Of a stretch of 64,000 nt of DNA, positions 1 to 64,000 are shown one piece after another; the first letter of the stretch is position 1, and each line of letters starts with the position of its first letter. The notes beneath the pieces were generated by a model that worked only from the letters and a program-made list of their open reading frames with translations, searched no databases and was not told the origin of the DNA. Position numbers and translations under genes: made by a program. This stretch comes from Thermodesulfovibrio sp. 3907-1M (lineage in GTDB: Bacteria; Nitrospirota; Thermodesulfovibrionia; Thermodesulfovibrionales; Thermodesulfovibrionaceae), in assembly GCF_040450955.1 (NCBI RefSeq), contig NZ_CP144373.1:1468486-1532485 (forward strand), given 5' to 3'.

Positions 1-1214
1 ATCCTCAACAGATAAAAGCAAAAGATATAGCAACTTTTCCTGTAATAGAAATATCTTCATCTGAGCCACTTTTCAATGCTCTTCTTACAATGGCAAAGCA
101 TGGAATAAGAAAGCTTGTAATAAAGGATGGTAACACTATTTCAGGCGTTCTTGATGACAGAACAGTTATATCCCATGAAAGTAAAAACATAATTTTCCTT
201 ATCAAAGAGATTGATAAAGCAAAATCAGCAGAAGAACTTGCTTATATTTACTCAATCATACAGGACAGTATTATTGAAGGTGTTTTAAGTGGAATGGATC
301 CAGAATATGTGGGCAAGTATATTGCAGAATTAAATGATCATTTTATGAAAAAAGCGGCACAGCTTACAGAAAATCTTTATGGAACAGCATCTTCTTTATA
401 CAGTATTATGGTTATTGGCTCAGAAGGAAGAAGAGAGCAGAGTCTTAAGACTGATCAGGATAATGCTTTAATTTATGAAAATAAAAGAGAAGACTATTTT
501 GAAAGATTCTCTCAAACTTATATTGAACTGCTTCTTAAAATAGGCTTCCCACCCTGTCCTGGAAATGTTATGCTCAATAATCCTTACTGGAGAAAAAGCA
601 AAGAAGAATGGTTTAAGGAGATACACCAATGGATGGAAAATCCCAAGCCAGAAAATGTTCTTAATATCAGTATATTTTTTGATTTCAGAAGTGTTGCAGG
701 TTCTGAATCCCTTGTTGAGGAATTAAGAGATCATGTAAAGAAAAAAATAAAGGCAAGTAAAACTTTTCTCCCTTTTCTTGCCTCTGAAGCAGTGAGGTTT
801 AAGCCTCCATTGAGCTTTTTTAAAACTTTTTTAGTCGAGAAATCAGGTGAACACAAGGGAAAAATTGATATAAAAAAATACGGAATTTTTCCAATAGTCC
901 AGGGGATAAGAGTTTTAGCTCTTGATAACGAAATAAATGAGACTAATACTTTTGAGAGAATAAGAGGGTTAAAAAGTAAAGGAGTATTCACAGAAGAATT
1001 TGCAAGAGACTTAGAAGAATCCTATAGATTTTTAATGAGCCTCAGATTAAAATCTCAGGCTACGCAAATAAGGGAAGGAAAGACACCGGATAACTACATC
1101 GCTCCCTACAGTCTTTCAAAAACGGAAAAAGGGGTTTTAAAGGATTCCTTTAAGAAGATTGAAGAGTTTCAAAAGCTTCTTTTTAATAAATACAATTTAA
1201 GATATTTTTCTTAA
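1..1214 (+). CDS. CBS-domain / DUF294 putative nucleotidyltransferase, 5' truncated by window edge
   Basis: The reading frame is open from base 3, so the gene begins outside the window; about 403 residues are visible. The first ~65 visible residues look like the end of a CBS domain. A nucleotidyltransferase core follows with GSEGRREQSLKTDQDNAL, the usual DUF294 signature of a GlnD-like fold, and then a DUF294 C-terminal helical domain containing FFKTFLVEKSGEHKGK. It is a close paralogue of the next gene, which shows the full architecture. This family commonly sits beside acs/actP and a DnaQ-like exonuclease, as here. Its substrate is unknown; a role in signalling acetate or energy state is inferred from context only. 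Confidence 0.85.
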   Translation, partial: PQQIKAKDIATFPVIEISSSEPLFNALLTMAKHGIRKLVIKDGNTISGVLDDRTVISHESKNIIFLIKEIDKAKSAEELAYIYSIIQDSIIEGVLSGMDPEYVGKYIAELNDHFMKKAAQLTENLYGTASSLYSIMVIGSEGRREQSLKTDQDNALIYENKREDYFERFSQTYIELLLKIGFPPCPGNVMLNNPYWRKSKEEWFKEIHQWMENPKPENVLNISIFFDFRSVAGSESLVEELRDHVKKKIKASKTFLPFLASEAVRFKPPLSFFKTFLVEKSGEHKGKIDIKKYGIFPIVQGIRVLALDNEINETNTFERIRGLKSKGVFTEEFARDLEESYRFLMSLRLKSQATQIREGKTPDNYIAPYSLSKTEKGVLKDSFKKIEEFQKLLFNKYNLRYFS

Positions 1215-1307
1215 AATTGTAACTTTTCTACACATCAGCATGTTACTTTTCGTAACATTAAAAAGAGTCTCCTTTTATAAATTTTTGATTTTTAACATTT
1301 TTTTATC

Positions 1308-1323
1308 TGGCATTTCTTTTGCT
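1308..1323 (+). promoter_or_regulatory. Candidate sigma-54 (-24/-12) promoter
   Basis: TGGCATTTCTTTTGCT matches the sigma-54 consensus TGGCAC-N5-TTGCW, with GG and GC exactly 10 bases apart. The predicted start of transcription is about base 1334, two bases before the ATG of the next gene. The 121-bp gap between the two paralogues is otherwise AT-rich. Single matches of this kind can arise by chance. Confidence 0.45.
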
Positions 1324-1335
1324 AAATTTTAAGGC

Positions 1336-3237
1336 ATGGTCAAAATAATAGAAGATACGATAGAGTTTCTAAAAAGCGTGCCACCTTTTGAGTTTTTAGA
1401 TACAGAGGTGGTAAATTCCATAGCTGTTAAAACCTCTATGGAGTATTATCCGAAAGGAACTCATATACTTATTCAGGATGGTTCGCCAAGTGAATTCCTC
1501 TATATTATAAAAAAAGGCGGGATAAAGGTTTACAGAAAAGTTGATACAGAAGAAGTAACAATTGACTTCCGAAGTGAGGGTGATTCTTTTGGATTTGTAT
1601 CTTTAATAAGCGGAGACAAATCACGTGCAAATGTTGTTGCCATAGATGACACGATCTGTTATTTAATTCCAAAAGATGTAATCCTTAATCTCATGAACAG
1701 ATATCCTGAAGTAAGGGATTTTTATTTAAAATCTTTCATGAACATATATATTGATAAAAAATATGCTGAAGAGACTTCCAAAAAAACTCTGACAGCTACG
1801 GTTGATAAAATTCTTTTCACTACAACTGTAGAAGAAATTGCTTCAAAAAATGTTATTTCAGTGCCTGAACATACTCCTCTTAGAGAAGCTGCAAGAATAA
1901 TGTGCGAGAATGGAATAAGCTCTCTTGTTATAATGAACTCCGAAGGAATTCCTGTAGGTATAATAACGGATAAAGACCTCAGAAGAAAGGTAGTTGCAGC
2001 TGCAAGAGATGTTAATGAACCCGTAAAGAATATAATGAGCTTTCCAATAATTAGCGTGGATGCAAAGGACTACTGTTTTGAAGCAATTGTAAGAATGCTC
2101 AAATACAATATTCATCATCTTCTCGTAATTAAAAATGGACAGATTGGCGGAATAATTACAAATCACGACATCATGATGCTTCAGGGTCTTTCTCCTGTAA
2201 CAATAGTAAGAGATATTGAAATGCAACAGAGTATTGAAGGAATTATTAGTACTTCAAAACAGATAACCAATCTCGTTGGTAATTTACTTCAGCAGGGTGC
2301 AAAGGCGAGCAATATTACCAGGATTATTACTGAGATAAATGACAGAATAGTTAGAAAAATAGCACAGTTTGCTGAAAGAGAATTCGGTCCTCCGCCACTT
2401 CCTTATTGCTGGATAGCTCTTGGTTCTGAAGGCAGAAAAGAGCAGACATTTAAAACTGATCAGGACAATGCTTTAATTTATTCAGACCCTCCAGCAGGAC
2501 AGGAAGAATCAATAAGAAAGTATTTCCTTGAATTTGCAAGTTATATTAAAGACAGCCTTCTTAAATGTGGTTTTCCACCCTGTCCTGGAGATATTATGGC
2601 AAGCAATCCAAGATGGTGTCAGCCTCTTAAAGTATGGAAAAAATACTTTTCTCAATGGATATATACGCCAAAGGGTGAATCAATCAGTCTTTCTAATATA
2701 TTCTTTGATTTTAGAGCTATTTATGGAGACTTTTCCCTTGAAGAGTCTTTAAGGGATTATCTTTTAAACACCGTTAAAGATCAGAAAATATTTTTAGGTT
2801 ATCTTGCGAATCTTGCTGTAAAAAATAAGCCGCCTCTGGGATTTTTCAAAACATTTGTGGTTGAAAAAAGCGGGGAACATAAAGATAAACTCAATATAAA
2901 AATAAAAGGGATTGCTCCCATTGTTGAGATTATTAGACTTTTCAGTCTTGAAAAAGGAATAAGAGAGACCTCTACTCTGGAAAGAATTGAAACACTTAAA
3001 AATAAGCATGGCGTAGTTAAAGATTATGGAGAAGAAATTATTTATGCCTTTGAGTTTCTCATGCTTTTAAGAATGAAACATCAGTACGAACAGGTAGTTC
3101 AGGGAATGATGCCAGACAACTTTATAAATCCTGAGACCCTCAGCAATCTTGAAAAGAAATTGCTTAAGGATACATTTCATCTTATATCAAAGTTACAGGA
3201 TATTTTGATTGAAAGATATAAGCTTATGATTATCTGA
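1336..3237 (+). CDS. Cyclic-nucleotide-binding / CBS-pair / DUF294 nucleotidyltransferase
   Basis: The 633-residue protein has a cNMP-binding (Crp-like) domain at about residues 12-130, two CBS repeats at about 170-290, and a DUF294 nucleotidyltransferase domain with GSEGRKEQTFKTDQDNAL near residue 358. The DUF294_C helical region follows from about 475. It is a tandem paralogue of the preceding gene: the C-terminal halves share long blocks such as GFPPCPG, IFFDFR and EKSGEHK. CBS and cNMP domains bind adenine nucleotides in known families, so this is probably a nucleotide-responsive regulator of the downstream acetate genes. That role is inference. The exonuclease gene begins one base after its stop codon. 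Confidence 0.85.
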   Translation: MVKIIEDTIEFLKSVPPFEFLDTEVVNSIAVKTSMEYYPKGTHILIQDGSPSEFLYIIKKGGIKVYRKVDTEEVTIDFRSEGDSFGFVSLISGDKSRANVVAIDDTICYLIPKDVILNLMNRYPEVRDFYLKSFMNIYIDKKYAEETSKKTLTATVDKILFTTTVEEIASKNVISVPEHTPLREAARIMCENGISSLVIMNSEGIPVGIITDKDLRRKVVAAARDVNEPVKNIMSFPIISVDAKDYCFEAIVRMLKYNIHHLLVIKNGQIGGIITNHDIMMLQGLSPVTIVRDIEMQQSIEGIISTSKQITNLVGNLLQQGAKASNITRIITEINDRIVRKIAQFAEREFGPPPLPYCWIALGSEGRKEQTFKTDQDNALIYSDPPAGQEESIRKYFLEFASYIKDSLLKCGFPPCPGDIMASNPRWCQPLKVWKKYFSQWIYTPKGESISLSNIFFDFRAIYGDFSLEESLRDYLLNTVKDQKIFLGYLANLAVKNKPPLGFFKTFVVEKSGEHKDKLNIKIKGIAPIVEIIRLFSLEKGIRETSTLERIETLKNKHGVVKDYGEEIIYAFEFLMLLRMKHQYEQVVQGMMPDNFINPETLSNLEKKLLKDTFHLISKLQDILIERYKLMII

Positions 3238-3238
3238 A

Positions 3239-3928
3239 ATGCTTTCAATATTTAGAAAAAAGAAAAAGATTCCTGAATATAAAGGAATATCAATTGCAGA
3301 AACAGAGTTTACAGTTGTGGATACTGAACTTACAGGACTAAACGAATTGAGGGACACAATTATTGCTATTGGAGGCATAAAAATGAAGGGTAAATCAATA
3401 AAAATGGGTGAAATATTTTACAGGACTATAAAACCAGACAGGTTTGTAAAAAAAGACAGCATAATGGTTCATGAGATTACACCATCAGAACTGGAAGAAT
3501 GTCCTGACATAGCTCCAATTCTGAGAGAGTATCTTTCTTTTGTAAGGAATTCAGTCATTGTAGGGCATTGTATATCAATTGATATTGCTTTTCTTAAAAA
3601 GGCAATTCACAGACACCTCAAAGAGAGCTATGAGCCTATGGCAGTAGATACTTTTGTTATTTATAAATGGCTTATTCATAAGGGGTTATTACCAGAGAAC
3701 TTTATAAATAATAAATCATTAAAGGATGTGGCTATATCACTTGGCATTGAACCAAAAGAGTTGCATGATGCACTGGTTGATGCTTTTATTACTGCTCAGG
3801 TTTTTCAAAAGATAATAACATTACTTGGAGATATTAAGATTTATACTACCCAGGAACTCATGGACATAGGGAATCCCAATATATCCGGATATATGGGAGT
3901 TGAAAAAAAACAAGCATTTCAACTTTAA
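3239..3928 (+). CDS. DnaQ-like 3'-5' exonuclease (DEDDh)
   Basis: The 229-residue protein carries the three exonuclease motifs: DTELTGL (Exo I), GHCISIDIAFL (Exo II) and HDALVDAFITA (Exo III, giving the H and D of the DEDDh class). It is shorter than a replicative epsilon subunit and lacks an obvious polymerase-binding tail. The pairing of this exonuclease with DUF294 proteins and acetate transport genes recurs in many bacteria, and its function there is not established. Spacing to the preceding gene is one base, so the genes are probably cotranscribed. Confidence 0.85.
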   Translation: MLSIFRKKKKIPEYKGISIAETEFTVVDTELTGLNELRDTIIAIGGIKMKGKSIKMGEIFYRTIKPDRFVKKDSIMVHEITPSELEECPDIAPILREYLSFVRNSVIVGHCISIDIAFLKKAIHRHLKESYEPMAVDTFVIYKWLIHKGLLPENFINNKSLKDVAISLGIEPKELHDALVDAFITAQVFQKIITLLGDIKIYTTQELMDIGNPNISGYMGVEKKQAFQL

Positions 3929-3943
3929 GGAGGAGGTTTTAAG

Positions 3944-4240
3944 ATGAAAGAGAAGATTTTAAGTTCCAGTGAATTCAAAAGTCTTGTAAGAAGTAAAAAT
4001 GCCATTTCTCTGATTCTTACGATGGCTGAACTGGTAGTTTACTTCGGTTTTGTTCTGCTTATAGCTTACAACAAAGAATTTCTGAGTCAGAAAATCTATG
4101 GACCAGTTAATGTAGGTATTCCAATTGGTATAGGTGTGATAGTTGTTTCATGGATTTTTACAGGAATTTATGTAGCATGGTCAAATAAGAAGTATGACCA
4201 AAAAGTAGCAGAGATTAAAGAAAAATTAGGAGGTGAATAA
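3944..4240 (+). CDS. DUF485 small inner-membrane protein (YjcH-like)
   Basis: The 98-residue protein has two predicted transmembrane segments, at about residues 25-47 and 60-83, with a charged C-terminus. A strong ribosome site (AAGGAGGAGG) precedes the ATG. DUF485 proteins almost always lie immediately upstream of actP, as here, where the stop codon overlaps the actP start (TAATG). It is probably an accessory subunit or stabiliser of the acetate symporter. Confidence 0.88.
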
Positions 4241-5778
4241 TGCAAACCGTTTTGGGACAACCAACTTTAACTGGTATATTTTTCTTTCTTTTGTTTGTAT
4301 CAATAACTCTTTATATTACCTACTGGGCAGCTAAAAGAACAAGAACAACAACAGAGTTTTATGCTGCTGGAAGAAGCATTACAGGGCTACAAAATGGGCT
4401 TGCTCTTGCTGGAGACTATATGTCTGCAGCAAGCTTTCTTGGGATAGCGGGACTGGTTTCTCTTAAAGGATACGATGGCTTAATTTACGCAGTAGGCTGG
4501 CTTGTTGGATGGCCCATTGTTATGTTTCTGATTGCAGAACCATTAAGAAATCTCGGTAAATACACTTTTGCAGATGTTGTGGCTTACAGGCTTAAACAAA
4601 GACCAATCAGAACAGCAGCAGCCACAGGAGCTTTAATAACTGTGCTTTTTTATCTCATTGCTCAGATGGTTGGTGCAGGCTCATTAATAAAGCTTATGTT
4701 CGGACTTCCTTATGAGATTGCCATAATAATTGTAGGATGCCTGATGATAGCGTATGTTCTCTTTGGAGGAATGCTTGCAACCACATGGGTTCAGATTATA
4801 AAAGCCTGTCTGCTTCTTGGCGGTGCAACTTTACTGGTTTTGCTCACTCTTTATAAGTTTGGCTTCAATTATCTTGAACTCTTTTCAACTGTTACAACGC
4901 AGTATGGTGAAAAATTTGTTCAGCCTGGTGGTTTAATAACAAATCCTCTTGATGCTATATCTCTTGGAATAGCCCTGATGTTTGGAACTGCAGGACTACC
5001 CCATATTCTCATGAGATTTTACACTGTGCCCGATGCCAAGGAAGCAAGAAAGTCAGTATTTTATGCAACAGGGTTTATCGGTTATTTCTACATTCTGACA
5101 TTTACAATAGGATTTGGAGCAGCAGCATTAGTAGGACAGGAAATTATAAAGAAAATTGACAAAGGTGGTAATATGGCAGCACCACTTCTTGCTGAAGCAC
5201 TGGGTGGTGAGATTTTTCTTGGATTTTTAGCTGCTGTTGCCTTTGCAACAATTCTTGCAGTGGTGGCGGGTCTGACCTTAGCTGGAGCATCAGCAGTGTC
5301 TCATGATATTTATGTTGGCGTTGTTAAAAGAGGAAGAGCGGATGAAAAACAGGAAGTAAGAGCAGCTAAGATTGCAACTCTCTGTCTTGGCATTCTTGCA
5401 ATAATTCTCGGTATCGTATTTAAAGGACAGAATGTAGCCTTCATGGTAGGTTTAGCCTTTGCAGTAGCAGCTTCTGCAAACTTTCCAGCATTGCTCATGT
5501 CCATTTTCTGGAGAAAGTTTACCACACAGGGGGCTGTATGGAGCATTTATACAGGTCTCACTTTGAGTGTAGTTTTAATTATTCTGAGTCCTACTGTATG
5601 GGTGGATATTTTGAAAAATCCTCAGGCAATATTCCCGTTAAAAAATCCTGGAATAGTTTCTTTCTTTGCTTCCTTTGCCATGGGAATCCTTGTCTCTCTT
5701 TTGACACAGGAAAAAGAAGCTGAAGCAAAGTTTGAATCTGAAAAAATAAGGTCCTATATTGGAGTTGGAGCGGAATAA
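4240..5778 (+). CDS. actP: Cation/acetate symporter, sodium:solute symporter family
   Basis: The 512-residue polytopic protein has about 13 hydrophobic segments typical of the SSS family. The N-terminal stretch [20 protein letters not shown] and the segment [12 protein letters not shown] are family hallmarks. It is slightly shorter than E. coli ActP (549). It would import acetate with a cation across the inner membrane to feed the Acs enzyme encoded next. The start overlaps the DUF485 stop by one base, implying translational coupling. Confidence 0.93.
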
Positions 5779-5812
5779 ATGTTAAAATTGATAGAAAAAA
5801 GGAGGTAAGGCT

Positions 5813-7780
5813 ATGACACAGGGAATTGATGTATTACTTAAAGAACAGAGGGTTTTCCCTCCACCAAAGGAGATTTCAGAAAAAGCCTATATTAAAAGCA
5901 TGGCTGAATATGAAGCAATGTATAAGAGATCAGTGGAAGATCCTGAAGGTTTCTGGGCAGAAGTTGCGGAGCAAAACATTACATGGTATAAAAAATGGGA
6001 TAAAGTATTAGATTATGATTTTGAGAAACCATATATTAAGTGGTTTATCAATGGAAAACTCAATGCTTCTTATAACTGCCTTGATCGCAATCTTGACTCT
6101 TTAAGAAACAAAGCAGCTCTTGTATGGGAAGCAGATGATGGAGAAGTCAGAACTTACACTTACTGGCAGCTTTACAGAGAAGTTAACAGATTTGCCAATG
6201 TGTTAAAAAAATTAGGAATTAAAAAAGGCGATAGAGTGGCTGTTTATTTGCCCATGATACCTGAGCTTCCAATTACAATGCTTGCCTGTGCAAGAATTGG
6301 AGCAATTCACAGTGTTGTCTTTGCAGGTTTTTCAGCACAATCCCTGAGAGACAGAATAAATGATTGTGGAGCAAAGCTTCTCATTACTGCGAATCAGGGA
6401 GTAAGAGGTGGAAGGATTGTTCCTCTTAAAGCAAATGCTGATCAGGCACTGGAAGGAACTCCTTCTATAGAAAAAGTAGTCGTTGTGAAGAGAACACCCA
6501 ATTTTGTTGACATGGATCCCCAAAGAGACTTCTGGTGGCATGACCTCATAAATGATCCTGAAATAAGTAACTATTGCGAACCAGAAGTAATGGATGCAGA
6601 AGACCCGCTTTTTATACTTTACACATCAGGTTCAACGGGAAAACCAAAGGGAGTGCTTCACACAACAGGCGGATACATGGTGTATGTAAATGTAACATTT
6701 AAATGGGTATTTGACTACAAACCCGAGGAAACATTTTTCTGCACAGCAGATATCGGCTGGGTAACAGGACATAGCTATATAGTTTATGGTCCACTTAGTG
6801 CAGGAGCTACATCACTCATGTTTGAAGGAGTGCCAACTTATCCAAATCCTGGAAGATTCTGGGAGATAGTGGAAAAACACAGAGTTAATATATTTTATAC
6901 AGCACCTACAGCAATCAGGGCTTTAATGAGAGAAGGAGAGCAGTGGCCCTACAAATATGACCTTTCAAGCTTAAGAATTCTTGGAACAGTTGGTGAGCCA
7001 ATTAATCCTGAGGCATGGATGTGGTATTACAAACATGTTGGGAGGGAACGCTGTCCCATAGTTGATACATGGTGGCAGACTGAAACAGGTGGATTTATGA
7101 TTACACCTTTGCCAGGAGCAATGACACTCAAGCCCGGCTCTGCAACAAGACCTTTCTTTGGAGTTGTTCCAAGAGTGTTAAAAGAAGACGGCTCTCCTGC
7201 AGGAGTCAATGAGGGCGGATATCTTGTGATTGAAAAACCCTGGCCAGGAATGCTAAGAGGCACATGGGGAGACCCGGAAAACAAAAGAATAAAAGAGGTT
7301 TATTTCTCTCGCTTTCCAGGGAAATACTTTACAGGAGATGGTGCAAGAGTGGATGAAGATGGAGATTACTGGTTAATGGGAAGAATTGATGATGTTATAA
7401 ATGTCTCTGGACATAGAATCGGAACTGCTGAAGTAGAGTCTGCTCTGGTTGCCCATCCTGCAGTTGCAGAGGCAGCTGTAGTAGGTTTTCCTCATGATAT
7501 AAAAGGTGAAGGTATCTATGTTTATGTGGTTTTGAAAGAAGGATACGAGCCATCAAGGGATCTGGAAAAATTATTGATTTCCCATATAAGACATATGATA
7601 GGACCCATAGCTACGCCGGATAAAATCCAGTTTGCAGGAGGACTTCCAAAAACAAGAAGCGGTAAGATAATGAGAAGAATTTTAAGAAAAATAGCTTCCG
7701 GTGCTATTGAAGACCTCGGTGATACCTCAACTCTTGCAGACCCATCAGTAGTAGAGGAGTTAGTCACAGGAAGGAAATAA
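5813..7780 (+). CDS. acs: Acetyl-CoA synthetase (AMP-forming)
   Basis: The 655-residue length is typical for Acs. The AMP-binding loop [12 protein letters not shown], the [10 protein letters not shown] motif and the C-terminal [15 protein letters not shown] are all present. The last includes the catalytic lysine that is reversibly acetylated in known Acs enzymes. It converts acetate, ATP and CoA to acetyl-CoA in the cytoplasm. An AGGAGG ribosome site lies 6-7 bases before ATG. It is the last gene of the acetate operon and is followed by a perfect intrinsic terminator. Confidence 0.97.
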
Positions 7781-7787
7781 ATTTTAA

Positions 7788-7815
7788 GGGTGAGGGTCAC
7801 CTCACCCTTTTTTTT
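7788..7815 (+). terminator. Intrinsic terminator after acs
   Basis: A perfect 8-bp stem (GGGTGAGG / CCTCACCC) with a 4-base loop is followed by eight T residues. It lies 7 bases after the acs stop and directly before the tRNA gene on the other strand. Confidence 0.95.
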
Positions 7816-7818
7816 ATA

Positions 7819-7900
7819 TGCCGAAGGCGGGACTCGAACCCGCACGGGTTTCCCCACACGCCCCTCAAACGTGCGTGTCTACCAGTTCCACCACTTCGGC
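7819..7900 (-). tRNA. tRNA-Leu (anticodon GAG)
   Basis: Read on the minus strand, the acceptor arms GCCGAAG and CTTCGGC pair, the T arm contains GGTTCGAGTCC, and a class II variable arm is present. Aligning the anticodon arm with bacterial leucine tRNAs gives stem CACGT/GCGTG and loop TTGAGGG, so the anticodon is GAG and reads CUC/CUU. The discriminator is A at 7819; CCA is not encoded. Confidence 0.93.
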
Positions 7901-7990
7901 TTATATAAATAATAGCAAGAACTCCTAATTTATTTCAAGCTAATCCTGTTAAGATTTGACTAAATCTGCTGAAATATATTAGAAAAAACT

Positions 7991-8929
7991 ATGATAAAGC
8001 GTTATTACTCCTTTGGAGAATATCTTAAAGAAATATTTGGTAAAAAGGTGTATAAAGTAAATGTGGACGCTGGTTTCACATGTCCAAACAGGGATGGCAC
8101 TCTTGGTTATGGTGGTTGTATTTATTGTAATAATGCTTCTTTCAGACCTCCAAGCTGTGTTCCAGAAATTTCTTTGACTGAACAGATTTCAAGAGGAATA
8201 CAACATGTGAAAAAAAGATATAAAGCTCAAGCTTTTCTTGTTTATTTTCAACCCTATACAAACACATATGCTCCAGTAGCAAAGCTTGAAAAGCTTTACA
8301 AAGAGGCTCTATCTTTCCCGGAAGTCATAGGACTTGCAATCGGAACCCGTCCAGATTGTGTAGATGATGAAAAACTTGATTTACTTAAAGAACTTTCAAA
8401 ATCTCATATGATAATTATTGAATACGGATTACAGTCAATTTACGATAAATCTCTCAAATTTATTCATAGAGGACATGACTATGCTACATTTCTTAAGGCT
8501 GTTTATGATACCTGTGAAAAAGGAATACTTGTTGGAGCTCATATAATAGTTGGTCTTCCTACAGAGACAAAAGAGGAATCCCTTCAGATGGCAGACGAGA
8601 TAAATCGTCATCCAATAAAGTTTCTAAAGATTCATCAGCTTCAGGTTGTAAAAGACACTGTTCTTGCAAGAATTTATGAGAAAAAGCCTTTTAAGGTATT
8701 TGAATATGAAGAGTATCTTGACTTTGTGGTAGATTTTCTTGAAAGATTGAGTCCAGATATTGTTATTCAGAGACTTTTTGCTACATCGCCTGATGAAATT
8801 TTAATTGCACCTAAGTGGAATCGTTCAAAGCAACAGATTTTGAACGATATAGAGAAAAGACTTGAGGAGAGAAATGCTCGCCAGGGTTCAAAGTGCACAT
8901 TTATTAGGGATAGAGCCTTATGCTATTGA
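7991..8929 (+). CDS. Radical SAM protein, TIGR01212 / YhcC-like
   Basis: The 312-residue protein has the family N-terminus ([16 protein letters not shown], then GGCIYCNN), giving cluster-binding cysteines at about residues 31, 43 and 46 in the CX11CX2C spacing of this group. The later region [13 protein letters not shown] is also typical. The enzyme class uses a 4Fe-4S cluster and S-adenosylmethionine; the substrate of this subfamily is not known. Its 3' end overlaps the start of the following comM gene by 56 bases. Confidence 0.88.
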
Positions 8930-10406
8930 GGTAGAAGTTGATATAGCTCAAAGAGGACTTCCCCATTTCAACATTGTGGGGCTTCCTGATACAGCAGTCA
9001 AAGAATCCAGAGATAGAATAAAAGCTGCTTTTAAAAATACAGGATTCCCCTTCCCCATAAAACAGATTACAGTTAATCTTGCACCAGCAGATCTGAGAAA
9101 AGAAGGCTCTTCCTTTGACCTTCCCATTGCCATGGGAATTCTTGCTGCAGAGGGACACATTCCAAAGGAAGCTTTAAAGGATTTTCTTATTGTTGGAGAA
9201 CTCTCCCTTGAAGGCAAGGTAAGAGGTATTAAGGGAACTTTATGTATTGCCTCAAAGCTGAAAGATAGTGAGATTAAAAAAATCATAATTCCCAAAAGCA
9301 ATGCCTATGAAGCAGGAGTTGTTAAGGATGTAGAGGCATACCCTGTGGAAAATCTTACAGAGGCAGTGGAGTTTTTAAGGGGTGAAAAAATAATTAAACC
9401 CTTTAAAACGGAAATTAATTTTTATGATGATACCGATCATTATGAAGACCTTGCTGATGTGAAGGGTCAGTTTCAGGCAAAAAGAGCCCTTGAGATTGCA
9501 GCAGCAGGCGGGCATAACATAATTTTTATTGGTCCACCCGGAAGCGGTAAAAGCATGCTTGCAAGAAGACTTCCAGGTATACTTCCTCCAATTACTGTTG
9601 ATGAGGCAATAGAGACAACCAAGATACACAGCGTTGCAGGACTAATTCCTGATGGAAAGGGATTAATCACCACCCGCCCATTTCGTAGCCCGCATCACTC
9701 CTCAAGTGATGTAAGTTTAATTGGCGGAGGACAGATTCCAAAACCAGGAGAAGTCTCACTTGCTCATAATGGTGTGCTTTTTCTTGATGAGCTTCCTGAG
9801 TTTAAAAGAAACGTTTTAGAGGTGCTGAGACAACCCCTTGAAGATGGCTTTGTAACTGTTGCTCGCAGTTATGCTACAGTTCAGTTTCCTTCAAGATTTT
9901 TGCTGGTAGCAGCAATGAACCCATGCCCTTGTGGTCACTATGGAGATACTTTGAAACCATGCACTTGCACTCCTCAGATGATAATTCGTTATCGGTCAAG
10001 AGTCTCAGGTCCTCTTCTTGACAGAATTGACATTCACATTGAAGTGCCCAGAGTGAACTATCAGGAGCTGAAAAATGACACACCATCAGAAAGCTCAAGA
10101 AGTGTCCGAGAAAGAGTAATCAAAGCAAGACAGATTCAACTTAAAAGATTTAAGGATGAAGGAATATACTGTAATGCTCACATGAAGACAAGACATCTAA
10201 GAAAATTTTGCAGAATTGATGAAGACTGCCATAAACTCATGCAGTCTGCAATGGAGAAATTAGGCTTGAGTGCAAGGGCTCATACAAAGATAATTAAAGT
10301 CGCAAGAACAATAGCTGACCTTGAAGGCTCTGAAAACATTAAATCTCAACATATAGCAGAAGCAATTCATTACAGAAGTCTTGAAAGGTTAAGTTTTAAT
10401 GTTTAA
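8874..10406 (+). CDS. comM: ComM / YifB-type Mg-chelatase-like AAA+ ATPase
   Basis: The ATG at 8874 is preceded by GGAGAG and gives the family N-terminus [14 protein letters not shown]; an in-frame TTG twelve bases earlier is less likely. Walker A is [10 protein letters not shown], Walker B is [11 protein letters not shown], and [10 protein letters not shown] is diagnostic. ComM homologues are helicase-like hexamers that promote branch migration during natural transformation. It overlaps the preceding radical SAM gene and the following transporter gene. Length (510 residues) is normal. Confidence 0.93.
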
Positions 10407-11040
10407 AATCCTTTTTATTGGATTATCCTCATTTCTCATAGCTTTATCAGGTGCAATGATGCCTGGGCCTCTTTTTGCAATAACGGTCTCAGAAACACCC
10501 AGAAGAGGCTGGCTTACAGGACCTATTCTTGTAGCAGGGCATGGAGTTCTTGAGCTTTCTCTTTTGCTGTTGATTGTTTCAGGACTGGGAAGTTTTTTAC
10601 AGATGAATGAAACTTTTATTGTTGTTGCACTGGTTGGTGGCTTATTTTTATTTATTATGGGTTTATCAATGTTTCGTTCTTTACCAGAACTGAGCCTTCA
10701 AAATGAGTTTAACAGGCAGGCAAAGGGTTCTCTTTTCTTATCAGGCATTTTATTAAGTCTGGCAAATCCTTACTGGTCCTTCTGGTGGGCAACAATAGGG
10801 CTTGGGTATCTTGTTCAGGCAATGGAAATTGGAGTTATTGGAATTGTTGCCTTTTTCACTGGACATATTCTCGGAGATTTGGCATGGTATTCAGGAGTTT
10901 CAGTAGGAGTTTATAAGGGCAAAAAAGTTCTCAATGACAGCCTTTACAGAAAAATAGTCTTTCTCTGTGCCTTAATTCTTATGGGCTTTTCCTTTTATTT
11001 CATCTGGACAGGCATTAAAAGAGCTAAATACTTTTTTTAA
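10399..11040 (+). CDS. LysE-family membrane exporter
   Basis: The 213-residue protein has about six hydrophobic segments and the family-typical N-terminal [15 protein letters not shown]. LysE/RhtB proteins export amino acids or related solutes; the substrate cannot be told here. The ATG overlaps the end of comM by 8 bases in a different frame. The stop codon lies within the first copy of a 21-bp direct repeat. Confidence 0.82.
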
Positions 11041-11082
11041 ACTATACTTTACAAAAAGTTCTACTTTTTTTAAACTATACTT
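11029..11082 (+). repeat. Perfect 21-bp direct repeat (two copies, 33-bp period)
   Basis: The identical 21-mer occurs at 11029-11049 and 11062-11082. Each copy is a TAC, seven T residues, then AAACTATACTT, and includes a TATACT box that resembles a -10 element. The first copy contains the stop codon of the upstream transporter gene, the second abuts the ATG of the ATPase gene. Confidence 0.9.
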
Positions 11083-12249
11083 ATGATAAAGTGGCGTGCA
11101 ATTTTTGATAAAATTGAACCTCTTATTCTGTCGCCTGAAGCCATTGTTATAACAGGAATGAGGAGAACTGGCAAAGCTACAGTGCTAAAGTGGGCTTACG
11201 AAAAGATAGAGCATAAAAATAAAATTTTCATTGACCTTGAAAATCCCATAAATAGAAAGATTTTTAGCTCGGAAAATTATTATGAAATTAAGAGAAATCT
11301 TGAATTTATGGGGTTAAATTTTACTGAAAGAGCTTTTATTTTCATTGATGAGATTCAGTTCGTAAAGACAATTCCATCTGTAGTTAAGTACTTTATTGAT
11401 AATTACAATGCTAAATTTTTTCTTACAGGATCTGCAAGCTTTTATCTTAAAAATCTTTTTACTGAATCACTTTCAGGAAGAAAATACATATTTGAGCTTT
11501 TTCCTTTAAGTTTTAAAGAGTTTCTCCACTTTAAAGATAAAAATTTTGATATTAATGAAAACTCCCCTGTTTCTCAGAGCACTTACAGCTTATTAATGCC
11601 CCTTTATGAAGAGTATCTTGAATTTGGAGGCTTTCCCGGCGTTGTGCTTAAAGAAAGCATAGAAGAAAAACAAAAAGTACTTGATGATATATTTAGTTCC
11701 TTTTATCAACTGGAAATAATACAGCTTGGCGATTTTAAAAGAAATGAGACAATAAGAGACATGATGCTACTTCTTGCTCAAAGAGTTGGAACAAAGATTG
11801 AAATAGGAAAGCTGTCAAGTGAGCTTGGAGTTTCCCATATAACAGTAAAAGAATATCTTTCATTTCTTGAAGGAACTTATTTTATTAAATTGTTAAAACC
11901 TTTTAGTAGGGGGAAAGATATTGAGATAAGAAAGATGCCAAAAGTTTACCTCTGTGATTGCGGACTTTTAAATAGAATTTCAAAACTGGAAAAGGGAAGA
12001 ATCTTTGAAAATGCTATATTTCAGAATCTGAGACTTAAAGGAGAATTGAACTACTATCAAAGAAAATCAGGAGTGGAGATTGATTTTATTCTGAACAAAG
12101 AAAAAGGTTATGAGACTAAGCTAAAGCCCTATGCTTCAGATGTTTCAAGACTTAAAAAACTGGTTCATGATATAGGTTTAAAAGAATTCAGGATTGTCTC
12201 AAAAGAATACACCAGCCTTGAAAACACAGTATTCTGTTTTCAGATTTAG
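11083..12249 (+). CDS. AAA_14 / DUF4143 family ATPase
   Basis: The 388-residue protein begins with an ATP-binding domain: Walker A GMRRTGKAT near residue 25, Walker B FIFIDEIQ near 86, sensor FLTGSASF. The C-terminal part, with EYLEFGGFPGVV and a late YYQRKSGVEIDFIL segment, matches the DUF4143 nuclease-like domain. These ATPases are widespread in bacteria and archaea, often in variable gene sets, with no settled function. The gene ends one base before the convergent treT stop. The duplicated 21-bp sequence just upstream may hold its promoter. Confidence 0.85.
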   Translation: MIKWRAIFDKIEPLILSPEAIVITGMRRTGKATVLKWAYEKIEHKNKIFIDLENPINRKIFSSENYYEIKRNLEFMGLNFTERAFIFIDEIQFVKTIPSVVKYFIDNYNAKFFLTGSASFYLKNLFTESLSGRKYIFELFPLSFKEFLHFKDKNFDINENSPVSQSTYSLLMPLYEEYLEFGGFPGVVLKESIEEKQKVLDDIFSSFYQLEIIQLGDFKRNETIRDMMLLLAQRVGTKIEIGKLSSELGVSHITVKEYLSFLEGTYFIKLLKPFSRGKDIEIRKMPKVYLCDCGLLNRISKLEKGRIFENAIFQNLRLKGELNYYQRKSGVEIDFILNKEKGYETKLKPYASDVSRLKKLVHDIGLKEFRIVSKEYTSLENTVFCFQI

Positions 12250-12250
12250 T

Positions 12251-13495
12251 TCATAGATATATCAACTCATCCTTGTAATACTGGGAAAGGAAAAGAAGCA
12301 GATAGTCTTTAAGATGCCTTGTTATTAAAAAGTTTTGCTTTACATGGGCATGTCCATTTTTTCCAAGCCACTGTGCAAACTCCTGATTTGTAAGAAGTGT
12401 TCTTATTGAATAGGCAGCACCCTCTATTGAATGACACAGCATTCCTGTGATTTTGTGTTTTACTTGAAGCATTATTCCACCAACAGCTGATGCAACCACT
12501 GGTTTACCCTTCCACAATGCCTCTGTCACTGTTAAACCAAAGCCTTCTTTTAATGATTTCTGAACAATCACTTTTGCTGCCCTCTGCAAAGCATTTATCT
12601 CTATGTCACTGTCAGGTGGAAGCAGAAGAATATGTATATCGGGATTTTTACCTGCCACCTGCCTTACCTCTTCAAGAACCTTATCGGACTCAGGATCATC
12701 AGTGGCTGTTCCTCCAGCGAGAATAAGCTGACAGGGAATGCTTTTTCTTACTATCTCAAAGGCTTTTATTACACCAACAGGGTCTTTGAGATAATCAAAC
12801 CTTGAAACCTGAAGTATTATTGGCTTTTTTCTATCAATTCCATATTTATCCAGGACAGCATTAATCTGTTCCTCAGAGAGCTCTTTATTCTTATTGCTTA
12901 GAGGATCTATAGAAGGATATATCAAAAACATTCTGATTTTAAGCATCTTTGCAAAGTTTGGAGCAGAAAAAACCGCTGCATCATACTGTTCAACATAGTC
13001 TTTGATAAAGTTCCATATCCTTTCATCAGGATTTGATACATCAATATGACATCGCCACAGCCATTTTTCTCCTACCTGTTCTCGTTTTTTTATTAGAGCA
13101 ACTGGCTGGGGGTCATGAACAAAAATTATGTCTCCTGATAACTCCATTTCTTCAGAATTTTTTCTGTTTATCTCAAGAAAATACTCAAACTCATCTTCTT
13201 TGAATTCTTCTCTTTTTCCATGCAGTGCATTGTGAAATTTTTTAGTAATGTTGAAAAATTCATTGTCTCCCTTAATGACACTCCATTTTGCATCAACTCC
13301 AAGTTCATTAAGAAAGGGGACCATTCTTGCAAGAATCTCTGCAACTCCTCCTCCAATATATGTAGAGTTAATATTCAAAATTCTTTTCCCTGAAAGTTTA
13401 TCTGCAAGAATTTTTAATTCTTCAAGTAAGGATTTACCAATTATTGGTTCATAATCTCTGAGTTTTGGTCTTTTAGTATGCAAATCCCTATCCAA
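12251..13495 (-). CDS. treT: Trehalose glycosyltransferring synthase (GT4, TreT type)
   Basis: The 414-residue GT4 glycosyltransferase has the N-terminal NSTYIGGGVAEILARMVP typical of TreT, the central ILQVSRFDYLKDPVGVIKAF, and the nucleotide-sugar E-x7-E region EGFGLTVTEALWKGKPVVAS. TreT makes trehalose directly from NDP-glucose and glucose in a reversible reaction, independent of OtsA/OtsB. The start is a TTG at 13495 preceded by GGAGGT, overlapping the end of the channel gene by 8 bases. It is the last gene of the osmotic operon. A GT4 trehalose phosphorylase is a less likely alternative. Confidence 0.82.
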   Translation of the reverse strand: MDRDLHTKRPKLRDYEPIIGKSLLEELKILADKLSGKRILNINSTYIGGGVAEILARMVPFLNELGVDAKWSVIKGDNEFFNITKKFHNALHGKREEFKEDEFEYFLEINRKNSEEMELSGDIIFVHDPQPVALIKKREQVGEKWLWRCHIDVSNPDERIWNFIKDYVEQYDAAVFSAPNFAKMLKIRMFLIYPSIDPLSNKNKELSEEQINAVLDKYGIDRKKPIILQVSRFDYLKDPVGVIKAFEIVRKSIPCQLILAGGTATDDPESDKVLEEVRQVAGKNPDIHILLLPPDSDIEINALQRAAKVIVQKSLKEGFGLTVTEALWKGKPVVASAVGGIMLQVKHKITGMLCHSIEGAAYSIRTLLTNQEFAQWLGKNGHAHVKQNFLITRHLKDYLLLFLSQYYKDELIYL

Positions 13496-14882
13496 CTGTT
13501 ACCTCCGTTTCAAGATAACTCTCAATTATAGAGATTATCTGCTCTCTTAAGCTTTCAATTGTGTGCATATAGGGGTCTATGCTCATAATAGCCTCTGCAA
13601 GTTTTGACTCACCAAGACTTTCACTTAGCCATAAAGAAAAATCATTGGAGATTTTACCAACTCTTAATTTTGCCTCATATATATGAAAAAACAAAGAATT
13701 GGAACTTATAAATCTTAATACTTGAACAAACTCTCTGAGGTCATGAGCAATATAGGGTGTTGGCATGATTACACTCACAGATTTAATAAAATGAAACTCT
13801 TCTCCTTCTTCACAATTTTTATCGCCGGGGTTATTGCTGAGATATTCCTCAATTATATCTGATACTCTTTTTCTTATTTCTCCAATACTTGAGAACTCAA
13901 AGATGTCCATTGAAGAGAGTTTTTCAGCAAGGGCATCATAACCTAAAGCATTTCCAATCCATAGAGCAAATTCATTAGAAGGCTGAGGGGTAAGATAGTG
14001 ATACTCTTCAATAAAGTCATGGGTATGATAGAAAATAACAGAATCGGGAACTTCTCTTATGTATCTCAATAGTTCAGTTAGATTTTTTGCCTTTAATCCT
14101 GTAAGTTCTTTTGCGTTTAGTCTTGTATAAAATCTGAAAGGTTCTTTTGCTTTTTTGGGCGGTTTTCTGAGTATTTCCAGTTTTGCTTTAATAAGCCTGC
14201 TATTGGGTATGATTAATATTTTTTCGTCAAAACTTTTTACCTCTATATGTCTCCATGTTATGTTTAAAACACTACCTTCTTCACCAGATTCAAGTTTAAT
14301 ATAGTCTCCTTTTTTGATTATCTCACCATTTATAATGTCAAAACCAGCAATAAAATTTGAAATATTTTCTTTTAGAGCAAAAACAGCTATTGCGCAGCCA
14401 AGAATTATAAAAAGAATAAAAGGAGTGGTGGGGAACTTCCATATCTCAAAAAATATCAATATTGCCATAGTAATAAAAACAATAACAAATGCGGTTTTCA
14501 ATGCCTGAAAAGGTTTAAATAGAGGTTTCTTTATAGTTTCAGAGTAAAGATTTAACATTTCTATTGCTGTTCTGTAAAGAACATAGATTAAAGATAGAAA
14601 GAAAACGGTTAGAAGAATTCTGCAGATAATCAAATAAATTTGTCCTTTTACAGGAGAGAGTTCTACTGCAGTATAGGCACCAATGATTAAAATCCAGTAA
14701 AATATAATAATAGTAAGATTTGAGATAACTATCTCCTTGCCAGCCCACTTTACTGATTTAAGCCTGTCTATAATATATTTAGAAAATTTGAATCTTACAA
14801 AGAATGCTAAGATTGTGAAAGACACTAAAACTATCAGCGGAACAAAAAATATAAACCAGTTTTTTTCAAACCATTCAAGCAT
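13488..14882 (-). CDS. MscS-family mechanosensitive channel with duplicated C-terminal domain
   Basis: The 464-residue protein has transmembrane segments at about residues 10-29, 52-73, 84-103, 128-147 and 155-175. The MscS pore/beta domain follows (KENISNFIAGFDIINGEIIKKGDYI, quoted here only as its ends KENISNF and KKGDYI), with the PNS motif at about 226. After it come two homologous ~95-residue units, 249-349 and 363-458, sharing F-x-F, FYH/FFH, SN[ED]F[AS]LW, LG-x-LAE, and I-x-E-[IL]-R...II-E-YL. I suspect DUF5752 but cannot confirm it. The gene overlaps otsB and treT by 8 bases each. Confidence 0.85.
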   Translation of the reverse strand: MLEWFEKNWFIFFVPLIVLVSFTILAFFVRFKFSKYIIDRLKSVKWAGKEIVISNLTIIIFYWILIIGAYTAVELSPVKGQIYLIICRILLTVFFLSLIYVLYRTAIEMLNLYSETIKKPLFKPFQALKTAFVIVFITMAILIFFEIWKFPTTPFILFIILGCAIAVFALKENISNFIAGFDIINGEIIKKGDYIKLESGEEGSVLNITWRHIEVKSFDEKILIIPNSRLIKAKLEILRKPPKKAKEPFRFYTRLNAKELTGLKAKNLTELLRYIREVPDSVIFYHTHDFIEEYHYLTPQPSNEFALWIGNALGYDALAEKLSSMDIFEFSSIGEIRKRVSDIIEEYLSNNPGDKNCEEGEEFHFIKSVSVIMPTPYIAHDLREFVQVLRFISSNSLFFHIYEAKLRVGKISNDFSLWLSESLGESKLAEAIMSIDPYMHTIESLREQIISIIESYLETEVTVG

Positions 14883-15645
14883 TTAAAACCTCTTTCAATG
14901 TTTTAATAAACCTATATACCTCTTTCTGATTCCTGATAAAGTATTTTGCCAGAGTTTTTTTTGAATATCCAACTTTAACGGTTAAACCCTTATCATTAAT
15001 TTCGCTGAATACTGTTTCATCTGTAATGTCATCACCAACAAAAACAGGTAAATGTTCTCCTTTAAAGTGACTTATCAAAAATGAAACTGCGCTGCCTTTA
15101 TTCCAGTTAACTGCTGGTAATACTTCAAAAACCATTTTCCCCTTTAAAATTTTTATATAATCTTGGTTAAAATTGCTGATAATATCTGAAAAGAGCTTTT
15201 TCAGTGTGCTTCTATTTTTTGCATCAACCTGACGATAATGAAGTGCAAAAGAAAACTCTTTTTTTTCAACCACCATTCCCAGAAATTTATCATTCAATTT
15301 TTTAACCTCTCTGTAAATTTTGTTTATATAATCCTTCAGTCTTTCCGCATCTGGATTAATATATTTTATCTCTGGACCTTCTATGTATAAACCATGACTT
15401 CCACTGTAGTAAACTCCTTTTATTGAAACTCTCTTTTTTAAATCTTTCAAATCTCTACCGCTTATTATTCCAATTTTTATTTTATTTTTAAGTTCCTTAA
15501 AAACTTCTTTAAGTTCATAAGATAAATAACAGTCTTCTGGATTTTTCATTATCGGAACAAGAGTTCCATCAAAATCAAAAAACAAAAATATTTTTTTTAC
15601 ATTTGCAGTATCAAGCCAGTTTGAATGAAAAAGATATTCCGGCAT
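14875..15645 (-). CDS. otsB: Trehalose-6-phosphate phosphatase
   Basis: The 256-residue HAD-superfamily protein carries FLFFDFDGTLVPI (nucleophile and acid aspartates), IGIISGRDL, the lysine region NWNKGSAVSFLI and FVGDDITDETVF. It removes phosphate from trehalose-6-phosphate to give trehalose. It starts three bases after the otsA stop, and its end (ATGCTTGA) overlaps the start of the channel gene, so all four genes are probably translated together. Confidence 0.95.
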   Translation of the reverse strand: MPEYLFHSNWLDTANVKKIFLFFDFDGTLVPIMKNPEDCYLSYELKEVFKELKNKIKIGIISGRDLKDLKKRVSIKGVYYSGSHGLYIEGPEIKYINPDAERLKDYINKIYREVKKLNDKFLGMVVEKKEFSFALHYRQVDAKNRSTLKKLFSDIISNFNQDYIKILKGKMVFEVLPAVNWNKGSAVSFLISHFKGEHLPVFVGDDITDETVFSEINDKGLTVKVGYSKKTLAKYFIRNQKEVYRFIKTLKEVLNA

Positions 15646-15648
15646 TTT

Positions 15649-17886
15649 TCAGAGTCTCACCAGTGATGCAATAAGATCTCTTGTCCAGCGATATATATTC
15701 CTTTCCTGAATAAAACTTCTCATCTTACGCATTCTTTCCATTTTTTCATCTTCATCCATTGTTAAAGCATCATATATTGCATCTGCTATGCTTTCAATAT
15801 CATATGGATTAATTATAACTGCATCTTTAAGTTCACGGGATGCACCTGCGAATTGACTTAAAATAAGAACTCCGCTTTCGTCTTCTCTTGATGCAATAAA
15901 CTCTTTTGCCACGAGATTCATTCCATCATGAAGAGATGTTACCATGCAAAGGTCTGCTATTTTATAAAAAGGTATAATTTTTGAATGAGGATGATATCCT
16001 TTTAAAAATACTATGGGTTTGTAATTATTACTCTGAAACTTCCAGTTAATTCTGTCTGCGACTTCTTCAACAGCATCCATAATTTCTCTGTATTGTTTTA
16101 TGTGAGTTCTGCTTGGGGAGCCAAACTGCACGAAGCTAAACTTACCAATAAATTGGGGATATTTTTCAAGAAATCTCTCAATTCCAAGAAATCTTTCAAG
16201 GATTCCTTTTGTATAGTCAATTCTGTCAACGCCCACTCCAATGTATTCTGCTTTTATTCCGAGTTCTTTAATAAGTTTTACTTTTAGTTTTGCCTTATTT
16301 TCAACATTATCTGAAAAATCCTCAAAACTGACACTTATTGGAAAAGGCTTTACAGTCGTAATCTGGCCTCTTCGTTCTATTGAAAAATGTTCCCAGTCTA
16401 TCTTTGATTCAAGAAATCTGTCAACGGTATCAAGGAAGTTGTTGCAGTAAAACTGAATATGAAAGCCTATTAAATCTGCACCAAGCATTCCAATAAGAAT
16501 TTCTCTTGCCCATGGACATATACCAAACACTTCAGGATTAGGCCATGGAATATGCCAGAACAAAGCTATTTTTGCATCAGGTCTTTTTTGCTTTATTAAA
16601 AGAGGAACAAGAGCAAGATGATAATCCTGAACGAGAACAAGGGGAGAGTCCTCATCTTTTATCTCATCAAGCAGGGCATTGGCGAATTTTTCATTCACTC
16701 TCTGATACTCAATCCAGTCTTCCTTTCTGAAAACAGGTCTAACATAGGTTATGTGACAGAGGGGCCAGAGTCCTTCATTGGAAAATCCATAGTAATATTT
16801 TTTTTCTTCTTCTTTTGTAAGCCATACTCTTTTTAATGTATATGAAGGTTTTTCAGGTGGCACTCTTATTTTGTCCTCTCTGTCAACAACCTCTCTGTCA
16901 GCATCTCCTGCTCCATGGGCAATCCATACTCCATCACAGGCTTTCATAACAGGGTCAAGGGCTGTAACAAGTCCTCCTGCAGGAACAACGCACTTTATGT
17001 TCTCTCCTTCTTTTATGTGCATATATGGTTCTCTGTTTGAAAGAAGAAACAGTTTCTTATCTCCTAATTCTATTCTGATAAATTCCTTGAGTCTTTCAGC
17101 AGTCCACAGTGAGTCTGTAACTGCTTTAAATCTTTCTTCCTCTTCAGCTTTTGCCTTAATCATTGATAGGGTTTTAATCAGATTTGTAACTTCATTTACC
17201 AATGGAGCAAGAACGTCTCCTTTAACAGGCACATAAGATGGAGGATTTTTAATTTTTCCTGTTCTTAACTCTTTAAGCCATTCAGCCATACGAGCAACAG
17301 GACCTGTAATATTCCATTTAATTACAAGAACAGAGATTGCTACAATTGAAATAGTTAAAGCCAACAAACGAAGCATATTCTGTTTCCACATCTCTTTAAG
17401 TCTTATATCAATATATGAAGCATCCTGAAATAGTGCTAAAGCACCGATTAAAGGCTTTTCTTCAAAGACATCTGAAAATATTGGTATTACATAGAGATAT
17501 ATTCTTTCTCTGTCAATTTTTATAAACTTGGATTTTGGAGATTTTTCAGCGAGAGCATTTATCACCTCAACAGGTGCTTTTGATATATGGGATTTCAGGA
17601 AAGAATTTGAAGATATAACATGCCCTGATGCATCAAAAACAGCAACACCCTTCAGTCTTTCACGATTGCCGAATTTTTCAACAAGCCTGCTAAGTCTCTC
17701 AGTCTGTCCTGTTTCAACCAGCGTTACAACAGACTCTCGCAGACTTTCTGCAAGTATTATGCTTCTTCTTTCAATATCAGCCTGAAGACTATTTTTTTCA
17801 TCATTGATCTGAATTAAAGAGAAAACTGCCACAACAAGTGTAATGCCAATAAAAAGAGATAAAATAAGCCTGAAGGTTAATTTCAT
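15649..17886 (-). CDS. otsA: Membrane-anchored sensor / trehalose-6-phosphate synthase fusion (GT20)
   Basis: Residues 7-26 and 171-190 are transmembrane, and the ~145 residues between them form an extracytoplasmic sensor-like domain. A HAMP-like linker and coiled coil cover about 190-250 (WNITGPVARM start). The GT20 catalytic domain begins near 278 and is complete: SNREP, VVPAGGLVTAL, VQDYHL (419-424), FWHIPWPNPEVF (443-454), GVDRIDYTKGI (552-562) and DGMNLVAKEF (654-663). It would make trehalose-6-phosphate from UDP-glucose and glucose-6-phosphate at the inner membrane face. Ordinary OtsA is ~470 residues and soluble; the sensor half is the kind normally seen on kinases or chemoreceptors. 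It is first in the operon and starts directly after a TATAAT box. Confidence 0.93.
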   Translation of the reverse strand: MKLTFRLILSLFIGITLVVAVFSLIQINDEKNSLQADIERRSIILAESLRESVVTLVETGQTERLSRLVEKFGNRERLKGVAVFDASGHVISSNSFLKSHISKAPVEVINALAEKSPKSKFIKIDRERIYLYVIPIFSDVFEEKPLIGALALFQDASYIDIRLKEMWKQNMLRLLALTISIVAISVLVIKWNITGPVARMAEWLKELRTGKIKNPPSYVPVKGDVLAPLVNEVTNLIKTLSMIKAKAEEEERFKAVTDSLWTAERLKEFIRIELGDKKLFLLSNREPYMHIKEGENIKCVVPAGGLVTALDPVMKACDGVWIAHGAGDADREVVDREDKIRVPPEKPSYTLKRVWLTKEEEKKYYYGFSNEGLWPLCHITYVRPVFRKEDWIEYQRVNEKFANALLDEIKDEDSPLVLVQDYHLALVPLLIKQKRPDAKIALFWHIPWPNPEVFGICPWAREILIGMLGADLIGFHIQFYCNNFLDTVDRFLESKIDWEHFSIERRGQITTVKPFPISVSFEDFSDNVENKAKLKVKLIKELGIKAEYIGVGVDRIDYTKGILERFLGIERFLEKYPQFIGKFSFVQFGSPSRTHIKQYREIMDAVEEVADRINWKFQSNNYKPIVFLKGYHPHSKIIPFYKIADLCMVTSLHDGMNLVAKEFIASREDESGVLILSQFAGASRELKDAVIINPYDIESIADAIYDALTMDEDEKMERMRKMRSFIQERNIYRWTRDLIASLVRL

Positions 17887-17893
17887 TGAAAAT

Positions 17894-17924
17894 ATTATAA
17901 CATTTTATGCTAATTTTATGCTAA
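17894..17924 (-). promoter_or_regulatory. otsA promoter with tandem 11-bp operator repeat
   Basis: On the minus strand two exact copies of TTAGCATAAAA (17924-17914 and 17913-17903) are followed by TGT and the -10 box TATAAT (17899-17894). The otsA ATG lies 7 bases further on, so the transcript would be leaderless. No good -35 box is visible; the repeats occupy that place. Direct repeats at 11 bp are the usual layout for OmpR/PhoB-family activators. Confidence 0.6.
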
Positions 17925-17948
17925 ATCTATGTTTCTTTATAGTTTGTC

Positions 17949-19169
17949 ATGCTACAATATCTAATGGAACTTCATCTTATTTTTCTTTATCTGGCGGTTT
18001 TGCTGTTTTTTGCAAGGCTTACAGGAGACATCTTTGCAAAATTTGGCATTCCATCTGTTATTGGTGAGATATTCGTAGGAGTGCTTCTTGGACAGAGTGT
18101 TCTTGGAATAATTCCACTTAGTGATGTTTTTCGCTTGCTTGCAGAACTTGGAATAATAATTTTGCTTTTTCACATCGGACTTGAGGCTGATTTAAAACAA
18201 TTGAAACAGGTCGGTATTTCTGCTTTAGCTGTTGCACTCACTGGAGCAGTAGCTCCAATTATTACAGGATTTCTTGTTTCCTATTACATTTTTAATTTCC
18301 CATTTATGAGCTCTCTTTTTATTGGAGGGACTCTTACTGCTACAAGCATTGGCATTACTGTAAGAGTACTTGAAGATTTAGGTAAAATAAAAGAACGCTT
18401 TGCTCAGATAGTGCTTGGTGCAGCAGTTTTAGATGACATATTTGGCGTTGTTGTGCTTGCAGCATTGTTTGAGTTTTCAAAAACTCAGGAGATTCATTTA
18501 AATGCTACATTGCTTCTAATACTTTATATTGGGACATTCTTTCTCTTTGCACCAATAATAGGTAAAATTTTTGCCTATTTCATAAGCTTTCTTGCAAAAA
18601 AGCTCAATACCCTTGATTTTGTTCCTCCTATTGTAGTTGCCATAATTCTGCTGTTTGCCTTTGCCGCGCATGAAATAGGCTCACCTGAAATACTTGGTGC
18701 ATTTACTGCAGGAATTGCCTTTTCAAGAAGATTCACTATTCCCTTTGCTGCAGCTTTTCAGGCAGACAGAGAGATTATCCATAAAATTGAAGAATCGCTG
18801 AATCCTCTCATATGGATATTTACTCCAATATTTTTTGTCTATGTGGGATTGCAAATTAATTTGAGAGCAATTGATTTTCAGTCTCTGCACTTCTGGGCTT
18901 TAAGTGCTGTCCTCCTCATAGTTGCTCTCGCAACCAAACTACTGGCTGGTTTATTTGTAAAAGGGACAAAAAAAGAAAAATTAAGTGTTGGCTTTTCCAT
19001 GCTTCCAAGAGGTGAGGTAGGTCTTATTTTTGCTGAATTTGGAAGAATAAGCGGAATTTATGACAGCACCCTTTATGCAGTAATAATCTTTGTTGTTGCT
19101 CTAACCACTCTGATTGCTCCTGTTGTATTAAAAACTCTTTTAAAAGAAGAAAAGGGGAAATTCTCATGA
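17949..19169 (+). CDS. Monovalent cation:proton antiporter (CPA2 family)
   Basis: The 406-residue polytopic protein has about 12 hydrophobic segments. [21 protein letters not shown] (shown here by its ends GIPSVIG and GVLLG), [19 protein letters not shown] and [16 protein letters not shown] carry the CPA2 hallmarks, including the paired aspartates. There is no C-terminal TrkA_N/RCK domain, unlike KefB/KefC. It probably exchanges Na+ or K+ for H+ across the inner membrane. A TATAGT box ends 5 bases before the ATG, and a second in-frame ATG at 17964 is possible. It is divergent from otsA and overlaps glgB by 4 bases (ATGA). Confidence 0.9.
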
Positions 19170-21061
19170 TAAGGCATGATGTAAGCCTTTTTACTGATTT
19201 TGACATTTATCTTTTTAAAGAAGGAAATCATTTTAATGCCTATGAAAAGCTCGGTTCTCACATTATTGAGGTTGATGGACAGAGAGGAATATATTTTGCT
19301 GTGTGGGCACCAAATGCAGAACAGGTCTATGTTATAGGTGATTTTAATGGATGGAAACCATTACATCCTCTTTCAGTAAGATGGGATGGCTCTGGTATAT
19401 GGGAGGGTTTTATACCTGGAATTGATAAAGGCACAAAGTATAAATACTATATCATATCCAGATACGGTTATCATCTTGAAAAAGGAGATCCTTATGCTTT
19501 TTTATGGGAAACTCCTCCTGCAACTGCATCAATAGTTTGGGATTTAGAGTATCAGTGGAATGATAAAAAATGGATGCAAAACAGGGCTCAGAAAAACTCC
19601 CTTTATTCACCCATATCAATATATGAGGTTCATCTTGGTTCATGGAGAAGAGGTGAAGGAAATAGATTTCTTACATACAGAGAGCTTGCTGAATGGTTAC
19701 CAGAATATGTAAAAGAATTAGGCTTTACTCATGTAGAATTTTTACCTGTTATGGAACATCCTTTTTATGGTTCATGGGGATATCAAACAATTGGATATTT
19801 TGCACCCACAAGTAGATATGGCACCCCTCAGGACTTTATGTATTTGATTGATAAGCTTCACCAGTATGAAATCGGTGTAATTCTTGACTGGGTTCCATCT
19901 CATTTTCCCGATGATGGACATGGACTCAGCTTTTTTGATGGAACTTATCTTTATGAGCATCAGGATCCCAAAAAAGGATACCATCCTCACTGGCACAGTT
20001 ATATCTTCAATCATGGAAGAAATGAGATTAGGAACTTTCTTATAAGCTCAGCAATATTCTGGCTTGAAAAGTATCACATTGACGGATTAAGAGTTGATGC
20101 TGTTGCCTCAATGCTTTATCTTGATTATGGAAGACAGCACGGAGAATGGATTCCAAATAGGTATGGAGGCAAGGAAAATTTAGAGGCAATAGAATTTATA
20201 AGAAGACTTAATGAAGCAGTTTATGAAAAATATCCTGATACTCAAACAATTGCTGAAGAATCAACAGCCTGGCCTCTTGTCACCCGTCCTACCTATATTG
20301 GTGGACTTGGATTCGGGATGAAGTGGAATATGGGATGGATGCATGACACACTTAATTATTTTTCAAAGGATCCCATATACAGAAAATATCATCATGGAGA
20401 GCTTACATTCAGTATATGGTATGCTTTTTCTGAAAACTTTGTTCTTCCGCTAAGTCATGATGAGGTTGTTTATGGTAAGGGATCTCTTTTAAATAAAATG
20501 CCCGGAGATAGCTGGCAGAAGTTTGCTAATCTAAGGCTTCTTTTTGGATATATGTATGCTCATCCAGGTAAAAAACTTATTTTTATGGGAGGAGAGTTTG
20601 GACAGCTGTGTGAGTGGTATCATGAAAAAAGTCTTGACTGGCATCTTCTTCAGTATCCCCAGCATCAGGGCATTCAAAGATTGATAAAAGATTTGAACAA
20701 TCTTTACAGAAATGAGCCAGCCCTTTATGAGTTTGAATTTGATCCATCAGGTTTTGAATGGATTGATTTTAGCGATGCAGAGCAGAGTATAATAAGTTTT
20801 TTGAGAAAAGGAACAGCCCAGATGATTTTGATTGTATGCAATTTCACGCCTGTTCCAAGATTTAATTACCGAATAGGAGTTCCCTTTAAAGGTTACTGGA
20901 GAGAGATTTTAAATACTGATTCAGAGCTTTACGGAGGAAGTAACTGCGGAAACATGGGAGGAGTCTTTTCAGAAGATACACCAATGCATGGAAGACCTTA
21001 TTCTCTAAAGTTAACTTTGCCTCCTCTTGGAGTTTTATTTCTAAAAAGGCAAAATGAATAA
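19166..21061 (+). CDS. glgB: 1,4-alpha-glucan branching enzyme
   Basis: The 631-residue protein has a CBM48 domain at about 35-120, a GH13 barrel, and an all-beta C-terminal domain. Catalytic residues are in [17 protein letters not shown] (nucleophile near 310), [10 protein letters not shown] (acid/base near 363) and [14 protein letters not shown] (near 430). It introduces alpha-1,6 branches into glycogen. No glycogen synthase is in the window. The ATGA overlap with the antiporter gene couples its translation to ion transport, which is unusual company for glgB. Confidence 0.95.
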
Positions 21062-22592
21062 AATTGTTTTTGCAATCATTATATTTATATCCCTATTAAG
21101 GCTTGGCTCCGGGAGGCTTTTTGATGTTGATGAAGCAGTCTTTGCACAGGCAACAAAAGAGATGATTCAGAGTGGAGACTGGATAACTCCTACATATAAT
21201 GGTGAGCCCAGATATGACAAGCCCATTCTTTTTTACTGGCTGATGGCTTTTTCTTTCAAGTTATTTGGAGTTAATGAGTTTGCTGCAAGATTTACTTCAG
21301 CGTTATCAGGCTTGATTTTATGTGCTGTTCTTTATTTTTTTATTAAAAACCTGAAAGGTGAGAAACAGGCTTTTTATACTATTTTATCATTTGCTTTTTC
21401 TTTGTATTATTTCATTTATACCCATGCTGCTGTGACAGATATGGCATTAAGTCTATTTATAAGCATTAGTCTCATCTGTTTTTACATGTCAGAAGAAAAA
21501 AATAAAAAGTTTATTTATGGATTTTATATTTTCTCAGCCTTTGCTTTTCTTACAAAAGGATTAATTGGCATAGTGTTTCCATTTGGTATAGCTTCAGTTT
21601 ATTTATGCATTAAAAAGGGCTTTAAAGGATTAAAGGAGCTTTACAACTTGTGGGCAATTTTGCTTTTTCTTTTAATATCAATGCCATGGTATGTTGCTCA
21701 AATTCTGATAAATGGTAAAGAATTTATTGAGCAGTTTTTCATAAAGCATCATTTTATGCGATATACAGGAGTGATTTCAGGACACAGAGGTCCGATTTAT
21801 TTTTTTATCCCTGTATTAATAATCGGAATGTTTCCATGGATTTCTTTTATTGGAAAGGCTTTTAAAAATTTTAAAAGAGATGCTCTTAAGCAGTTTTCTT
21901 TGGTCTGGGCAGGATTTATCTTCCTGTTTTTTTCTTTTTCAACGACAAAGCTTCCAAACTATATTCTACCTGCTATTCCTGCTTTTTCAATCTTAATTTC
22001 CTATGGCATGATTGAGGTTAATAAAAATTTTTCAAGAATTCCATATATTTTTTCGGCAGTTATTTCAATTTTAATTGCAGGTTTTTTAATTGTTGTAAAA
22101 GTAAAGATTACCAACTTGTTACCGTATTTTAATATGAGCTGGCTTAACGTACTCCTCTTGATAATAAGTTTCTTTGCTGTGATAAGCATTTATACATTCC
22201 TAAGAAGAGAGAGGGGTTTTTTATTGTTTGCGGGATTGAGTTTCATTTTAATTTTAGCTATTTCAATAAAAGTACTGCCTGCCATAAATGAATATATGCA
22301 GGGAACGCTTTATAAATACAGCATTTATGCTAAGCAGAATCTTCAAAAAAATGATGTTTTAATTACATACAAAATAAACAAGCCAAGTATTCCCTTTTAT
22401 TCGGACAGAAGAATACTGAGGATTGACTCTGAAAAAGAGCTTATTGAAAGCATTAAAAATAAAGGCATTACAGAACGAAAATTAAATGGAGTTGTTATAT
22501 CACGGGTTAAAGATGTGGAATTTTTAAAAAGTATCGGATTAAACTTGATAGAGGAGGACAGAGATTATGCAATTTTTACATTCTCGGGTTAA
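21054..22592 (+). CDS. GT39/ArnT-like membrane glycosyltransferase
   Basis: The 512-residue polytopic protein starts with [18 protein letters not shown], the DE-containing loop of ArnT/PMT-type transferases. It continues with [17 protein letters not shown] and [13 protein letters not shown]. These enzymes use polyprenyl-phosphate sugars to modify lipid A or proteins on the outer face of the inner membrane; the sugar here is unknown. It overlaps glgB by 8 bases and the following PAP2 gene by 26, consistent with a lipid-linked sugar pathway. Confidence 0.88.
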
Positions 22593-23175
22593 AATTCTCT
22601 TTCTTATTGTTTTGTTTCTTATTCCGTTATTTATTTTTGCTTTTGATAAAGATGTAATGTTATTTATTAAGCATTTCCAGAAAAATCATATGAATCTTAA
22701 TCAATTTTTTGAAGAACTGGATATGATAATGGATTTTGTATATAAGGCTGCTATCATAGTAATATCTCTTTTTGCAATTTACAGTTTATTTAAAAAGAAA
22801 GAAGTTGGTAAATCTTTATCAATGGGCATCATTGCCGTTTCCATAGTTATCCAAATAAAGCATCTTATTGGAAGGGCAAGACCAAGGCTTGGATTTGATA
22901 CATTTTTTGCAGGTCCTTCTCTAAACTATCTTTACTCATCATTTCCTTCTGGACATACAACTTTTGCTTTCATGCTTGCCACAGTATTTTCGCACTACTA
23001 TCCAAAATATCGCTATTTATTTTATGCTTTTGCAATATGGGTGGGATTTGAAAGGGTTGAGGATTTTGCACATTTCCCTTCTGATGTTTTAGCAGGAGCA
23101 GTGTTGGGTGCTATTATTGGGCGATTTGTTATATTTAAACTTTTACCAAAAACAGACCAGAATCGTTCAATTTAG
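22567..23175 (+). CDS. PAP2-family membrane phosphatase
   Basis: The 202-residue protein has about five hydrophobic segments and all three acid-phosphatase motifs: KHLIGRARPR, PSGH in FPSGHTTFAF, and ERVEDFAHFPSDVLAG. The ATG is supported by GAGGAGG about 9 bases upstream, inside the end of the glycosyltransferase gene. Likely roles are dephosphorylation of polyprenyl diphosphate or lipid phosphates; location beside GT39 favours recycling of the lipid carrier. It converges with tatA, overlapping it by 9 bases. Confidence 0.88.
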   Translation: MQFLHSRVKILFLIVLFLIPLFIFAFDKDVMLFIKHFQKNHMNLNQFFEELDMIMDFVYKAAIIVISLFAIYSLFKKKEVGKSLSMGIIAVSIVIQIKHLIGRARPRLGFDTFFAGPSLNYLYSSFPSGHTTFAFMLATVFSHYYPKYRYLFYAFAIWVGFERVEDFAHFPSDVLAGAVLGAIIGRFVIFKLLPKTDQNRSI

Positions 23176-23355
23176 TTTTTTATTTTCAATCTCTTCAGTC
23201 CCTTTGTGTTCCTCACGAGATTCAGCATCTGACACAGCTTTTTTAAAGCCTCTAATGGCTTCTCCAAGACCTTTGCCTATCTCAGGAAGCTTGGAAGAGC
23301 CAAAAAGAACAATTATGATTATTGAAAAAAGAAATATATCCTGATAACTGAGCAT
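23167..23355 (-). CDS. tatA: Twin-arginine translocase TatA/TatE subunit
   Basis: The 62-residue protein has a short N-terminal membrane helix (IFLFSIIIIVLFGSSKLPEI), the FG-SKLPEIGKGLG hinge and an amphipathic helix followed by a charged tail. This is the complete TatA plan. It forms the translocation pore for folded proteins with TatC, which is not in the window. A good AAGGAGGGC ribosome site precedes the ATG. Confidence 0.93.
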   Translation of the reverse strand: MLSYQDIFLFSIIIIVLFGSSKLPEIGKGLGEAIRGFKKAVSDAESREEHKGTEEIENKKLN

Positions 23356-23514
23356 TTTGCCCTCCTTTTTTTTCTATTTTTTCTAAAAATAAAAAAATAA
23401 TAATAGTTTTGTCAATTAAATTTTCAGATAATTTTTATTGAGTATTGACCGGTTAATTAAAAAGATTTTAAAATTTTTCAAATAATAAAATTAACAAAAG
23501 GAGTGCTTCAAGCA

Positions 23515-23910
23515 TTGGAAGAAAACAATAGCATTCATCCAAGAGTTCGTAACAGAAGAGTTCATCTTGCCAATGAAAGGACTTTTCTTGCATGGATTAG
23601 AACAAGCATCGGAATAATGGCATTTGGATTTGTTGTTGAAAAGTTTGCACTTTTTGTAAGGCAACTCTCTATTTTTCTGGGCAAAGAGATGCCTCAGTCA
23701 ACACATATAGGATATTCTTCATTTTTTGGAGCCTTTCTTATTGCTCTTGGTGCAGTAATGGGTTTTCTTGCATTTATAAGATATAAAAAAGTAGAAAAAC
23801 AAATTGATGAAGATAGTTATAAGCCCTCTTTATTACTTGATATACTTTTAGTGATTTCTATCCTTGCAATTGCGGTGTTTTTAATAATTTACATGCTCCA
23901 TAGTATTTAA
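23515..23910 (+). CDS. DUF202 membrane protein (YidH-like)
   Basis: The protein has the DUF202 signature RVHLANERTFLAWIRTSIGIM followed by three transmembrane helices. AAAGGAG at 23497-23503 favours the TTG at 23515; the GTG at 23503 overlaps the ribosome site. With the TTG start it is 131 residues. The function of DUF202 proteins is not known. It stands alone between tatA and pabB. Confidence 0.85.
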   Translation: MEENNSIHPRVRNRRVHLANERTFLAWIRTSIGIMAFGFVVEKFALFVRQLSIFLGKEMPQSTHIGYSSFFGAFLIALGAVMGFLAFIRYKKVEKQIDEDSYKPSLLLDILLVISILAIAVFLIIYMLHSI

Positions 23911-23931
23911 CATTATTTTTATGTTAATGCT

Positions 23932-24957
23932 TTATTTTTCATAAAAAGCCTTGACTTTCAAATGCAGTTCATTTAATTCGCTCTCAGGATCTGAATCCCA
24001 TACAATACCACAGCCTGCGTAGTAGGAAAGAGCATTTTTTGAGCCTATTGCTGTTCTTATTAGAATTGATAAAGTAAAGTCGGTTTCATTCTTTATCAGT
24101 CCTGCACATCCGCAGTAGTACTCCCTATTATGAGGCTCAAGTGTGTCAATCATCTCAACAGTTTTTCTTTTTGGTGCACCAGTCACACTGGCAGGAGGAA
24201 AGGTCTGTTTTATTATCTCAATCATAGATTTATCTGTTTGTCCTTCAACTGTTGAGTGCATCTGATAAAGAGTTCTATATTTTGTTATTTTAAAAAGCTC
24301 AGGGACCTTTATACTTCCAATGTGGGCAATTCTACCAATATCATTTCTCATCATATCTGTAATCATGAGATTTTCTGCTTTGTCCTTTTCACTGTTCTGG
24401 AGGAATTTGAGATATTTTGAGGTGCCTTTAATTGGTTTGCTTATGAGTTTATTTCCTGTTTTTTCTAAAAAGAGTTCCATTGAGCCAGAAATTACGAAGA
24501 AACTGCCAGTATCAAGAAAAAATCCATAAGGAACTGGCTGATTTTTATAAAAATTGAAGAAAAGACTCACAGGATCTCCACAAAGTTCAAAATCAAAACG
24601 ATTTGTCAGGTTTATCTGATAAACTGTTCCATCCTCTATAAGGCTACGTATTTTTAAGACTCCTGCTTTAAATTCATCATCGTTTAGCGATTTTCCTTTT
24701 AGTATAAGCTTTGTTTTTTTCGGTTTTGGTGCAAGTTTTTTGAATTTTTTAATTTTCGCTATTAAAACAGGGGGTAATTCAGACTCCTTAATGTTTAATT
24801 CAAGGGTATGGGTTGCAAGATGATAGGAAAATACAGCAAAACTGAGGGGAGGAATCTCTTTGATACTATCTAAGCTATTGTATAATTTAATATCTTCAAT
24901 TTCTGCCTCGTAAAAGCCTTTTTTGACAAGCCAGTTACCAGACAATACAAGTTGCAT
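23932..24957 (-). CDS. pabB: Aminodeoxychorismate synthase component I
   Basis: The 341-residue chorismate-binding enzyme lacks the N-terminal third of long PabB/TrpE proteins, giving the compact form. SKPIKGTSKY carries the PIKGT motif with the catalytic lysine of PabB, followed by NLMITDMMRNDIGRI, SVTGAPKRKTVEMI and CGCAGLI. It makes 4-amino-4-deoxychorismate for folate synthesis with a glutaminase partner not seen here. It immediately follows pabC, with no gap between them. Confidence 0.92.
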   Translation of the reverse strand: MQLVLSGNWLVKKGFYEAEIEDIKLYNSLDSIKEIPPLSFAVFSYHLATHTLELNIKESELPPVLIAKIKKFKKLAPKPKKTKLILKGKSLNDDEFKAGVLKIRSLIEDGTVYQINLTNRFDFELCGDPVSLFFNFYKNQPVPYGFFLDTGSFFVISGSMELFLEKTGNKLISKPIKGTSKYLKFLQNSEKDKAENLMITDMMRNDIGRIAHIGSIKVPELFKITKYRTLYQMHSTVEGQTDKSMIEIIKQTFPPASVTGAPKRKTVEMIDTLEPHNREYYCGCAGLIKNETDFTLSILIRTAIGSKNALSYYAGCGIVWDSDPESELNELHLKVKAFYEK

Positions 24958-25698
24958 TTATGGTTGGTTTTCCTCATCAATAAGGGAATTTAGATATTGT
25001 AAAATTTCATTATCAAAAGGATATTTTTTATCCATAATCTGAGACACAGGCAATGCTCCTGTAAGACTGTTTAGTATAAAAACAGCTCGGGCAGTGTAAA
25101 GGTCTTCTATTTTTAGCCTTTCCTCTTTCACATTTGCTTTTTCAATCAAAATCTGAAGTGTTGTTCCTGAAAGCAGTCCAGATTCTTTTGCAGGAGTTTG
25201 CAGCCTCTCCCCCTTAACAACTAAAATATTTGATGAGGCACATTCCGTTATTTCATCATTTTCATTAAGCATGATTGAATCATCAAAACCTTCCAACAAG
25301 GCTTCTCTCTTTGCAAGAATATTTGTAAGGTAGTTCATTGTTTTATGATAAATTACAGGATTCCTACTGTGTCTTTTAATGCTTGAGATAAAAAGTTTTT
25401 TTGGATTTAAATCGGCTTTGTAATCTTTGATTATAACGAGAGATTCACTTTCTTCAGGGTATGAGTGATAAATACCTTCTCCCTTTGATATAAGGCAGTA
25501 TTTAACATATATATTTTTTCTTTTTTCTGCTTTTTCTTCAATTAGCCTGTAGAAACTCTCAAAATCAGGGCATGGAATATGAAAAAATTGAGCTGAATTT
25601 TTAAGCCTTTCATAATGCCTCAGAAGTTTCTTTGTTTTTCCCTGCCATAGAATTGTCTCAAAAAGGCCTTCGCCAAATAAAATGGTTCTGTAATTCAC
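24958..25698 (-). CDS. pabC: Aminodeoxychorismate lyase (class IV PLP enzyme)
   Basis: The fold-type IV signature is present: FGEGLFETI, the PLP lysine in YHKTMNYLTNILAKREA, and ECASSNILVVK. The open frame extends further upstream, but the GTG at 25698 gives the normal PabC N-terminus (VNYRTILFGEG), lies 7 bases after the bactofilin stop and is preceded by GGAAGGA; it gives 246 residues. It releases 4-aminobenzoate from aminodeoxychorismate. A branched-chain aminotransferase is unlikely next to pabB. Confidence 0.88.
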   Translation of the reverse strand: MNYRTILFGEGLFETILWQGKTKKLLRHYERLKNSAQFFHIPCPDFESFYRLIEEKAEKRKNIYVKYCLISKGEGIYHSYPEESESLVIIKDYKADLNPKKLFISSIKRHSRNPVIYHKTMNYLTNILAKREALLEGFDDSIMLNENDEITECASSNILVVKGERLQTPAKESGLLSGTTLQILIEKANVKEERLKIEDLYTARAVFILNSLTGALPVSQIMDKKYPFDNEILQYLNSLIDEENQP

Positions 25699-25705
25699 AG
25701 TAAGG

Positions 25706-26062
25706 TTATTTTCCTTCCGACAAAAGAGTTGAATCCTGAATGCAGGATTTTCCCTCAAATTTTCCACCCTCTTCAATGGAAAGCTTAAGAGTATAAATTT
25801 CGCCTGTTACACTGCCTTTATGAGTTATAGTGATTATTTCTGAAGCATTTATGATTCCATTAACATTTCCACCAATTATGATACCTCTGCATACAATATT
25901 CCCTGTGATTTTCCCTGAATCTCCTACTGAAATCCAGTCTGCTTTTACTGTACCTTCAACTGTTCCATCAATTCTTACACTGCTGTTTGATGTTATTTCT
26001 CCGTTAATAAAAGTCTCTGCTCCAATAACTGTTCCCATTTTCTGCTGTTTTTTAAAAAACAT
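25706..26062 (-). CDS. Bactofilin (polymer-forming cytoskeletal protein)
   Basis: The 118-residue protein is almost entirely a bactofilin beta-helix, with short hydrophobic repeats such as VRIDGTVEGTVKAD and ITGNIVCRGIIIGGNVNG. A short N-terminal FFKKQQ tail may contact the membrane. Bactofilins form filaments that position cell-wall enzymes. The gene overlaps the upstream M23 peptidase gene by 11 bases, the classic shape-determining pairing. Confidence 0.93.
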   Translation of the reverse strand: MFFKKQQKMGTVIGAETFINGEITSNSSVRIDGTVEGTVKADWISVGDSGKITGNIVCRGIIIGGNVNGIINASEIITITHKGSVTGEIYTLKLSIEEGGKFEGKSCIQDSTLLSEGK

Positions 26063-26906
26063 TAGAATCCTCCTTTAGATAAGACAAAGGATTAACAGGA
26101 GAGTTGTTTTTCCATACTTCATAATGAAGATGTGCTCCTGTGGTAGAACCAGTATTCCCTGAAAGAGCTATAATGTCTCCCCGTTTTACTTTTTGTCCTA
26201 CATTTACAAGATTTTGTTTATTATGAGCATAAACAGTGGTAAAACCATAACCATGTTTAATCATTACTACATTTCCACTACGAGCCTGATATCCTGAAAA
26301 AACAACTATGCCGTCTGCCGTTGCTCTGACTTCTGTGCCTTCTGGCACAGAAATATCAACACCTGTGTGTATTTCTTCATTTCCATATTTTGGATGCTCT
26401 CTTTTTCCAAAAGGAGATGTTATCTCTCCATTGACAGGCCAGCCAAGAGGAGTTGACCTGTATATATCATGCTGCTCCAATAAAAAATTTTTTATTTCAT
26501 TCACTGAGTTTATAGCTTTCTGAGCATGGCTTTTCAATTCTTCTATATCAATATCGCCAGAGGGGTGAAAATTGACAGATTCAAGGATTGCTCTCTTTGA
26601 TTTCAACGAAAAAATTCTATTAAATTCTGCTTCGGCATTTTTCAAAGCAATAATTGTAGATTTAAGTTCATTAAATCTGTTCATTATAGAGGAAAAATCC
26701 TGTTTCATACGATAGTATTCAATCGTGTTAACAGCTTTTGATGCAACATAAACATTAAAGGCAAAAACAGAAAAAATAAGTAAAAAAATTATTAAAAAAG
26801 GAACCTTTAATCCATAAACTTTTGTTCTTCCATGGGGAATAAACATTATTGTGACAGGAGAAAAGATTTTTAACATTAATTTTTTTAGTTTATACACAAC
26901 AACCAC
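26052..26906 (-). CDS. M23/LytM peptidoglycan endopeptidase, membrane-anchored
   Basis: One transmembrane helix (about residues 33-53) is followed by a coiled region and a LytM domain with HTGVDISVPEG and HLHYEV, supplying the zinc ligands. The listed start is a GTG at 26906; the GTG at 26897 is also possible because AAGGAAGGGG sits just upstream. It would cleave peptidoglycan cross-links in the periplasm, probably localised by the bactofilin encoded next. Confidence 0.92.
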   Translation of the reverse strand: MVVVYKLKKLMLKIFSPVTIMFIPHGRTKVYGLKVPFLIIFLLIFSVFAFNVYVASKAVNTIEYYRMKQDFSSIMNRFNELKSTIIALKNAEAEFNRIFSLKSKRAILESVNFHPSGDIDIEELKSHAQKAINSVNEIKNFLLEQHDIYRSTPLGWPVNGEITSPFGKREHPKYGNEEIHTGVDISVPEGTEVRATADGIVVFSGYQARSGNVVMIKHGYGFTTVYAHNKQNLVNVGQKVKRGDIIALSGNTGSTTGAHLHYEVWKNNSPVNPLSYLKEDSNVF

Positions 26907-27003
26907 CCCCTTCCTTTGAATGAATAAATTATTATTTCAAATTTTGACTTAATATTCAAGTATTTTGTTTTTTGAGAACTTGTCTAAATTTCCTTAAGCT
27001 TAA

Positions 27004-27009
27004 TATAAT
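27004..27009 (+). promoter_or_regulatory. -10 box (leaderless-type) for the YprB-like gene
   Basis: TATAAT ends 6 bases before the ATG at 27016, and TTGTCT lies 18 bases upstream at 26980-26985. No Shine-Dalgarno fits between. The predicted transcript starts at or next to the ATG. Confidence 0.6.
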
Positions 27010-27015
27010 AAGTTT

Positions 27016-27822
27016 ATGATTAAAAACACCTTTATCCTTCTTGATGGAATTGGAGAAAAAAGAGAGCGAAAGCTATGGAGAGAAGGAATTCTTACATGGG
27101 AAGATTTTTTCAATTGTAAAGAAGTTTTAGATGTAGACTATGAGAAAAAAAGAGCCTATGACGAGTTTCTTTATAAAGCTTATGAGGCGTTAAGTTGTAA
27201 GAATTGTTACTTCTTCTCTGAAAACTTAAAAAAAAGAGAACATTGGAGACTATTTGAAGAGTTTATCAATGATACTGTATGCCTTGATATAGAAACAAAC
27301 GGACTGACACCAGAAAAAGGTGGATATGTAACAGTTGTTGGGCTATATTCAATAAAAGGATATAAAGCTTTAATTAAAGGAGAAAATCTAACTGAAGACA
27401 CACTGCAGCAAGCCATTGATGAGCATAAATATCTGATAACCTTTTATGGAAGCATCTTTGATATCCCCTTTCTTAAAAAAGAGTTTCCTAATTTAAAAAT
27501 TGAACACATTCCTCACTTTGACCTCTTTTTTGCAGGAAAAAGGCTCGGGATTCAGGGTGGACTGAAAAAGCTTGAAACATTATTTCTGATTGAAAGACAG
27601 GACGAGCTTAAAGGACTTAACGGATATGATGCTGTAAAGCTATGGAAAGCCTATTTAAGTGGAAGCATTGACAGCCTTGAACGCCTTATCTCTTATAACA
27701 GAGCGGATACAGAAAATTTATTTCAACTGGGAAAGATTTTTTATGAGATGCTGCGTTCACAAGTAGGCATTGAAGAGTTTATGGATAATGGAACAAAAAG
27801 AGATTGTCAAAAAGTTTCTTAA
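27016..27822 (+). CDS. YprB-like ribonuclease H-fold exonuclease domain protein
   Basis: The 268-residue protein has an N-terminal helical part that looks like a helix-hairpin segment (ILLDGIGEKRERKLWREGI). An RNase H-like nuclease domain follows, with CLDIETNGLTP (first DE pair), FYGSIFDIPFLKK, FDLFFAGKRLG and a final YNRADTENL aspartate. YprB proteins are predicted 3'-5' exonucleases. Its last 35 bases overlap the recombinase gene. Confidence 0.82.
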   Translation: MIKNTFILLDGIGEKRERKLWREGILTWEDFFNCKEVLDVDYEKKRAYDEFLYKAYEALSCKNCYFFSENLKKREHWRLFEEFINDTVCLDIETNGLTPEKGGYVTVVGLYSIKGYKALIKGENLTEDTLQQAIDEHKYLITFYGSIFDIPFLKKEFPNLKIEHIPHFDLFFAGKRLGIQGGLKKLETLFLIERQDELKGLNGYDAVKLWKAYLSGSIDSLERLISYNRADTENLFQLGKIFYEMLRSQVGIEEFMDNGTKRDCQKVS

Positions 27823-28672
27823 TTATTGTCTTACTGAAAAAGCCCTCTCTATAAATACAGTAAAATCTTATGAAAATGATTTGAAAGGATTTTTAAATTG
27901 GCTTGATGAGCAAAATATTTTAATTCTTAACTGTAAAAAAGATGACATAGTGCACTATCTGTTAGGCTTAAAGGAAAAAGGCTACACTTCTTCATCCATT
28001 GCGAGAAACCTATCTTCTTTAAAGCAGTTTTTTCGTTTTTTGATTTTTGAAGGCTCAATAAACCACGATCCAACAGAGGGGCTTAAATCACCAAAACTAT
28101 GGCTAAGACTTCCAAAGGCTCTTGAGTTGGATGAGGTAAAAAAGCTTCTTTCAGTGATGCTTCAAAGCAAATACTACTTAAGAGATATTACCATGCTTGA
28201 ATTAATGTATGCTTCGGGCTTAAGGGTTAGTGAGCTTGTTAATTTAAAATTGAGCGATATAAATTTTGAAGCAGGATTTATAAGAGTTAAAGGCAAGGGA
28301 GATAAAGAAAGAGTTGTTCCAATAGCTCATCGTTCAATAGAGAAAATTAAAAAGTATTTAGTAGAGCTAAGACCAAAGCTTCTTAAAAAGAAGACTTCTG
28401 ATTATGTTTTTTTAAATAACAGAGGAGAGGCAATGACCCGTCAAAGATTCTGGCAGAATCTCAAGACAATGGGAAGCGTTGCTGGAGTGAATGTAACACC
28501 TCATATGATAAGACATAGCTTTGCAACCCACTTGCTTGAAGGTGGTGCAGATTTAAGATCTTTACAGAAAATGCTTGGTCACAGTGACATATCAACAACG
28601 CAAATTTATACTAAAGTTTCAATGGATAGACTCCGCAAGGAGTACCTTAAACACCATCCAAGAGCCAGATAA
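27788..28672 (+). CDS. xerD: Tyrosine recombinase, XerC/XerD type
   Basis: The 294-residue protein (ATG at 27788) has the SAM-like N-terminal core-binding domain and a catalytic domain. All active-site positions are visible: R in YASGLRVSELV, K in VKGKGDKERVVP, H-x-x-R in HMIRHSFATHLLEGG, H in LGHSDISTT and Y in QIYTKV. The length and motifs fit a chromosome-dimer-resolution recombinase rather than a phage integrase. No dif site was recognised nearby. XerC is the alternative name. Confidence 0.88.
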   Translation: MEQKEIVKKFLNYCLTEKALSINTVKSYENDLKGFLNWLDEQNILILNCKKDDIVHYLLGLKEKGYTSSSIARNLSSLKQFFRFLIFEGSINHDPTEGLKSPKLWLRLPKALELDEVKKLLSVMLQSKYYLRDITMLELMYASGLRVSELVNLKLSDINFEAGFIRVKGKGDKERVVPIAHRSIEKIKKYLVELRPKLLKKKTSDYVFLNNRGEAMTRQRFWQNLKTMGSVAGVNVTPHMIRHSFATHLLEGGADLRSLQKMLGHSDISTTQIYTKVSMDRLRKEYLKHHPRAR

Positions 28673-28675
28673 AAG

Positions 28676-29107
28676 CTATATTTTTTCAATTAAATATTTG
28701 ATTTTATCTGCAGGCACTTTATTTTTATTGAGGAGGGGCAGTATTTCCAATAATGCTTCTTTAACCCATTCTGAATAAGCTTTTACCTCTTCCTCTGTAA
28801 ACTCACTTCTACGCAGAGGACTGTATTCAGCAGTGGTTCTTCTATCATAAAGATTTCCAAGATATCTTCCTATTTTGGGTGAGACTGCACCTGATTTAAT
28901 AAAATGCATGCTGAACATTATTTTTACGCCCTCATGGGATTTTGGTTCAATGCCAACACTTGCAAGAAGTGCTTTTACTGCATGTTCCAGTGCAAAGTAG
29001 AGGTTTACTGTGGCATTTGCCCATCTTTTTGCTTTTCTGTCATCTAAAAAAGCTTCAAGCTTTTCTTCTGCTATTTCAATCTCAGCTAATGCTAATTCCT
29101 TTCCCAA
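28676..29107 (-). CDS. HEPN-domain protein (HepT-like toxin), pair 1
   Basis: The 143-residue helical protein matches the HEPN family, with ATVNLYFALEHAVKALLASVG and SMHFIKSGAVSPKI. The usual R-x-x-DY nuclease-type motif appears as RRTTAEYSP. It starts at a TTG inside the end of the MNT gene (16-base overlap). In characterised MntA/HepT systems the HEPN protein is an RNase toxin that the nucleotidyltransferase inactivates by adenylylation. Activity here is inferred. Confidence 0.8.
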   Translation of the reverse strand: MGKELALAEIEIAEEKLEAFLDDRKAKRWANATVNLYFALEHAVKALLASVGIEPKSHEGVKIMFSMHFIKSGAVSPKIGRYLGNLYDRRTTAEYSPLRRSEFTEEEVKAYSEWVKEALLEILPLLNKNKVPADKIKYLIEKI

Positions 29108-29448
29108 AGCACCACTCCATCTTTTTTTATTTCTCTGATAAGAGCTTTGTCTGAGTTAAATTCCTCCTCAGACAATAATGTAAGGGAGAGAGGAAATTCT
29201 TCTAAAAGGAGTTTGTTGAGTACTTCCCATTTTATACTCCAGATTATGTCCCATAAACTTTTATTTACTGGAGATTTAACCACCACAGCAACATCAAGGT
29301 CACTTTCCTCATCAGAAAGACCTCGAGCACGGGAGCCGAATAAAATAATTTTTGATGCCTCAGGCATGCTGTGTTGTATAGTTGAAGAAAACAGTTCAAG
29401 AATTTTTTCTTCAGCAAAGGAAAGATTTAAATTTTTTGTAACAATCAT
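29092..29448 (-). CDS. MNT-domain nucleotidyltransferase (MntA-like antitoxin), pair 1
   Basis: The 118-residue protein contains the minimal nucleotidyltransferase motif FGSRARGLSDEESDLDVAVV, i.e. GSRARG with the SDLD metal-binding aspartates. It is followed in overlap by the HEPN gene. Its ATG overlaps the stop of the upstream mscS gene (ATGA), so the pair is translationally coupled to a channel gene. Confidence 0.85.
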   Translation of the reverse strand: MIVTKNLNLSFAEEKILELFSSTIQHSMPEASKIILFGSRARGLSDEESDLDVAVVVKSPVNKSLWDIIWSIKWEVLNKLLLEEFPLSLTLLSEEEFNSDKALIREIKKDGVVLWERN

Positions 29449-30479
29449 GAGTTAATTATATCATTTTTAAGCCATACAACTCTCTGAGGGAAGGGAATTT
29501 CAATTCCTTCTTCCTGGAAGCGTTTAAATATTCTTTTTCTTAGCTCATGCTGAATTTTATATTGATCAACGAACTCTCTTATCTGACATACAAGAGTAAA
29601 GTCAAGTGAGCTTTCCCCAAAACCAGGGATAAATCTTACAAAGGGTTCAGGTTCGCTGAGCAGTCCTTCTATCTCCTCTGAAGCCTTTTTTGCCTCTTCA
29701 ATCAGTATCTTTTCAACCTTCTCAGGGTCTGATGAATAACTTACACTTACAGGAATCAGTAGAGACATTCTTTTTTCAGGAAGGAAGTAGTTAATCACAA
29801 TACTCTGAGCAAGCTTGCTGTTGGGTATTACTATCATATTATTTGGAAGCATTCTTATTCTCGTTGTTCTCCATGAAATATCCTCCACATATCCTTCCTG
29901 TCCTGTCTCAAGCCTAATGAAATCTCCAACCCTTATTGTTTTTTCTGCCATGATATGTATTCCAGCAAAGAGATTCTCAAGAGTGTCTTTAAGTGCCAGA
30001 GCAACAGCAAGTCCGCCTACTCCAAGTGCTGTTATAAGTGGTGCTATGGAAATTCCGAGAATATTAAGGATTACTATAAACCCGATTAAATATACGGTTA
30101 GTTTTATGATGAAATTTAAAAGTCCCGTTGATTGAACAGAGACTGATGAACGCTCAACATACTGATTGAAAAGTCTGTTAACAAGATTTGCAGCAACCAC
30201 AGTGATTGATAGAATTATCAATATATGAATTGCCCTGACTACATATAAGTTGTACTTTGATGGAAGTTCCGAGCTGTCAACTCCAATGTAAAGGGCTATT
30301 CCAATGCACCAGAAAATGGAAGGAAATTTAATTGTTTCTATTATTAAGTTGTCTAAGCCAGTTTTAGTCCTTTTAGCCCAGTGATGAACTATTTTAAACA
30401 GAAAAAATCTTGCTAAAAGTAAAACTCCCGCTGAAACTATTACTATGATAGAGGAAACTGCAATTTTTTCAATGTTCAT
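29445..30479 (-). CDS. mscS: MscS-family small-conductance mechanosensitive channel
   Basis: The 344-residue protein has an N-terminal region with about four hydrophobic segments. The MscS pore helix (GVGGLAVALALKDTLENLFAG) follows, then the beta domain (IRVGDFIRLETGQEGYVEDISW) and the alpha/beta C-terminal domain. It opens under membrane tension to release solutes. An AAGGGTG ribosome site precedes its ATG. It is the first gene of a run with the MNT/HEPN pair. Confidence 0.92.
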   Translation of the reverse strand: MNIEKIAVSSIIVIVSAGVLLLARFFLFKIVHHWAKRTKTGLDNLIIETIKFPSIFWCIGIALYIGVDSSELPSKYNLYVVRAIHILIILSITVVAANLVNRLFNQYVERSSVSVQSTGLLNFIIKLTVYLIGFIVILNILGISIAPLITALGVGGLAVALALKDTLENLFAGIHIMAEKTIRVGDFIRLETGQEGYVEDISWRTTRIRMLPNNMIVIPNSKLAQSIVINYFLPEKRMSLLIPVSVSYSSDPEKVEKILIEEAKKASEEIEGLLSEPEPFVRFIPGFGESSLDFTLVCQIREFVDQYKIQHELRKRIFKRFQEEGIEIPFPQRVVWLKNDIINS

Positions 30480-30524
30480 GTATCACCCTTAAATTGTTTA
30501 CAATTCATACACCTAAAGGAAAAA

Positions 30525-30546
30525 TCAGGCATTAGAGTATGCCTGA
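30525..30546. promoter_or_regulatory. Perfect 8-6-8 inverted repeat upstream of mscS
   Basis: TCAGGCAT and ATGCCTGA flank a 6-base spacer, 45 bases upstream of the mscS start. There is no T-tract on either strand, so it looks more like an operator or RNA structure than a terminator. It lies in the 384-bp gene-free stretch 30480-30863, which also holds repeat locus A and the kup promoter; I see no gene there. Confidence 0.4.
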
Positions 30547-30643
30547 TATCAACGATAATAGGTTACAGAAATTAATTCCAAAAAATCAAGATTTTGTTTA
30601 ATCATTGAATTTGCCAATAAAAATATCATTTCCAAGTCTTTTC

Positions 30644-30764
30644 TGTCATTCCAAGCTTTTTCCTTGTCAGTCCAAACCTGCGGAGCAGGCGAGGAATCTC
30701 CTCAGCTTTCATTATGAAGAAGACACTGCTCAGGCTCGGGACATGTCCCTTGCAATGACGAAAG
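30644..30764. repeat. Interspersed TCATTCC...GAGGAATCTC repeat, locus A
   Basis: TGTCATTCC at 30644 and GAGGAATCTCCTC at 30691 flank a stem CCTGC/GCAGG (30677-30681 with 30685-30689). A degenerate reverse arm (GCAATGACG) ends near 30760. The same constant arms with different stems occur near 37955, 42986 and 58681. Confidence 0.8.
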
Positions 30765-30849
30765 ATCCAATGTTTTGCTTACTCTATCAGCATTTTTTAG
30801 GTTTATTTCAGATGGCAAATTCGGGATTTCTTATATTGTAAATTTCATG

Positions 30850-30855
30850 TATAAT
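30850..30855 (+). promoter_or_regulatory. -10 box (leaderless-type) for kup
   Basis: TATAAT ends 8 bases before the ATG at 30864, with no ribosome site between. No convincing -35 box is visible, which leaves room for an activator. Confidence 0.5.
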
Positions 30856-30863
30856 AAAAATCT

Positions 30864-32651
30864 ATGACAGGAATAATAAAAGCAATGGGACTTGTTTTTG
30901 GAGACATTGGAACAAGTCCCATATATACATTAACTGTAGCATTTTTAATTCTTGAGCCTACCTATGAAAATGTTCTTGGCGTTCTAAGCCTCGTTTTCTG
31001 GACGCTTGTTATTATACCAACTCTTCAATACAATATCCTTGCAATGAGACTCAGTATAAGAGGTGAAGGTGGTACAATTGTTCTTGCTGAGATATTTAAA
31101 TCCCTTGCAAAATCAAAAAAAGCAAGAGCAGTTGTTACGTTCTTATCTTTTATTGGAATCTCTTTTCTTATGGGCGATGGGGTTATAACACCATCAATAA
31201 GCATTCTAAGTGCTGTTGAAGGCTCGGCTTTTATCCCGGGTGTTACAGTATCACAGGGAATGATTGTTTTGACTGCAATGGTTATTGCCATATTCTTATT
31301 TTTCTTTCAAAAAAAAGGAACTGAAAAGATTGCCTCTGCTTTTGGTCCTGTAATGGTTGTATGGTTTTCTTCTCTTTTTGTTCTTGGTGTTTATGGAATT
31401 TTTAAAAATACCGATGTTTTGAAAGCTGTAAATCCCTACTATGCCATTAATTTTCTTTTAAAAAATGGCTGGAAGGGCTACTTAATCTTGGGAGAAGTTA
31501 TTCTTTGCGCAACTGGTGCTGAAGCAATGTATGCAGATATGGGCCATCTTGGTTCAAAGCCAATAAGACAGGCTTGGGCAATTCTGTTTTTTGTTCTTTC
31601 AATTAACTATCTTGGTCAGGGTGCTTTTATTCTATCTCATCCTGAAGTTAAAAACATACTTTTTGAACTATCTTTAAATTTTTCATCCTATCTTTATGTT
31701 CCTTTTTTAATTTTGAGTATAGCTGCAACAGTTATTGCTTCTCAGGCAATGATAAGTGGCATGTTTTCAATTGTTTATCAGGCAATCACCACAAGAATAA
31801 TGCCCATGTTAAAGATTGATTATACCTCAAAGGAATTAAAATCCCAGATATATATCGGCAGTGTTAACTGGCTTTTACTTATTGCAGTTTTATTCATTAT
31901 GCTGGAGTTTAAAAGTTCTTCCAATTTAGCAGCTGCTTATGGAATTGCTGTAATAGGAAATATGTGTATAACAGGAATCATATTAATTTTAATCTTTTTT
32001 CTTAAAAGAAACTATTTTGCGCTGATAGCTGCTCTGGCTGTTACCGCTGTTGATCTTATATATTTCAGCTCCTGTATACATAAGATTCCTCAGGGTGGAT
32101 ATTATTCAATTGTACTTGCATTGTTTCCACTTTTGACTATTCTGCTTTTTACAAATGGGCAGAAAAAACTTTACACTGCCATGCAGTTTATGGATAGAGA
32201 AGACTTTATTTTAAAATTTGAGAGAGTTTATAAAACAAATCCAAAGATAGCAGGAACAGCCATTTTCTTTATCAGGGATACAGGTAAGATTTCACCATAT
32301 ATAGTGGAAACAATGTTCTATCACGGAATAATCTATGAGGACAATATATTTCTTTCAATACTCATAAGACCTGATCCATTTGGAGTAACAGGTTATTTTA
32401 AGGAAAATCTCTGCCAGGGTATAAGAGTCTTTGAGATTGAGATGGGTTACATGGAGTTTGTAAATATTGAAGAAATACTCAGGGAAAATGGAATTGATGA
32501 AAGAGCAATATTTTATGGTCTTGAAGACATTATTGCAAGAAAACACTGGAAGTTATTCGCCTTTATAAAAAGAATAACTCCAGCATTTATAAGCTTTTTC
32601 CGTTTGCCTTCAAGAAAGCTTCATGGTGTTCTAACAAGAATTGAAATGTAA
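30864..32651 (+). CDS. kup: Kup/Trk-D type potassium uptake permease
   Basis: The 595-residue protein begins with MGLVFGDIGTSPIYTLTVAF, the family hallmark, and has about 12 transmembrane segments followed by a ~150-residue cytoplasmic tail. ILAMRLSIRGEGGTIVLAEI and MGDGVITPSISILSAVEG are other conserved blocks. It imports K+ with H+. The length is close to E. coli Kup (622). Together with two MscS channels and an antiporter it extends the osmotic theme of the window. Confidence 0.95.
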   Translation: MTGIIKAMGLVFGDIGTSPIYTLTVAFLILEPTYENVLGVLSLVFWTLVIIPTLQYNILAMRLSIRGEGGTIVLAEIFKSLAKSKKARAVVTFLSFIGISFLMGDGVITPSISILSAVEGSAFIPGVTVSQGMIVLTAMVIAIFLFFFQKKGTEKIASAFGPVMVVWFSSLFVLGVYGIFKNTDVLKAVNPYYAINFLLKNGWKGYLILGEVILCATGAEAMYADMGHLGSKPIRQAWAILFFVLSINYLGQGAFILSHPEVKNILFELSLNFSSYLYVPFLILSIAATVIASQAMISGMFSIVYQAITTRIMPMLKIDYTSKELKSQIYIGSVNWLLLIAVLFIMLEFKSSSNLAAAYGIAVIGNMCITGIILILIFFLKRNYFALIAALAVTAVDLIYFSSCIHKIPQGGYYSIVLALFPLLTILLFTNGQKKLYTAMQFMDREDFILKFERVYKTNPKIAGTAIFFIRDTGKISPYIVETMFYHGIIYEDNIFLSILIRPDPFGVTGYFKENLCQGIRVFEIEMGYMEFVNIEEILRENGIDERAIFYGLEDIIARKHWKLFAFIKRITPAFISFFRLPSRKLHGVLTRIEM

Positions 32652-32652
32652 G

Positions 32653-32800
32653 CTACTTCACTATAACCACAGGGCATGTTGCATGAGTGCAACCCTACGG
32701 GAGACTGAGCCAAGAAGCCATTTTTCAATATTTGACATTCCTCTCTGTCCCAGAATGAAGCTTTTAGAAGGATTTCAAACATTTTTGCCTCCTTTTCAGT
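32653..32800 (-). pseudogene. C-terminal remnant of a universal stress protein (UspA fold)
   Basis: On the minus strand one frame reads SFILGQRGMSNIEKWLLGSV then SRRV, and after a one-base shift continues THATCPVVIVK and stop at 32653. This is the G-x-RG...LLGSVS...HA-x-CPV C-terminus of UspA proteins. A second shift near 32755 precedes it, where the upstream sequence reads TEKEAKMFEILLK. No N-terminal half is present. A hairpin at 32803-32831 follows on the upstream side. Confidence 0.75.
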
Positions 32801-32856
32801 GCATAACTCTACCTTTATTGGTAGGAGTTATCAGCCACTGAAAATCAGAGGCAGTT

Positions 32857-32881
32857 AAAGGCGAACTCCATCGCCTTTTTT
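32857..32881 (+). terminator. Intrinsic terminator
   Basis: AAAGGCGA pairs with TCGCCTTT around a 6-base loop, followed by further T residues. It may end the kup transcript about 200 bases after its stop. Confidence 0.75.
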
Positions 32882-32939
32882 AAAATAAAAAAATTTGAAG
32901 CTATATGTCAAATATTTGGTATAAAATTAATTAAATACT

Positions 32940-33229
32940 ATGGATTTGAGAAAAGTTCTTTATGAGTGCTATCAGTTTGTTATACAGAGGAGAAAACCAG
33001 AGGGCGGTTTTGCTGCAACTCCATTATTGCCTGCAACAGTTGAAGATACCTACCATGCATTAATGATAATACAATCTCTGAAAGAGCTTGTTTAAATTCA
33101 GAATTAATAGATTCCCATCTATCAGATATTGGAAAATTACCTGAACCCATACCAGTAAAGGATTCATATATGTTTATTTATCTGTCCTGTAAAGGAATTA
33201 TCAAGAAAGGAATTTTCTTGATTTTTTGA
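32940..33229 (+). pseudogene. Frameshifted N-terminal fragment, prenyltransferase/squalene-oxidase-repeat-like
   Basis: An ATG at 32940 opens 51 codons containing EGGFAATPLLPATVEDTYHA, resembling the repeat of prenyltransferase-type alpha-toroid proteins. The frame stops at 33095. Restoring one base just before it extends the frame through LNSELIDSHLSDIGKLPEP to a stop at 33229, so it looks like a decayed, truncated gene. The family assignment is tentative. Confidence 0.5.
33201..33227 (+). terminator. Intrinsic terminator in the gene-remnant region
   Basis: TCAAGAAA pairs perfectly with TTTCTTGA around a 5-base loop, followed by six T residues. Confidence 0.65.
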
Positions 33230-33274
33230 GCTGTCTTCATGAAAAATTATAACATAACTCTTAAGGAAACAAAC

Positions 33275-33340
33275 ATGAAACCTGCAACAGTATTTATTGT
33301 TTTACTCGGAGTTGTAAGTCTATTTTCTGATATGACCTAA
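33275..33340 (+). pseudogene. 21-codon N-terminal fragment of an MFS transporter
   Basis: MKPATVFIVLLGVVSLFSDM followed by T and a stop closely matches the first membrane helix of MFS transporters (LLGVVSLFADMTYEGARS type). The rest of the gene is missing; non-homologous sequence follows. It may be the edge of a deletion. Confidence 0.55.
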
Positions 33341-33433
33341 TTGTTCATTGTTCCTCCATACCCTTTCTTATGAGGGTAAGAAAAATGTTACACTAAAAAT
33401 TGATCACAAGACATCTACTTTCGGAGGTTTTAG

Positions 33434-33817
33434 ATGAAAACATGGTTTGTGTATGTATTTGGTCGGTGGATAGTTCTTTCAGGTATTGCAGGAGCACTGC
33501 TACAGTTTGTTTTAAGTGACTATTTAAAAATCCATACAATTCCAGCATTTTTGCTTAATCAGTTTTTACTTGCCAATGTATTCTGGTTTGTTGACAAAGC
33601 AATATTTAAATCTCACTTCAATATCCCTGCTTTTTATCCTCTATGGGAAATCAGAAAGAATGTGGTATGTGCTGACTGCGGAAAGATTTGTGAGGGATAT
33701 AGGGTTGTGAAAACAAAAAACTATGACAGGCTTCATGATCCTGAACCAGAGTTTAGATGCAAAGAATGCAGAGAAAAGAAATTAGAAGAATTAAGAAAAA
33801 GAGGAATAGAAGTATAA
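33434..33817 (+). CDS. Small membrane protein with C-terminal zinc-ribbon-like cysteines
   Basis: I do not recognise the 127-residue protein as a named family. Two hydrophobic segments (about residues 12-30 and 38-55) precede a cytoplasmic tail with CADCGK at about 78-83 and CKECRE near 111-116, i.e. two CxxC pairs that could bind zinc. CGGAGG lies 9 bases upstream of the ATG. It stands alone just after the gene-remnant region, before a bidirectional terminator. Confidence 0.75.
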   Translation: MKTWFVYVFGRWIVLSGIAGALLQFVLSDYLKIHTIPAFLLNQFLLANVFWFVDKAIFKSHFNIPAFYPLWEIRKNVVCADCGKICEGYRVVKTKNYDRLHDPEPEFRCKECREKKLEELRKRGIEV

Positions 33818-33822
33818 AATAA

Positions 33823-33854
33823 AAAGAGGTGGAGGATTGTTCCTCCACCTCTTT
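33823..33854. terminator. Bidirectional hairpin terminator
   Basis: AAAGAGGTGGAGGA pairs perfectly over 14 bases with TCCTCCACCTCTTT around TTGT. It sits between two convergent genes and serves either strand, though the T-tracts are short. Confidence 0.85.
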
Positions 33855-33867
33855 ACTGAAAAGCTTA

Positions 33868-34275
33868 CTATTTCTTTTCTTCTTTCTTTTCTTCTTTCTT
33901 TCCTTTAGCTTTTTTCTCAGCCTTGGCTGCTGCTTTCTTTACGCTCTTTGCTGTGAGTTTGCCATCTTTCTCAGTGTATTTTACTACAACCTTATCACCA
34001 GCCTTTACATCCTTAATCTGTTCATCTGTAACACCGATTGTGAGTTCCTGCTTTTTGCTTTTTACTGTGATGGTTTTACCAACTGTGTCAACAGCTGTAA
34101 CTTCACCAGTAATGCTTTTTACTTTTTCCTTAGCAGGCTTCTTTGCTGGCTCGGCTGGTTTTGCTGGTTCAGCTTTCTTTGCTGGCTCGGCTGGTTTTGC
34201 CTGAGGCTGAGCAAATGCTGCTGTTACTGTGAGAGCAAATACCAATGCCATTACTACTGCTAAAATTTTCTTCAT
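33868..34275 (-). CDS. Secreted Ala/Pro/Lys-rich protein with DUF5666-like beta domain
   Basis: A signal peptide (KKILAVVMALVFALTVTAAFA, cleaved near residue 22) leads to a PAEPAKK repeat tract (about residues 24-50). A small beta domain follows (about 52-100: ITGEVTAVDTVGKTITVKS, VKAGDKVVVKYT) and then a lysine/alanine tail ending in KGKKEEKKEEKK. The beta domain resembles periplasmic DUF5666/OB-like modules. Function unknown; the polycationic tail suggests envelope or nucleic-acid binding. A strong AGGAGGTGA ribosome site is present. Confidence 0.8.
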   Translation of the reverse strand: MKKILAVVMALVFALTVTAAFAQPQAKPAEPAKKAEPAKPAEPAKKPAKEKVKSITGEVTAVDTVGKTITVKSKKQELTIGVTDEQIKDVKAGDKVVVKYTEKDGKLTAKSVKKAAAKAEKKAKGKKEEKKEEKK

Positions 34276-34344
34276 TCTCTTTTGTCACCTCCTTTCCTTT
34301 TTGTTTTTTTTCAAAGGGATTTCAGTCTTTAGCTCTGAAAATAT

Positions 34345-34373
34345 ATTATACAAATTTTATGCCAGTCTGTATA
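34345..34373 (-). promoter_or_regulatory. Sigma-70-type promoter for the secreted Lys-rich protein
   Basis: TATACA (34373-34368), a 17-base spacer and TATAAT (34350-34345) on the minus strand give a start near 34338 and a ~62-base leader. Confidence 0.55.
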
Positions 34374-34410
34374 AGCCTATTTATCTACGTTTTCTTTAAT
34401 AGAGTTTTCC

Positions 34411-35796
34411 TCATTTGAGGAAATTTTCCCTTTTCGGGAAATTCTCAGAAAGTCCGAATTTTTCAAGCCTGTACCAGAATGTTTTGTAACTCATTCCAAG
34501 TAATCTTGCTGCCTTTGCAATAACATAATTGGATTTAACCAGTGCTTTTTTTAACAACTCTTTTTCAAGCTCTTCGTAGTTTATTCCCTCATCCGGTATA
34601 TCTATTTCAAAGACATTTCTTGGTATGGAAATTTTTATTTCATCCTTAATATCTTTCAATGTAATTTTTTCTCCTTCACAAATAATTATTGCTCTCTCAA
34701 TAACCGTCTCCAGCTGTCTTATGTTTCCAGGCCAGTGATAATTAATTAAAGCCTCCAGTGCTGTACTGTCAATTCCATTAATTCTTTTTCCAAATTCTCT
34801 TGAGTATTTTTCAATAAAAAAGTTTACAAGCTCTGGAATGTCCTCTTTTCTCTCTCTTAAAGGAGGTATTTCCACTGTTATGACTTTTAATCTGTAATAA
34901 AGGTCTTCTCTAAATCTGTTTTTTTCCACCTCTGTAGAGAGATTCTTGTTGGTTGCTGCAATTATTCTAACATCAACTTTGATTGTATCTTTACCGCCAA
35001 TTCTTCTAACTTCTTTTTCCTGAAGCACTCTGAGAAGCTTGGATTGAGTTGCAAGAGGAAGTTCAGCAATTTCGTCAAGAAAAAGTGTGCCCTTGTCCGC
35101 AGCCTCTATGAGTCCTATTTTCCTCGTATTTGCACCTGTGAAAGCTCCTGGTTCATAGCCAAAAAGTTCACTCTCTATCAATGTTTCAGGAATTGCTGCA
35201 CAATTTATTGCAATAAAGGGTTTGTCTTTTCTTGATGAATTATAATGGATTGCCTTTGCAATAAGTTCTTTTCCTGTTCCTGATTCGCCATATATTAGCA
35301 CTGTTGCATTTGTTGGAGTTACTTTCTTAACTATATCAATTACCTGAAGCATTTTTCTGGATTTTCCAATAATGCCATTTATTTTAAATTTTTCATAAAG
35401 TTCTTTTCTCAGCATCAGATTTTCTTTAATAAGCTTCATTCTTTCTTCTGCTTTTTTTACGGTAACTAAAAGAACTTCTTTATCAAGAGGTTTTGTAAGA
35501 TAATCAAAGGCTCCTTTTTTAATTGCCTCAACTGCTGATGAGATTGTTCCAAATGCAGTAATAACAATTACAGCAGGACTGAAGGGTTCTTCTGGCAGGC
35601 TGTTGAGAATTTCAATACCGTTCTGATTACCAAGCTTTAAATCAGTAAGAATTATCTCAGGAAGGGCTTCATTGATTATTTTTTTTGCCTCATCTAAGCA
35701 AGAGGCGACATAAACATCATAGCCCTCTTCTGAAAGGATTGTTTTAAGAATTTCTCTCTGTAACTGTTCGTCATCAATTACGAGTATTGATGTCAT
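34411..35796 (-). CDS. Sigma-54-dependent response regulator (NtrC/ZraR type)
   Basis: The 461-residue protein has a receiver domain (ILVIDDE, phosphoacceptor in IILTDLKLG near residue 54, DYLTKPLDK). The AAA+ domain has Walker A GESGTGKE and GAFTGA for sigma-54 contact, and a Fis-type helix-turn-helix ends the protein (IAKAARLLGMSYKTFWYRL). It activates sigma-54 promoters when phosphorylated by the kinase encoded immediately upstream (3-base gap). Its targets are unknown. Confidence 0.95.
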   Translation of the reverse strand: MTSILVIDDEQLQREILKTILSEEGYDVYVASCLDEAKKIINEALPEIILTDLKLGNQNGIEILNSLPEEPFSPAVIVITAFGTISSAVEAIKKGAFDYLTKPLDKEVLLVTVKKAEERMKLIKENLMLRKELYEKFKINGIIGKSRKMLQVIDIVKKVTPTNATVLIYGESGTGKELIAKAIHYNSSRKDKPFIAINCAAIPETLIESELFGYEPGAFTGANTRKIGLIEAADKGTLFLDEIAELPLATQSKLLRVLQEKEVRRIGGKDTIKVDVRIIAATNKNLSTEVEKNRFREDLYYRLKVITVEIPPLRERKEDIPELVNFFIEKYSREFGKRINGIDSTALEALINYHWPGNIRQLETVIERAIIICEGEKITLKDIKDEIKISIPRNVFEIDIPDEGINYEELEKELLKKALVKSNYVIAKAARLLGMSYKTFWYRLEKFGLSENFPKRENFLK

Positions 35797-35799
35797 TGG

Positions 35800-37212
35800 T
35801 TAAACCGGGATATAGATTTTTACTTCGCTACCCTGTCCTAACTTACTTGAAAATCCTATTGTTCCACCATGCTCTTCTATAACTTTTTTTGCCAGAGGAA
35901 GCCCAAGCCCTAAACCTTCTTTTTTAGTAGAGAAGAAGGGTTCAAAAATTTTATCAATAAGCTGCTCAGGCACTCCAGAACCTGTATCAGATATTCTGAT
36001 TAAAATACTGTCTTCTACGAGCTCTGTTTTAATGAAGAGATTTTTAACTTCAGAATTTTTCATCGCATATATTGCGTTTGTTATGATATTTAAAAAACAG
36101 CTTTTTATCAAATCTACATCAATATTGAGAGTAAAATCAACTGTGTAATCTTTATAAATATTAATTCCTTCTTTTTCTGCTGTTGCTTCAATAATTGAGA
36201 CAACTTCATCTATTATCTCTAAAATACTTGCAGGCTTTCTATTAAGTTTAAGAGGTCTTGTATATTCAAGATATTCTGTGATAAGGTTGTTTACCCTATA
36301 GATTTCCTGTTTCATGGTTTCAAGCAGTTTTACATGGTTATTGTTATTTTTTTCTTCTTTTTTCAGTTTTTCTATAAGATGATCAATGCTTAAGTTTATG
36401 AAATTAAGAGGATTTCTTATTTCATGAGCAATTGTTCGGCTGAGCTGTCCAATTGCTGCAAGATGTTCTGCTTCTCTGAGTCTTTCCTGTAGCATATGGC
36501 TTTCCTTAAGTTTCTGAATCATGAAATTAAAACTTTCTGCTATTTTGCCTATTTCATCTTTTCTATTAATATCAAGTCTATAATTAAAATCACCCTGTGC
36601 CACTTTTATTGCAGCTTCAGTCAGGTTATCAATTGGTCTGGTATATCTTAAAGAAATTATGTAGGTCACTATTATGCCTATGGAAAATATAATCAAAGTT
36701 GTTATGATTCTTTTCAGTGCATTGGTTTTTAAAATTTTTGAAAAATCATCCTTATTAATTCTAAGATGAATATATCCATATTGAACATTACCAGCTATTA
36801 CAGGAACTATTACATTGTAAACATTTTCTTCTTCAAACACAGGTTCACCGAGTTCTGCCTTGATTATTAATTCCTTTTTCCTGTGAGTTATTGGCTTTCC
36901 TATGTTTTGTGGATTGGTGCTTGCAATTATTTCCTGCTGATTGCTGATAATAGAGATCTCTTTTATGCCTTTTGTATTAAGTTTTTTAATATAATCTGCA
37001 AGTTTGTTTGAACCACCACGGGTAACCTCTTCAACTCCTATCTGGATCGCCTTTGTGAGATCTGCAGTTTGAGATTCTATTTCTTTTAAAAGTCTCTTTT
37101 CGGTCTGCGTATAAAATACATAGAGCGAGGACATTAAAGTAAAATTAAGCAAAAGCAAAAGCACTACAAGCTTCCACTTTAAAGAAAGCCTATCAAGGAT
37201 ATTCATAATCAT
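35800..37212 (-). CDS. Membrane sensor histidine kinase with HAMP domain
   Basis: Starting from the ATG at 37212 the protein has 470 residues: a membrane helix near 11-33, a ~130-residue periplasmic domain, a second helix, HAMP (about 200-250), HisKA with IAHEIRNPLNFI and an HATPase with NAIYAMK, DTGSGVPEQ and GLGLGLPLAKKV. The open frame runs 13 codons further upstream into the divergent promoter, so that extension was rejected. It is the cognate kinase of the NtrC-type regulator downstream. Confidence 0.92.
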   Translation of the reverse strand: MIMNILDRLSLKWKLVVLLLLLNFTLMSSLYVFYTQTEKRLLKEIESQTADLTKAIQIGVEEVTRGGSNKLADYIKKLNTKGIKEISIISNQQEIIASTNPQNIGKPITHRKKELIIKAELGEPVFEEENVYNVIVPVIAGNVQYGYIHLRINKDDFSKILKTNALKRIITTLIIFSIGIIVTYIISLRYTRPIDNLTEAAIKVAQGDFNYRLDINRKDEIGKIAESFNFMIQKLKESHMLQERLREAEHLAAIGQLSRTIAHEIRNPLNFINLSIDHLIEKLKKEEKNNNNHVKLLETMKQEIYRVNNLITEYLEYTRPLKLNRKPASILEIIDEVVSIIEATAEKEGINIYKDYTVDFTLNIDVDLIKSCFLNIITNAIYAMKNSEVKNLFIKTELVEDSILIRISDTGSGVPEQLIDKIFEPFFSTKKEGLGLGLPLAKKVIEEHGGTIGFSSKLGQGSEVKIYIPV

Positions 37213-37213
37213 G

Positions 37214-37227
37214 TATAATGTATTATA
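37214..37227. promoter_or_regulatory. Symmetric overlapping divergent -10 boxes
   Basis: TATAATGTATTATA is a perfect inverted repeat. The left half is a consensus -10 for yggS (+), the right half a consensus -10 for the kinase operon (-). Each ATG is 9-10 bases beyond its box, without ribosome sites. Confidence 0.6.
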
Positions 37228-37229
37228 GT

Positions 37230-37925
37230 ATGCTTTCAGAAAGAATATCATCTGTCTTTAAAAAGATAACATATGCTGCTTTAAAAGCAGGCAGAAATCC
37301 AGAGGAAATTAAACTTATTGCTGTAACAAAATCTCAAAGCATTGATAAAATAAAAGAGGCAGCTCAGCTTGGTTTAAGAGTTTTTGGAGAAAACAGAGTT
37401 CAAGAAGCAAAAAATAAAATAGAAGCTTTAACGGAGTTCATGGCTCAGTGGAGAATTAATATTGAATGGCACATGATAGGGCATCTGCAGAGCAATAAAG
37501 CAAAGGATGCTGTAAGGCTCTTTGAATTAATTCATTCTGTGGATTCAGAAAAGCTCGCAGCATTGATTAACAAAGAAGCAGAAAAAATTGGCAAAATTCA
37601 AAGAGTTTTAATTCAGGTAAAGCTGTCAGAGGAGGAGTCTAAATTCGGAATAGAGCCTGAAGATACGGAAAAATTAATAGAGTTTTGCTCTAAACTTCCA
37701 AATATTAAAGTAGAGGGACTTATGACAATTCCACCCTATTTTGAGAATCCTGAAGATGTAAGACCCTATTTTAGAAAATTGAGACAGTTAAGGGATTTTT
37801 TATCAGGTAAATATTCTTTTATTAAAGAGCTTTCAATGGGAATGTCTCATGATTTTGAGGTAGCCATTGAAGAAGGTGCAACAATGGTGAGAATAGGCAC
37901 AGCCCTTTTCGGGCAGAGAATATGA
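37230..37925 (+). CDS. PLP homeostasis protein, YggS/PROSC family
   Basis: With the ATG at 37230 (an ATG at 37218 lies inside the -10 box) the protein is 231 residues. The PLP lysine is in IKLIAVTKSQ, and FGENRVQEA, EWHMIGHLQSNKAK and LSMGMSHDFEVAIEEG are conserved. Proteins of this family bind pyridoxal phosphate and buffer its level. It is placed before proC, yggT and divIVA, a very common arrangement, although a MITE-like element now separates it from proC. Confidence 0.92.
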   Translation: MLSERISSVFKKITYAALKAGRNPEEIKLIAVTKSQSIDKIKEAAQLGLRVFGENRVQEAKNKIEALTEFMAQWRINIEWHMIGHLQSNKAKDAVRLFELIHSVDSEKLAALINKEAEKIGKIQRVLIQVKLSEEESKFGIEPEDTEKLIEFCSKLPNIKVEGLMTIPPYFENPEDVRPYFRKLRQLRDFLSGKYSFIKELSMGMSHDFEVAIEEGATMVRIGTALFGQRI

Positions 37926-38166
37926 GGCTGTTTAATATGAATAAAGGGTTATTTTGTCATTCCGAGGGGCTCAATGCCCCGAGGAATCTCTGGCTCGTTC
38001 CGATGCTAAAAAAGTGGAGGAGATTCCTCGCTTCGCTCGGAATGACAGGAAAAAAAGCTCGGAATGACAGGAAAAAAAGCTCGGAATGAAGAGTAGAGGT
38101 AATTGAAAATTAAAGAAACTTGCAACTTCTTGATTTTCAAGAACTTGTAAGTTTTTGAACAGTCTC
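37924..38166. mobile_element. MITE-like element, copy 1 (243 bp)
   Basis: The ends are imperfect inverted repeats: GAGGCTGTTTAA at the left and, read in reverse, GAGACTGTTCAA at the right. Inside lie an interspersed-repeat unit and a 66-bp right arm (38101-38166) that matches 57 of 66 positions in copy 2. No coding sequence is present. The left end overlaps the yggS stop codon and the right end lies 21 bases before proC. Confidence 0.7.
37955..38090. repeat. Interspersed repeat locus B with tandem 22-bp units
   Basis: TGTCATTCCGAG and GAGGAATCTC flank stem GGGGC/GCCCC (37966-37970 with 37976-37980). A second inverted unit reads GAGATTCCTCGCTTCGCTCG, and GCTCGGAATGACAGGAAAAA-type units recur three times up to 38090. 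Confidence 0.85.
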
Positions 38167-38187
38167 AATAAATTTAGGAGGCAAAAT

Positions 38188-38976
38188 ATGATAGGTTTTA
38201 TTGGTGGTGGCAATATGGCAGAAGCCCTTATAAGAGGGCTTGTTAAAGAGGGTAAAAAAAATATTATCGTATCTGAACCAATTGCTGAAAGAAGAAGATA
38301 CCTTGAGAACTGTTATGGAGTAAAAACAACGCCATCGAATCAGGAAGTTGTTAATTTATCTAACATCATTGTACTTGCAGTAAAACCTCAAAATATGAAA
38401 GAAGTTCTTGAAGAGATTAAAGATACTGTTTCTGAAAAACACACTGTAGTTTCAATAGCTGCAGGAATTCCTATTGAATTCATTCAGAAATATCTCAAAA
38501 CAGACAAGTTAATCAGAGCTATGCCAAATCTTGCAGCCACAGTGGGAGAGGCAATAACTGTTCTTGCCCTTTGCGAGTGCCTTGAAATGAAGATTATAGC
38601 TCCGGTAAGAGACATATTCATGAGTGTGGGAAAAGTAATTACGCTGCCAGAACAATACATGAATCTTGTCACTGCTTTGTCAGGCAGTGGACCTGGATTT
38701 TTCTGTTACATAGTTGAGCAGTTTATAGATGTGGCAACAGAGCTTGGATTCGCTGAGGATATAGCAAAGGAACTCGTAGTGCAAACATTTATTGGAACAG
38801 CAAAGCTTCTTGACAGCGGACTTCCACCTGATAAAATCAGACAGAAGGTAACATCTCCCGCTGGAACAACAGAAGCAGGGCTGAAGGTTTTGTCTCAGGG
38901 AGCATTAAGAGAAATCCTTTTTAAAACAGTGCAGGAAGCAGCAAAAAGAGCTGAAGAGCTCAGCATTCAGAGCTGA
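38188..38976 (+). CDS. proC: Pyrroline-5-carboxylate reductase
   Basis: AGGAGG lies 6 bases before the ATG at 38188, and the protein (262 residues) opens with the dinucleotide fold MIGFIGGGNMAEALI. ALSGSGPGFFCYIVEQF and VTSPAGTTEAGLKVL are ProC signatures. It makes proline from pyrroline-5-carboxylate with NAD(P)H. A longer frame from a TTG at 38155 runs into the MITE-like element and was rejected. Confidence 0.95.
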   Translation: MIGFIGGGNMAEALIRGLVKEGKKNIIVSEPIAERRRYLENCYGVKTTPSNQEVVNLSNIIVLAVKPQNMKEVLEEIKDTVSEKHTVVSIAAGIPIEFIQKYLKTDKLIRAMPNLAATVGEAITVLALCECLEMKIIAPVRDIFMSVGKVITLPEQYMNLVTALSGSGPGFFCYIVEQFIDVATELGFAEDIAKELVVQTFIGTAKLLDSGLPPDKIRQKVTSPAGTTEAGLKVLSQGALREILFKTVQEAAKRAEELSIQS

Positions 38977-38985
38977 GGTGAAAAA

Positions 38986-39294
38986 ATGTTTATAATTGGA
39001 AATCTCATAATTGCACTGGCAAACATTTTAGATATTGTCTTTACCATTTATACCTTTATCGTGATTATTGCAGCAGTACTTAGCTGGGTGAACCCAGACC
39101 CTTACAATCCTGTTGTCCGCTTCGTTTATGCAGTTACAGAGCCTCTGCTCAGACCAATAAGAAGACTGTTACCCCTGAGACTTCCTGTTGATATTTCACC
39201 ATTAATTCTTTTGCTTTTGATATATTTTCTACAGAGATTTTTAATCCCAAGCCTTGTAGAGCTTGGTTACAGAATTAAAGGAGGCATTGTATGA
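38986..39294 (+). CDS. YggT-family membrane protein
   Basis: The 102-residue protein has two hydrophobic segments around the conserved SWVNPDPYNPVVRFVYAVTE and PLLRPIRRLLP. YggT proteins are linked to osmotic tolerance and cell division by genetic context; the mechanism is unknown. Its stop overlaps the start of the divIVA gene by 4 bases. Confidence 0.88.
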   Translation: MFIIGNLIIALANILDIVFTIYTFIVIIAAVLSWVNPDPYNPVVRFVYAVTEPLLRPIRRLLPLRLPVDISPLILLLLIYFLQRFLIPSLVELGYRIKGGIV

Positions 39295-39764
39295 GAATCA
39301 CACCACTGGATATTCAACAAAAGCAGTTCAAGGTTAAATTCAGAGGTTTTGACATGGAAGAAGTATACTCTTTTCTTGAGATTATCAGGGAAGAGTTGGA
39401 AGAACTTTTAAAAGAAAACTCAATGCTAAAGGAAAAGGTTGCAATCCTTGAGAATCAGATGGAGGAATACAGAAAGATTGAGCAATCAATTAGAGATACA
39501 TTGATGACAGCACAAAAGCTTGTTGAAGACTACAAAGCAAATGCTAAAAAAGAGGCTGAACTTATAATTAAAGAGGCTGAAATAAAGGCAGAGAATATTA
39601 TTAAGGAAGCACAGGAAAAAGTTGTCAAAATTCACGAGGATATTGTGGATCTAAAAGGAATAAGAAGGCATTTTAAAGAAGAGATAAAAAGACTCATAGA
39701 GAGTCATTTAAGAATGCTTGAGTTTGATAAAGAAAGAGAAGGGGAAGAAGAAAGTGAGATTTAG
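39291..39764 (+). CDS. divIVA: DivIVA-domain coiled-coil protein
   Basis: The 157-residue protein begins with RITPLDIQQKQFKVKFRGFD, the membrane-binding DivIVA N-terminus, and continues as a long charged coiled coil (about residues 28-150). It would mark curved membrane or septal sites. It overlaps yggT at the start and hisS at the end. Confidence 0.85.
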   Translation: MRITPLDIQQKQFKVKFRGFDMEEVYSFLEIIREELEELLKENSMLKEKVAILENQMEEYRKIEQSIRDTLMTAQKLVEDYKANAKKEAELIIKEAEIKAENIIKEAQEKVVKIHEDIVDLKGIRRHFKEEIKRLIESHLRMLEFDKEREGEEESEI

Positions 39765-41013
39765 TTCTTTGAGAGGAATGCAGGATATTATAGAGCAAGT
39801 TCACCTGTGGAGCCACATTGAAGAAAATGCAAGAGAAATATTTAAACTCTATAATTTTAAGGAAATCCGTACCCCTGTTGTAGAGAGTGCTGAAGTTTTT
39901 CTAAGAAGTATTGGTGAGGATACAGATATAGTGGAAAAAGAGATGTACATCTTTAAAGACAAAAAAGGAAGAACCGTTGCCTTAAGGCCTGAAGGAACAG
40001 CTTCTGTTGTCAGAGCTTACATTCAACACAGTCTTTTTCTGAGTCCAGCTCCACAGAAGTTTTACTATATTGGTCCCATGTTCAGATATGAAAGACCTCA
40101 AAAGGGAAGATTCAGACAGTTTCATCAGATTGGAGTGGAATGTTTTGGGGTAGGCTCTTCATGGATAGATGCTGAATTAATTTATATGGTCAAAGTTTTT
40201 CTTGAAAGACTAAAGATTAAAAACTTAACTTATGAGATAAACTCTCTTGGATGCAAAAAATGCAGACCAGAGTACAGAAAAACACTTTTTAATTTCTTAT
40301 CTGACAAAGTATCCCTTTTATGCAATGACTGTCAGAGAAGATTTAAAAGAAATCCTCTAAGGGTTCTGGACTGTAAGGTAGAATCCTGCAAGGAAGCTCT
40401 GAAACAGACTCCTTTAATTCTGGATTTTTTATGTGAAGACTGTAAAGAACATTTTTTAAGCTTGCAGAGAGAGCTTGATGAGATGAATATATCCTACACT
40501 GTCAATCCTAAGATTGTAAGGGGACTTGACTATTACACAAGAACGGTTTTTGAAGTTACAACCACTGCTCTTGGTGCACAAAATGCTGTTGCAGCAGGAG
40601 GAAGATATGATGACCTTGTTGAGTCCTTTGGAGGTCCACCAACTCCTGCAGCTGGATTTGCCATAGGAATTGAGAGATTGATAGAGCTTTGCTCAACGGA
40701 TTTGTTAATACAGACTGATAAACCTCTTGCATATGTTGCTTACATTGGCAGTGAATCAAAAAAAGAGGCGAAGAAAGTTATCAAATTTTTAAGAGAAAAC
40801 AACATATCCACAGAAACTGCATATGAGGAAGTTTCTTTAAAAAGTCAGATGAGAAAAGCTGACAGGTTAGGCGTTAACATTGTTATAATTATTGGTGAGG
40901 ATGAGATTAAAAAATCAGTCTATAGATGGAAAAATATGAAGACAGGCACAGAGGGTGAATGTTCTTTTAATGAGTTAATTGAGTTAATAAGGAGGAGTAA
41001 TGACCAGAACTAA
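39754..41013 (+). CDS. hisS: Histidyl-tRNA synthetase
   Basis: The GTG at 39754 gives the normal N-terminus (RFSSLRGMQDI) and 419 residues; the open frame extends 12 codons further into divIVA. Class II motif 2 (FRYERPQKGRFRQFHQIGVE), RGLDYYTRTVFEV and AAGGRYDDLVE are diagnostic. It charges tRNA-His. A cysteine-rich insert (CKKCRPEY, CNDCQRRF) in the middle is shared by many bacterial HisS enzymes and may bind zinc. Confidence 0.95.
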   Translation: MRFSSLRGMQDIIEQVHLWSHIEENAREIFKLYNFKEIRTPVVESAEVFLRSIGEDTDIVEKEMYIFKDKKGRTVALRPEGTASVVRAYIQHSLFLSPAPQKFYYIGPMFRYERPQKGRFRQFHQIGVECFGVGSSWIDAELIYMVKVFLERLKIKNLTYEINSLGCKKCRPEYRKTLFNFLSDKVSLLCNDCQRRFKRNPLRVLDCKVESCKEALKQTPLILDFLCEDCKEHFLSLQRELDEMNISYTVNPKIVRGLDYYTRTVFEVTTTALGAQNAVAAGGRYDDLVESFGGPPTPAAGFAIGIERLIELCSTDLLIQTDKPLAYVAYIGSESKKEAKKVIKFLRENNISTETAYEEVSLKSQMRKADRLGVNIVIIIGEDEIKKSVYRWKNMKTGTEGECSFNELIELIRRSNDQN

Positions 41014-41995
41014 GGCAGAACATTTTTTTAAGAAATTTAAAGATAAAAAAATTCTGGTAATTGGAGATATTATTCTTGACAGATATATCTTTGGAAAGGT
41101 TTCAAGAATTTCTCCTGAAGCACCTGTTCCAGTTGTTGAGGTTACAGAGGAGTCTTTCAGACTTGGAGGTGCAGCAAATGTAGCTAATAATATTATTGCT
41201 CTTGGCGGAAAAGCTTATATTTCAGGAATTATTGGGAAAGGTTCTGCTGGAAAAACTGTAAGGGATTTACTGGAAGAAAAAGGCGTTTGCATTGACTATA
41301 TCTTTGAAGATTCCAGAAAAACTACAGTTAAAACAAGAATAATTGCAGGAAATCAACAAATTGTAAGATTTGATGTAGAGGATCGTAGAAGACTTGAAGG
41401 TAAAGCAAAAGAAAAATTTCTTTCCATGATAAAAAATGCCTTAAAGGATTTTGATGCTGTAATAGTATCTGATTACAAAAAAGGCGTTGTCTCTGAAGAA
41501 CTATTCAGAATTCTGGTGACTCATAAAAAGAAAAATGGTAATTTTGTCGCTGTTGACCCAAAGGTGGGACACTTTAGGCTTTACAAACATGTTTCTCTTA
41601 TAACTCCAAATATTGCTGAAGCCTCACATGGAGCAGAAATTGAGATCAAGGATGAGAAAACTCTTATAAAAGCTGGACATAATCTTTTAAAAAAGCTCCT
41701 CTGCGATTCTGTTTTAATAACAAGAGGGGAAGAAGGCATGAGTCTTTTTGAAAAAAAAGACTCTGAGGTTATTGTTACCCATCTTCCAACAGTTGCCAGA
41801 AAGGTATTTGATGTCACAGGTGCAGGAGACACTGTAATTGCCACTGTAACACTTGCTCATGTTGCAGGTGCTGATGTGGTTTCTGCTGCAAAGATAGCCA
41901 ATGTAGCAGCAGGAATTGTGGTTGGCAAAATTGGAACTGCTACCGCTACACCTGAAGAGATACTGGAATTTCTGAAAACCCATCCCTATGCATAG
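41000..41995 (+). CDS. rfaE1: D-glycero-beta-D-manno-heptose-7-phosphate kinase
   Basis: The 331-residue PfkB/ribokinase-type protein has GDIILDRYIFGKVSRISPEA near the N-terminus and the C-terminal FDVTGAGDTVIATVTLA. The RISPEAPVPVV block is typical of heptose kinases (HldE N-terminal domain). The cytidylyltransferase half is absent, so this is the split form. It feeds ADP-heptose synthesis for LPS, which indicates a diderm cell. GGAGGAG precedes the ATG inside hisS. Confidence 0.92.
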   Translation: MTRTKAEHFFKKFKDKKILVIGDIILDRYIFGKVSRISPEAPVPVVEVTEESFRLGGAANVANNIIALGGKAYISGIIGKGSAGKTVRDLLEEKGVCIDYIFEDSRKTTVKTRIIAGNQQIVRFDVEDRRRLEGKAKEKFLSMIKNALKDFDAVIVSDYKKGVVSEELFRILVTHKKKNGNFVAVDPKVGHFRLYKHVSLITPNIAEASHGAEIEIKDEKTLIKAGHNLLKKLLCDSVLITRGEEGMSLFEKKDSEVIVTHLPTVARKVFDVTGAGDTVIATVTLAHVAGADVVSAAKIANVAAGIVVGKIGTATATPEEILEFLKTHPYA

Positions 41996-42950
41996 AGCTC
42001 TTGCCCTCTATTCTGGAGGTCTTGATAGTCTTCTTTCAATAATCATTGTAAAGCAACAGGGCATTGATGTAATTGCCTTAAAATTCTTAACTGGTTTTAC
42101 ATCACCTTTAAAGGAATCTGATTTAAAATACTCCTGTCAGTTTGGCTTTGAAATAAAAGAGATTGATATAAAAGAGAAATTTATCGAAGTGTTAAAAAAT
42201 CCAGAGTATGGATATGGAAAAAATCTTAATCCCTGCATAGACTGCAAAATTCTCATGCTCAGAGAAGCAAAGGAAAGACTTTCAGAATACAATGCCTCAT
42301 TCGTAATTACAGGAGAAGTGCTTTCACAGAGACCCATGTCACAGAAGAGAGAATTTCTCACACTTATTGAAAATAAGGCAACATTAAAAGGATTGATTTT
42401 AAGGCCTCTTTCTGCAAAACTGCTTAATCCTACAAAGCCTGAACAAGAAGGAGTTATTAACAGGGAAATGTTATACGATATTTGTGGAAGAACGAGAAAA
42501 CCTCAGCTTGATTTAGCAAAAAAATTTGGCATTGAAAAACCTCCTCAACCAGCAGGTGGATGTTTGCTTACTGATCCGGGCTTTTGCAAAAAGGTTAAAG
42601 ACCTTATGGAACATAATGAACTTACTGTAAAGAATATTGAATTGCTCAAAACAGGAAGACATTTCAGGATTTCAGAAAAATGCAAGGCAATTGCTGGAAG
42701 AGATGAAAAGGAAAATCAAGTTCTATTAAGCAACTATCATGGAACATTTATCTACCCCTGTGATTTTAAAGGTCCTGTCGTATTTTTAGCTGGAGAGTGT
42801 TCAGATAAAGATATTGACATGGCAGCATCAATATGTGTGTATTATTCAAAAAGAAAAACTCTGGAGGTTATCATTAAAACTGGCAGTCAAGAGAAAAGAA
42901 AAACTTATGATGCAATTACACATGACAGAATAGTAAAATACAGACTGTGA
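41988..42950 (+). CDS. PP-loop ATP pyrophosphatase, tRNA-thiolation-like
   Basis: The 320-residue protein starts with ALALYSGGLDSLLSIIIVK, the PP-loop of ThiI/MnmA/TtuA-type enzymes. NPCIDCK and AGGCLLTDPGFCKK supply cysteines that could carry sulfur or a cluster. The last ~90 residues form a separate domain that may be NFACT-R/DUF814-like. This points to adenylation of a tRNA uridine followed by sulfur transfer, but neither position nor sulfur donor can be read. It overlaps the heptose kinase gene by 8 bases. Confidence 0.75.
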   Translation: MHRALALYSGGLDSLLSIIIVKQQGIDVIALKFLTGFTSPLKESDLKYSCQFGFEIKEIDIKEKFIEVLKNPEYGYGKNLNPCIDCKILMLREAKERLSEYNASFVITGEVLSQRPMSQKREFLTLIENKATLKGLILRPLSAKLLNPTKPEQEGVINREMLYDICGRTRKPQLDLAKKFGIEKPPQPAGGCLLTDPGFCKKVKDLMEHNELTVKNIELLKTGRHFRISEKCKAIAGRDEKENQVLLSNYHGTFIYPCDFKGPVVFLAGECSDKDIDMAASICVYYSKRKTLEVIIKTGSQEKRKTYDAITHDRIVKYRL

Positions 42951-42956
42951 TAGATG

Positions 42957-43126
42957 GAGCTGTTCAATAAAATGTTATACTATTTTGTCATTCGAGCCTT
43001 TTTACTGTCATTCCGAGCCTGCCAGAGGCAGGCGAGGAATCTCCTCTTCAGTGTGAGGATAATTGAAAATTAATTAAGTTTGCAAGTTCTTGATTTTCAA
43101 GAATTTGCAGATTTTTGAACAGTCTC
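42957..43126. mobile_element. MITE-like element, copy 2 (170 bp)
   Basis: Left end GAGCTGTTCAATAA and right end TTGAACAGTCTC form terminal inverted repeats. Inside is repeat locus C: TGTCATTCCGAG, stem CCTGCC/GGCAGG (43018-43023 with 43027-43032) and GAGGAATCTCCTC. The 66-bp right arm (43061-43126) is shared with copy 1 and contains the hairpin TTCTTGA-TTT-TCAAGAA. It lies 22 bases before the lipoprotein ATG. Confidence 0.72.
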
Positions 43127-43148
43127 ATAAATACTATGGAGGTTAGAG

Positions 43149-43568
43149 ATGAGAAAGATTATTATCATCTTTTTAATATTACTTCTTTTTGGTTGCGGAG
43201 GAAAAAAGCAGGTCAAACCGCAATCTTATGAATACTCATATAGCACAGAGGCATTTAAAGTTGTAGATGAAATAAGGCAGGCTTATCAAAATAAAGATAA
43301 TGCTGGAATAAGAAAAAACTGTTCAGAATCAGCTTATAGAGAGATAATTGCATCAATAAAACCCTTTGATAAAGCAGAGCTTGAATTTACCCCTGTTCTT
43401 GCTGAGTTGGAAAAAGATGGATACAGACTTTATGTTTCATGGAATGGAAAATGGAGTTATCTCGGCAAGGAAACAGAAGAACGGGGGCTTGCAATCTTTT
43501 TTATGAAAGGTAATCCTCCGCGAGTTGAAAAAATCCTGAGGGGCAATCCTTTCAGATATCCAGATTAG
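43149..43568 (+). CDS. Small lipoprotein, unknown function
   Basis: A lipoprotein signal ([15 protein letters not shown], lipidated Cys near residue 16) precedes a ~115-residue soluble domain. [20 protein letters not shown] and [10 protein letters not shown] suggest an NTF2-like fold, but this is a guess. It may be exported and lipidated by Lgt. The stop codon overlaps the convergent pstB stop by 4 bases. Confidence 0.75.
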
Positions 43569-44323
43569 CCAAATCTACCAGTGATGTATTCCTCTGTAAG
43601 TTTGTTTGATGGAACGGTAAATATTTTGTCAGTTTTGTCATACTCAATGAGTTCACCGAGCATCATAAATCCTGTCCAGTCAGATATTCTTGCTGCCTGC
43701 TGCATGTTGTGAGTAACAATTATAATTGTTACTCTATCTTTTAAAGAGACAATCAATTCTTCAATCTTTCCTGTTGAGATAGGGTCAAGAGCACTTGTGG
43801 GCTCATCAAAAAGTATAATTTCAGGCTCCACTGCCAGTGCTCTTGCAATGCAGAGGCGTTGCTGTTGTCCTCCACTCAGTCCAAAGGCATTTGTATTCAG
43901 TTTATCCTTCACTTCATCCCATAGCGCAGCATCTTTCAAAGCTTTTTCAACCCTTTGTTTTAATTCTGATTTATTTTTTATTCCTTTAAGTTTTAAACCA
44001 TAGGCAATGTTGTCAAATATTGTCATTGGAAAAGGAGTGGGTTTCTGAAATACCATACCGATTTTGCTTCTCAATTCAATCAGGTCTGTATCTTTTGAAA
44101 GTATATTCTTTCCCTGAAAGATTATTTCTCCCTCATATCTGTTTCCAGCATAAAGATCGTGCATTCTATTAAAACATCTCAGCAAGGTGGTTTTTCCACA
44201 TCCACTTGGACCAATAAGTGCTGTAACCCTGTTTTTATACACCGTCATGTTTATATTTTTAAGAATGTGAATGCCTCCTGTGTAGTAAAAATTAAGATTT
44301 CTTACCTCAATTTCAGGATTCAA
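43565..44323 (-). CDS. pstB: Phosphate ABC transporter ATPase
   Basis: The 252-residue ABC protein has Walker [21 protein letters not shown], the signature [19 protein letters not shown] and Walker [14 protein letters not shown]. The FNRMHDL extension after Walker A is specific to PstB. It powers high-affinity phosphate import through PstC/PstA. It overlaps pstA by 4 bases. Confidence 0.97.
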
Positions 44324-45159
44324 TCTTTATACCTCCTTTTTATAAGAATCCTTCCAGCGATTGTTGCAAAAAGGATAAATACAGTTATCATTAAAGAAGC
44401 ACCCCATGCCTGTGTATGCCAGTCTTCATAGGGTCCCATAGCATACTGAAATATGGTTACAGTAAGGGATGCTATTGGCTCATTCATGTTTGTGGAGAAA
44501 AAGGCATTGTTGAACGATGTGAATAACAGTGGTGCTGCTTCTCCTGTAACTCTTGCAATGGCAAGAATAATTCCGGTTAAAATTCCAGTTGCTGCACCAC
44601 GGTAAACAACCTGAATAATTACTTTGTAGTAGGGTGCTCCAAGAGCAAAGGCTGCTTCTCTTAATGTCCAAGGGATGAGAGAAAGCATATTCTCCGTTGT
44701 TCTTAAAACCGTGGGAATCATAATGATACCAAGAGATACACCGCCTGCCCATCCGCTAAAATGTCCAAGAGGCTTAACAAAACTTGCATAGACAAAGGCA
44801 CCTACAATTATTGCAGGTACACTCACCATAATGTCTGCAAGAGTGCTTATTACTTTTGAAATCTTATACTTTCTTCCATATTCAGCAAGAAATGTTCCTC
44901 CAAGAACTCCAATTGGAACGCCGATTAATGTGGCACATATAGTAATCATAAAGTGCCCAACAAAGGCATTTCTCAATCCTCCACCTTCTTGTCCTGGTGG
45001 TGCAGGATCATTTAAAAAAAGAGAAGGAGTTATTGCAGAAATACCATGCCTCAAAACATCAATAATTATAAAAAATAACCAGAAAATACCCCATAAAGCA
45101 GTAAGAAAACATGCAAACAGTGCTAAACTGCTTATTATTTTTCTTCTTTTTCTATTCAT
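44320..45159 (-). CDS. pstA: Phosphate ABC transporter permease PstA
   Basis: The 279-residue protein has six predicted membrane helices and the permease EAA loop in [21 protein letters not shown]. It overlaps pstC and pstB by 4 bases each. It forms the membrane channel with PstC. Confidence 0.95.
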
Positions 45160-46085
45160 CTTTTTTCAGCTTTTACAAGAAAAAGTTTAGCCATTGCAAG
45201 AATTGCAAAACTCATAATAAATAAAAGAAAAGCAAGGTAGTAAAGAGAGCTTAGATAAATGTCTTTATCAGCTTCTGTAAACTCATTGGCAAGCTTTACT
45301 GTCACAGTGGCAGCAGCTTCAAAAAGTGACTTTGGAATCTGATTTAGATTTCCAAGAACAAAGGCAACTGCCATTGTCTCTCCCAGGGCTCTTCCAAGAG
45401 AAAGCCCTACTCCACCGAGAACTCCTAATTTTGAATAGGGCATTACAACATCTTTTACAACTTCCCACTTTGTAGCTCCCATGGCATAGGCAGACTCCTT
45501 AAGCACCGCTGGTGTAAGATTGAAGGAGTCCCTTGCAATTGATGCTGTAAAAGGGATAATCATGATACTTAAGATAATGCTTGCAGTAAAAAGATCAACG
45601 CCAAGCGGTGTTCCTTCAAATAGTTTACCAATTAAAGGAATCTTACCTATTGTTGACTGGAAAAATGGCTCAATATGCTGGCTCATTATTGGTGCAAGAG
45701 TAAATAATCCCCACATTCCGTAAATTATACTTGGAATTGCAGCTAAAAGTTCTATGCTTGTGCCAATAATACCTTTCAAAAAAGAAGGTGCGATTTCAGT
45801 AATGAATATCGCTATTCCAATGGCTATTGGTGTGGCAAGCAGCAGTGCTAAAAAAGCTGTAATAAGAGTACCAGTTAAAGCAGGCAATGCACCAAAGAGT
45901 TCCTGAACAGGATCCCATTCTGTTGAAAAAATGAATCCCTCAAATCCAAATTTATTCATTGCGGGAAGAGATTCTTTAAAAAGCACTAAAAAAATACCGA
46001 ATGTAATAATGATTACACTGAAGGCTGTTAATGCTGTAAGCATTAAAAAAACAAAGTCTGTTATCTTGCCTTTCTGCTTGGACAT
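45156..46085 (-). CDS. pstC: Phosphate ABC transporter permease PstC
   Basis: The ATG at 46085 gives 309 residues with six helices and the loop LKESAYAMGATKWEVVKDVV. An in-frame GTG at 46103 overlaps the -10 box and was rejected. It is the first gene of a pstCAB operon that lacks pstS, which lies 7.7 kb away. The ATG follows a TATAAT box by 9 bases with no ribosome site. Confidence 0.95.
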   Translation of the reverse strand: MSKQKGKITDFVFLMLTALTAFSVIIITFGIFLVLFKESLPAMNKFGFEGFIFSTEWDPVQELFGALPALTGTLITAFLALLLATPIAIGIAIFITEIAPSFLKGIIGTSIELLAAIPSIIYGMWGLFTLAPIMSQHIEPFFQSTIGKIPLIGKLFEGTPLGVDLFTASIILSIMIIPFTASIARDSFNLTPAVLKESAYAMGATKWEVVKDVVMPYSKLGVLGGVGLSLGRALGETMAVAFVLGNLNQIPKSLFEAAATVTVKLANEFTEADKDIYLSSLYYLAFLLFIMSFAILAMAKLFLVKAEKR

Positions 46086-46094
46086 AATCGAAAT

Positions 46095-46126
46095 ATTATA
46101 CACGATGTTATGTTACAGTAATGTTA
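46095..46126 (-). promoter_or_regulatory. pstC promoter with candidate Pho box
   Basis: On the minus strand TAAC-N7-TAACATAAC (46126-46107), six bases, then TATAAT (46100-46095). The direct repeats are 11 bp apart and take the place of a -35 box, the layout of PhoB-activated promoters. The pstS promoter has the same arrangement and spacing. Confidence 0.75.
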
Positions 46127-46159
46127 AAAATCTACTGTCTTAAGGTGAATCTCCTTGAT

Positions 46160-47434
46160 TTAATGATATCTTGATTTAATGATATAAGAATAAAATGAAG
46201 CTGCTCTTGTTGGCGATCTTCTGTAATTTCTGAAATCAACCCTGTAAAGTCCAAATCTTGCATCAAGACCGTGAAGCCACTCATAGTTGTCAATCAAAGA
46301 CCAGTAAAAGTATCCTCTTACATCAATTCCTTCTTGTATGGCAGTTTCAAGAACATCAACATGGGCTTTGATGAATTTTATTTTTCTGTTGTCATCCTTA
46401 GTGGCAATCCCATTTTCTGTAATGATAAGAGGAACTTTGAGTCTGGATGCATATCTCAATACCTTTTTCAGTCCCTTTGGATATATCTCCCATCCCATGT
46501 CTGTAAGCCCTCCTCCATTAATGTCTTTATGCCTGAACTCAACAAAAAGTTTTTTAAAGGGATTAAATCGCATATGAACTCTTGTATAGTAGTTTATTCC
46601 AAAGAAATCAAGTTTTCCCTGAATGGGCACATCCACTTCAATGGTTTTTCTAAATGGAATGGGAAGCCTGATTTTACCATCCATAAAACCTTCAATAATT
46701 GAATGATTGTAAAATCTTTTTGCCACCTTGGCAAGAATTCTATCAAAGGGATTCCATGTGAGCCATGGTGCAAAAACTGCCATATTGTGAGCTATGCTTA
46801 TCATGGCATTTTTATTTATTAAATGAATCATGTCATAGAGTTGTCCGTGACAGGTGAGTATATTTTTTAAAGCCTTTATGGCAAGATTTAAATCTTGCTG
46901 CCCTGGAGGAATACATCCTTCAATGTAGCCACCCAGTATCAATAAATAGGGTTCATTGAAGGTAATCCAGTAATCCACTCCCTTTATATTTTCAATAAGT
47001 CTTTCCACATACTCTTTAAATTTTTCAATGGATTTACGAGTATGCCAGGGATACTTTTTTATGAACCATACAGGATGGGTAAAGTGATGAATTGTAACCA
47101 TGGGGGTTATGTTGTTTTCATTTAAAAGGTCAATTATTCTCTGATAATGTTTTACCACATCTTTGTTCCAGTAGTTCTCTGAAGGCTGAATTCTGCTCCA
47201 TTCAATGGAAAACCTGTATGCATTGACTCCAAGATTTTTGATAAGCCTTATGTCTTCTTTGTAAAGCTCATAGTGATTGGTAACCTTAGGATTGAGATTA
47301 AAAATGCTGTCCCATGTTGACCAGTCAGCATAGGGAGAGCCTTCAAGCTGAAATGCTGAAGTAGCAACTCCCCAGAGAAAGTTATTCTTTGTAATTCTTA
47401 GGGATTGTGATATAAACTGTCGTTCCCTTTCCAT
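46160..47434 (-). CDS. Glycoside hydrolase family 1 (beta-glucosidase-like)
   Basis: The protein has about 424 residues from the ATG at 47434 (GTG at 47440 is possible). GH1 landmarks are FLWGVATSAFQLEG, the acid/base in YWITFNEP, and the nucleophile in LIITENGIA, plus YFYWSLIDNYEWLHG. It hydrolyses beta-glycosides in the cytoplasm, as no signal peptide is seen. The start lies within the end of the histidine kinase gene, placing a sugar hydrolase in a signalling operon. Confidence 0.9.
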   Translation of the reverse strand: MERERQFISQSLRITKNNFLWGVATSAFQLEGSPYADWSTWDSIFNLNPKVTNHYELYKEDIRLIKNLGVNAYRFSIEWSRIQPSENYWNKDVVKHYQRIIDLLNENNITPMVTIHHFTHPVWFIKKYPWHTRKSIEKFKEYVERLIENIKGVDYWITFNEPYLLILGGYIEGCIPPGQQDLNLAIKALKNILTCHGQLYDMIHLINKNAMISIAHNMAVFAPWLTWNPFDRILAKVAKRFYNHSIIEGFMDGKIRLPIPFRKTIEVDVPIQGKLDFFGINYYTRVHMRFNPFKKLFVEFRHKDINGGGLTDMGWEIYPKGLKKVLRYASRLKVPLIITENGIATKDDNRKIKFIKAHVDVLETAIQEGIDVRGYFYWSLIDNYEWLHGLDARFGLYRVDFRNYRRSPTRAASFYSYIIKSRYH

Positions 47435-48080
47435 ATTCACTTTCTATTGATATTTCTCCGCCTAACATATTCAATAATTGCCGTGTAATATACAGACCAA
47501 GCCCTGTGCTGTCACATTTTCTTTCATGGGAGTTTTCTAATTTACAGAAAGGATGAAAAAGTCTGTTAAGCTCTATATCCTTTATTCCCTTACCTGTGTC
47601 CTCTACTGTTATGGTTACAAAGTCTCCACTATCAAAGAGGCTAAAAGTAATGCAGCCTTCTTTTGTAAATTTTGCAGCATTTGACGCAATATTGAGTAGT
47701 ATCTGTTTTATTTTCACTGGATCTGAAACTATGTAAAAGCTTTCCAGAGGATAATTAAACTTTACCTCTACGGGTTTTGGACCTAACATTATTTTCGTTA
47801 AATCAACCATTTCAAATAGAGTTTCTACTATGTTAAACTCTTCAGGATAAACTTCTGATTTACCATGATTTATCTTGCCAAATTCTATAGTATTGTTAAT
47901 AAGTGTTTTAAGATAAAATGCCGAAGACATGACTAAAGATAGATATTTTTTTAGTTTCCCTTCATCTGCCTCCTGTATGCTCAATTCAATAAGTTTTGTA
48001 AGGTTAATAATGTTGTTCAAAGGTGATTTCAATTCATGAGAAAACATAGCAAGGTATGAAGAAATTTTTCTATCAATCAT
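47382..48080 (-). CDS. Soluble histidine kinase without input domain
   Basis: The 232-residue protein consists of HisKA (SHELKSPLNNIINLTKL) and HATPase (NIASNAAKF, DTGKGI, STGLGLYITRQLLNMLGG) only. No sensor or membrane segment is present, so input must come from a partner, probably the CBS-GGDEF protein it overlaps by 8 bases. The cognate regulator is not obvious; the receiver at 52597 is one candidate. Confidence 0.9.
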   Translation of the reverse strand: MIDRKISSYLAMFSHELKSPLNNIINLTKLIELSIQEADEGKLKKYLSLVMSSAFYLKTLINNTIEFGKINHGKSEVYPEEFNIVETLFEMVDLTKIMLGPKPVEVKFNYPLESFYIVSDPVKIKQILLNIASNAAKFTKEGCITFSLFDSGDFVTITVEDTGKGIKDIELNRLFHPFCKLENSHERKCDSTGLGLYITRQLLNMLGGEISIESEYGKGTTVYITIPKNYKE

Positions 48081-49089
48081 TTCTTCTTTCTTTGAAAATT
48101 ACAGAGCCTTTGTTAATTTTTGCTCTTCTTTTTGCTTCTGCCTTTATTTCTGCTGCAACAGAAGCAAGTTGAGCATAAGATGCAATATGTCGAGTTTCAG
48201 TGCTTACAATCGCACAGGAAAGAGACAGAAGAGAGAAAACCTCTTCCTCTCCCTTTCTATTCTTTGAAGTGTAGTATCCTCTAACAAAGTCATCTCCATG
48301 CAACTCAGGAAGATAGCATTCAAATTTTTCAACTATTGATTCTGCTATGGGAATTGAATCCTCTGGCAGACACAGCACTATGAAATCATCTCCACCGATA
48401 TGTCCTGCAAAATTATTTCGGTAATTTCTTAGGGTCTCTGAAATAATTTTACCGAGAATTATTATAACTTTATCACCACTGCTGAAGCCGTAATGATCAT
48501 TGTAAGGCTTGAAATTGTTGATATCTATGTAAATGGTATCAAAACTATTTCCATTTGAAATTCTTCTCTCTGTTTCTCTCTGTATTGCCCAGTTACCGGG
48601 TAAACCTGTAAGTGGATTTGACTCCTTAGCAAGTATTATGGTTTTTTGAGTTATAGCATTTAATAGAATATTCACTGGAAGAGTTCCAAAATATTTATCA
48701 TTTTTGGTGACTATGATATCATCATAAAGATTTTCTATAGGTCTTGATTGAATGAGCATTGAGGCTTCCTCAATTGTAAGACTGTAGTCAAAAAGTAAAG
48801 AAAACCTTTCCATGACCTCACATACACATTTTCTTGCATTTAAATGGATTCCGTATCCGAATCTACCAAGAATAGTCTTTTCTAAAAATTTTGTTCTGCT
48901 CAATTGACCAACTACCATCTGTCTTTCATCAATCACCGGAATCAGGCTGAGTTTTTCATCTTTCATAAAAATGAAAAAGGCATCTGTAACTGAAGCCTTC
49001 ATTGTTAATGGAGGGATCCTTTCAGCTATGTCACCAACAAGAAGATCAAGAGTGATTATCTCATTTTTTATAATTTTATCAGTTACCAT
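48073..49089 (-). CDS. CBS-GGDEF protein (putative diguanylate cyclase)
   Basis: The 338-residue protein carries a CBS pair (about residues 15-135) followed by a GGDEF domain: NPLTGLPGNWAI, DINNFKPYND and HIGGDDFIVL. The active-site loop is GGDDF rather than GGDEF/GGEEF, so activity is plausible but not certain. It begins in the last 11 bases of the EAL gene. In many bacteria EAL, CBS pair and GGDEF are one polypeptide in this order; here they are two genes. Confidence 0.88.
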   Translation of the reverse strand: MVTDKIIKNEIITLDLLVGDIAERIPPLTMKASVTDAFFIFMKDEKLSLIPVIDERQMVVGQLSRTKFLEKTILGRFGYGIHLNARKCVCEVMERFSLLFDYSLTIEEASMLIQSRPIENLYDDIIVTKNDKYFGTLPVNILLNAITQKTIILAKESNPLTGLPGNWAIQRETERRISNGNSFDTIYIDINNFKPYNDHYGFSSGDKVIIILGKIISETLRNYRNNFAGHIGGDDFIVLCLPEDSIPIAESIVEKFECYLPELHGDDFVRGYYTSKNRKGEEEVFSLLSLSCAIVSTETRHIASYAQLASVAAEIKAEAKRRAKINKGSVIFKERRND

Positions 49090-49816
49090 CTTTAATTATG
49101 GTTGAAGCAGGCATTCCAAGATAATAACCCTGCAGGAGATCAACTCCAAGTCTTAATGTATCCACTAACTCTGCCTGAGTTTCTATACCCTCAGCAACCA
49201 CCATTATGTTTTTCTCGTGACATATAGCCAATGTAAATGCCACAAAGGATTTACATACAGAATTTTCCCTCAGACAGGATATAAAGTGTCTGTCTATTTT
49301 TACTATGTCTGGCTCTATAAGGCTTAGAAGCTTGGGTCCACCAAAGCCTGCACCAAAATCATCAATTGCTATTTTATAGCCACGGCTTTTGTAATAATTC
49401 ACAGCTTTAATAAAAATTTCATAATTTTCAATTGTTGTTTGTTCAGTTATTTCAAGTACAATTCTCTCTTTAGGGAAACTAAACTCATCTGCAAATATAT
49501 CAGTCAATCCTAATTGATGATTGGGATGTAAAAGTGTCTCTGGACATACATTCATAAAAAGATAATCATTAAGACCCTGTATGCATGCTTCTTTGAGAGC
49601 ATTTCTTCTGCATAACATGTCAAGAAGGTATATAGAGCCATTTTTCTTAGCTTTTTCAAATAGATTTCTTACATTGATCTTTTTTGATTTATGTCTTGTA
49701 AGAGCTTCATATCCAAAAATTTTACCTGTTTTTGCTACAAAAATAGGCTGGAAATGGACTGTTAAATCAGAATAAAGCTTTACACTTTCAGCTGTTTCAG
49801 TTTGTAGTTGAAGCAT
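49079..49816 (-). CDS. EAL-domain c-di-GMP phosphodiesterase
   Basis: The 245-residue protein is a stand-alone EAL domain with FGYEALTRHK, NVCPETL, LEITEQT, AIDDFGAGFGG, VKIDRHF and VAEGIET, so the usual metal- and substrate-binding residues are all present and hydrolysis of c-di-GMP is likely. AAGGAGG precedes the ATG. It is the first gene of the EAL / CBS-GGDEF / kinase / GH1 operon. Confidence 0.92.
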   Translation of the reverse strand: MLQLQTETAESVKLYSDLTVHFQPIFVAKTGKIFGYEALTRHKSKKINVRNLFEKAKKNGSIYLLDMLCRRNALKEACIQGLNDYLFMNVCPETLLHPNHQLGLTDIFADEFSFPKERIVLEITEQTTIENYEIFIKAVNYYKSRGYKIAIDDFGAGFGGPKLLSLIEPDIVKIDRHFISCLRENSVCKSFVAFTLAICHEKNIMVVAEGIETQAELVDTLRLGVDLLQGYYLGMPASTIIKDGN

Positions 49817-49877
49817 ATTGTCCTCCTTGAAAGCTTGTATATTTAATCTTTGTTATATTTAATTATTACAAAGAAAT

Positions 49878-49914
49878 GTTACAGCAGTTTTAAAACAGTG
49901 TTAAAAAAAGGTTA
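49878..49914 (-). promoter_or_regulatory. 11-bp-phased TAAC repeats upstream of the EAL operon
   Basis: On the minus strand TAAC occurs at 49914-49911, 49903-49900 and 49881-49878, at offsets of 11 and 22 bases. The sequence resembles the pst Pho boxes but lacks the second ATAAC. It could place c-di-GMP signalling under phosphate control. Confidence 0.35.
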
Positions 49915-49995
49915 AATTTAAGCAAATATTTAACAGAAATTTAATTTTAATTTAATATTCCTGTAACTTTCAGAAGTTATTATTAAATTAAAAGT

Positions 49996-50685
49996 ATGCT
50001 TTTATGTGACTTCCATATCCATACTAAATACTCCGATGGTTCAATGGAACTAAGAAAAGTTGTTGACCTCTTTGGCCAGGCAGGTTTTGATGTAGTTGCC
50101 ATAACAGACCATGTGGTAAATGGAGACAGCATGATTGGAAAGCTTGCCCATAAATTTAGATTTACCATTACAGAGAAAAACTTCAATGAATATCTTGAAA
50201 ATGTCAGATATGAAGCAGAGAGAGCATGGAATAAGTATGGGATGCTCGTTATCCCTGGAGTTGAAATAAGCAAAAACTACCTTTCCTCTGATAAATCAGC
50301 TCATATTTTAATAATTGACATAAAAGATTATATTCCTGCCTGTGAGTCCTACGAAAAAATATTTCTTGAAGCAAAAAGGCAGAATGCTATAGTAGTAGCC
50401 TGTCATCCCCATCACATGAAGGGAGAGATAAGAAATACTCTTTATTTATGGAATAACAGGCAAAAATACGGAAAGTATATTGACGCATGGGAGATTGCCA
50501 ACAGGGATGATGTTTTCAATGTGGTAAGTCTTAAAAGGTATCCTTACATAGCAAACAGCGATTTTCACAAGCCAAGACATCTTTATTCATGGAAAACTCT
50601 TCTTAATTGTGAAAAGGATTCAGAAGCTGTTAAAAGATGTATAAAAAATAACAGAGGTGTGGCAATAACACTTTTCAGGAGGTAA
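49996..50685 (+). CDS. PHP-domain metal-dependent phosphoesterase
   Basis: The 229-residue protein has the PHP motifs FHIHTKYSDGS, AITDHVVNGDS, VIPGVEIS, CHPHHM and ANSDFHKPRH. The metal-binding histidines and aspartates are complete. Members hydrolyse nucleotide or sugar phosphates; the substrate is unknown. It starts a four-gene operon with a glycosyltransferase 2 bases downstream. Confidence 0.88.
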   Translation: MLLCDFHIHTKYSDGSMELRKVVDLFGQAGFDVVAITDHVVNGDSMIGKLAHKFRFTITEKNFNEYLENVRYEAERAWNKYGMLVIPGVEISKNYLSSDKSAHILIIDIKDYIPACESYEKIFLEAKRQNAIVVACHPHHMKGEIRNTLYLWNNRQKYGKYIDAWEIANRDDVFNVVSLKRYPYIANSDFHKPRHLYSWKTLLNCEKDSEAVKRCIKNNRGVAITLFRR

Positions 50686-50687
50686 AA

Positions 50688-51860
50688 ATGATTTTATGTC
50701 TATTAGTCTTTTTAGTGTTTGTTAGTATAACTGTTTATATTTTACAGGTCATAGCATTAAAAAGAAAAATGAGAGAGAACTACAATAGAGTAAATCTTCC
50801 TCCAATCTCAATTATTAAACCCCTTAAAGGGCTTGATGATAATCTCTTTGACAACCTTGAAAGCTTTTGCAAACAGGACTATCCTGATTATGAAGTAATT
50901 TTATCCATTGAAGACATAAATGATCCTGCCTGCAGAGTTGCTGAAAAAATCAGAAATAAGTATCCCTCATTGGTAAAGATAATCATTGATAATACGTCAA
51001 AGGCTTTAAATCCAAAAGTGAAAAATATGATTGCTGCTTATAGAGAGTCAAAATATGAGTATTTTTTAATCAGTGACAGCAATGTCTTTGTGGATAAGGA
51101 TTATTTGAGAAAAACTTTATCTGCTATGGATGAAAATACAGGTCTGGTTACAAATCTTATAGTGGGAGTAGGAGGTAAAAGCATTGGTGCAAAGCTTGAA
51201 AATCTACAGCTTAACTCCTTTGTCATGCTCAGCACATGCTTTCTTGAAAAATTCTTGAGGATGCCTTGTAGCATAGGGAAGTCAATGCTTATGAGAAAAA
51301 GCAATTTTGAGGAGATTGGAGGTTTCAATGCTGTGGGCAATGTGCTTGCAGAGGACTACATCCTCGGAAAGCTAATGCATGAAAGAGGTAAAAGAGTGGT
51401 TCTTTCAAACTATACAATAAAGAATGTTAATGAATTTTGGTCTTTGAGAAGATTTCTAAACAGACATTCAAGATGGGCAAAGATTAGATGGAAGATTGCT
51501 GGTTGGAAGTATTTTTTAGAGCCAATAAATAATCCATTATTTTTAGCATCCTTTGTCCCATTGATATATGGATTTACAAGATTTTCAATGATTTTATTTT
51601 TAATTACTTGCCTTTACAAAGTTATCCTTGATGTTTATGTAGCAAAACTTGTGAGATTTAAAATTGGATTCTCATTCTTGCTAATTCCAATTAAAGACCT
51701 TATGATGGGAGTTTTATGGTTTGTTCCGCTTTTTTCAAACAAAGTAATGTGGAGAGGCAATGTTTATACCATTGGAAAGGATACGGTACTTTTTGAACAA
51801 AGAAGAACATGGAGCATAAAGAGCATATATTTTAAATTCAGGGAATCATTGACTTCATAG
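50688..51860 (+). CDS. GT21 / HpnI-like membrane glycosyltransferase
   Basis: The 390-residue protein has an N-terminal helix, then a GT-A domain with ISIIKPLKGLD, FLISDSNVFVD (D-x-D-type site) and AEDYILGKLM, then RRFLNRHSRWAKIRW, which is the Q/RxxRW motif of processive-type transferases. C-terminal helices follow. It resembles ceramide glucosyltransferases and HpnI. It probably glycosylates a lipid at the inner membrane. Confidence 0.85.
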   Translation: MILCLLVFLVFVSITVYILQVIALKRKMRENYNRVNLPPISIIKPLKGLDDNLFDNLESFCKQDYPDYEVILSIEDINDPACRVAEKIRNKYPSLVKIIIDNTSKALNPKVKNMIAAYRESKYEYFLISDSNVFVDKDYLRKTLSAMDENTGLVTNLIVGVGGKSIGAKLENLQLNSFVMLSTCFLEKFLRMPCSIGKSMLMRKSNFEEIGGFNAVGNVLAEDYILGKLMHERGKRVVLSNYTIKNVNEFWSLRRFLNRHSRWAKIRWKIAGWKYFLEPINNPLFLASFVPLIYGFTRFSMILFLITCLYKVILDVYVAKLVRFKIGFSFLLIPIKDLMMGVLWFVPLFSNKVMWRGNVYTIGKDTVLFEQRRTWSIKSIYFKFRESLTS

Positions 51861-51868
51861 GAGCAAAA

Positions 51869-52585
51869 ATGAAAATTGCCATATTAGGAGATATTCACGG
51901 AAATATTGAGGCATTAAAGGTAGCCTACAGGACTGCATTGGAAACTGGCGTAGATAGAATCTTTCATCTTGGCGACCTGGGTGGATATGCCCCATTTGTA
52001 AATGAGGTTGTTGATTTTCTTATTGAGCATAATATCCCGGGAGTTCAGGGTAACTATGATGAGGCAGTCGCCCTTGATAAACCCCACTGCGGTTGTAAAT
52101 ATGAAGATGAATTTCAGGCAGAGATGGCTCATATCTCCTTGGAATGGACAAAAAAACATGCAAGTGACAGAGCAAAGGAATATATGAAAAATCTTCCTTT
52201 TTCCATTGATTTTTTGGCTGAGGATAAAAAGGTCAGCATCTTTCATGCAACGCCAACGAAAAACAACCTTTACTGGTATGAGGAAAGACCTGATAAGTTT
52301 TTCTTTCAAATGGCAGATAAAGCAAAGGCAGATGTGATGATTTATGGACACACCCACATACCTTATTTCAAGAAAATCAATGAAAAATACTTTATCAACG
52401 CTGGAAGTGTGGGTAAACCAAAGGATGGAGATCCAAGAACCTGTGTTTGCCTCGTTGAGATTGGTCAGGACCATTTTAGAACTGAATTTATAAGAAAAGA
52501 GTATGACATTAAAAAGACCGTTGATGCAATTATTGAAAGGGGGCTTCCCCCTTACTTTGCTCAAAAACTAATGCAGGCGAAATAG
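51869..52585 (+). CDS. Calcineurin-like metallophosphoesterase
   Basis: The 238-residue protein contains ILGDIHGNIEAL, LGDLGGY, VQGNYDEAV and YGHTHIPY, a full set of metal ligands. It resembles YfcE/bacterial phosphodiesterase-type proteins that act on phosphodiesters or nucleotides. A good GGAGCAAAA ribosome site is present. It follows the glycosyltransferase by 8 bases. Confidence 0.88.
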   Translation: MKIAILGDIHGNIEALKVAYRTALETGVDRIFHLGDLGGYAPFVNEVVDFLIEHNIPGVQGNYDEAVALDKPHCGCKYEDEFQAEMAHISLEWTKKHASDRAKEYMKNLPFSIDFLAEDKKVSIFHATPTKNNLYWYEERPDKFFFQMADKAKADVMIYGHTHIPYFKKINEKYFINAGSVGKPKDGDPRTCVCLVEIGQDHFRTEFIRKEYDIKKTVDAIIERGLPPYFAQKLMQAK

Positions 52586-52596
52586 GGAGGTAAAAT

Positions 52597-52968
52597 ATGA
52601 ACAGAGGAAGAATTTTAATAATTGATGACAGACAAGATGATTTAAGCCTTACAAAAGAGCTTCTTGAAAAAGTTGGCTACAATGTTGTTGAAAATCTTGG
52701 ATGGCTTGGTTCAACAAAGACAATAAAAAACTTCAAGCCTGATTTAGTCCTTCTTGATGTAAATATGCCAGCTTTGTCAGGAGAAAGGCTATATGAACTA
52801 CTGGAGAAAAATTTAAAGACAGAGGGAATTCCAGTACTGTTTTACTCTTCCATGGACGAGAACTTTTTAAAAAGATTAGCATTACAAAAGAGGGTAGATT
52901 ATATACCAAAGGGAGATGTTTTTCAGCTATATAAAAAGATTTCCTTTTATATTAAAAAGTCCTATTAG
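52597..52968 (+). CDS. Single-domain response regulator
   Basis: The 123-residue protein is a lone receiver: IIDDRQDD acidic pair, phosphoacceptor in LVLLDVNMP (near residue 53), LFYSS switch serine and YIPKGD lysine. It has no output domain, so it acts by protein contact or as a phosphorelay. It ends the PHP/GT21 operon before a terminator. Confidence 0.9.
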   Translation: MNRGRILIIDDRQDDLSLTKELLEKVGYNVVENLGWLGSTKTIKNFKPDLVLLDVNMPALSGERLYELLEKNLKTEGIPVLFYSSMDENFLKRLALQKRVDYIPKGDVFQLYKKISFYIKKSY

Positions 52969-52995
52969 CTCCTCCCACTCCCCTCCTCAAAAATA

Positions 52996-53026
52996 ATCCC
53001 CGGGTTTAAAGACTCGGGGATATTTT
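52996..53026 (+). terminator. Intrinsic terminator after the receiver gene
   Basis: ATCCCCG pairs with CGGGGAT across a short internal extension, followed by ATTTTTG. It lies 28 bases after the stop. Confidence 0.85.
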
Positions 53027-53059
53027 TGAATTTCCTTAAATTAATTGTTAAACTTAAAT

Positions 53060-53740
53060 ATGCTTTTGAAAAACATACCTGCAATAGCAGTGGTACTAAA
53101 TGATAGAGATGTCCTATCTCTTAAAGAGAATTCATTGAAGGATACTGATCTTATTGAATTAAGAGTTGATATGTTTGAAAATCTCATGGAAGTTGAAAAT
53201 ATCTTTAATACTGCAAGGAAAAAATTCAATCTTCCCTTAATTTGCACAATAAGGTCTCCGCAAGAAGGCGGCATGATAGATATTCCTGATAGATTGAGTA
53301 TTTATTTTAAAATGATTCCTTTTTGTGATTTCTTTGATATAGAGATTTTTTCTGATGAAGCAGGTGCCTTACGGGAACTCAGTTTAAAAAATAACATTAA
53401 GCTTATAGGTTCCTATCATAGATTTGATACAACACCCTCCACAGAGGAACTGGAAAGGGTTTTTGAGAAAGGGTTTAATCTTGGTGTAGATATAATTAAG
53501 ATTGCCACAATGGTTAATGAAAGGGAGGACATAGAGAGACTTTCTCTTTTCTTATTGAATCACAGAAAAAATAATATTATTGTAATCGGAATGGGTAAAA
53601 AGGGTAGATTAACGAGAGTAATTTTTCCTGCCCTTGGCTCTCTCATTACCTACGCCAGTTTAAACATTTCATCAGCTCCAGGACAGATTTCTTTGCAGGA
53701 TATGGTAGATATTTTCAGAAAACTTGATTTAAGGGATTAA
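53060..53740 (+). CDS. aroD: 3-dehydroquinate dehydratase, type I
   Basis: From the ATG at 53060 the protein has 226 residues. ELRVDMFE, CTIRSPQEGG, IGSYHRFDTTPS (catalytic His), IIKIATMVN (Schiff-base Lys) and ISSAPGQISL identify the type I enzyme. It catalyses the third step of the shikimate pathway. No ribosome site is visible. A longer frame from a TTG at 53045 is possible but adds no family sequence. The gene stands alone between two terminators. Confidence 0.95.
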   Translation: MLLKNIPAIAVVLNDRDVLSLKENSLKDTDLIELRVDMFENLMEVENIFNTARKKFNLPLICTIRSPQEGGMIDIPDRLSIYFKMIPFCDFFDIEIFSDEAGALRELSLKNNIKLIGSYHRFDTTPSTEELERVFEKGFNLGVDIIKIATMVNEREDIERLSLFLLNHRKNNIIVIGMGKKGRLTRVIFPALGSLITYASLNISSAPGQISLQDMVDIFRKLDLRD

Positions 53741-53751
53741 AAAAGGAAAGG

Positions 53752-53780
53752 CAAGCCCGAAGAGGCTTTCTTCGGGCTTG
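53752..53780. terminator. Bidirectional terminator between aroD and pstS
   Basis: CAAGCCCGAA pairs perfectly over 10 bp with TTCGGGCTTG around a 9-base loop. A-rich and T-rich flanks allow use on both strands of this convergent pair. Confidence 0.85.
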
Positions 53781-53784
53781 AATG

Positions 53785-54789
53785 TTATTTTATATATGTT
53801 TTCCAATAGGCTCTTATTTTATCTTTAACAGATTTCGGAAGAGGGACATAATCAAGCTTTTTAGCAGTTGAATCTCCGTGTGTGAATGCCCAGTCAAAGA
53901 ATTTTATTACAGATTTGTTTACATCATTTTTATCTCTTGCAAGAAGAATATAAGTGGCTCCTGTAATGGGCCATGATTTTTTACCTGGAGCATTTGTCAT
54001 CCATGCATAAAAGTGCTGTTTAGGGTCAAGTTGAGCAGTTGCTGCTGCATCGGCAAAGCTTTCAAAATCAGCTACTACAATCTGTCCTGCTGGATTTTTA
54101 AGTTTTACTGTGCTAAGTTTATTCTGTTTTGCATAGGCAAACTCTACATATCCAATGGAATAGGGAGTTCTTTTAACATAGTTAGCCACACCTTCATTGC
54201 CTTTACCGCCAAGTCCTGTTTTCCAGCTTACCGATGTTCCATAACCAACAGAGTCTGCCCATCTTTTACATACTCCACTTAGATAGTGGGTAAATATAGC
54301 AGTTGTTCCAGAACCATCAGAGCGATGAACCACTGTAATAGGTTTTGCAGGAAGATTTAGATTTGGATTGAGAGCTTTAATTTTTGGATCATTCCATTGT
54401 TTAATCTCACCAAGAAATATCTCACAAATGGTGGTTCCATCAAGAACCAATGTGTTAGATGGGATTCCCGGAATATTAACAACAGGCACAACACCACCTA
54501 TTACAGCAGGGAATTGAAGAAGCTTAGACTTTTCAATCTCCTCAGGTTTAAGTGCCATATCAGAGGCACCGAAATCCACTGTTCTCTCTGTAATCTGTCT
54601 GATTCCTCCACCAGAACCAATGGACTGATAGTTAATCTTAATTCCTGTTGCTTTGTTATAGTCTGAAGCCCAGCTTGAATACAACGGATAAGGGAAAGTA
54701 GCACCAGCTCCATTAAGCATCTCAGCAGAATGTGCGAGCGTGAAACTAAAAAGCAAAACAATGAGACAAGCTAAGGATAAATACCGCAT
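53785..54789 (-). CDS. pstS: Periplasmic phosphate-binding protein
   Basis: The ATG at 54789 follows AGGAGG and gives 334 residues with a signal peptide (RYLSLACLIVLLFSFTLAHSA). NGAGATFPYPLYSSW, YQSIGSGGGIRQI and HRSDGSGTTAIFTHYL are phosphate-binding hallmarks of PstS. It delivers phosphate to PstC/PstA, which are encoded 7.7 kb away. It is transcribed away from phoU. Confidence 0.96.
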   Translation of the reverse strand: MRYLSLACLIVLLFSFTLAHSAEMLNGAGATFPYPLYSSWASDYNKATGIKINYQSIGSGGGIRQITERTVDFGASDMALKPEEIEKSKLLQFPAVIGGVVPVVNIPGIPSNTLVLDGTTICEIFLGEIKQWNDPKIKALNPNLNLPAKPITVVHRSDGSGTTAIFTHYLSGVCKRWADSVGYGTSVSWKTGLGGKGNEGVANYVKRTPYSIGYVEFAYAKQNKLSTVKLKNPAGQIVVADFESFADAAATAQLDPKQHFYAWMTNAPGKKSWPITGATYILLARDKNDVNKSVIKFFDWAFTHGDSTAKKLDYVPLPKSVKDKIRAYWKTYIK

Positions 54790-54841
54790 AAAAACCTCCT
54801 TTTTTAAGATTTTCAGGGACAATGTCCCATGATTTATTTAA

Positions 54842-54873
54842 ATGATATCATGGGTTATGTTAAAACAAAGTTA
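54842..54873 (-). promoter_or_regulatory. pstS promoter with candidate Pho box
   Basis: On the minus strand TAAC-N7-TAACATAAC (54873-54854), six bases, then TATCAT (54847-54842). Motif, internal spacing and distance to the -10 box are the same as at pstC. Confidence 0.75.
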
Positions 54874-54960
54874 CAGCAATATTAAATTTTTGTTAAAGAC
54901 CTACCATTTATGGTGCAAAAATTGTTAAAATGCTTTAAGTTATCCAGACAAGGAGGCAGT

Positions 54961-55665
54961 ATGGGAATCTTAGAAAATGAATTAAGAAAATTAAAGGAAA
55001 AAATACTTATACTTGGTTGCCTTGTTGAGGAGGGGATTAGAAAATCGGTTAAAGCTTTGATTGATAGAGATATTGACCTTGCAAAACAGGTTATATCAAG
55101 GGATAATTTAATTAACGGGCTTGAGGTTGAAATAAATGAGGAATGCATTAGGCTTATTGCGTTAAGACAGCCGATGGCAAAGGATTTAAGATTCATCACC
55201 ACAGCAATGAAAATAAGCACTGACCTTGAGCGAATGGGAGATTTTGCAGTCAACATAGCTGAAAGAGCGATAGAGCTTGCACAGGAGCCTTTTTTGAAGC
55301 CCTTTGTCAATATCCCAAAAATGGCTGAGATTACGGAAAGTATGGTTGAAGATGCAATAAATGCTTTTGTTAAGGAAGATGTAGATTTGTGCTATGAGGT
55401 TATTAAAAGAGATGATAAAGTTGATGAACTGTTACAGAATAATCACAATGAACTTTTCGGACTTATGGTAAAAAATCCTGAAATAATTCCTCTTGCTCTT
55501 AAAAGAATGTTTATTGCCAAATACCTTGAGAGAATTGCAGACCATGCCACAAACATAGCTGAGATGGTCATCTACATGGTTGAGGGTAAAATGATAAGAG
55601 GCAGCTTCGTTACAGAGGAAATACACAAGCTCTGTCTGGAAGACTTTATGTCAAGGCAGAAATAG
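54961..55665 (+). CDS. phoU: Phosphate transport regulator PhoU
   Basis: CAAGGAGG precedes the ATG at 54961, giving 234 residues; an upstream in-frame start at 54910 was rejected. Two three-helix PhoU repeats contain AKDLRFITTAMKISTDLERMGDFAVNIAERA and IAKYLERIADHATNIAEMV (metal-binding E-x-x-x-D patterns). PhoU links Pst activity to PhoR/PhoB signalling. It converges with the next gene, overlapping it by 15 bases. Confidence 0.95.
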   Translation: MGILENELRKLKEKILILGCLVEEGIRKSVKALIDRDIDLAKQVISRDNLINGLEVEINEECIRLIALRQPMAKDLRFITTAMKISTDLERMGDFAVNIAERAIELAQEPFLKPFVNIPKMAEITESMVEDAINAFVKEDVDLCYEVIKRDDKVDELLQNNHNELFGLMVKNPEIIPLALKRMFIAKYLERIADHATNIAEMVIYMVEGKMIRGSFVTEEIHKLCLEDFMSRQK

Positions 55666-55986
55666 ATTTATCTCATATGTGCCAATGCTTACTTTCTGAG
55701 CAAGCCCTTCTTTCCACAGAGTATCTGTTATTTTAAGCTTTTCTTCTTTTGGAACAATAATAATCATTTTGTTTCCCTTTGAAAGCAATTCCTTCCATTT
55801 AGTGATTCTATCAGGACTTATTTCCTTTTCTGTGACTATATCAATGTATCCGATGACCATTCCGTAACTCATAATTTTTAAATCCGGTGGAGGCTCTTTT
55901 ACAGGCTCTAACTCCTGCCCAGTTCTGCTTAGCCTTTGTTTAAGTTGCTGAATTAGAAGTTCTTTCAAATATTTTTCCGTGCTCAC
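55651..55986 (-). CDS. Conserved-looking hypothetical soluble protein
   Basis: I do not recognise the 111-residue protein. It has a charged N-terminal helix, a proline-rich linker (EPVKEPPPD) and an alpha/beta part (MVIGYIDIVT, GNKMIIIVPKEEK). It starts at a GTG overlapping the sspB-like stop (GTGA), so it is translationally coupled to lgt and the SspB-like gene. No membrane segment or metal motif is seen. Confidence 0.7.
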   Translation of the reverse strand: MSTEKYLKELLIQQLKQRLSRTGQELEPVKEPPPDLKIMSYGMVIGYIDIVTEKEISPDRITKWKELLSKGNKMIIIVPKEEKLKITDTLWKEGLAQKVSIGTYEINLFLP

Positions 55987-56417
55987 TTTTTCTTCCTTAG
56001 TTTTGTAATGTCTATAACTTTTCCTTTATCTTCCATGTCACTCTGCTTGGAAGTCTCATTTATTTGCTCTTCTTTGTTGGTTTTTTTAACCACAGGCACT
56101 GAAAGCTGAACTCTCAGGTCAGGAGAGAAAACTGCAGCAATTGCATTTACTGGGATGTAGCATTTTTCGGGTGTGCTACCAAATACAAGTGTTGCAGTAA
56201 TGGCATCATTTTCCCAGTTGAACTTCATTCTACTGTTAAAAACAAGAATAAGACCTCTTTCCTTTTCCTCTGGAAGAAATCCTCTTTTACCAATTACAAC
56301 ACTTTCATCATAGTCAACAACAATGAAAACTCTGCCAGCAAGCTCAAGCAAATCAAAAAATGTTTGTCTTTTCAGGTCATTGAGCCTTCTGATTAATTCA
56401 TCTGTAAACTCAATCAT
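55983..56417 (-). CDS. SspB-like ClpXP adaptor
   Basis: The 144-residue protein has the SspB-type beta core (ILVFNSRMKFNWENDAITAT then VFGSTPEKCYIPVNAIAAVF). A flexible linker and a basic C-terminal IDITKLRKKK follow, placed where SspB proteins carry a ClpX-binding tail. SspB delivers ssrA-tagged proteins to ClpXP. The match is convincing in outline but distant. It overlaps lgt by 4 bases. Confidence 0.7.
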   Translation of the reverse strand: MIEFTDELIRRLNDLKRQTFFDLLELAGRVFIVVDYDESVVIGKRGFLPEEKERGLILVFNSRMKFNWENDAITATLVFGSTPEKCYIPVNAIAAVFSPDLRVQLSVPVVKKTNKEEQINETSKQSDMEDKGKVIDITKLRKKK

Positions 56418-57187
56418 TTTCTACTCCTGTAAAGGATTAAACCCAGACCTGCTAATATCATAATACTGCATAAAATCTGTCCCATTGTGAATATACCCAG
56501 AATATAGCCAATCTGAGGGTCTGGCTCACGGAAAAACTCTACAAAAAAGCGAAATACTCCGTAAAGAATCAAAAAAAGGGACGAGATAATTCCGGAACGG
56601 CTGAATTTATCCTTTAAAAACCATAAAATAACAAATAATGCAACTCCTTCAACTGCAGCCTCATAAAGCTGACTTGGATGCCTTGGAAGAGGTCCTCCTT
56701 CAGGAAAAATCATCGCCCAAGGAACATCAGTTATTCTTCCAAAGAGCTCTCCATTAATAAAGTTACCTATTCTGCCAAGGCCAAGTCCAATTGGTGCTGT
56801 AAGAACAAGCATATCAGTAAGGGTTAAGAAATCAAACTTTTTTGCCCTTGTAAAAAGCCATGCAGAAACTATAACTCCAATAAGACCGCCATGAAAAGAC
56901 ATTCCACCCTGCCATATGGCAAAAACCTCAAGAGGATGTTTTATGTAGTAAGGCAGATTATAAAATATCACATATCCAAGCCTGGCACCTAAAAGAAGTC
57001 CCAAAATCAGGTAAAAATAAAGATTTTCAAGAAAGTCCTTTTCAACCCTTAAGCCTCTTCGCTTAATCTCGCTTCTTACAATTAAGTAGGAGCATATAAA
57101 CCCGATAAGATACATTAATCCATACCATCGGATTGATAGAGGACCTATCTTTACAATTTCAGGACTTATGTTGGGATAGGGAATCAT
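56414..57187 (-). CDS. lgt: Prolipoprotein diacylglyceryl transferase
   Basis: The 257-residue membrane protein has seven hydrophobic segments, QGGMSFHGGLIG and the signature GLGLGRIGNFINGELFGR. It attaches diacylglycerol to the lipobox cysteine of prelipoproteins such as the one at 43149. The ATG is 3 bases after the HEPN stop. Confidence 0.96.
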   Translation of the reverse strand: MIPYPNISPEIVKIGPLSIRWYGLMYLIGFICSYLIVRSEIKRRGLRVEKDFLENLYFYLILGLLLGARLGYVIFYNLPYYIKHPLEVFAIWQGGMSFHGGLIGVIVSAWLFTRAKKFDFLTLTDMLVLTAPIGLGLGRIGNFINGELFGRITDVPWAMIFPEGGPLPRHPSQLYEAAVEGVALFVILWFLKDKFSRSGIISSLFLILYGVFRFFVEFFREPDPQIGYILGIFTMGQILCSIMILAGLGLILYRSRK

Positions 57188-57190
57188 AGC

Positions 57191-57613
57191 TTAATCCTTT
57201 AATTCAGATATTAGTTTTGTTCGCACTGGTTTGACAGTTTTTAAAAACTTATCTGCCTTATCAAGGGCTTCCCTTGCATCTTCTTCCTCAATTTTTTCAA
57301 AATCGCCATAATCCACATCTTTTCTCAATAAAAGAAGCTGATTGAAAATTTTCAACATTTCTGCTGGTAGTATCCCTGGCTTTATAAAATGAAGGGAAAA
57401 CATTGTTTTCGCTCCATCATGAGTAATCGGGTCTAATCCTTTCAGTATCAAAAGAGACCTGATTCCATGTAAAACAGCGTAGTATGCTCTATTTGTTGCC
57501 ATTTTATAGCTTTTACTTTTAAAGGCAATCTCTCCATCTTTTAAGGTTTCTAAGGCTTTTTCAAATCTGTATTCTGATAAAGCTATTTTATCACTAATCG
57601 TGAGCTTTTCCAT
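57191..57613 (-). CDS. HEPN-domain protein (HepT-like toxin), pair 2
   Basis: The ATG at 57613 follows AAGGAAGG and gives 140 residues; an ATG at 57631 is less likely. ATNRAYYAVLHGIRSLLILKG, SLHFIKPGILP and LLLLRKDVDYGDF define a HEPN protein with the R-x3-DY motif. It overlaps the MNT gene by 20 bases. Predicted to be an RNase held inactive by its partner. Confidence 0.83.
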   Translation of the reverse strand: MEKLTISDKIALSEYRFEKALETLKDGEIAFKSKSYKMATNRAYYAVLHGIRSLLILKGLDPITHDGAKTMFSLHFIKPGILPAEMLKIFNQLLLLRKDVDYGDFEKIEEEDAREALDKADKFLKTVKPVRTKLISELKD

Positions 57614-57935
57614 AAAAAAGCCTTCCTTCATTTTTTATGTTTCTATAAAAGGTTGTGTTGAATTTTTTTTCCTTTTCAAAGAGCTCTGATGATTTTACAA
57701 CAGGTGAAAAAGGTATACCTGTCCTTATCTCCTCCTCATTGAATATATCAACTATTCTGTCCACTATATCTCTATTTCTCTCCCTTACAATTACAAGCAC
57801 ATCAAGGTCAGAATCTCCTTTGAAATCACCCCTTACCCTTGAACCAAAGGCTGTAACTGATATGAGCTCATCTCCCAGTGCTTTCTTGAGCCTGTCAGCA
57901 ATTCTTTTAAGTGCTCTCTTTTCCTCTAAAAACAT
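57594..57935 (-). CDS. MNT-domain nucleotidyltransferase (MntA-like antitoxin), pair 2
   Basis: The 113-residue protein has FGSRVRGDFKGDSDLDVLV, the minimal nucleotidyltransferase motif. It starts 11 bases after the menG stop and is followed in overlap by the HEPN gene. It is only distantly similar to the pair 1 antitoxin at 29092, so the two systems are not a recent duplication. Confidence 0.85.
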   Translation of the reverse strand: MFLEEKRALKRIADRLKKALGDELISVTAFGSRVRGDFKGDSDLDVLVIVRERNRDIVDRIVDIFNEEEIRTGIPFSPVVKSSELFEKEKKFNTTFYRNIKNEGRLFYGKAHD

Positions 57936-57946
57936 AATTTATTTTA

Positions 57947-58639
57947 TCATAATGGATTCTTCTTTCCCACATACAAATAAACTGAACGGAAACTTAATGG
58001 AATAGCTTTTATATTCCTAAAGCTGCAATTTTCAAGAAGTTTTATAATTTCACGGGGTTTATAAAATCCCTCAATTGATGAGCCAAGATATTCATAGGCA
58101 GAACGAACTGAAAAAACAGAAGCAATAAAGGGAACAATTTTTTTTAAGTATAAAAGATAGGGTTTTCTGAAAAATCCATCTGGAATGGAAAACTCAAGAA
58201 TAACAATCCTGCCGCCCTTTTTTATAACTCTGTAAATCTCTTTCACTGCAGATTCTGTTTCATGCATATTTCTTATGCCAAAAGCACAGGTCACAGCATC
58301 AAAACACTCGTCTCTGAAAGGAAGTCTATAGCCAGATGCAACGACTGCAGAGAAGAAAGCATTTCTCTTCTTTTTTTTAATTTTTTTATTCCCAGTCCGT
58401 AACATTTCAAAGCTTATATCAACACCGACCACTTTAGCTCCTCTTTTTAATAATGCTCTGGCAGAATCTGCAGTTCCTGTTGCAAGGTCTAAAACAATGG
58501 TGGTACCGCCATTCACTGCATGCTCTGCCATTTTTTTTCTCCAGAAAAAGTCCTGTCCAAAGGAAAGCAGATGATTGAGAAAATCATATCTGCCTACAAT
58601 CCTGTCAAACATAGATTTAATCTGTTGAGTTTCTTTCAT
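57947..58639 (-). CDS. menG: Demethylmenaquinone/ubiquinone methyltransferase (UbiE/MenG)
   Basis: The 230-residue SAM-dependent methyltransferase has FDRIVGRYDFLNHLLSFG, motif I LDLATGTADSA, FDAVTCAFGIRNM and VILEFSIPDG. It carries out the C-methylation step of menaquinone synthesis. TATAAT lies 7 bases before the ATG, with no ribosome site. It is the first gene of a run with MNT, HEPN, lgt, sspB-like and a hypothetical gene. Confidence 0.94.
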   Translation of the reverse strand: MKETQQIKSMFDRIVGRYDFLNHLLSFGQDFFWRKKMAEHAVNGGTTIVLDLATGTADSARALLKRGAKVVGVDISFEMLRTGNKKIKKKKRNAFFSAVVASGYRLPFRDECFDAVTCAFGIRNMHETESAVKEIYRVIKKGGRIVILEFSIPDGFFRKPYLLYLKKIVPFIASVFSVRSAYEYLGSSIEGFYKPREIIKLLENCSFRNIKAIPLSFRSVYLYVGKKNPL

Positions 58640-58646
58640 ATCAAGA

Positions 58647-58652
58647 ATTATA
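58647..58652 (-). promoter_or_regulatory. -10 box (leaderless-type) for menG
   Basis: TATAAT on the minus strand is followed by seven bases and the ATG at 58639, so transcription should start at or one base before the ATG. Confidence 0.6.
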
Positions 58653-58680
58653 GCATATCCTAAAATTGCTGATAGAAACT

Positions 58681-58784
58681 GTCATTGCAAGCCTGTTACA
58701 TATTATCATTCCGAACCTTTTTCCTTATCATTCCGAGCCCTTTTTTGTCATTCCGAACGGAGTATGAGCGGAGTGAGGAATCTC
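58681..58784. repeat. Interspersed TCATTCC...GAGGAATCTC repeat, locus D
   Basis: Three successive TCATTCCGA arms (near 58706, 58728 and 58747) precede a single GAGGAATCTC (58775-58784). The stem between the last pair is poorly preserved. It occupies the gap between menG and yajC. Confidence 0.8.
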
Positions 58785-58891
58785 TTCATTAATGGCTTTC
58801 TATCGTTAATTTAGGGATATTCACCGTTACTTGAGATTTTTTGCTTAAGCTTGCTACTATAAAAAGATTTAAAAAATTTTGGAGGTGAATT

Positions 58892-59242
58892 ATGAACTTT
58901 TTAAATTTGATATCAGAAGCATATGCAATGGGACCTGCACCGCAGGGTACAGCACAGGGCGACCCAATAATGAGCCTTATTGCAAGCATTTTACCCCTGG
59001 TTTTGATTGTAGTTGTTTTTTATTTTTTGCTTATCAGGCCTCAGCAGAAAAGGGCAAAAGAACACAGACAGATGCTTGAGAATCTTAAAAAAGGAGACAA
59101 GGTAATCACAGTAGGCGGAATATACGGAGTTGTTGAATCTGTAAATCCCAATACAGTGGTTTTAAAAATTGCGGAAAATGTAAAGGTTAAATTTTCAAAA
59201 CAGTCAGTTGCTGCATTAAGACCACCAACAGACGAGGATTAA
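58892..59242 (+). CDS. yajC: Preprotein translocase accessory subunit YajC
   Basis: The 116-residue protein has one membrane helix (ILPLVLIVVVFYFLLIRPQQ) and the KRAKEHRQMLENLKKGDKVI tail. GGAGGTGAATT precedes the ATG. It associates with SecDF, encoded next. Confidence 0.95.
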   Translation: MNFLNLISEAYAMGPAPQGTAQGDPIMSLIASILPLVLIVVVFYFLLIRPQQKRAKEHRQMLENLKKGDKVITVGGIYGVVESVNPNTVVLKIAENVKVKFSKQSVAALRPPTDED

Positions 59243-59251
59243 TAAGAATTC

Positions 59252-60874
59252 ATGAGAAAAAGCATTTATCTGAGAATTGCACTGATACTGGCAACTGTTA
59301 TTTTAGCATTCATCTTCTTTTTACCAAATACTCCTTTTTTTGATTCCATGCCTGATTGGTGGAAAAAAAATATGCCTCATAAAGGAATTGTTCTCGGGCT
59401 TGATTTAAGAGGAGGTTCTCATCTTGTTTTTGAAGTTGACCTCAAAAGAGCAAGAGGAATAACTGTGGAGAGAATTGGTATGCATCTTCAAAGTCTTCTT
59501 GAAAAAAAGGGGATAAAAGCAACAGTAAAAACTGTAGGCGAGAAAATATTTATTCAGCCTTTAAACGATGAGGTAAAAAAGCTCATAAAAGAAAACTATC
59601 CTGATCTCTCCATCTCTGTTCAGGGTAATAATCTTGTATGCGAACTTCCAGAAACTGCATTTAAAAGAGTAGAGACTACATCTGTTGAGCAGGCAATTGA
59701 AGTAATTCGCAACAGAATTGACCAGCTTGGAGTTGCTGAGCCAACAATACATCGTCAGGGAGAAAATGAAATAGTGGTTCAACTGCCTGGGGTAAAGGAC
59801 CCTAAAAAAGCCCTTGAAATTATTGGTAAAACTGCTCAGCTTGAGTTTAAACTTCTTGATGAAGAGACTCCTCTCTGGAAAGAACTGCCATCACTGATAA
59901 AAGCTGGAGAAGAAGAGGCATTTTTAAATCAATGGAAAAACAGAATTCCTGAAAGCGATGAGATAGTTTTTCAAAAAATCATCAATAAGGAAACAGGAGA
60001 AGTTTATAAAAGACCATATATCGTTAAAAAAGAAACTCTACTTACTGGAGACTTACTTGCTGAAGCCCATGTAAGCATTGACCAGAGATTTAATGAACCC
60101 TATGTATCTCTGAGATTCAATGATGCAGGTGCAAAAATTTTTGAAGAAATAACAGCAAAGTATGTTAAACAAAGACTCGCCATAATACTTGATGGAAATC
60201 TCTATTCAGCACCTGTAATTCAGGAAAAAATTGAAGGCGGTAATGCCCAGATTACAGGAAGCTTTACTCTTGAGGAAGCTAAAGACCTTGCAATTGTTCT
60301 CAGAGCTGGTGCACTTCCAGCACCTGTTAAGCTTATTCAGAATGTAACAGTTGGTCCTACCCTTGGAAAGGACTCCATTGAAGCAGGCAAAATGGCTGTA
60401 ATAGTTGCAGCGGTTTTTGTTTCTTTGTTCATAATTTTTTATTATCGCCTAAGTGGAGTTATTGCTGACCTTGCTTTGATTTTAAATATTATTCTTCTTA
60501 TTGGTGCTCTTGCAGCTTTAAATGCAACCCTTACATTACCCGGAATTGCAGGAATTGCTCTTGCAATCGGGATGGCAGTGGATTCTAACGTTCTTATGTT
60601 TGAGAGAATAAGAGAGGAACTGAAGCTTGGAAAAACTCCAAAAGCTGCAATTGAGTCTGGATATAAAAAGGCATTCTGGACTATATTTGACTCCCATGTT
60701 ACAACTCTTATAACAGCAGCAGTGCTTTTTCATTTTGGTTCTGGACCAATAAAGGGATTTGCAGTAACGCTGTCACTGGGTGTTGCGATAAATCTTTTTA
60801 CAGCTTTAATTGGAACAAAAACAGCTTTTGACTTTATATACACTGGAAAGGAGCGTAAGAGCCTGAGCATATGA
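59252..60874 (+). CDS. secD: Protein translocase subunit SecD
   Basis: The 540-residue protein has an N-terminal helix, [15 protein letters not shown], a large periplasmic P1 domain (about 50-360), and a C-terminal RND-type block with [22 protein letters not shown]. It uses the proton or sodium gradient to complete export through SecYEG. It overlaps secF by 4 bases. Confidence 0.96.
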
Positions 60875-61776
60875 TACAGATATTGGGTAAAACAAATATT
60901 GATTTTCTCGGGAAAAGATACATTGCCTTTGGTCTGTCCTGTATAATGATAATTCTTGGAATTTTTGCAATTTTTCAGATTCATGCTGGCAGGGCGAATC
61001 TCGGTGTTGACTTTGCCGGAGGATTGAGTCTTCAGATAAGATTCTCTCAACCTGTAACTCTTGCTGAAGTCAGAGCAGTGGTTGATAAAACAGGAGTAAA
61101 AGACGCTGATATACAGGAACTTCCTGCTGAAAGAAAGATTCTCATAAAACTAAAAAAACAACAGGAAGGCGCTCAGGAAGCAATTGAAAAAGCCCTTAAA
61201 GAAATTTTACCAGGCAAAGAGCCTGTGATTGAATCAATTACTGAAATTGGTCCAAAAATTGGAGAAAGAACAAAAAGAGATGCTCTCCTTGCCATTGCTG
61301 CTGCTACTGTAGGAATACTATTATACATTGCCATAAGATTTAGATTCCATTTTTCAATTGGTGCAACAGTGGCAACATTTCATGATGTTATGGCTGTGCT
61401 TGGAATTTTTTACATCCTTAACAAAGAGATAAATCTGATTTTTATAAGTGCTCTTTTAACAATCGCTGGATACTCTCTTACTGATACTGTTGTGGTCTTT
61501 GATAGAATTCGTGAAAATCTCGGTAAAGTGGCAAAAGGCACAATGACGCTTGAAGCATTGATGAACAAAAGCATAAATGAAGTTTTATCAAGAACAATTG
61601 TAACATCTCTTACAACATTTCTGTCAGCGGTAGCGCTCTTTTTCTTTGGAGGAGAGGTTCTGCATGACTTTGCCTTAGCAATGATGATCGGAATAGTAAT
61701 TGGAACCTATTCATCCATATTTGTGGCAAGCCCTGTGGTCTTATTGCTTGGCAAACATTCTTTATTAAAAAGATAA
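60871..61776 (+). CDS. secF: Protein translocase subunit SecF
   Basis: The 301-residue protein has [17 protein letters not shown] near the start, and [20 protein letters not shown] in the membrane block. Six helices are predicted. It forms a complex with SecD. Confidence 0.96.
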
Positions 61777-61777
61777 A

Positions 61778-63487
61778 ATGCAATACAGCGAATGGATTGT
61801 TGTTAAGACAAATCAGGATTATCTTCAGTATCTGTCTAAGTCCTTAAATATATCAATTCCCATTGCACAGGTTCTTGTATCAAGGGGACTTAAAGAGGTA
61901 GATGAAATATATTCCTTCCTGAACCCTTCAATGGATTTAATTGATCCCTTCAGCATTTCAGGAGTTTATGAAGCTGTAAGAATAATAAAGGATGCGATAA
62001 ACTCAGGCATAAAAATTTTTATCAATGGAGATTATGATGCTGATGGATTAACAGGGACTGCAATTCTTTATGACATTTTGAAAAAGATGAAAGCTCAAGT
62101 TTTTTATCACATTCCCCATAGAATTCATCACGGATACGGTTTAACTAAAACAAGCATTGAAGAGGCAAAAAAAGCAGGAGCAAAGCTCATCATAACTGTT
62201 GACTGCGGAATAAGAGACTTTGAGATGGTTCAATACGCAAAAAAAGAGGGAATTGAGACAATCATCACAGATCATCATGAACCATTGAGAATAGATGGAG
62301 AATTGGTGCTTCCTGAGGCTTTAACCATAATCAATCCTAAAGTTGATGAAAACTCTCCATATACATCTCTGGCAGGTGTAGGAGTTGCTTTCATGCTTGC
62401 GATGGCTTTAAATTCTGAAGAAGCCATGCAGTATCTTGACCTTGTAACACTCGGAACCTATGCTGATATGGTACCTCTTAATACCACAAATAGAGCACTA
62501 ATAAAACAGGGATGGGGACTTCTTGAAAATCCATGTAGAGCTTCAATTAAGATATTAAAAGAAATAGCAGGAGTAAATTCAAACATTATCAAAAATTTTC
62601 ATTTAAGTTATTGCCTTATACCGAGAATAAATGCACCTGGAAGAATTGACCATGCTCAAGATGTAGTAAAGTTTTTTACTTCCGAGGATATTGGAGAAAT
62701 TGAAAACATTGGACAGTGGATAAATCAGATAAACTCTTTAAGACAAAAAACAGAAGAAAAAATTATGGAGGAGGTTGAAAAGAAGCTGGATAATGAATTT
62801 AACGACGAAGCCGTTGTTGTACTATGGGGGGACTGGCATCTTGGAGTTGTTGGCACAGTGGCAAGCAAACTTCTTGATAGATTTAACAGACCTGTATTCA
62901 TCATGGCAATAGACGAAAACAAAGCAAAGGGTTCTGCAAGAGCTCCCAGTGGTGTTGATTTACAGAAAATGCTTTGCAGTTGCAAAGACCTTCTTATACG
63001 CTTTGGAGGTCACAAGCAGGCAGCAGGAGTAATGCTTTACAAAGAAAAGCTTAATGAATTCAAAGAAAGGCTTTGCAAATTAGCAGAAAGCATGGATATG
63101 GAGCCAAAAAATGTGCTTCAGCTGGATGCTCAGGTCAGTTTATCAGAGGTCAATGAAAAACTCACAGAAGAAATAAAGCTTCTTGAACCTTTTGGAGAAG
63201 GAAATCGTGAGCCCATTTTTGGAGCAAAAGAGCTTACTGTGGTAAATTTAAGAAAGGTGGGCAGTAATCATCTTAAAATGTCTTTAAGGCAAAATGGAAA
63301 ATATATTCCGGCAATAGGTTTTGATATGGCAGGAGAACCAATACTTGAGGGATGCCTTGTTGATGCAGCATTTACTCCAGTGATAAATGAGTGGGAGGGA
63401 GTAAGAAGTCTTCAACTTCAACTTAAGGCAATTAGAAGGACACAGAACCGCCTCATGGGCGTTCAAAATTCAAAGGCTAAATTTTAA
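61778..63487 (+). CDS. recJ: Single-strand DNA 5'-3' exonuclease RecJ
   Basis: The 569-residue DHH-superfamily protein has [27 protein letters not shown] and the DHHA1 motif [12 protein letters not shown], followed by an OB-type C-terminal domain. It degrades single-stranded DNA during recombination and mismatch repair. The ATG is one base after the secF stop. Confidence 0.94.
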
Positions 63488-63488
63488 A

Positions 63489-64000
63489 ATGAGGTTCACT
63501 GTTACTGATTTACTGGATAAAAAAAAGCAAAAACAGAAAATCACAATGCTTACCGCTTATGACTATCCCTTGGCCCATCTTATTGATGAAGCGGGAATAG
63601 ATATGATTCTTGTAGGAGACTCTCTTTCAATGGTAGTTCAGGGAAATGAAACAACACTTCCTGTAACAATGGAAGAGATGTTATATCATACAAAAATTGT
63701 TGTAAAATCAACAAAAAGAGCAATGATTGTGGCTGACATGCCATTTATGTCCTATCAGGTAAGTGTTGAGGAGGCTGTAAGAAATGCGGGTAAACTTATA
63801 AAAGAGGCAGGTGCACAGGCTGTCAAACTTGAAGGTGGAAGAGAAATTCTCTCTCAAGTAAAAGCTATTACAGAAGCAGAGATTCCTGTTATTGGGCATC
63901 TTGGACTTACTCCTCAGGCAGTGCTCAGAATGGGAGGATACAGGCTTCAGGGTAAAACAGAACAGCAGGCAAAAAGAATAAAGGAGGATGCATTAAGACT
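63489..64000 (+). CDS. panB: Ketopantoate hydroxymethyltransferase, 3' truncated by window edge
   Basis: The ATG lies one base after the recJ stop. The visible 170 residues contain [51 protein letters not shown] and [10 protein letters not shown], all PanB signatures including the metal-binding aspartates. It makes ketopantoate for coenzyme A synthesis. The C-terminal third is beyond the window. Confidence 0.95.

Follow-up and report, generated by a model that had tools for sequence, protein, structure and literature searches.

Is the trehalose-6-phosphate synthase encoded at this locus of Thermodesulfovibrio sp. 3907-1M a receptor, controlled from outside the cell by a sensor on the same polypeptide? 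We analysed the gene within a window of 64,000 nucleotides, whose coordinates are used below. The gene lies at 15649-17886(-) and encodes, in a single frame from an ATG, the 745-residue protein P0001, which is the sole GT20 protein of the host genome (a single contig of 1.94 Mb). The start codon is consistent with homologues, which also open with MK(L/I)T.R, and the stop-to-stop frame is merely 751 codons long. A preliminary description had claimed two membrane helices flanking an extracytoplasmic domain of ~145 residues, a HAMP-like linker with a coiled coil and a complete GT20 domain in one 745-codon frame. Hydropathy analysis located exactly two transmembrane segments, TM1 (residues 7-25, 17812-17868(-), hydropathy 2.86) and TM2 (residues 171-189, 17320-17376(-), hydropathy 2.54), 145 residues apart. 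Pfam matches in P0001 were exclusively of the GT20 type and covered residues 280-742 and profile positions 4-471 of 473, showing that the catalytic domain is complete; together with PDB matches and active-site residues they place it at residues 276-745 (15652-17061(-)). Homology, predicted structure and wide conservation likewise bear out the overall reading of a periplasmic sensor, two membrane helices, a HAMP-like linker and a GT20 domain. With moderate confidence, we interpret P0001 as a receptor-type, membrane-bound trehalose-6-phosphate synthase that may be gated by an outside signal through a HAMP-like relay.

The N-terminal half of P0001 resembles that of a sensor histidine kinase. Residues 1-253 aligned with the N-terminus of the histidine kinase P0002 from the phylum of Edaphobacter at 25% identity (BLASTP E 2e-18), and comparison by profile gave 99.4% probability over 239 columns. 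Pfam detects HAMP, HisKA and HATPase domains in P0002. The next-best sensor match in the host genome was weak (E 3e-4) and fell in an ORF resembling a histidine kinase. AlphaFold2 modelling of the sensor half from a 33-row alignment (mean pLDDT 83) predicted a long helix at residues 2-59 that contains TM1, a mixed alpha/beta domain, a helix at 157-208 passing through TM2 and a further helix at 227-260. The top Foldseek match of this model was a full WalK kinase model (TM 0.72, 268 columns), with WalK crystal structures next. For the extracytoplasmic domain (residues 26-170, 17377-17811(-)), VIA-align ranked WalK (4ywz) first, with a Z of 15.6 and an rmsd of 2.3 over 136 residues, and after it sporulation kinase D, DctB, CitA and DcuS, with CitA and DctB at a Z of about 14. 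The kinase homology and the predicted WalK-like fold together indicate that the sensor half is a receptor module with a single Cache domain of the WalK/CitA type between two membrane helices. Gating of the enzyme is supported by this homology to a kinase sensor that includes a real HAMP domain, and by the occurrence of the WalK/CitA fold, the membrane helices and the HAMP segment in one model. Purifying selection on the sensor half, evident from the dN/dS ratios of P0001 relative to three congeners (~0.11-0.13 in the extracytoplasmic domain and 0.06-0.08 in GT20), also supports it. By the same ratios, the sensor evolves faster than GT20. The near-invariant sensor positions are mostly structural Gly, Pro and Leu residues, and no conserved ligand pocket was apparent in the sensor alignment, which weakens the case for gating.

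The claim of a HAMP-like, coiled-coil linker held in part. Residues 192-244 (17155-17313(-)), in which Pro196 is invariant, aligned with the bona fide HAMP domain of P0002 and coincide with the modelled helices 157-208 and 227-260, so that by homology this segment is a divergent relative of HAMP. Direct Pfam searches, on the other hand, found neither Cache nor HAMP in P0001 at E<=1. The gathering score of the HAMP family (PF00672) was not reached by any fused relative either, the best being a partial match in L117 (E 0.0022, 18.7 bits versus 25). The fused proteins comprise group A, which is window-like, group B, which has diverged and includes family f27 among others, and group C, and the HAMP segment is more strongly degenerate in group B, where the HAMP Pro is missing. 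A PDB search with a sensor profile that included three kinases touched the Af1503 HAMP at E 0.05. The same search without the kinases found no HAMP, only weak matches to kinase sensors (best 5o7j, E 0.005), and since the Af1503 match is lost once the kinases leave the profile, it is not independent evidence of HAMP. These results, like the Pfam scores, count against a HAMP relay. The helical linker that follows (residues 245-275, 17062-17154(-)) contains the invariant W261 in a WTAERL motif. It is predicted to be helical, although the confidence for a coiled coil is low in monomer models (pLDDT <50 at residues 248-258 of the full-length model). From P228, the Pro that opens the second HAMP helix, to W261 there are 33 residues in group-A rows, whereas the equivalent spacing in most group-B rows is 26 residues, one heptad shorter. 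This near-constant length supports gating and is, indirectly, what would be expected if helix register transmits a signal. A stricter rule, that linker lengths differ by whole heptads only, was rejected on the group-B rows L129-L131, L134 and L135, and these rows weaken the gating reading.

P0001 is encoded in a compact operon that runs from 17886 to 12251(-). The phosphatase gene (14875-15645(-), 256 aa; PF02358 and TIGR00685 above cut-offs) starts 3 bp past the synthase and encodes a trehalose-6-phosphate phosphatase. It is followed by a gene for an MscS-type channel beta-domain fused to DUF5752 (13488-14882(-), 464 aa; PF00924 and PF19027 above cut-offs) and by a gene for a TreT-like GT4 glycosyltransferase (12251-13495(-), 414 aa; PF21269 at E 1e-57, PF00534), each overlapping its upstream neighbour by 8 bp. 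The TreT-like protein scored 382 bits against the NCBIfam TreT model, under the cut-off of 775. A Na+/H+ antiporter family gene (17949-19169(+), PF00999) is divergently transcribed from the operon, and a gene of this family also adjoins the operon in L002/L086. An upstream sigma-70 promoter scan gave no match. An ORF for an AAA_14/DUF4143 ATPase (11083-12249) is convergent with the end of the operon, and no link between the two was seen. Counted by eye, 12 group-A loci from the phylum contained the phosphatase (10), TreT-like (10), DUF5752 (10) and MscS (8) genes, and this conserved gene content adds to the support for gating. GT20 and DUF5752 matches occurred together in the same four of the 11 sampled genomes of the genus, and neither was present in the other seven, which suggests that the cassette is gained or lost as a unit within the genus. 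Some related operons lack the sensor and encode soluble synthases. L104 (4264-9415) combines MscS, DUF5752 and TreT-like genes with a soluble synthase-phosphatase, and L137 has MscS, a soluble synthase, DUF5752, TreT-like and phosphatase genes. The cassette thus recurs with the sensor as an optional extra. In other Nitrospirota, stand-alone DUF5752 genes were found beside TreT-like genes at 4 of 10 loci and beside GH13-like genes, which have weak GlgB similarity, at the remaining 6. DUF5752 thus probably accompanies trehalose or alpha-glucan enzymes; a literature search for it returned no paper.

Whereas the architecture, homology, conservation and operon are computed results, we infer that the protein dimerises and that its activity is gated, as well as what it senses and what exactly it makes. 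The extracytoplasmic Cache domain would sense an outside condition, and the change would be relayed via TM2, the divergent HAMP segment and a helical linker of near-fixed length ending in the WTAERL helix. There it would change how active the GT20 domain is or how it assembles. This domain would make trehalose-6-phosphate or a close analogue, and the neighbouring phosphatase would then free the sugar. Osmotic stress would be the most likely trigger, because an MscS-type channel and trehalose genes share the operon; together with the divergent cation/proton antiporter, this context makes an osmotic input plausible. A different signal acting on the same gated enzyme, such as a small ligand, envelope stress or starvation, is the strongest of the alternatives, though we think it unlikely. 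Several of the best structural relatives of the sensor (WalK, sporulation kinase D, CitA, DctB and DcuS) bind chemical ligands, and many group-B loci have the phosphatase alone nearby, with no channel. The MscS-type genes at 8 of the 12 group-A loci speak against such a signal and for the osmotic one.

The preliminary description had also suggested surveying GT20 proteins for the same architecture, and this survey found the full-length protein in three phyla. Of 246 genomes sampled from Nitrospirota, the phylum of the window, 55 carried the long form (53 aligned from near the N-terminus and two, 749-aa frames, from residue 145), as did about 30 of 297 from the phylum of Edaphobacter and four of 398 from a proteobacterial phylum. 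The fusion is therefore present in at least three phyla of bacteria and is widespread rather than peculiar to the host genome, and its conservation over the full length is a further argument for gating. Plasmid-borne relatives were also found, one of them covering residues 145-745, and are annotated plainly as trehalose-6-phosphate synthase. The group-B sensor aligned with the A/C sensor as a homologue (hhalign E 1e-26), and in a midpoint-rooted GT20 tree, with rows picked by similarity to the query, the fused forms made up one supported clade (99/92). Next to it stood two soluble synthases, L137 and L138, together with L104, a fused synthase-phosphatase. A single origin of the fusion would be the simplest reading of these relationships. 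In the extracytoplasmic domains of group B, two Cys residues are near-invariant (C84 and C103 of L097, 8555-9319) and absent in group A; this pair possibly forms a disulfide. Two ORFs of 1178 and 994 aa (L133 and L113) contain a group-B sensor-synthase; the long stretches at their N-termini may stem from starts placed too far upstream rather than from real domains.

The extracytoplasmic domain was lost in a proteobacterial subclade that falls inside group B. In L062, L063, L065, L068, L070-L072 and L118, a single N-terminal membrane helix and the linker motif precede GT20, and there is no Cache domain. Retention of the anchor where the sensor was dropped weakens the gating reading and raises the possibility that the N-terminal half of P0001 is mainly a membrane tether, placing the synthase beside the channel, the phosphatase and the TreT-like enzyme with no control of activity. 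The degeneration of HAMP, more marked in group B, and the faster evolution of the sensor relative to GT20 are consistent with a tether. A plain anchor, however, would need neither a linker of fixed length nor a Cache domain of 145 residues that purifying selection maintains across groups A, B and C, and we regard a pure tether as rather improbable, more so than a gated enzyme with a non-osmotic signal.

The preliminary description took the output of the protein to be osmolyte synthesis itself, which is plausible. The GT20 match (PF00982) scored 421.8 bits against a cut-off of 32.5 (E 4e-126), and PDB trehalose-6-phosphate synthases matched the domain at E 1e-82. We compared the active site using the OtsA residue lists of PMC1769515 and PMC3441724. 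All nucleotide-sugar residues of OtsA (Gly22, Asp130, His154, Arg262, Lys267, Asp361 and Glu369) are kept in P0001, as G305, D421, H445, R555, K560, D654 and E662, respectively. Four of the five glucose-6-phosphate residues are also kept (Arg9, Tyr76, Trp85 and Arg300), and the fifth, Trp40, a glucose-6-phosphate contact in OtsA (PMC1769515), is replaced by His324 (16915-16917). This nearly complete active site supports the reading of a gated synthase, and the replaced Trp40 weakens it. The position was not Trp in any of the 61 clade rows (54 fused and 7 TM-anchored), where it was H in 48, Y in 7, Q in 4, N in 1 and A in 1, whereas the eight rows compared from elsewhere in GT20 (OtsA, synthase-phosphatase and GgpS-type) all had W. 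As the soluble sisters L137 and L138 have H or Q, the change is a trait of the clade and not of the fusion. All of the listed OtsA residues are conserved in enzymes of shown TPS activity (PMC1769515), yet Trp40 is replaced here, so that trehalose-6-phosphate is a putative product.

Another acceptor would yield a phosphorylated glucoside other than trehalose-6-phosphate. Besides the clade-wide loss of Trp40, this alternative draws on NCBIfam scores, since P0001 reached 443.6 bits against the TIGR02400 (OtsA) cut-off of 564.85, other clade members reached 403-443 bits, and the clade is also below the GgpS cut-off. A second route to trehalose would, moreover, be redundant beside the TreT-like gene of this operon. 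Yet Arg9, Tyr76, Trp85 and Arg300 remain in place, the scores are closer to OtsA than to GgpS and the partner gene encodes a clear trehalose-phosphatase; we consider a different acceptor about as improbable as a pure tether, if not slightly more so. Assignment as a GgpS was rejected on score (309 bits versus 569) and on residues. Finally, a frame or assembly artefact that brought together two genes, one for a sensor and one for a synthase, has virtually no chance of being correct, as nothing was found in its favour, dozens of independent homologues read through at full length without internal stops, and dN/dS is low across the junction. These assessments are not mutually exclusive, because a non-osmotic signal and another acceptor are both compatible with gating.

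If the sensor gates the enzyme, P0001 would link an outside condition directly to protectant synthesis, with neither a phosphorelay nor new transcription, and Cache-HAMP signalling would control a glycosyltransferase of primary metabolism. The protein occurs in environmentally important groups (Nitrospirota and Acidobacteriota), and the clade-wide change at Trp40 would put the annotated product, trehalose-6-phosphate, in question. We view as doubtful the bolder proposal of a new class of transmembrane receptor-enzyme in several phyla, in which a Cache-HAMP module relays a signal from outside directly to a sugar-making glycosyltransferase with an altered acceptor site and a product or control unlike that of trehalose-6-phosphate. 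A literature search for a sensor-fused or HAMP-containing trehalose synthase, with subscription journals mostly outside its reach, returned nothing relevant.

P0001 combines features of several known systems. With OtsA and Tps1 (GT20) it shares the catalytic domain, the nucleotide-sugar residues and most acceptor residues; OtsA, however, is soluble and sensorless and has Trp40 where the clade of P0001 has His. With GgpS, also GT20, it shares the fold and a REPY motif near the N-terminus, but the GgpS-type L074 has Asn where the clade keeps Arg300 and Trp where it has His. The whole N-terminal half is common to the WalK/CitA-type sensor histidine kinases (TM-Cache-TM-HAMP), a likeness based on sequence with P0002 and on predicted fold with WalK. 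Unlike these kinases, P0001 has a divergent HAMP segment and, in place of a kinase, a glycosyltransferase output. By gene content, the operon resembles msc-gt-tpsp of Thermoproteus tenax, in that a mechanosensitive channel, a GT4, a TPS and a TPP are found together, here within 12251-17886(-). In T. tenax, the glycosyltransferase binds the synthase-phosphatase and is required for its synthase activity (PMC3634074), and this precedent of regulated TPS activity in a trehalose-synthase/GT/MSC operon supports gating. That type of operon was called unique to two archaeal genera (PMC3634074). The operon in the window differs in being bacterial, with separate synthase and phosphatase, a sensor on the synthase and an added DUF5752, and L104, also bacterial, has a layout close to that of T. 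tenax. Comparable layouts thus exist in bacteria. ProP, BetP and OpuA are osmosensing transporters, which take solutes up. If the osmotic reading is right, P0001 would resemble them as one protein that both senses and responds without transcription, and, in contrast to their uptake, this sensor-fused synthase would synthesise a solute.
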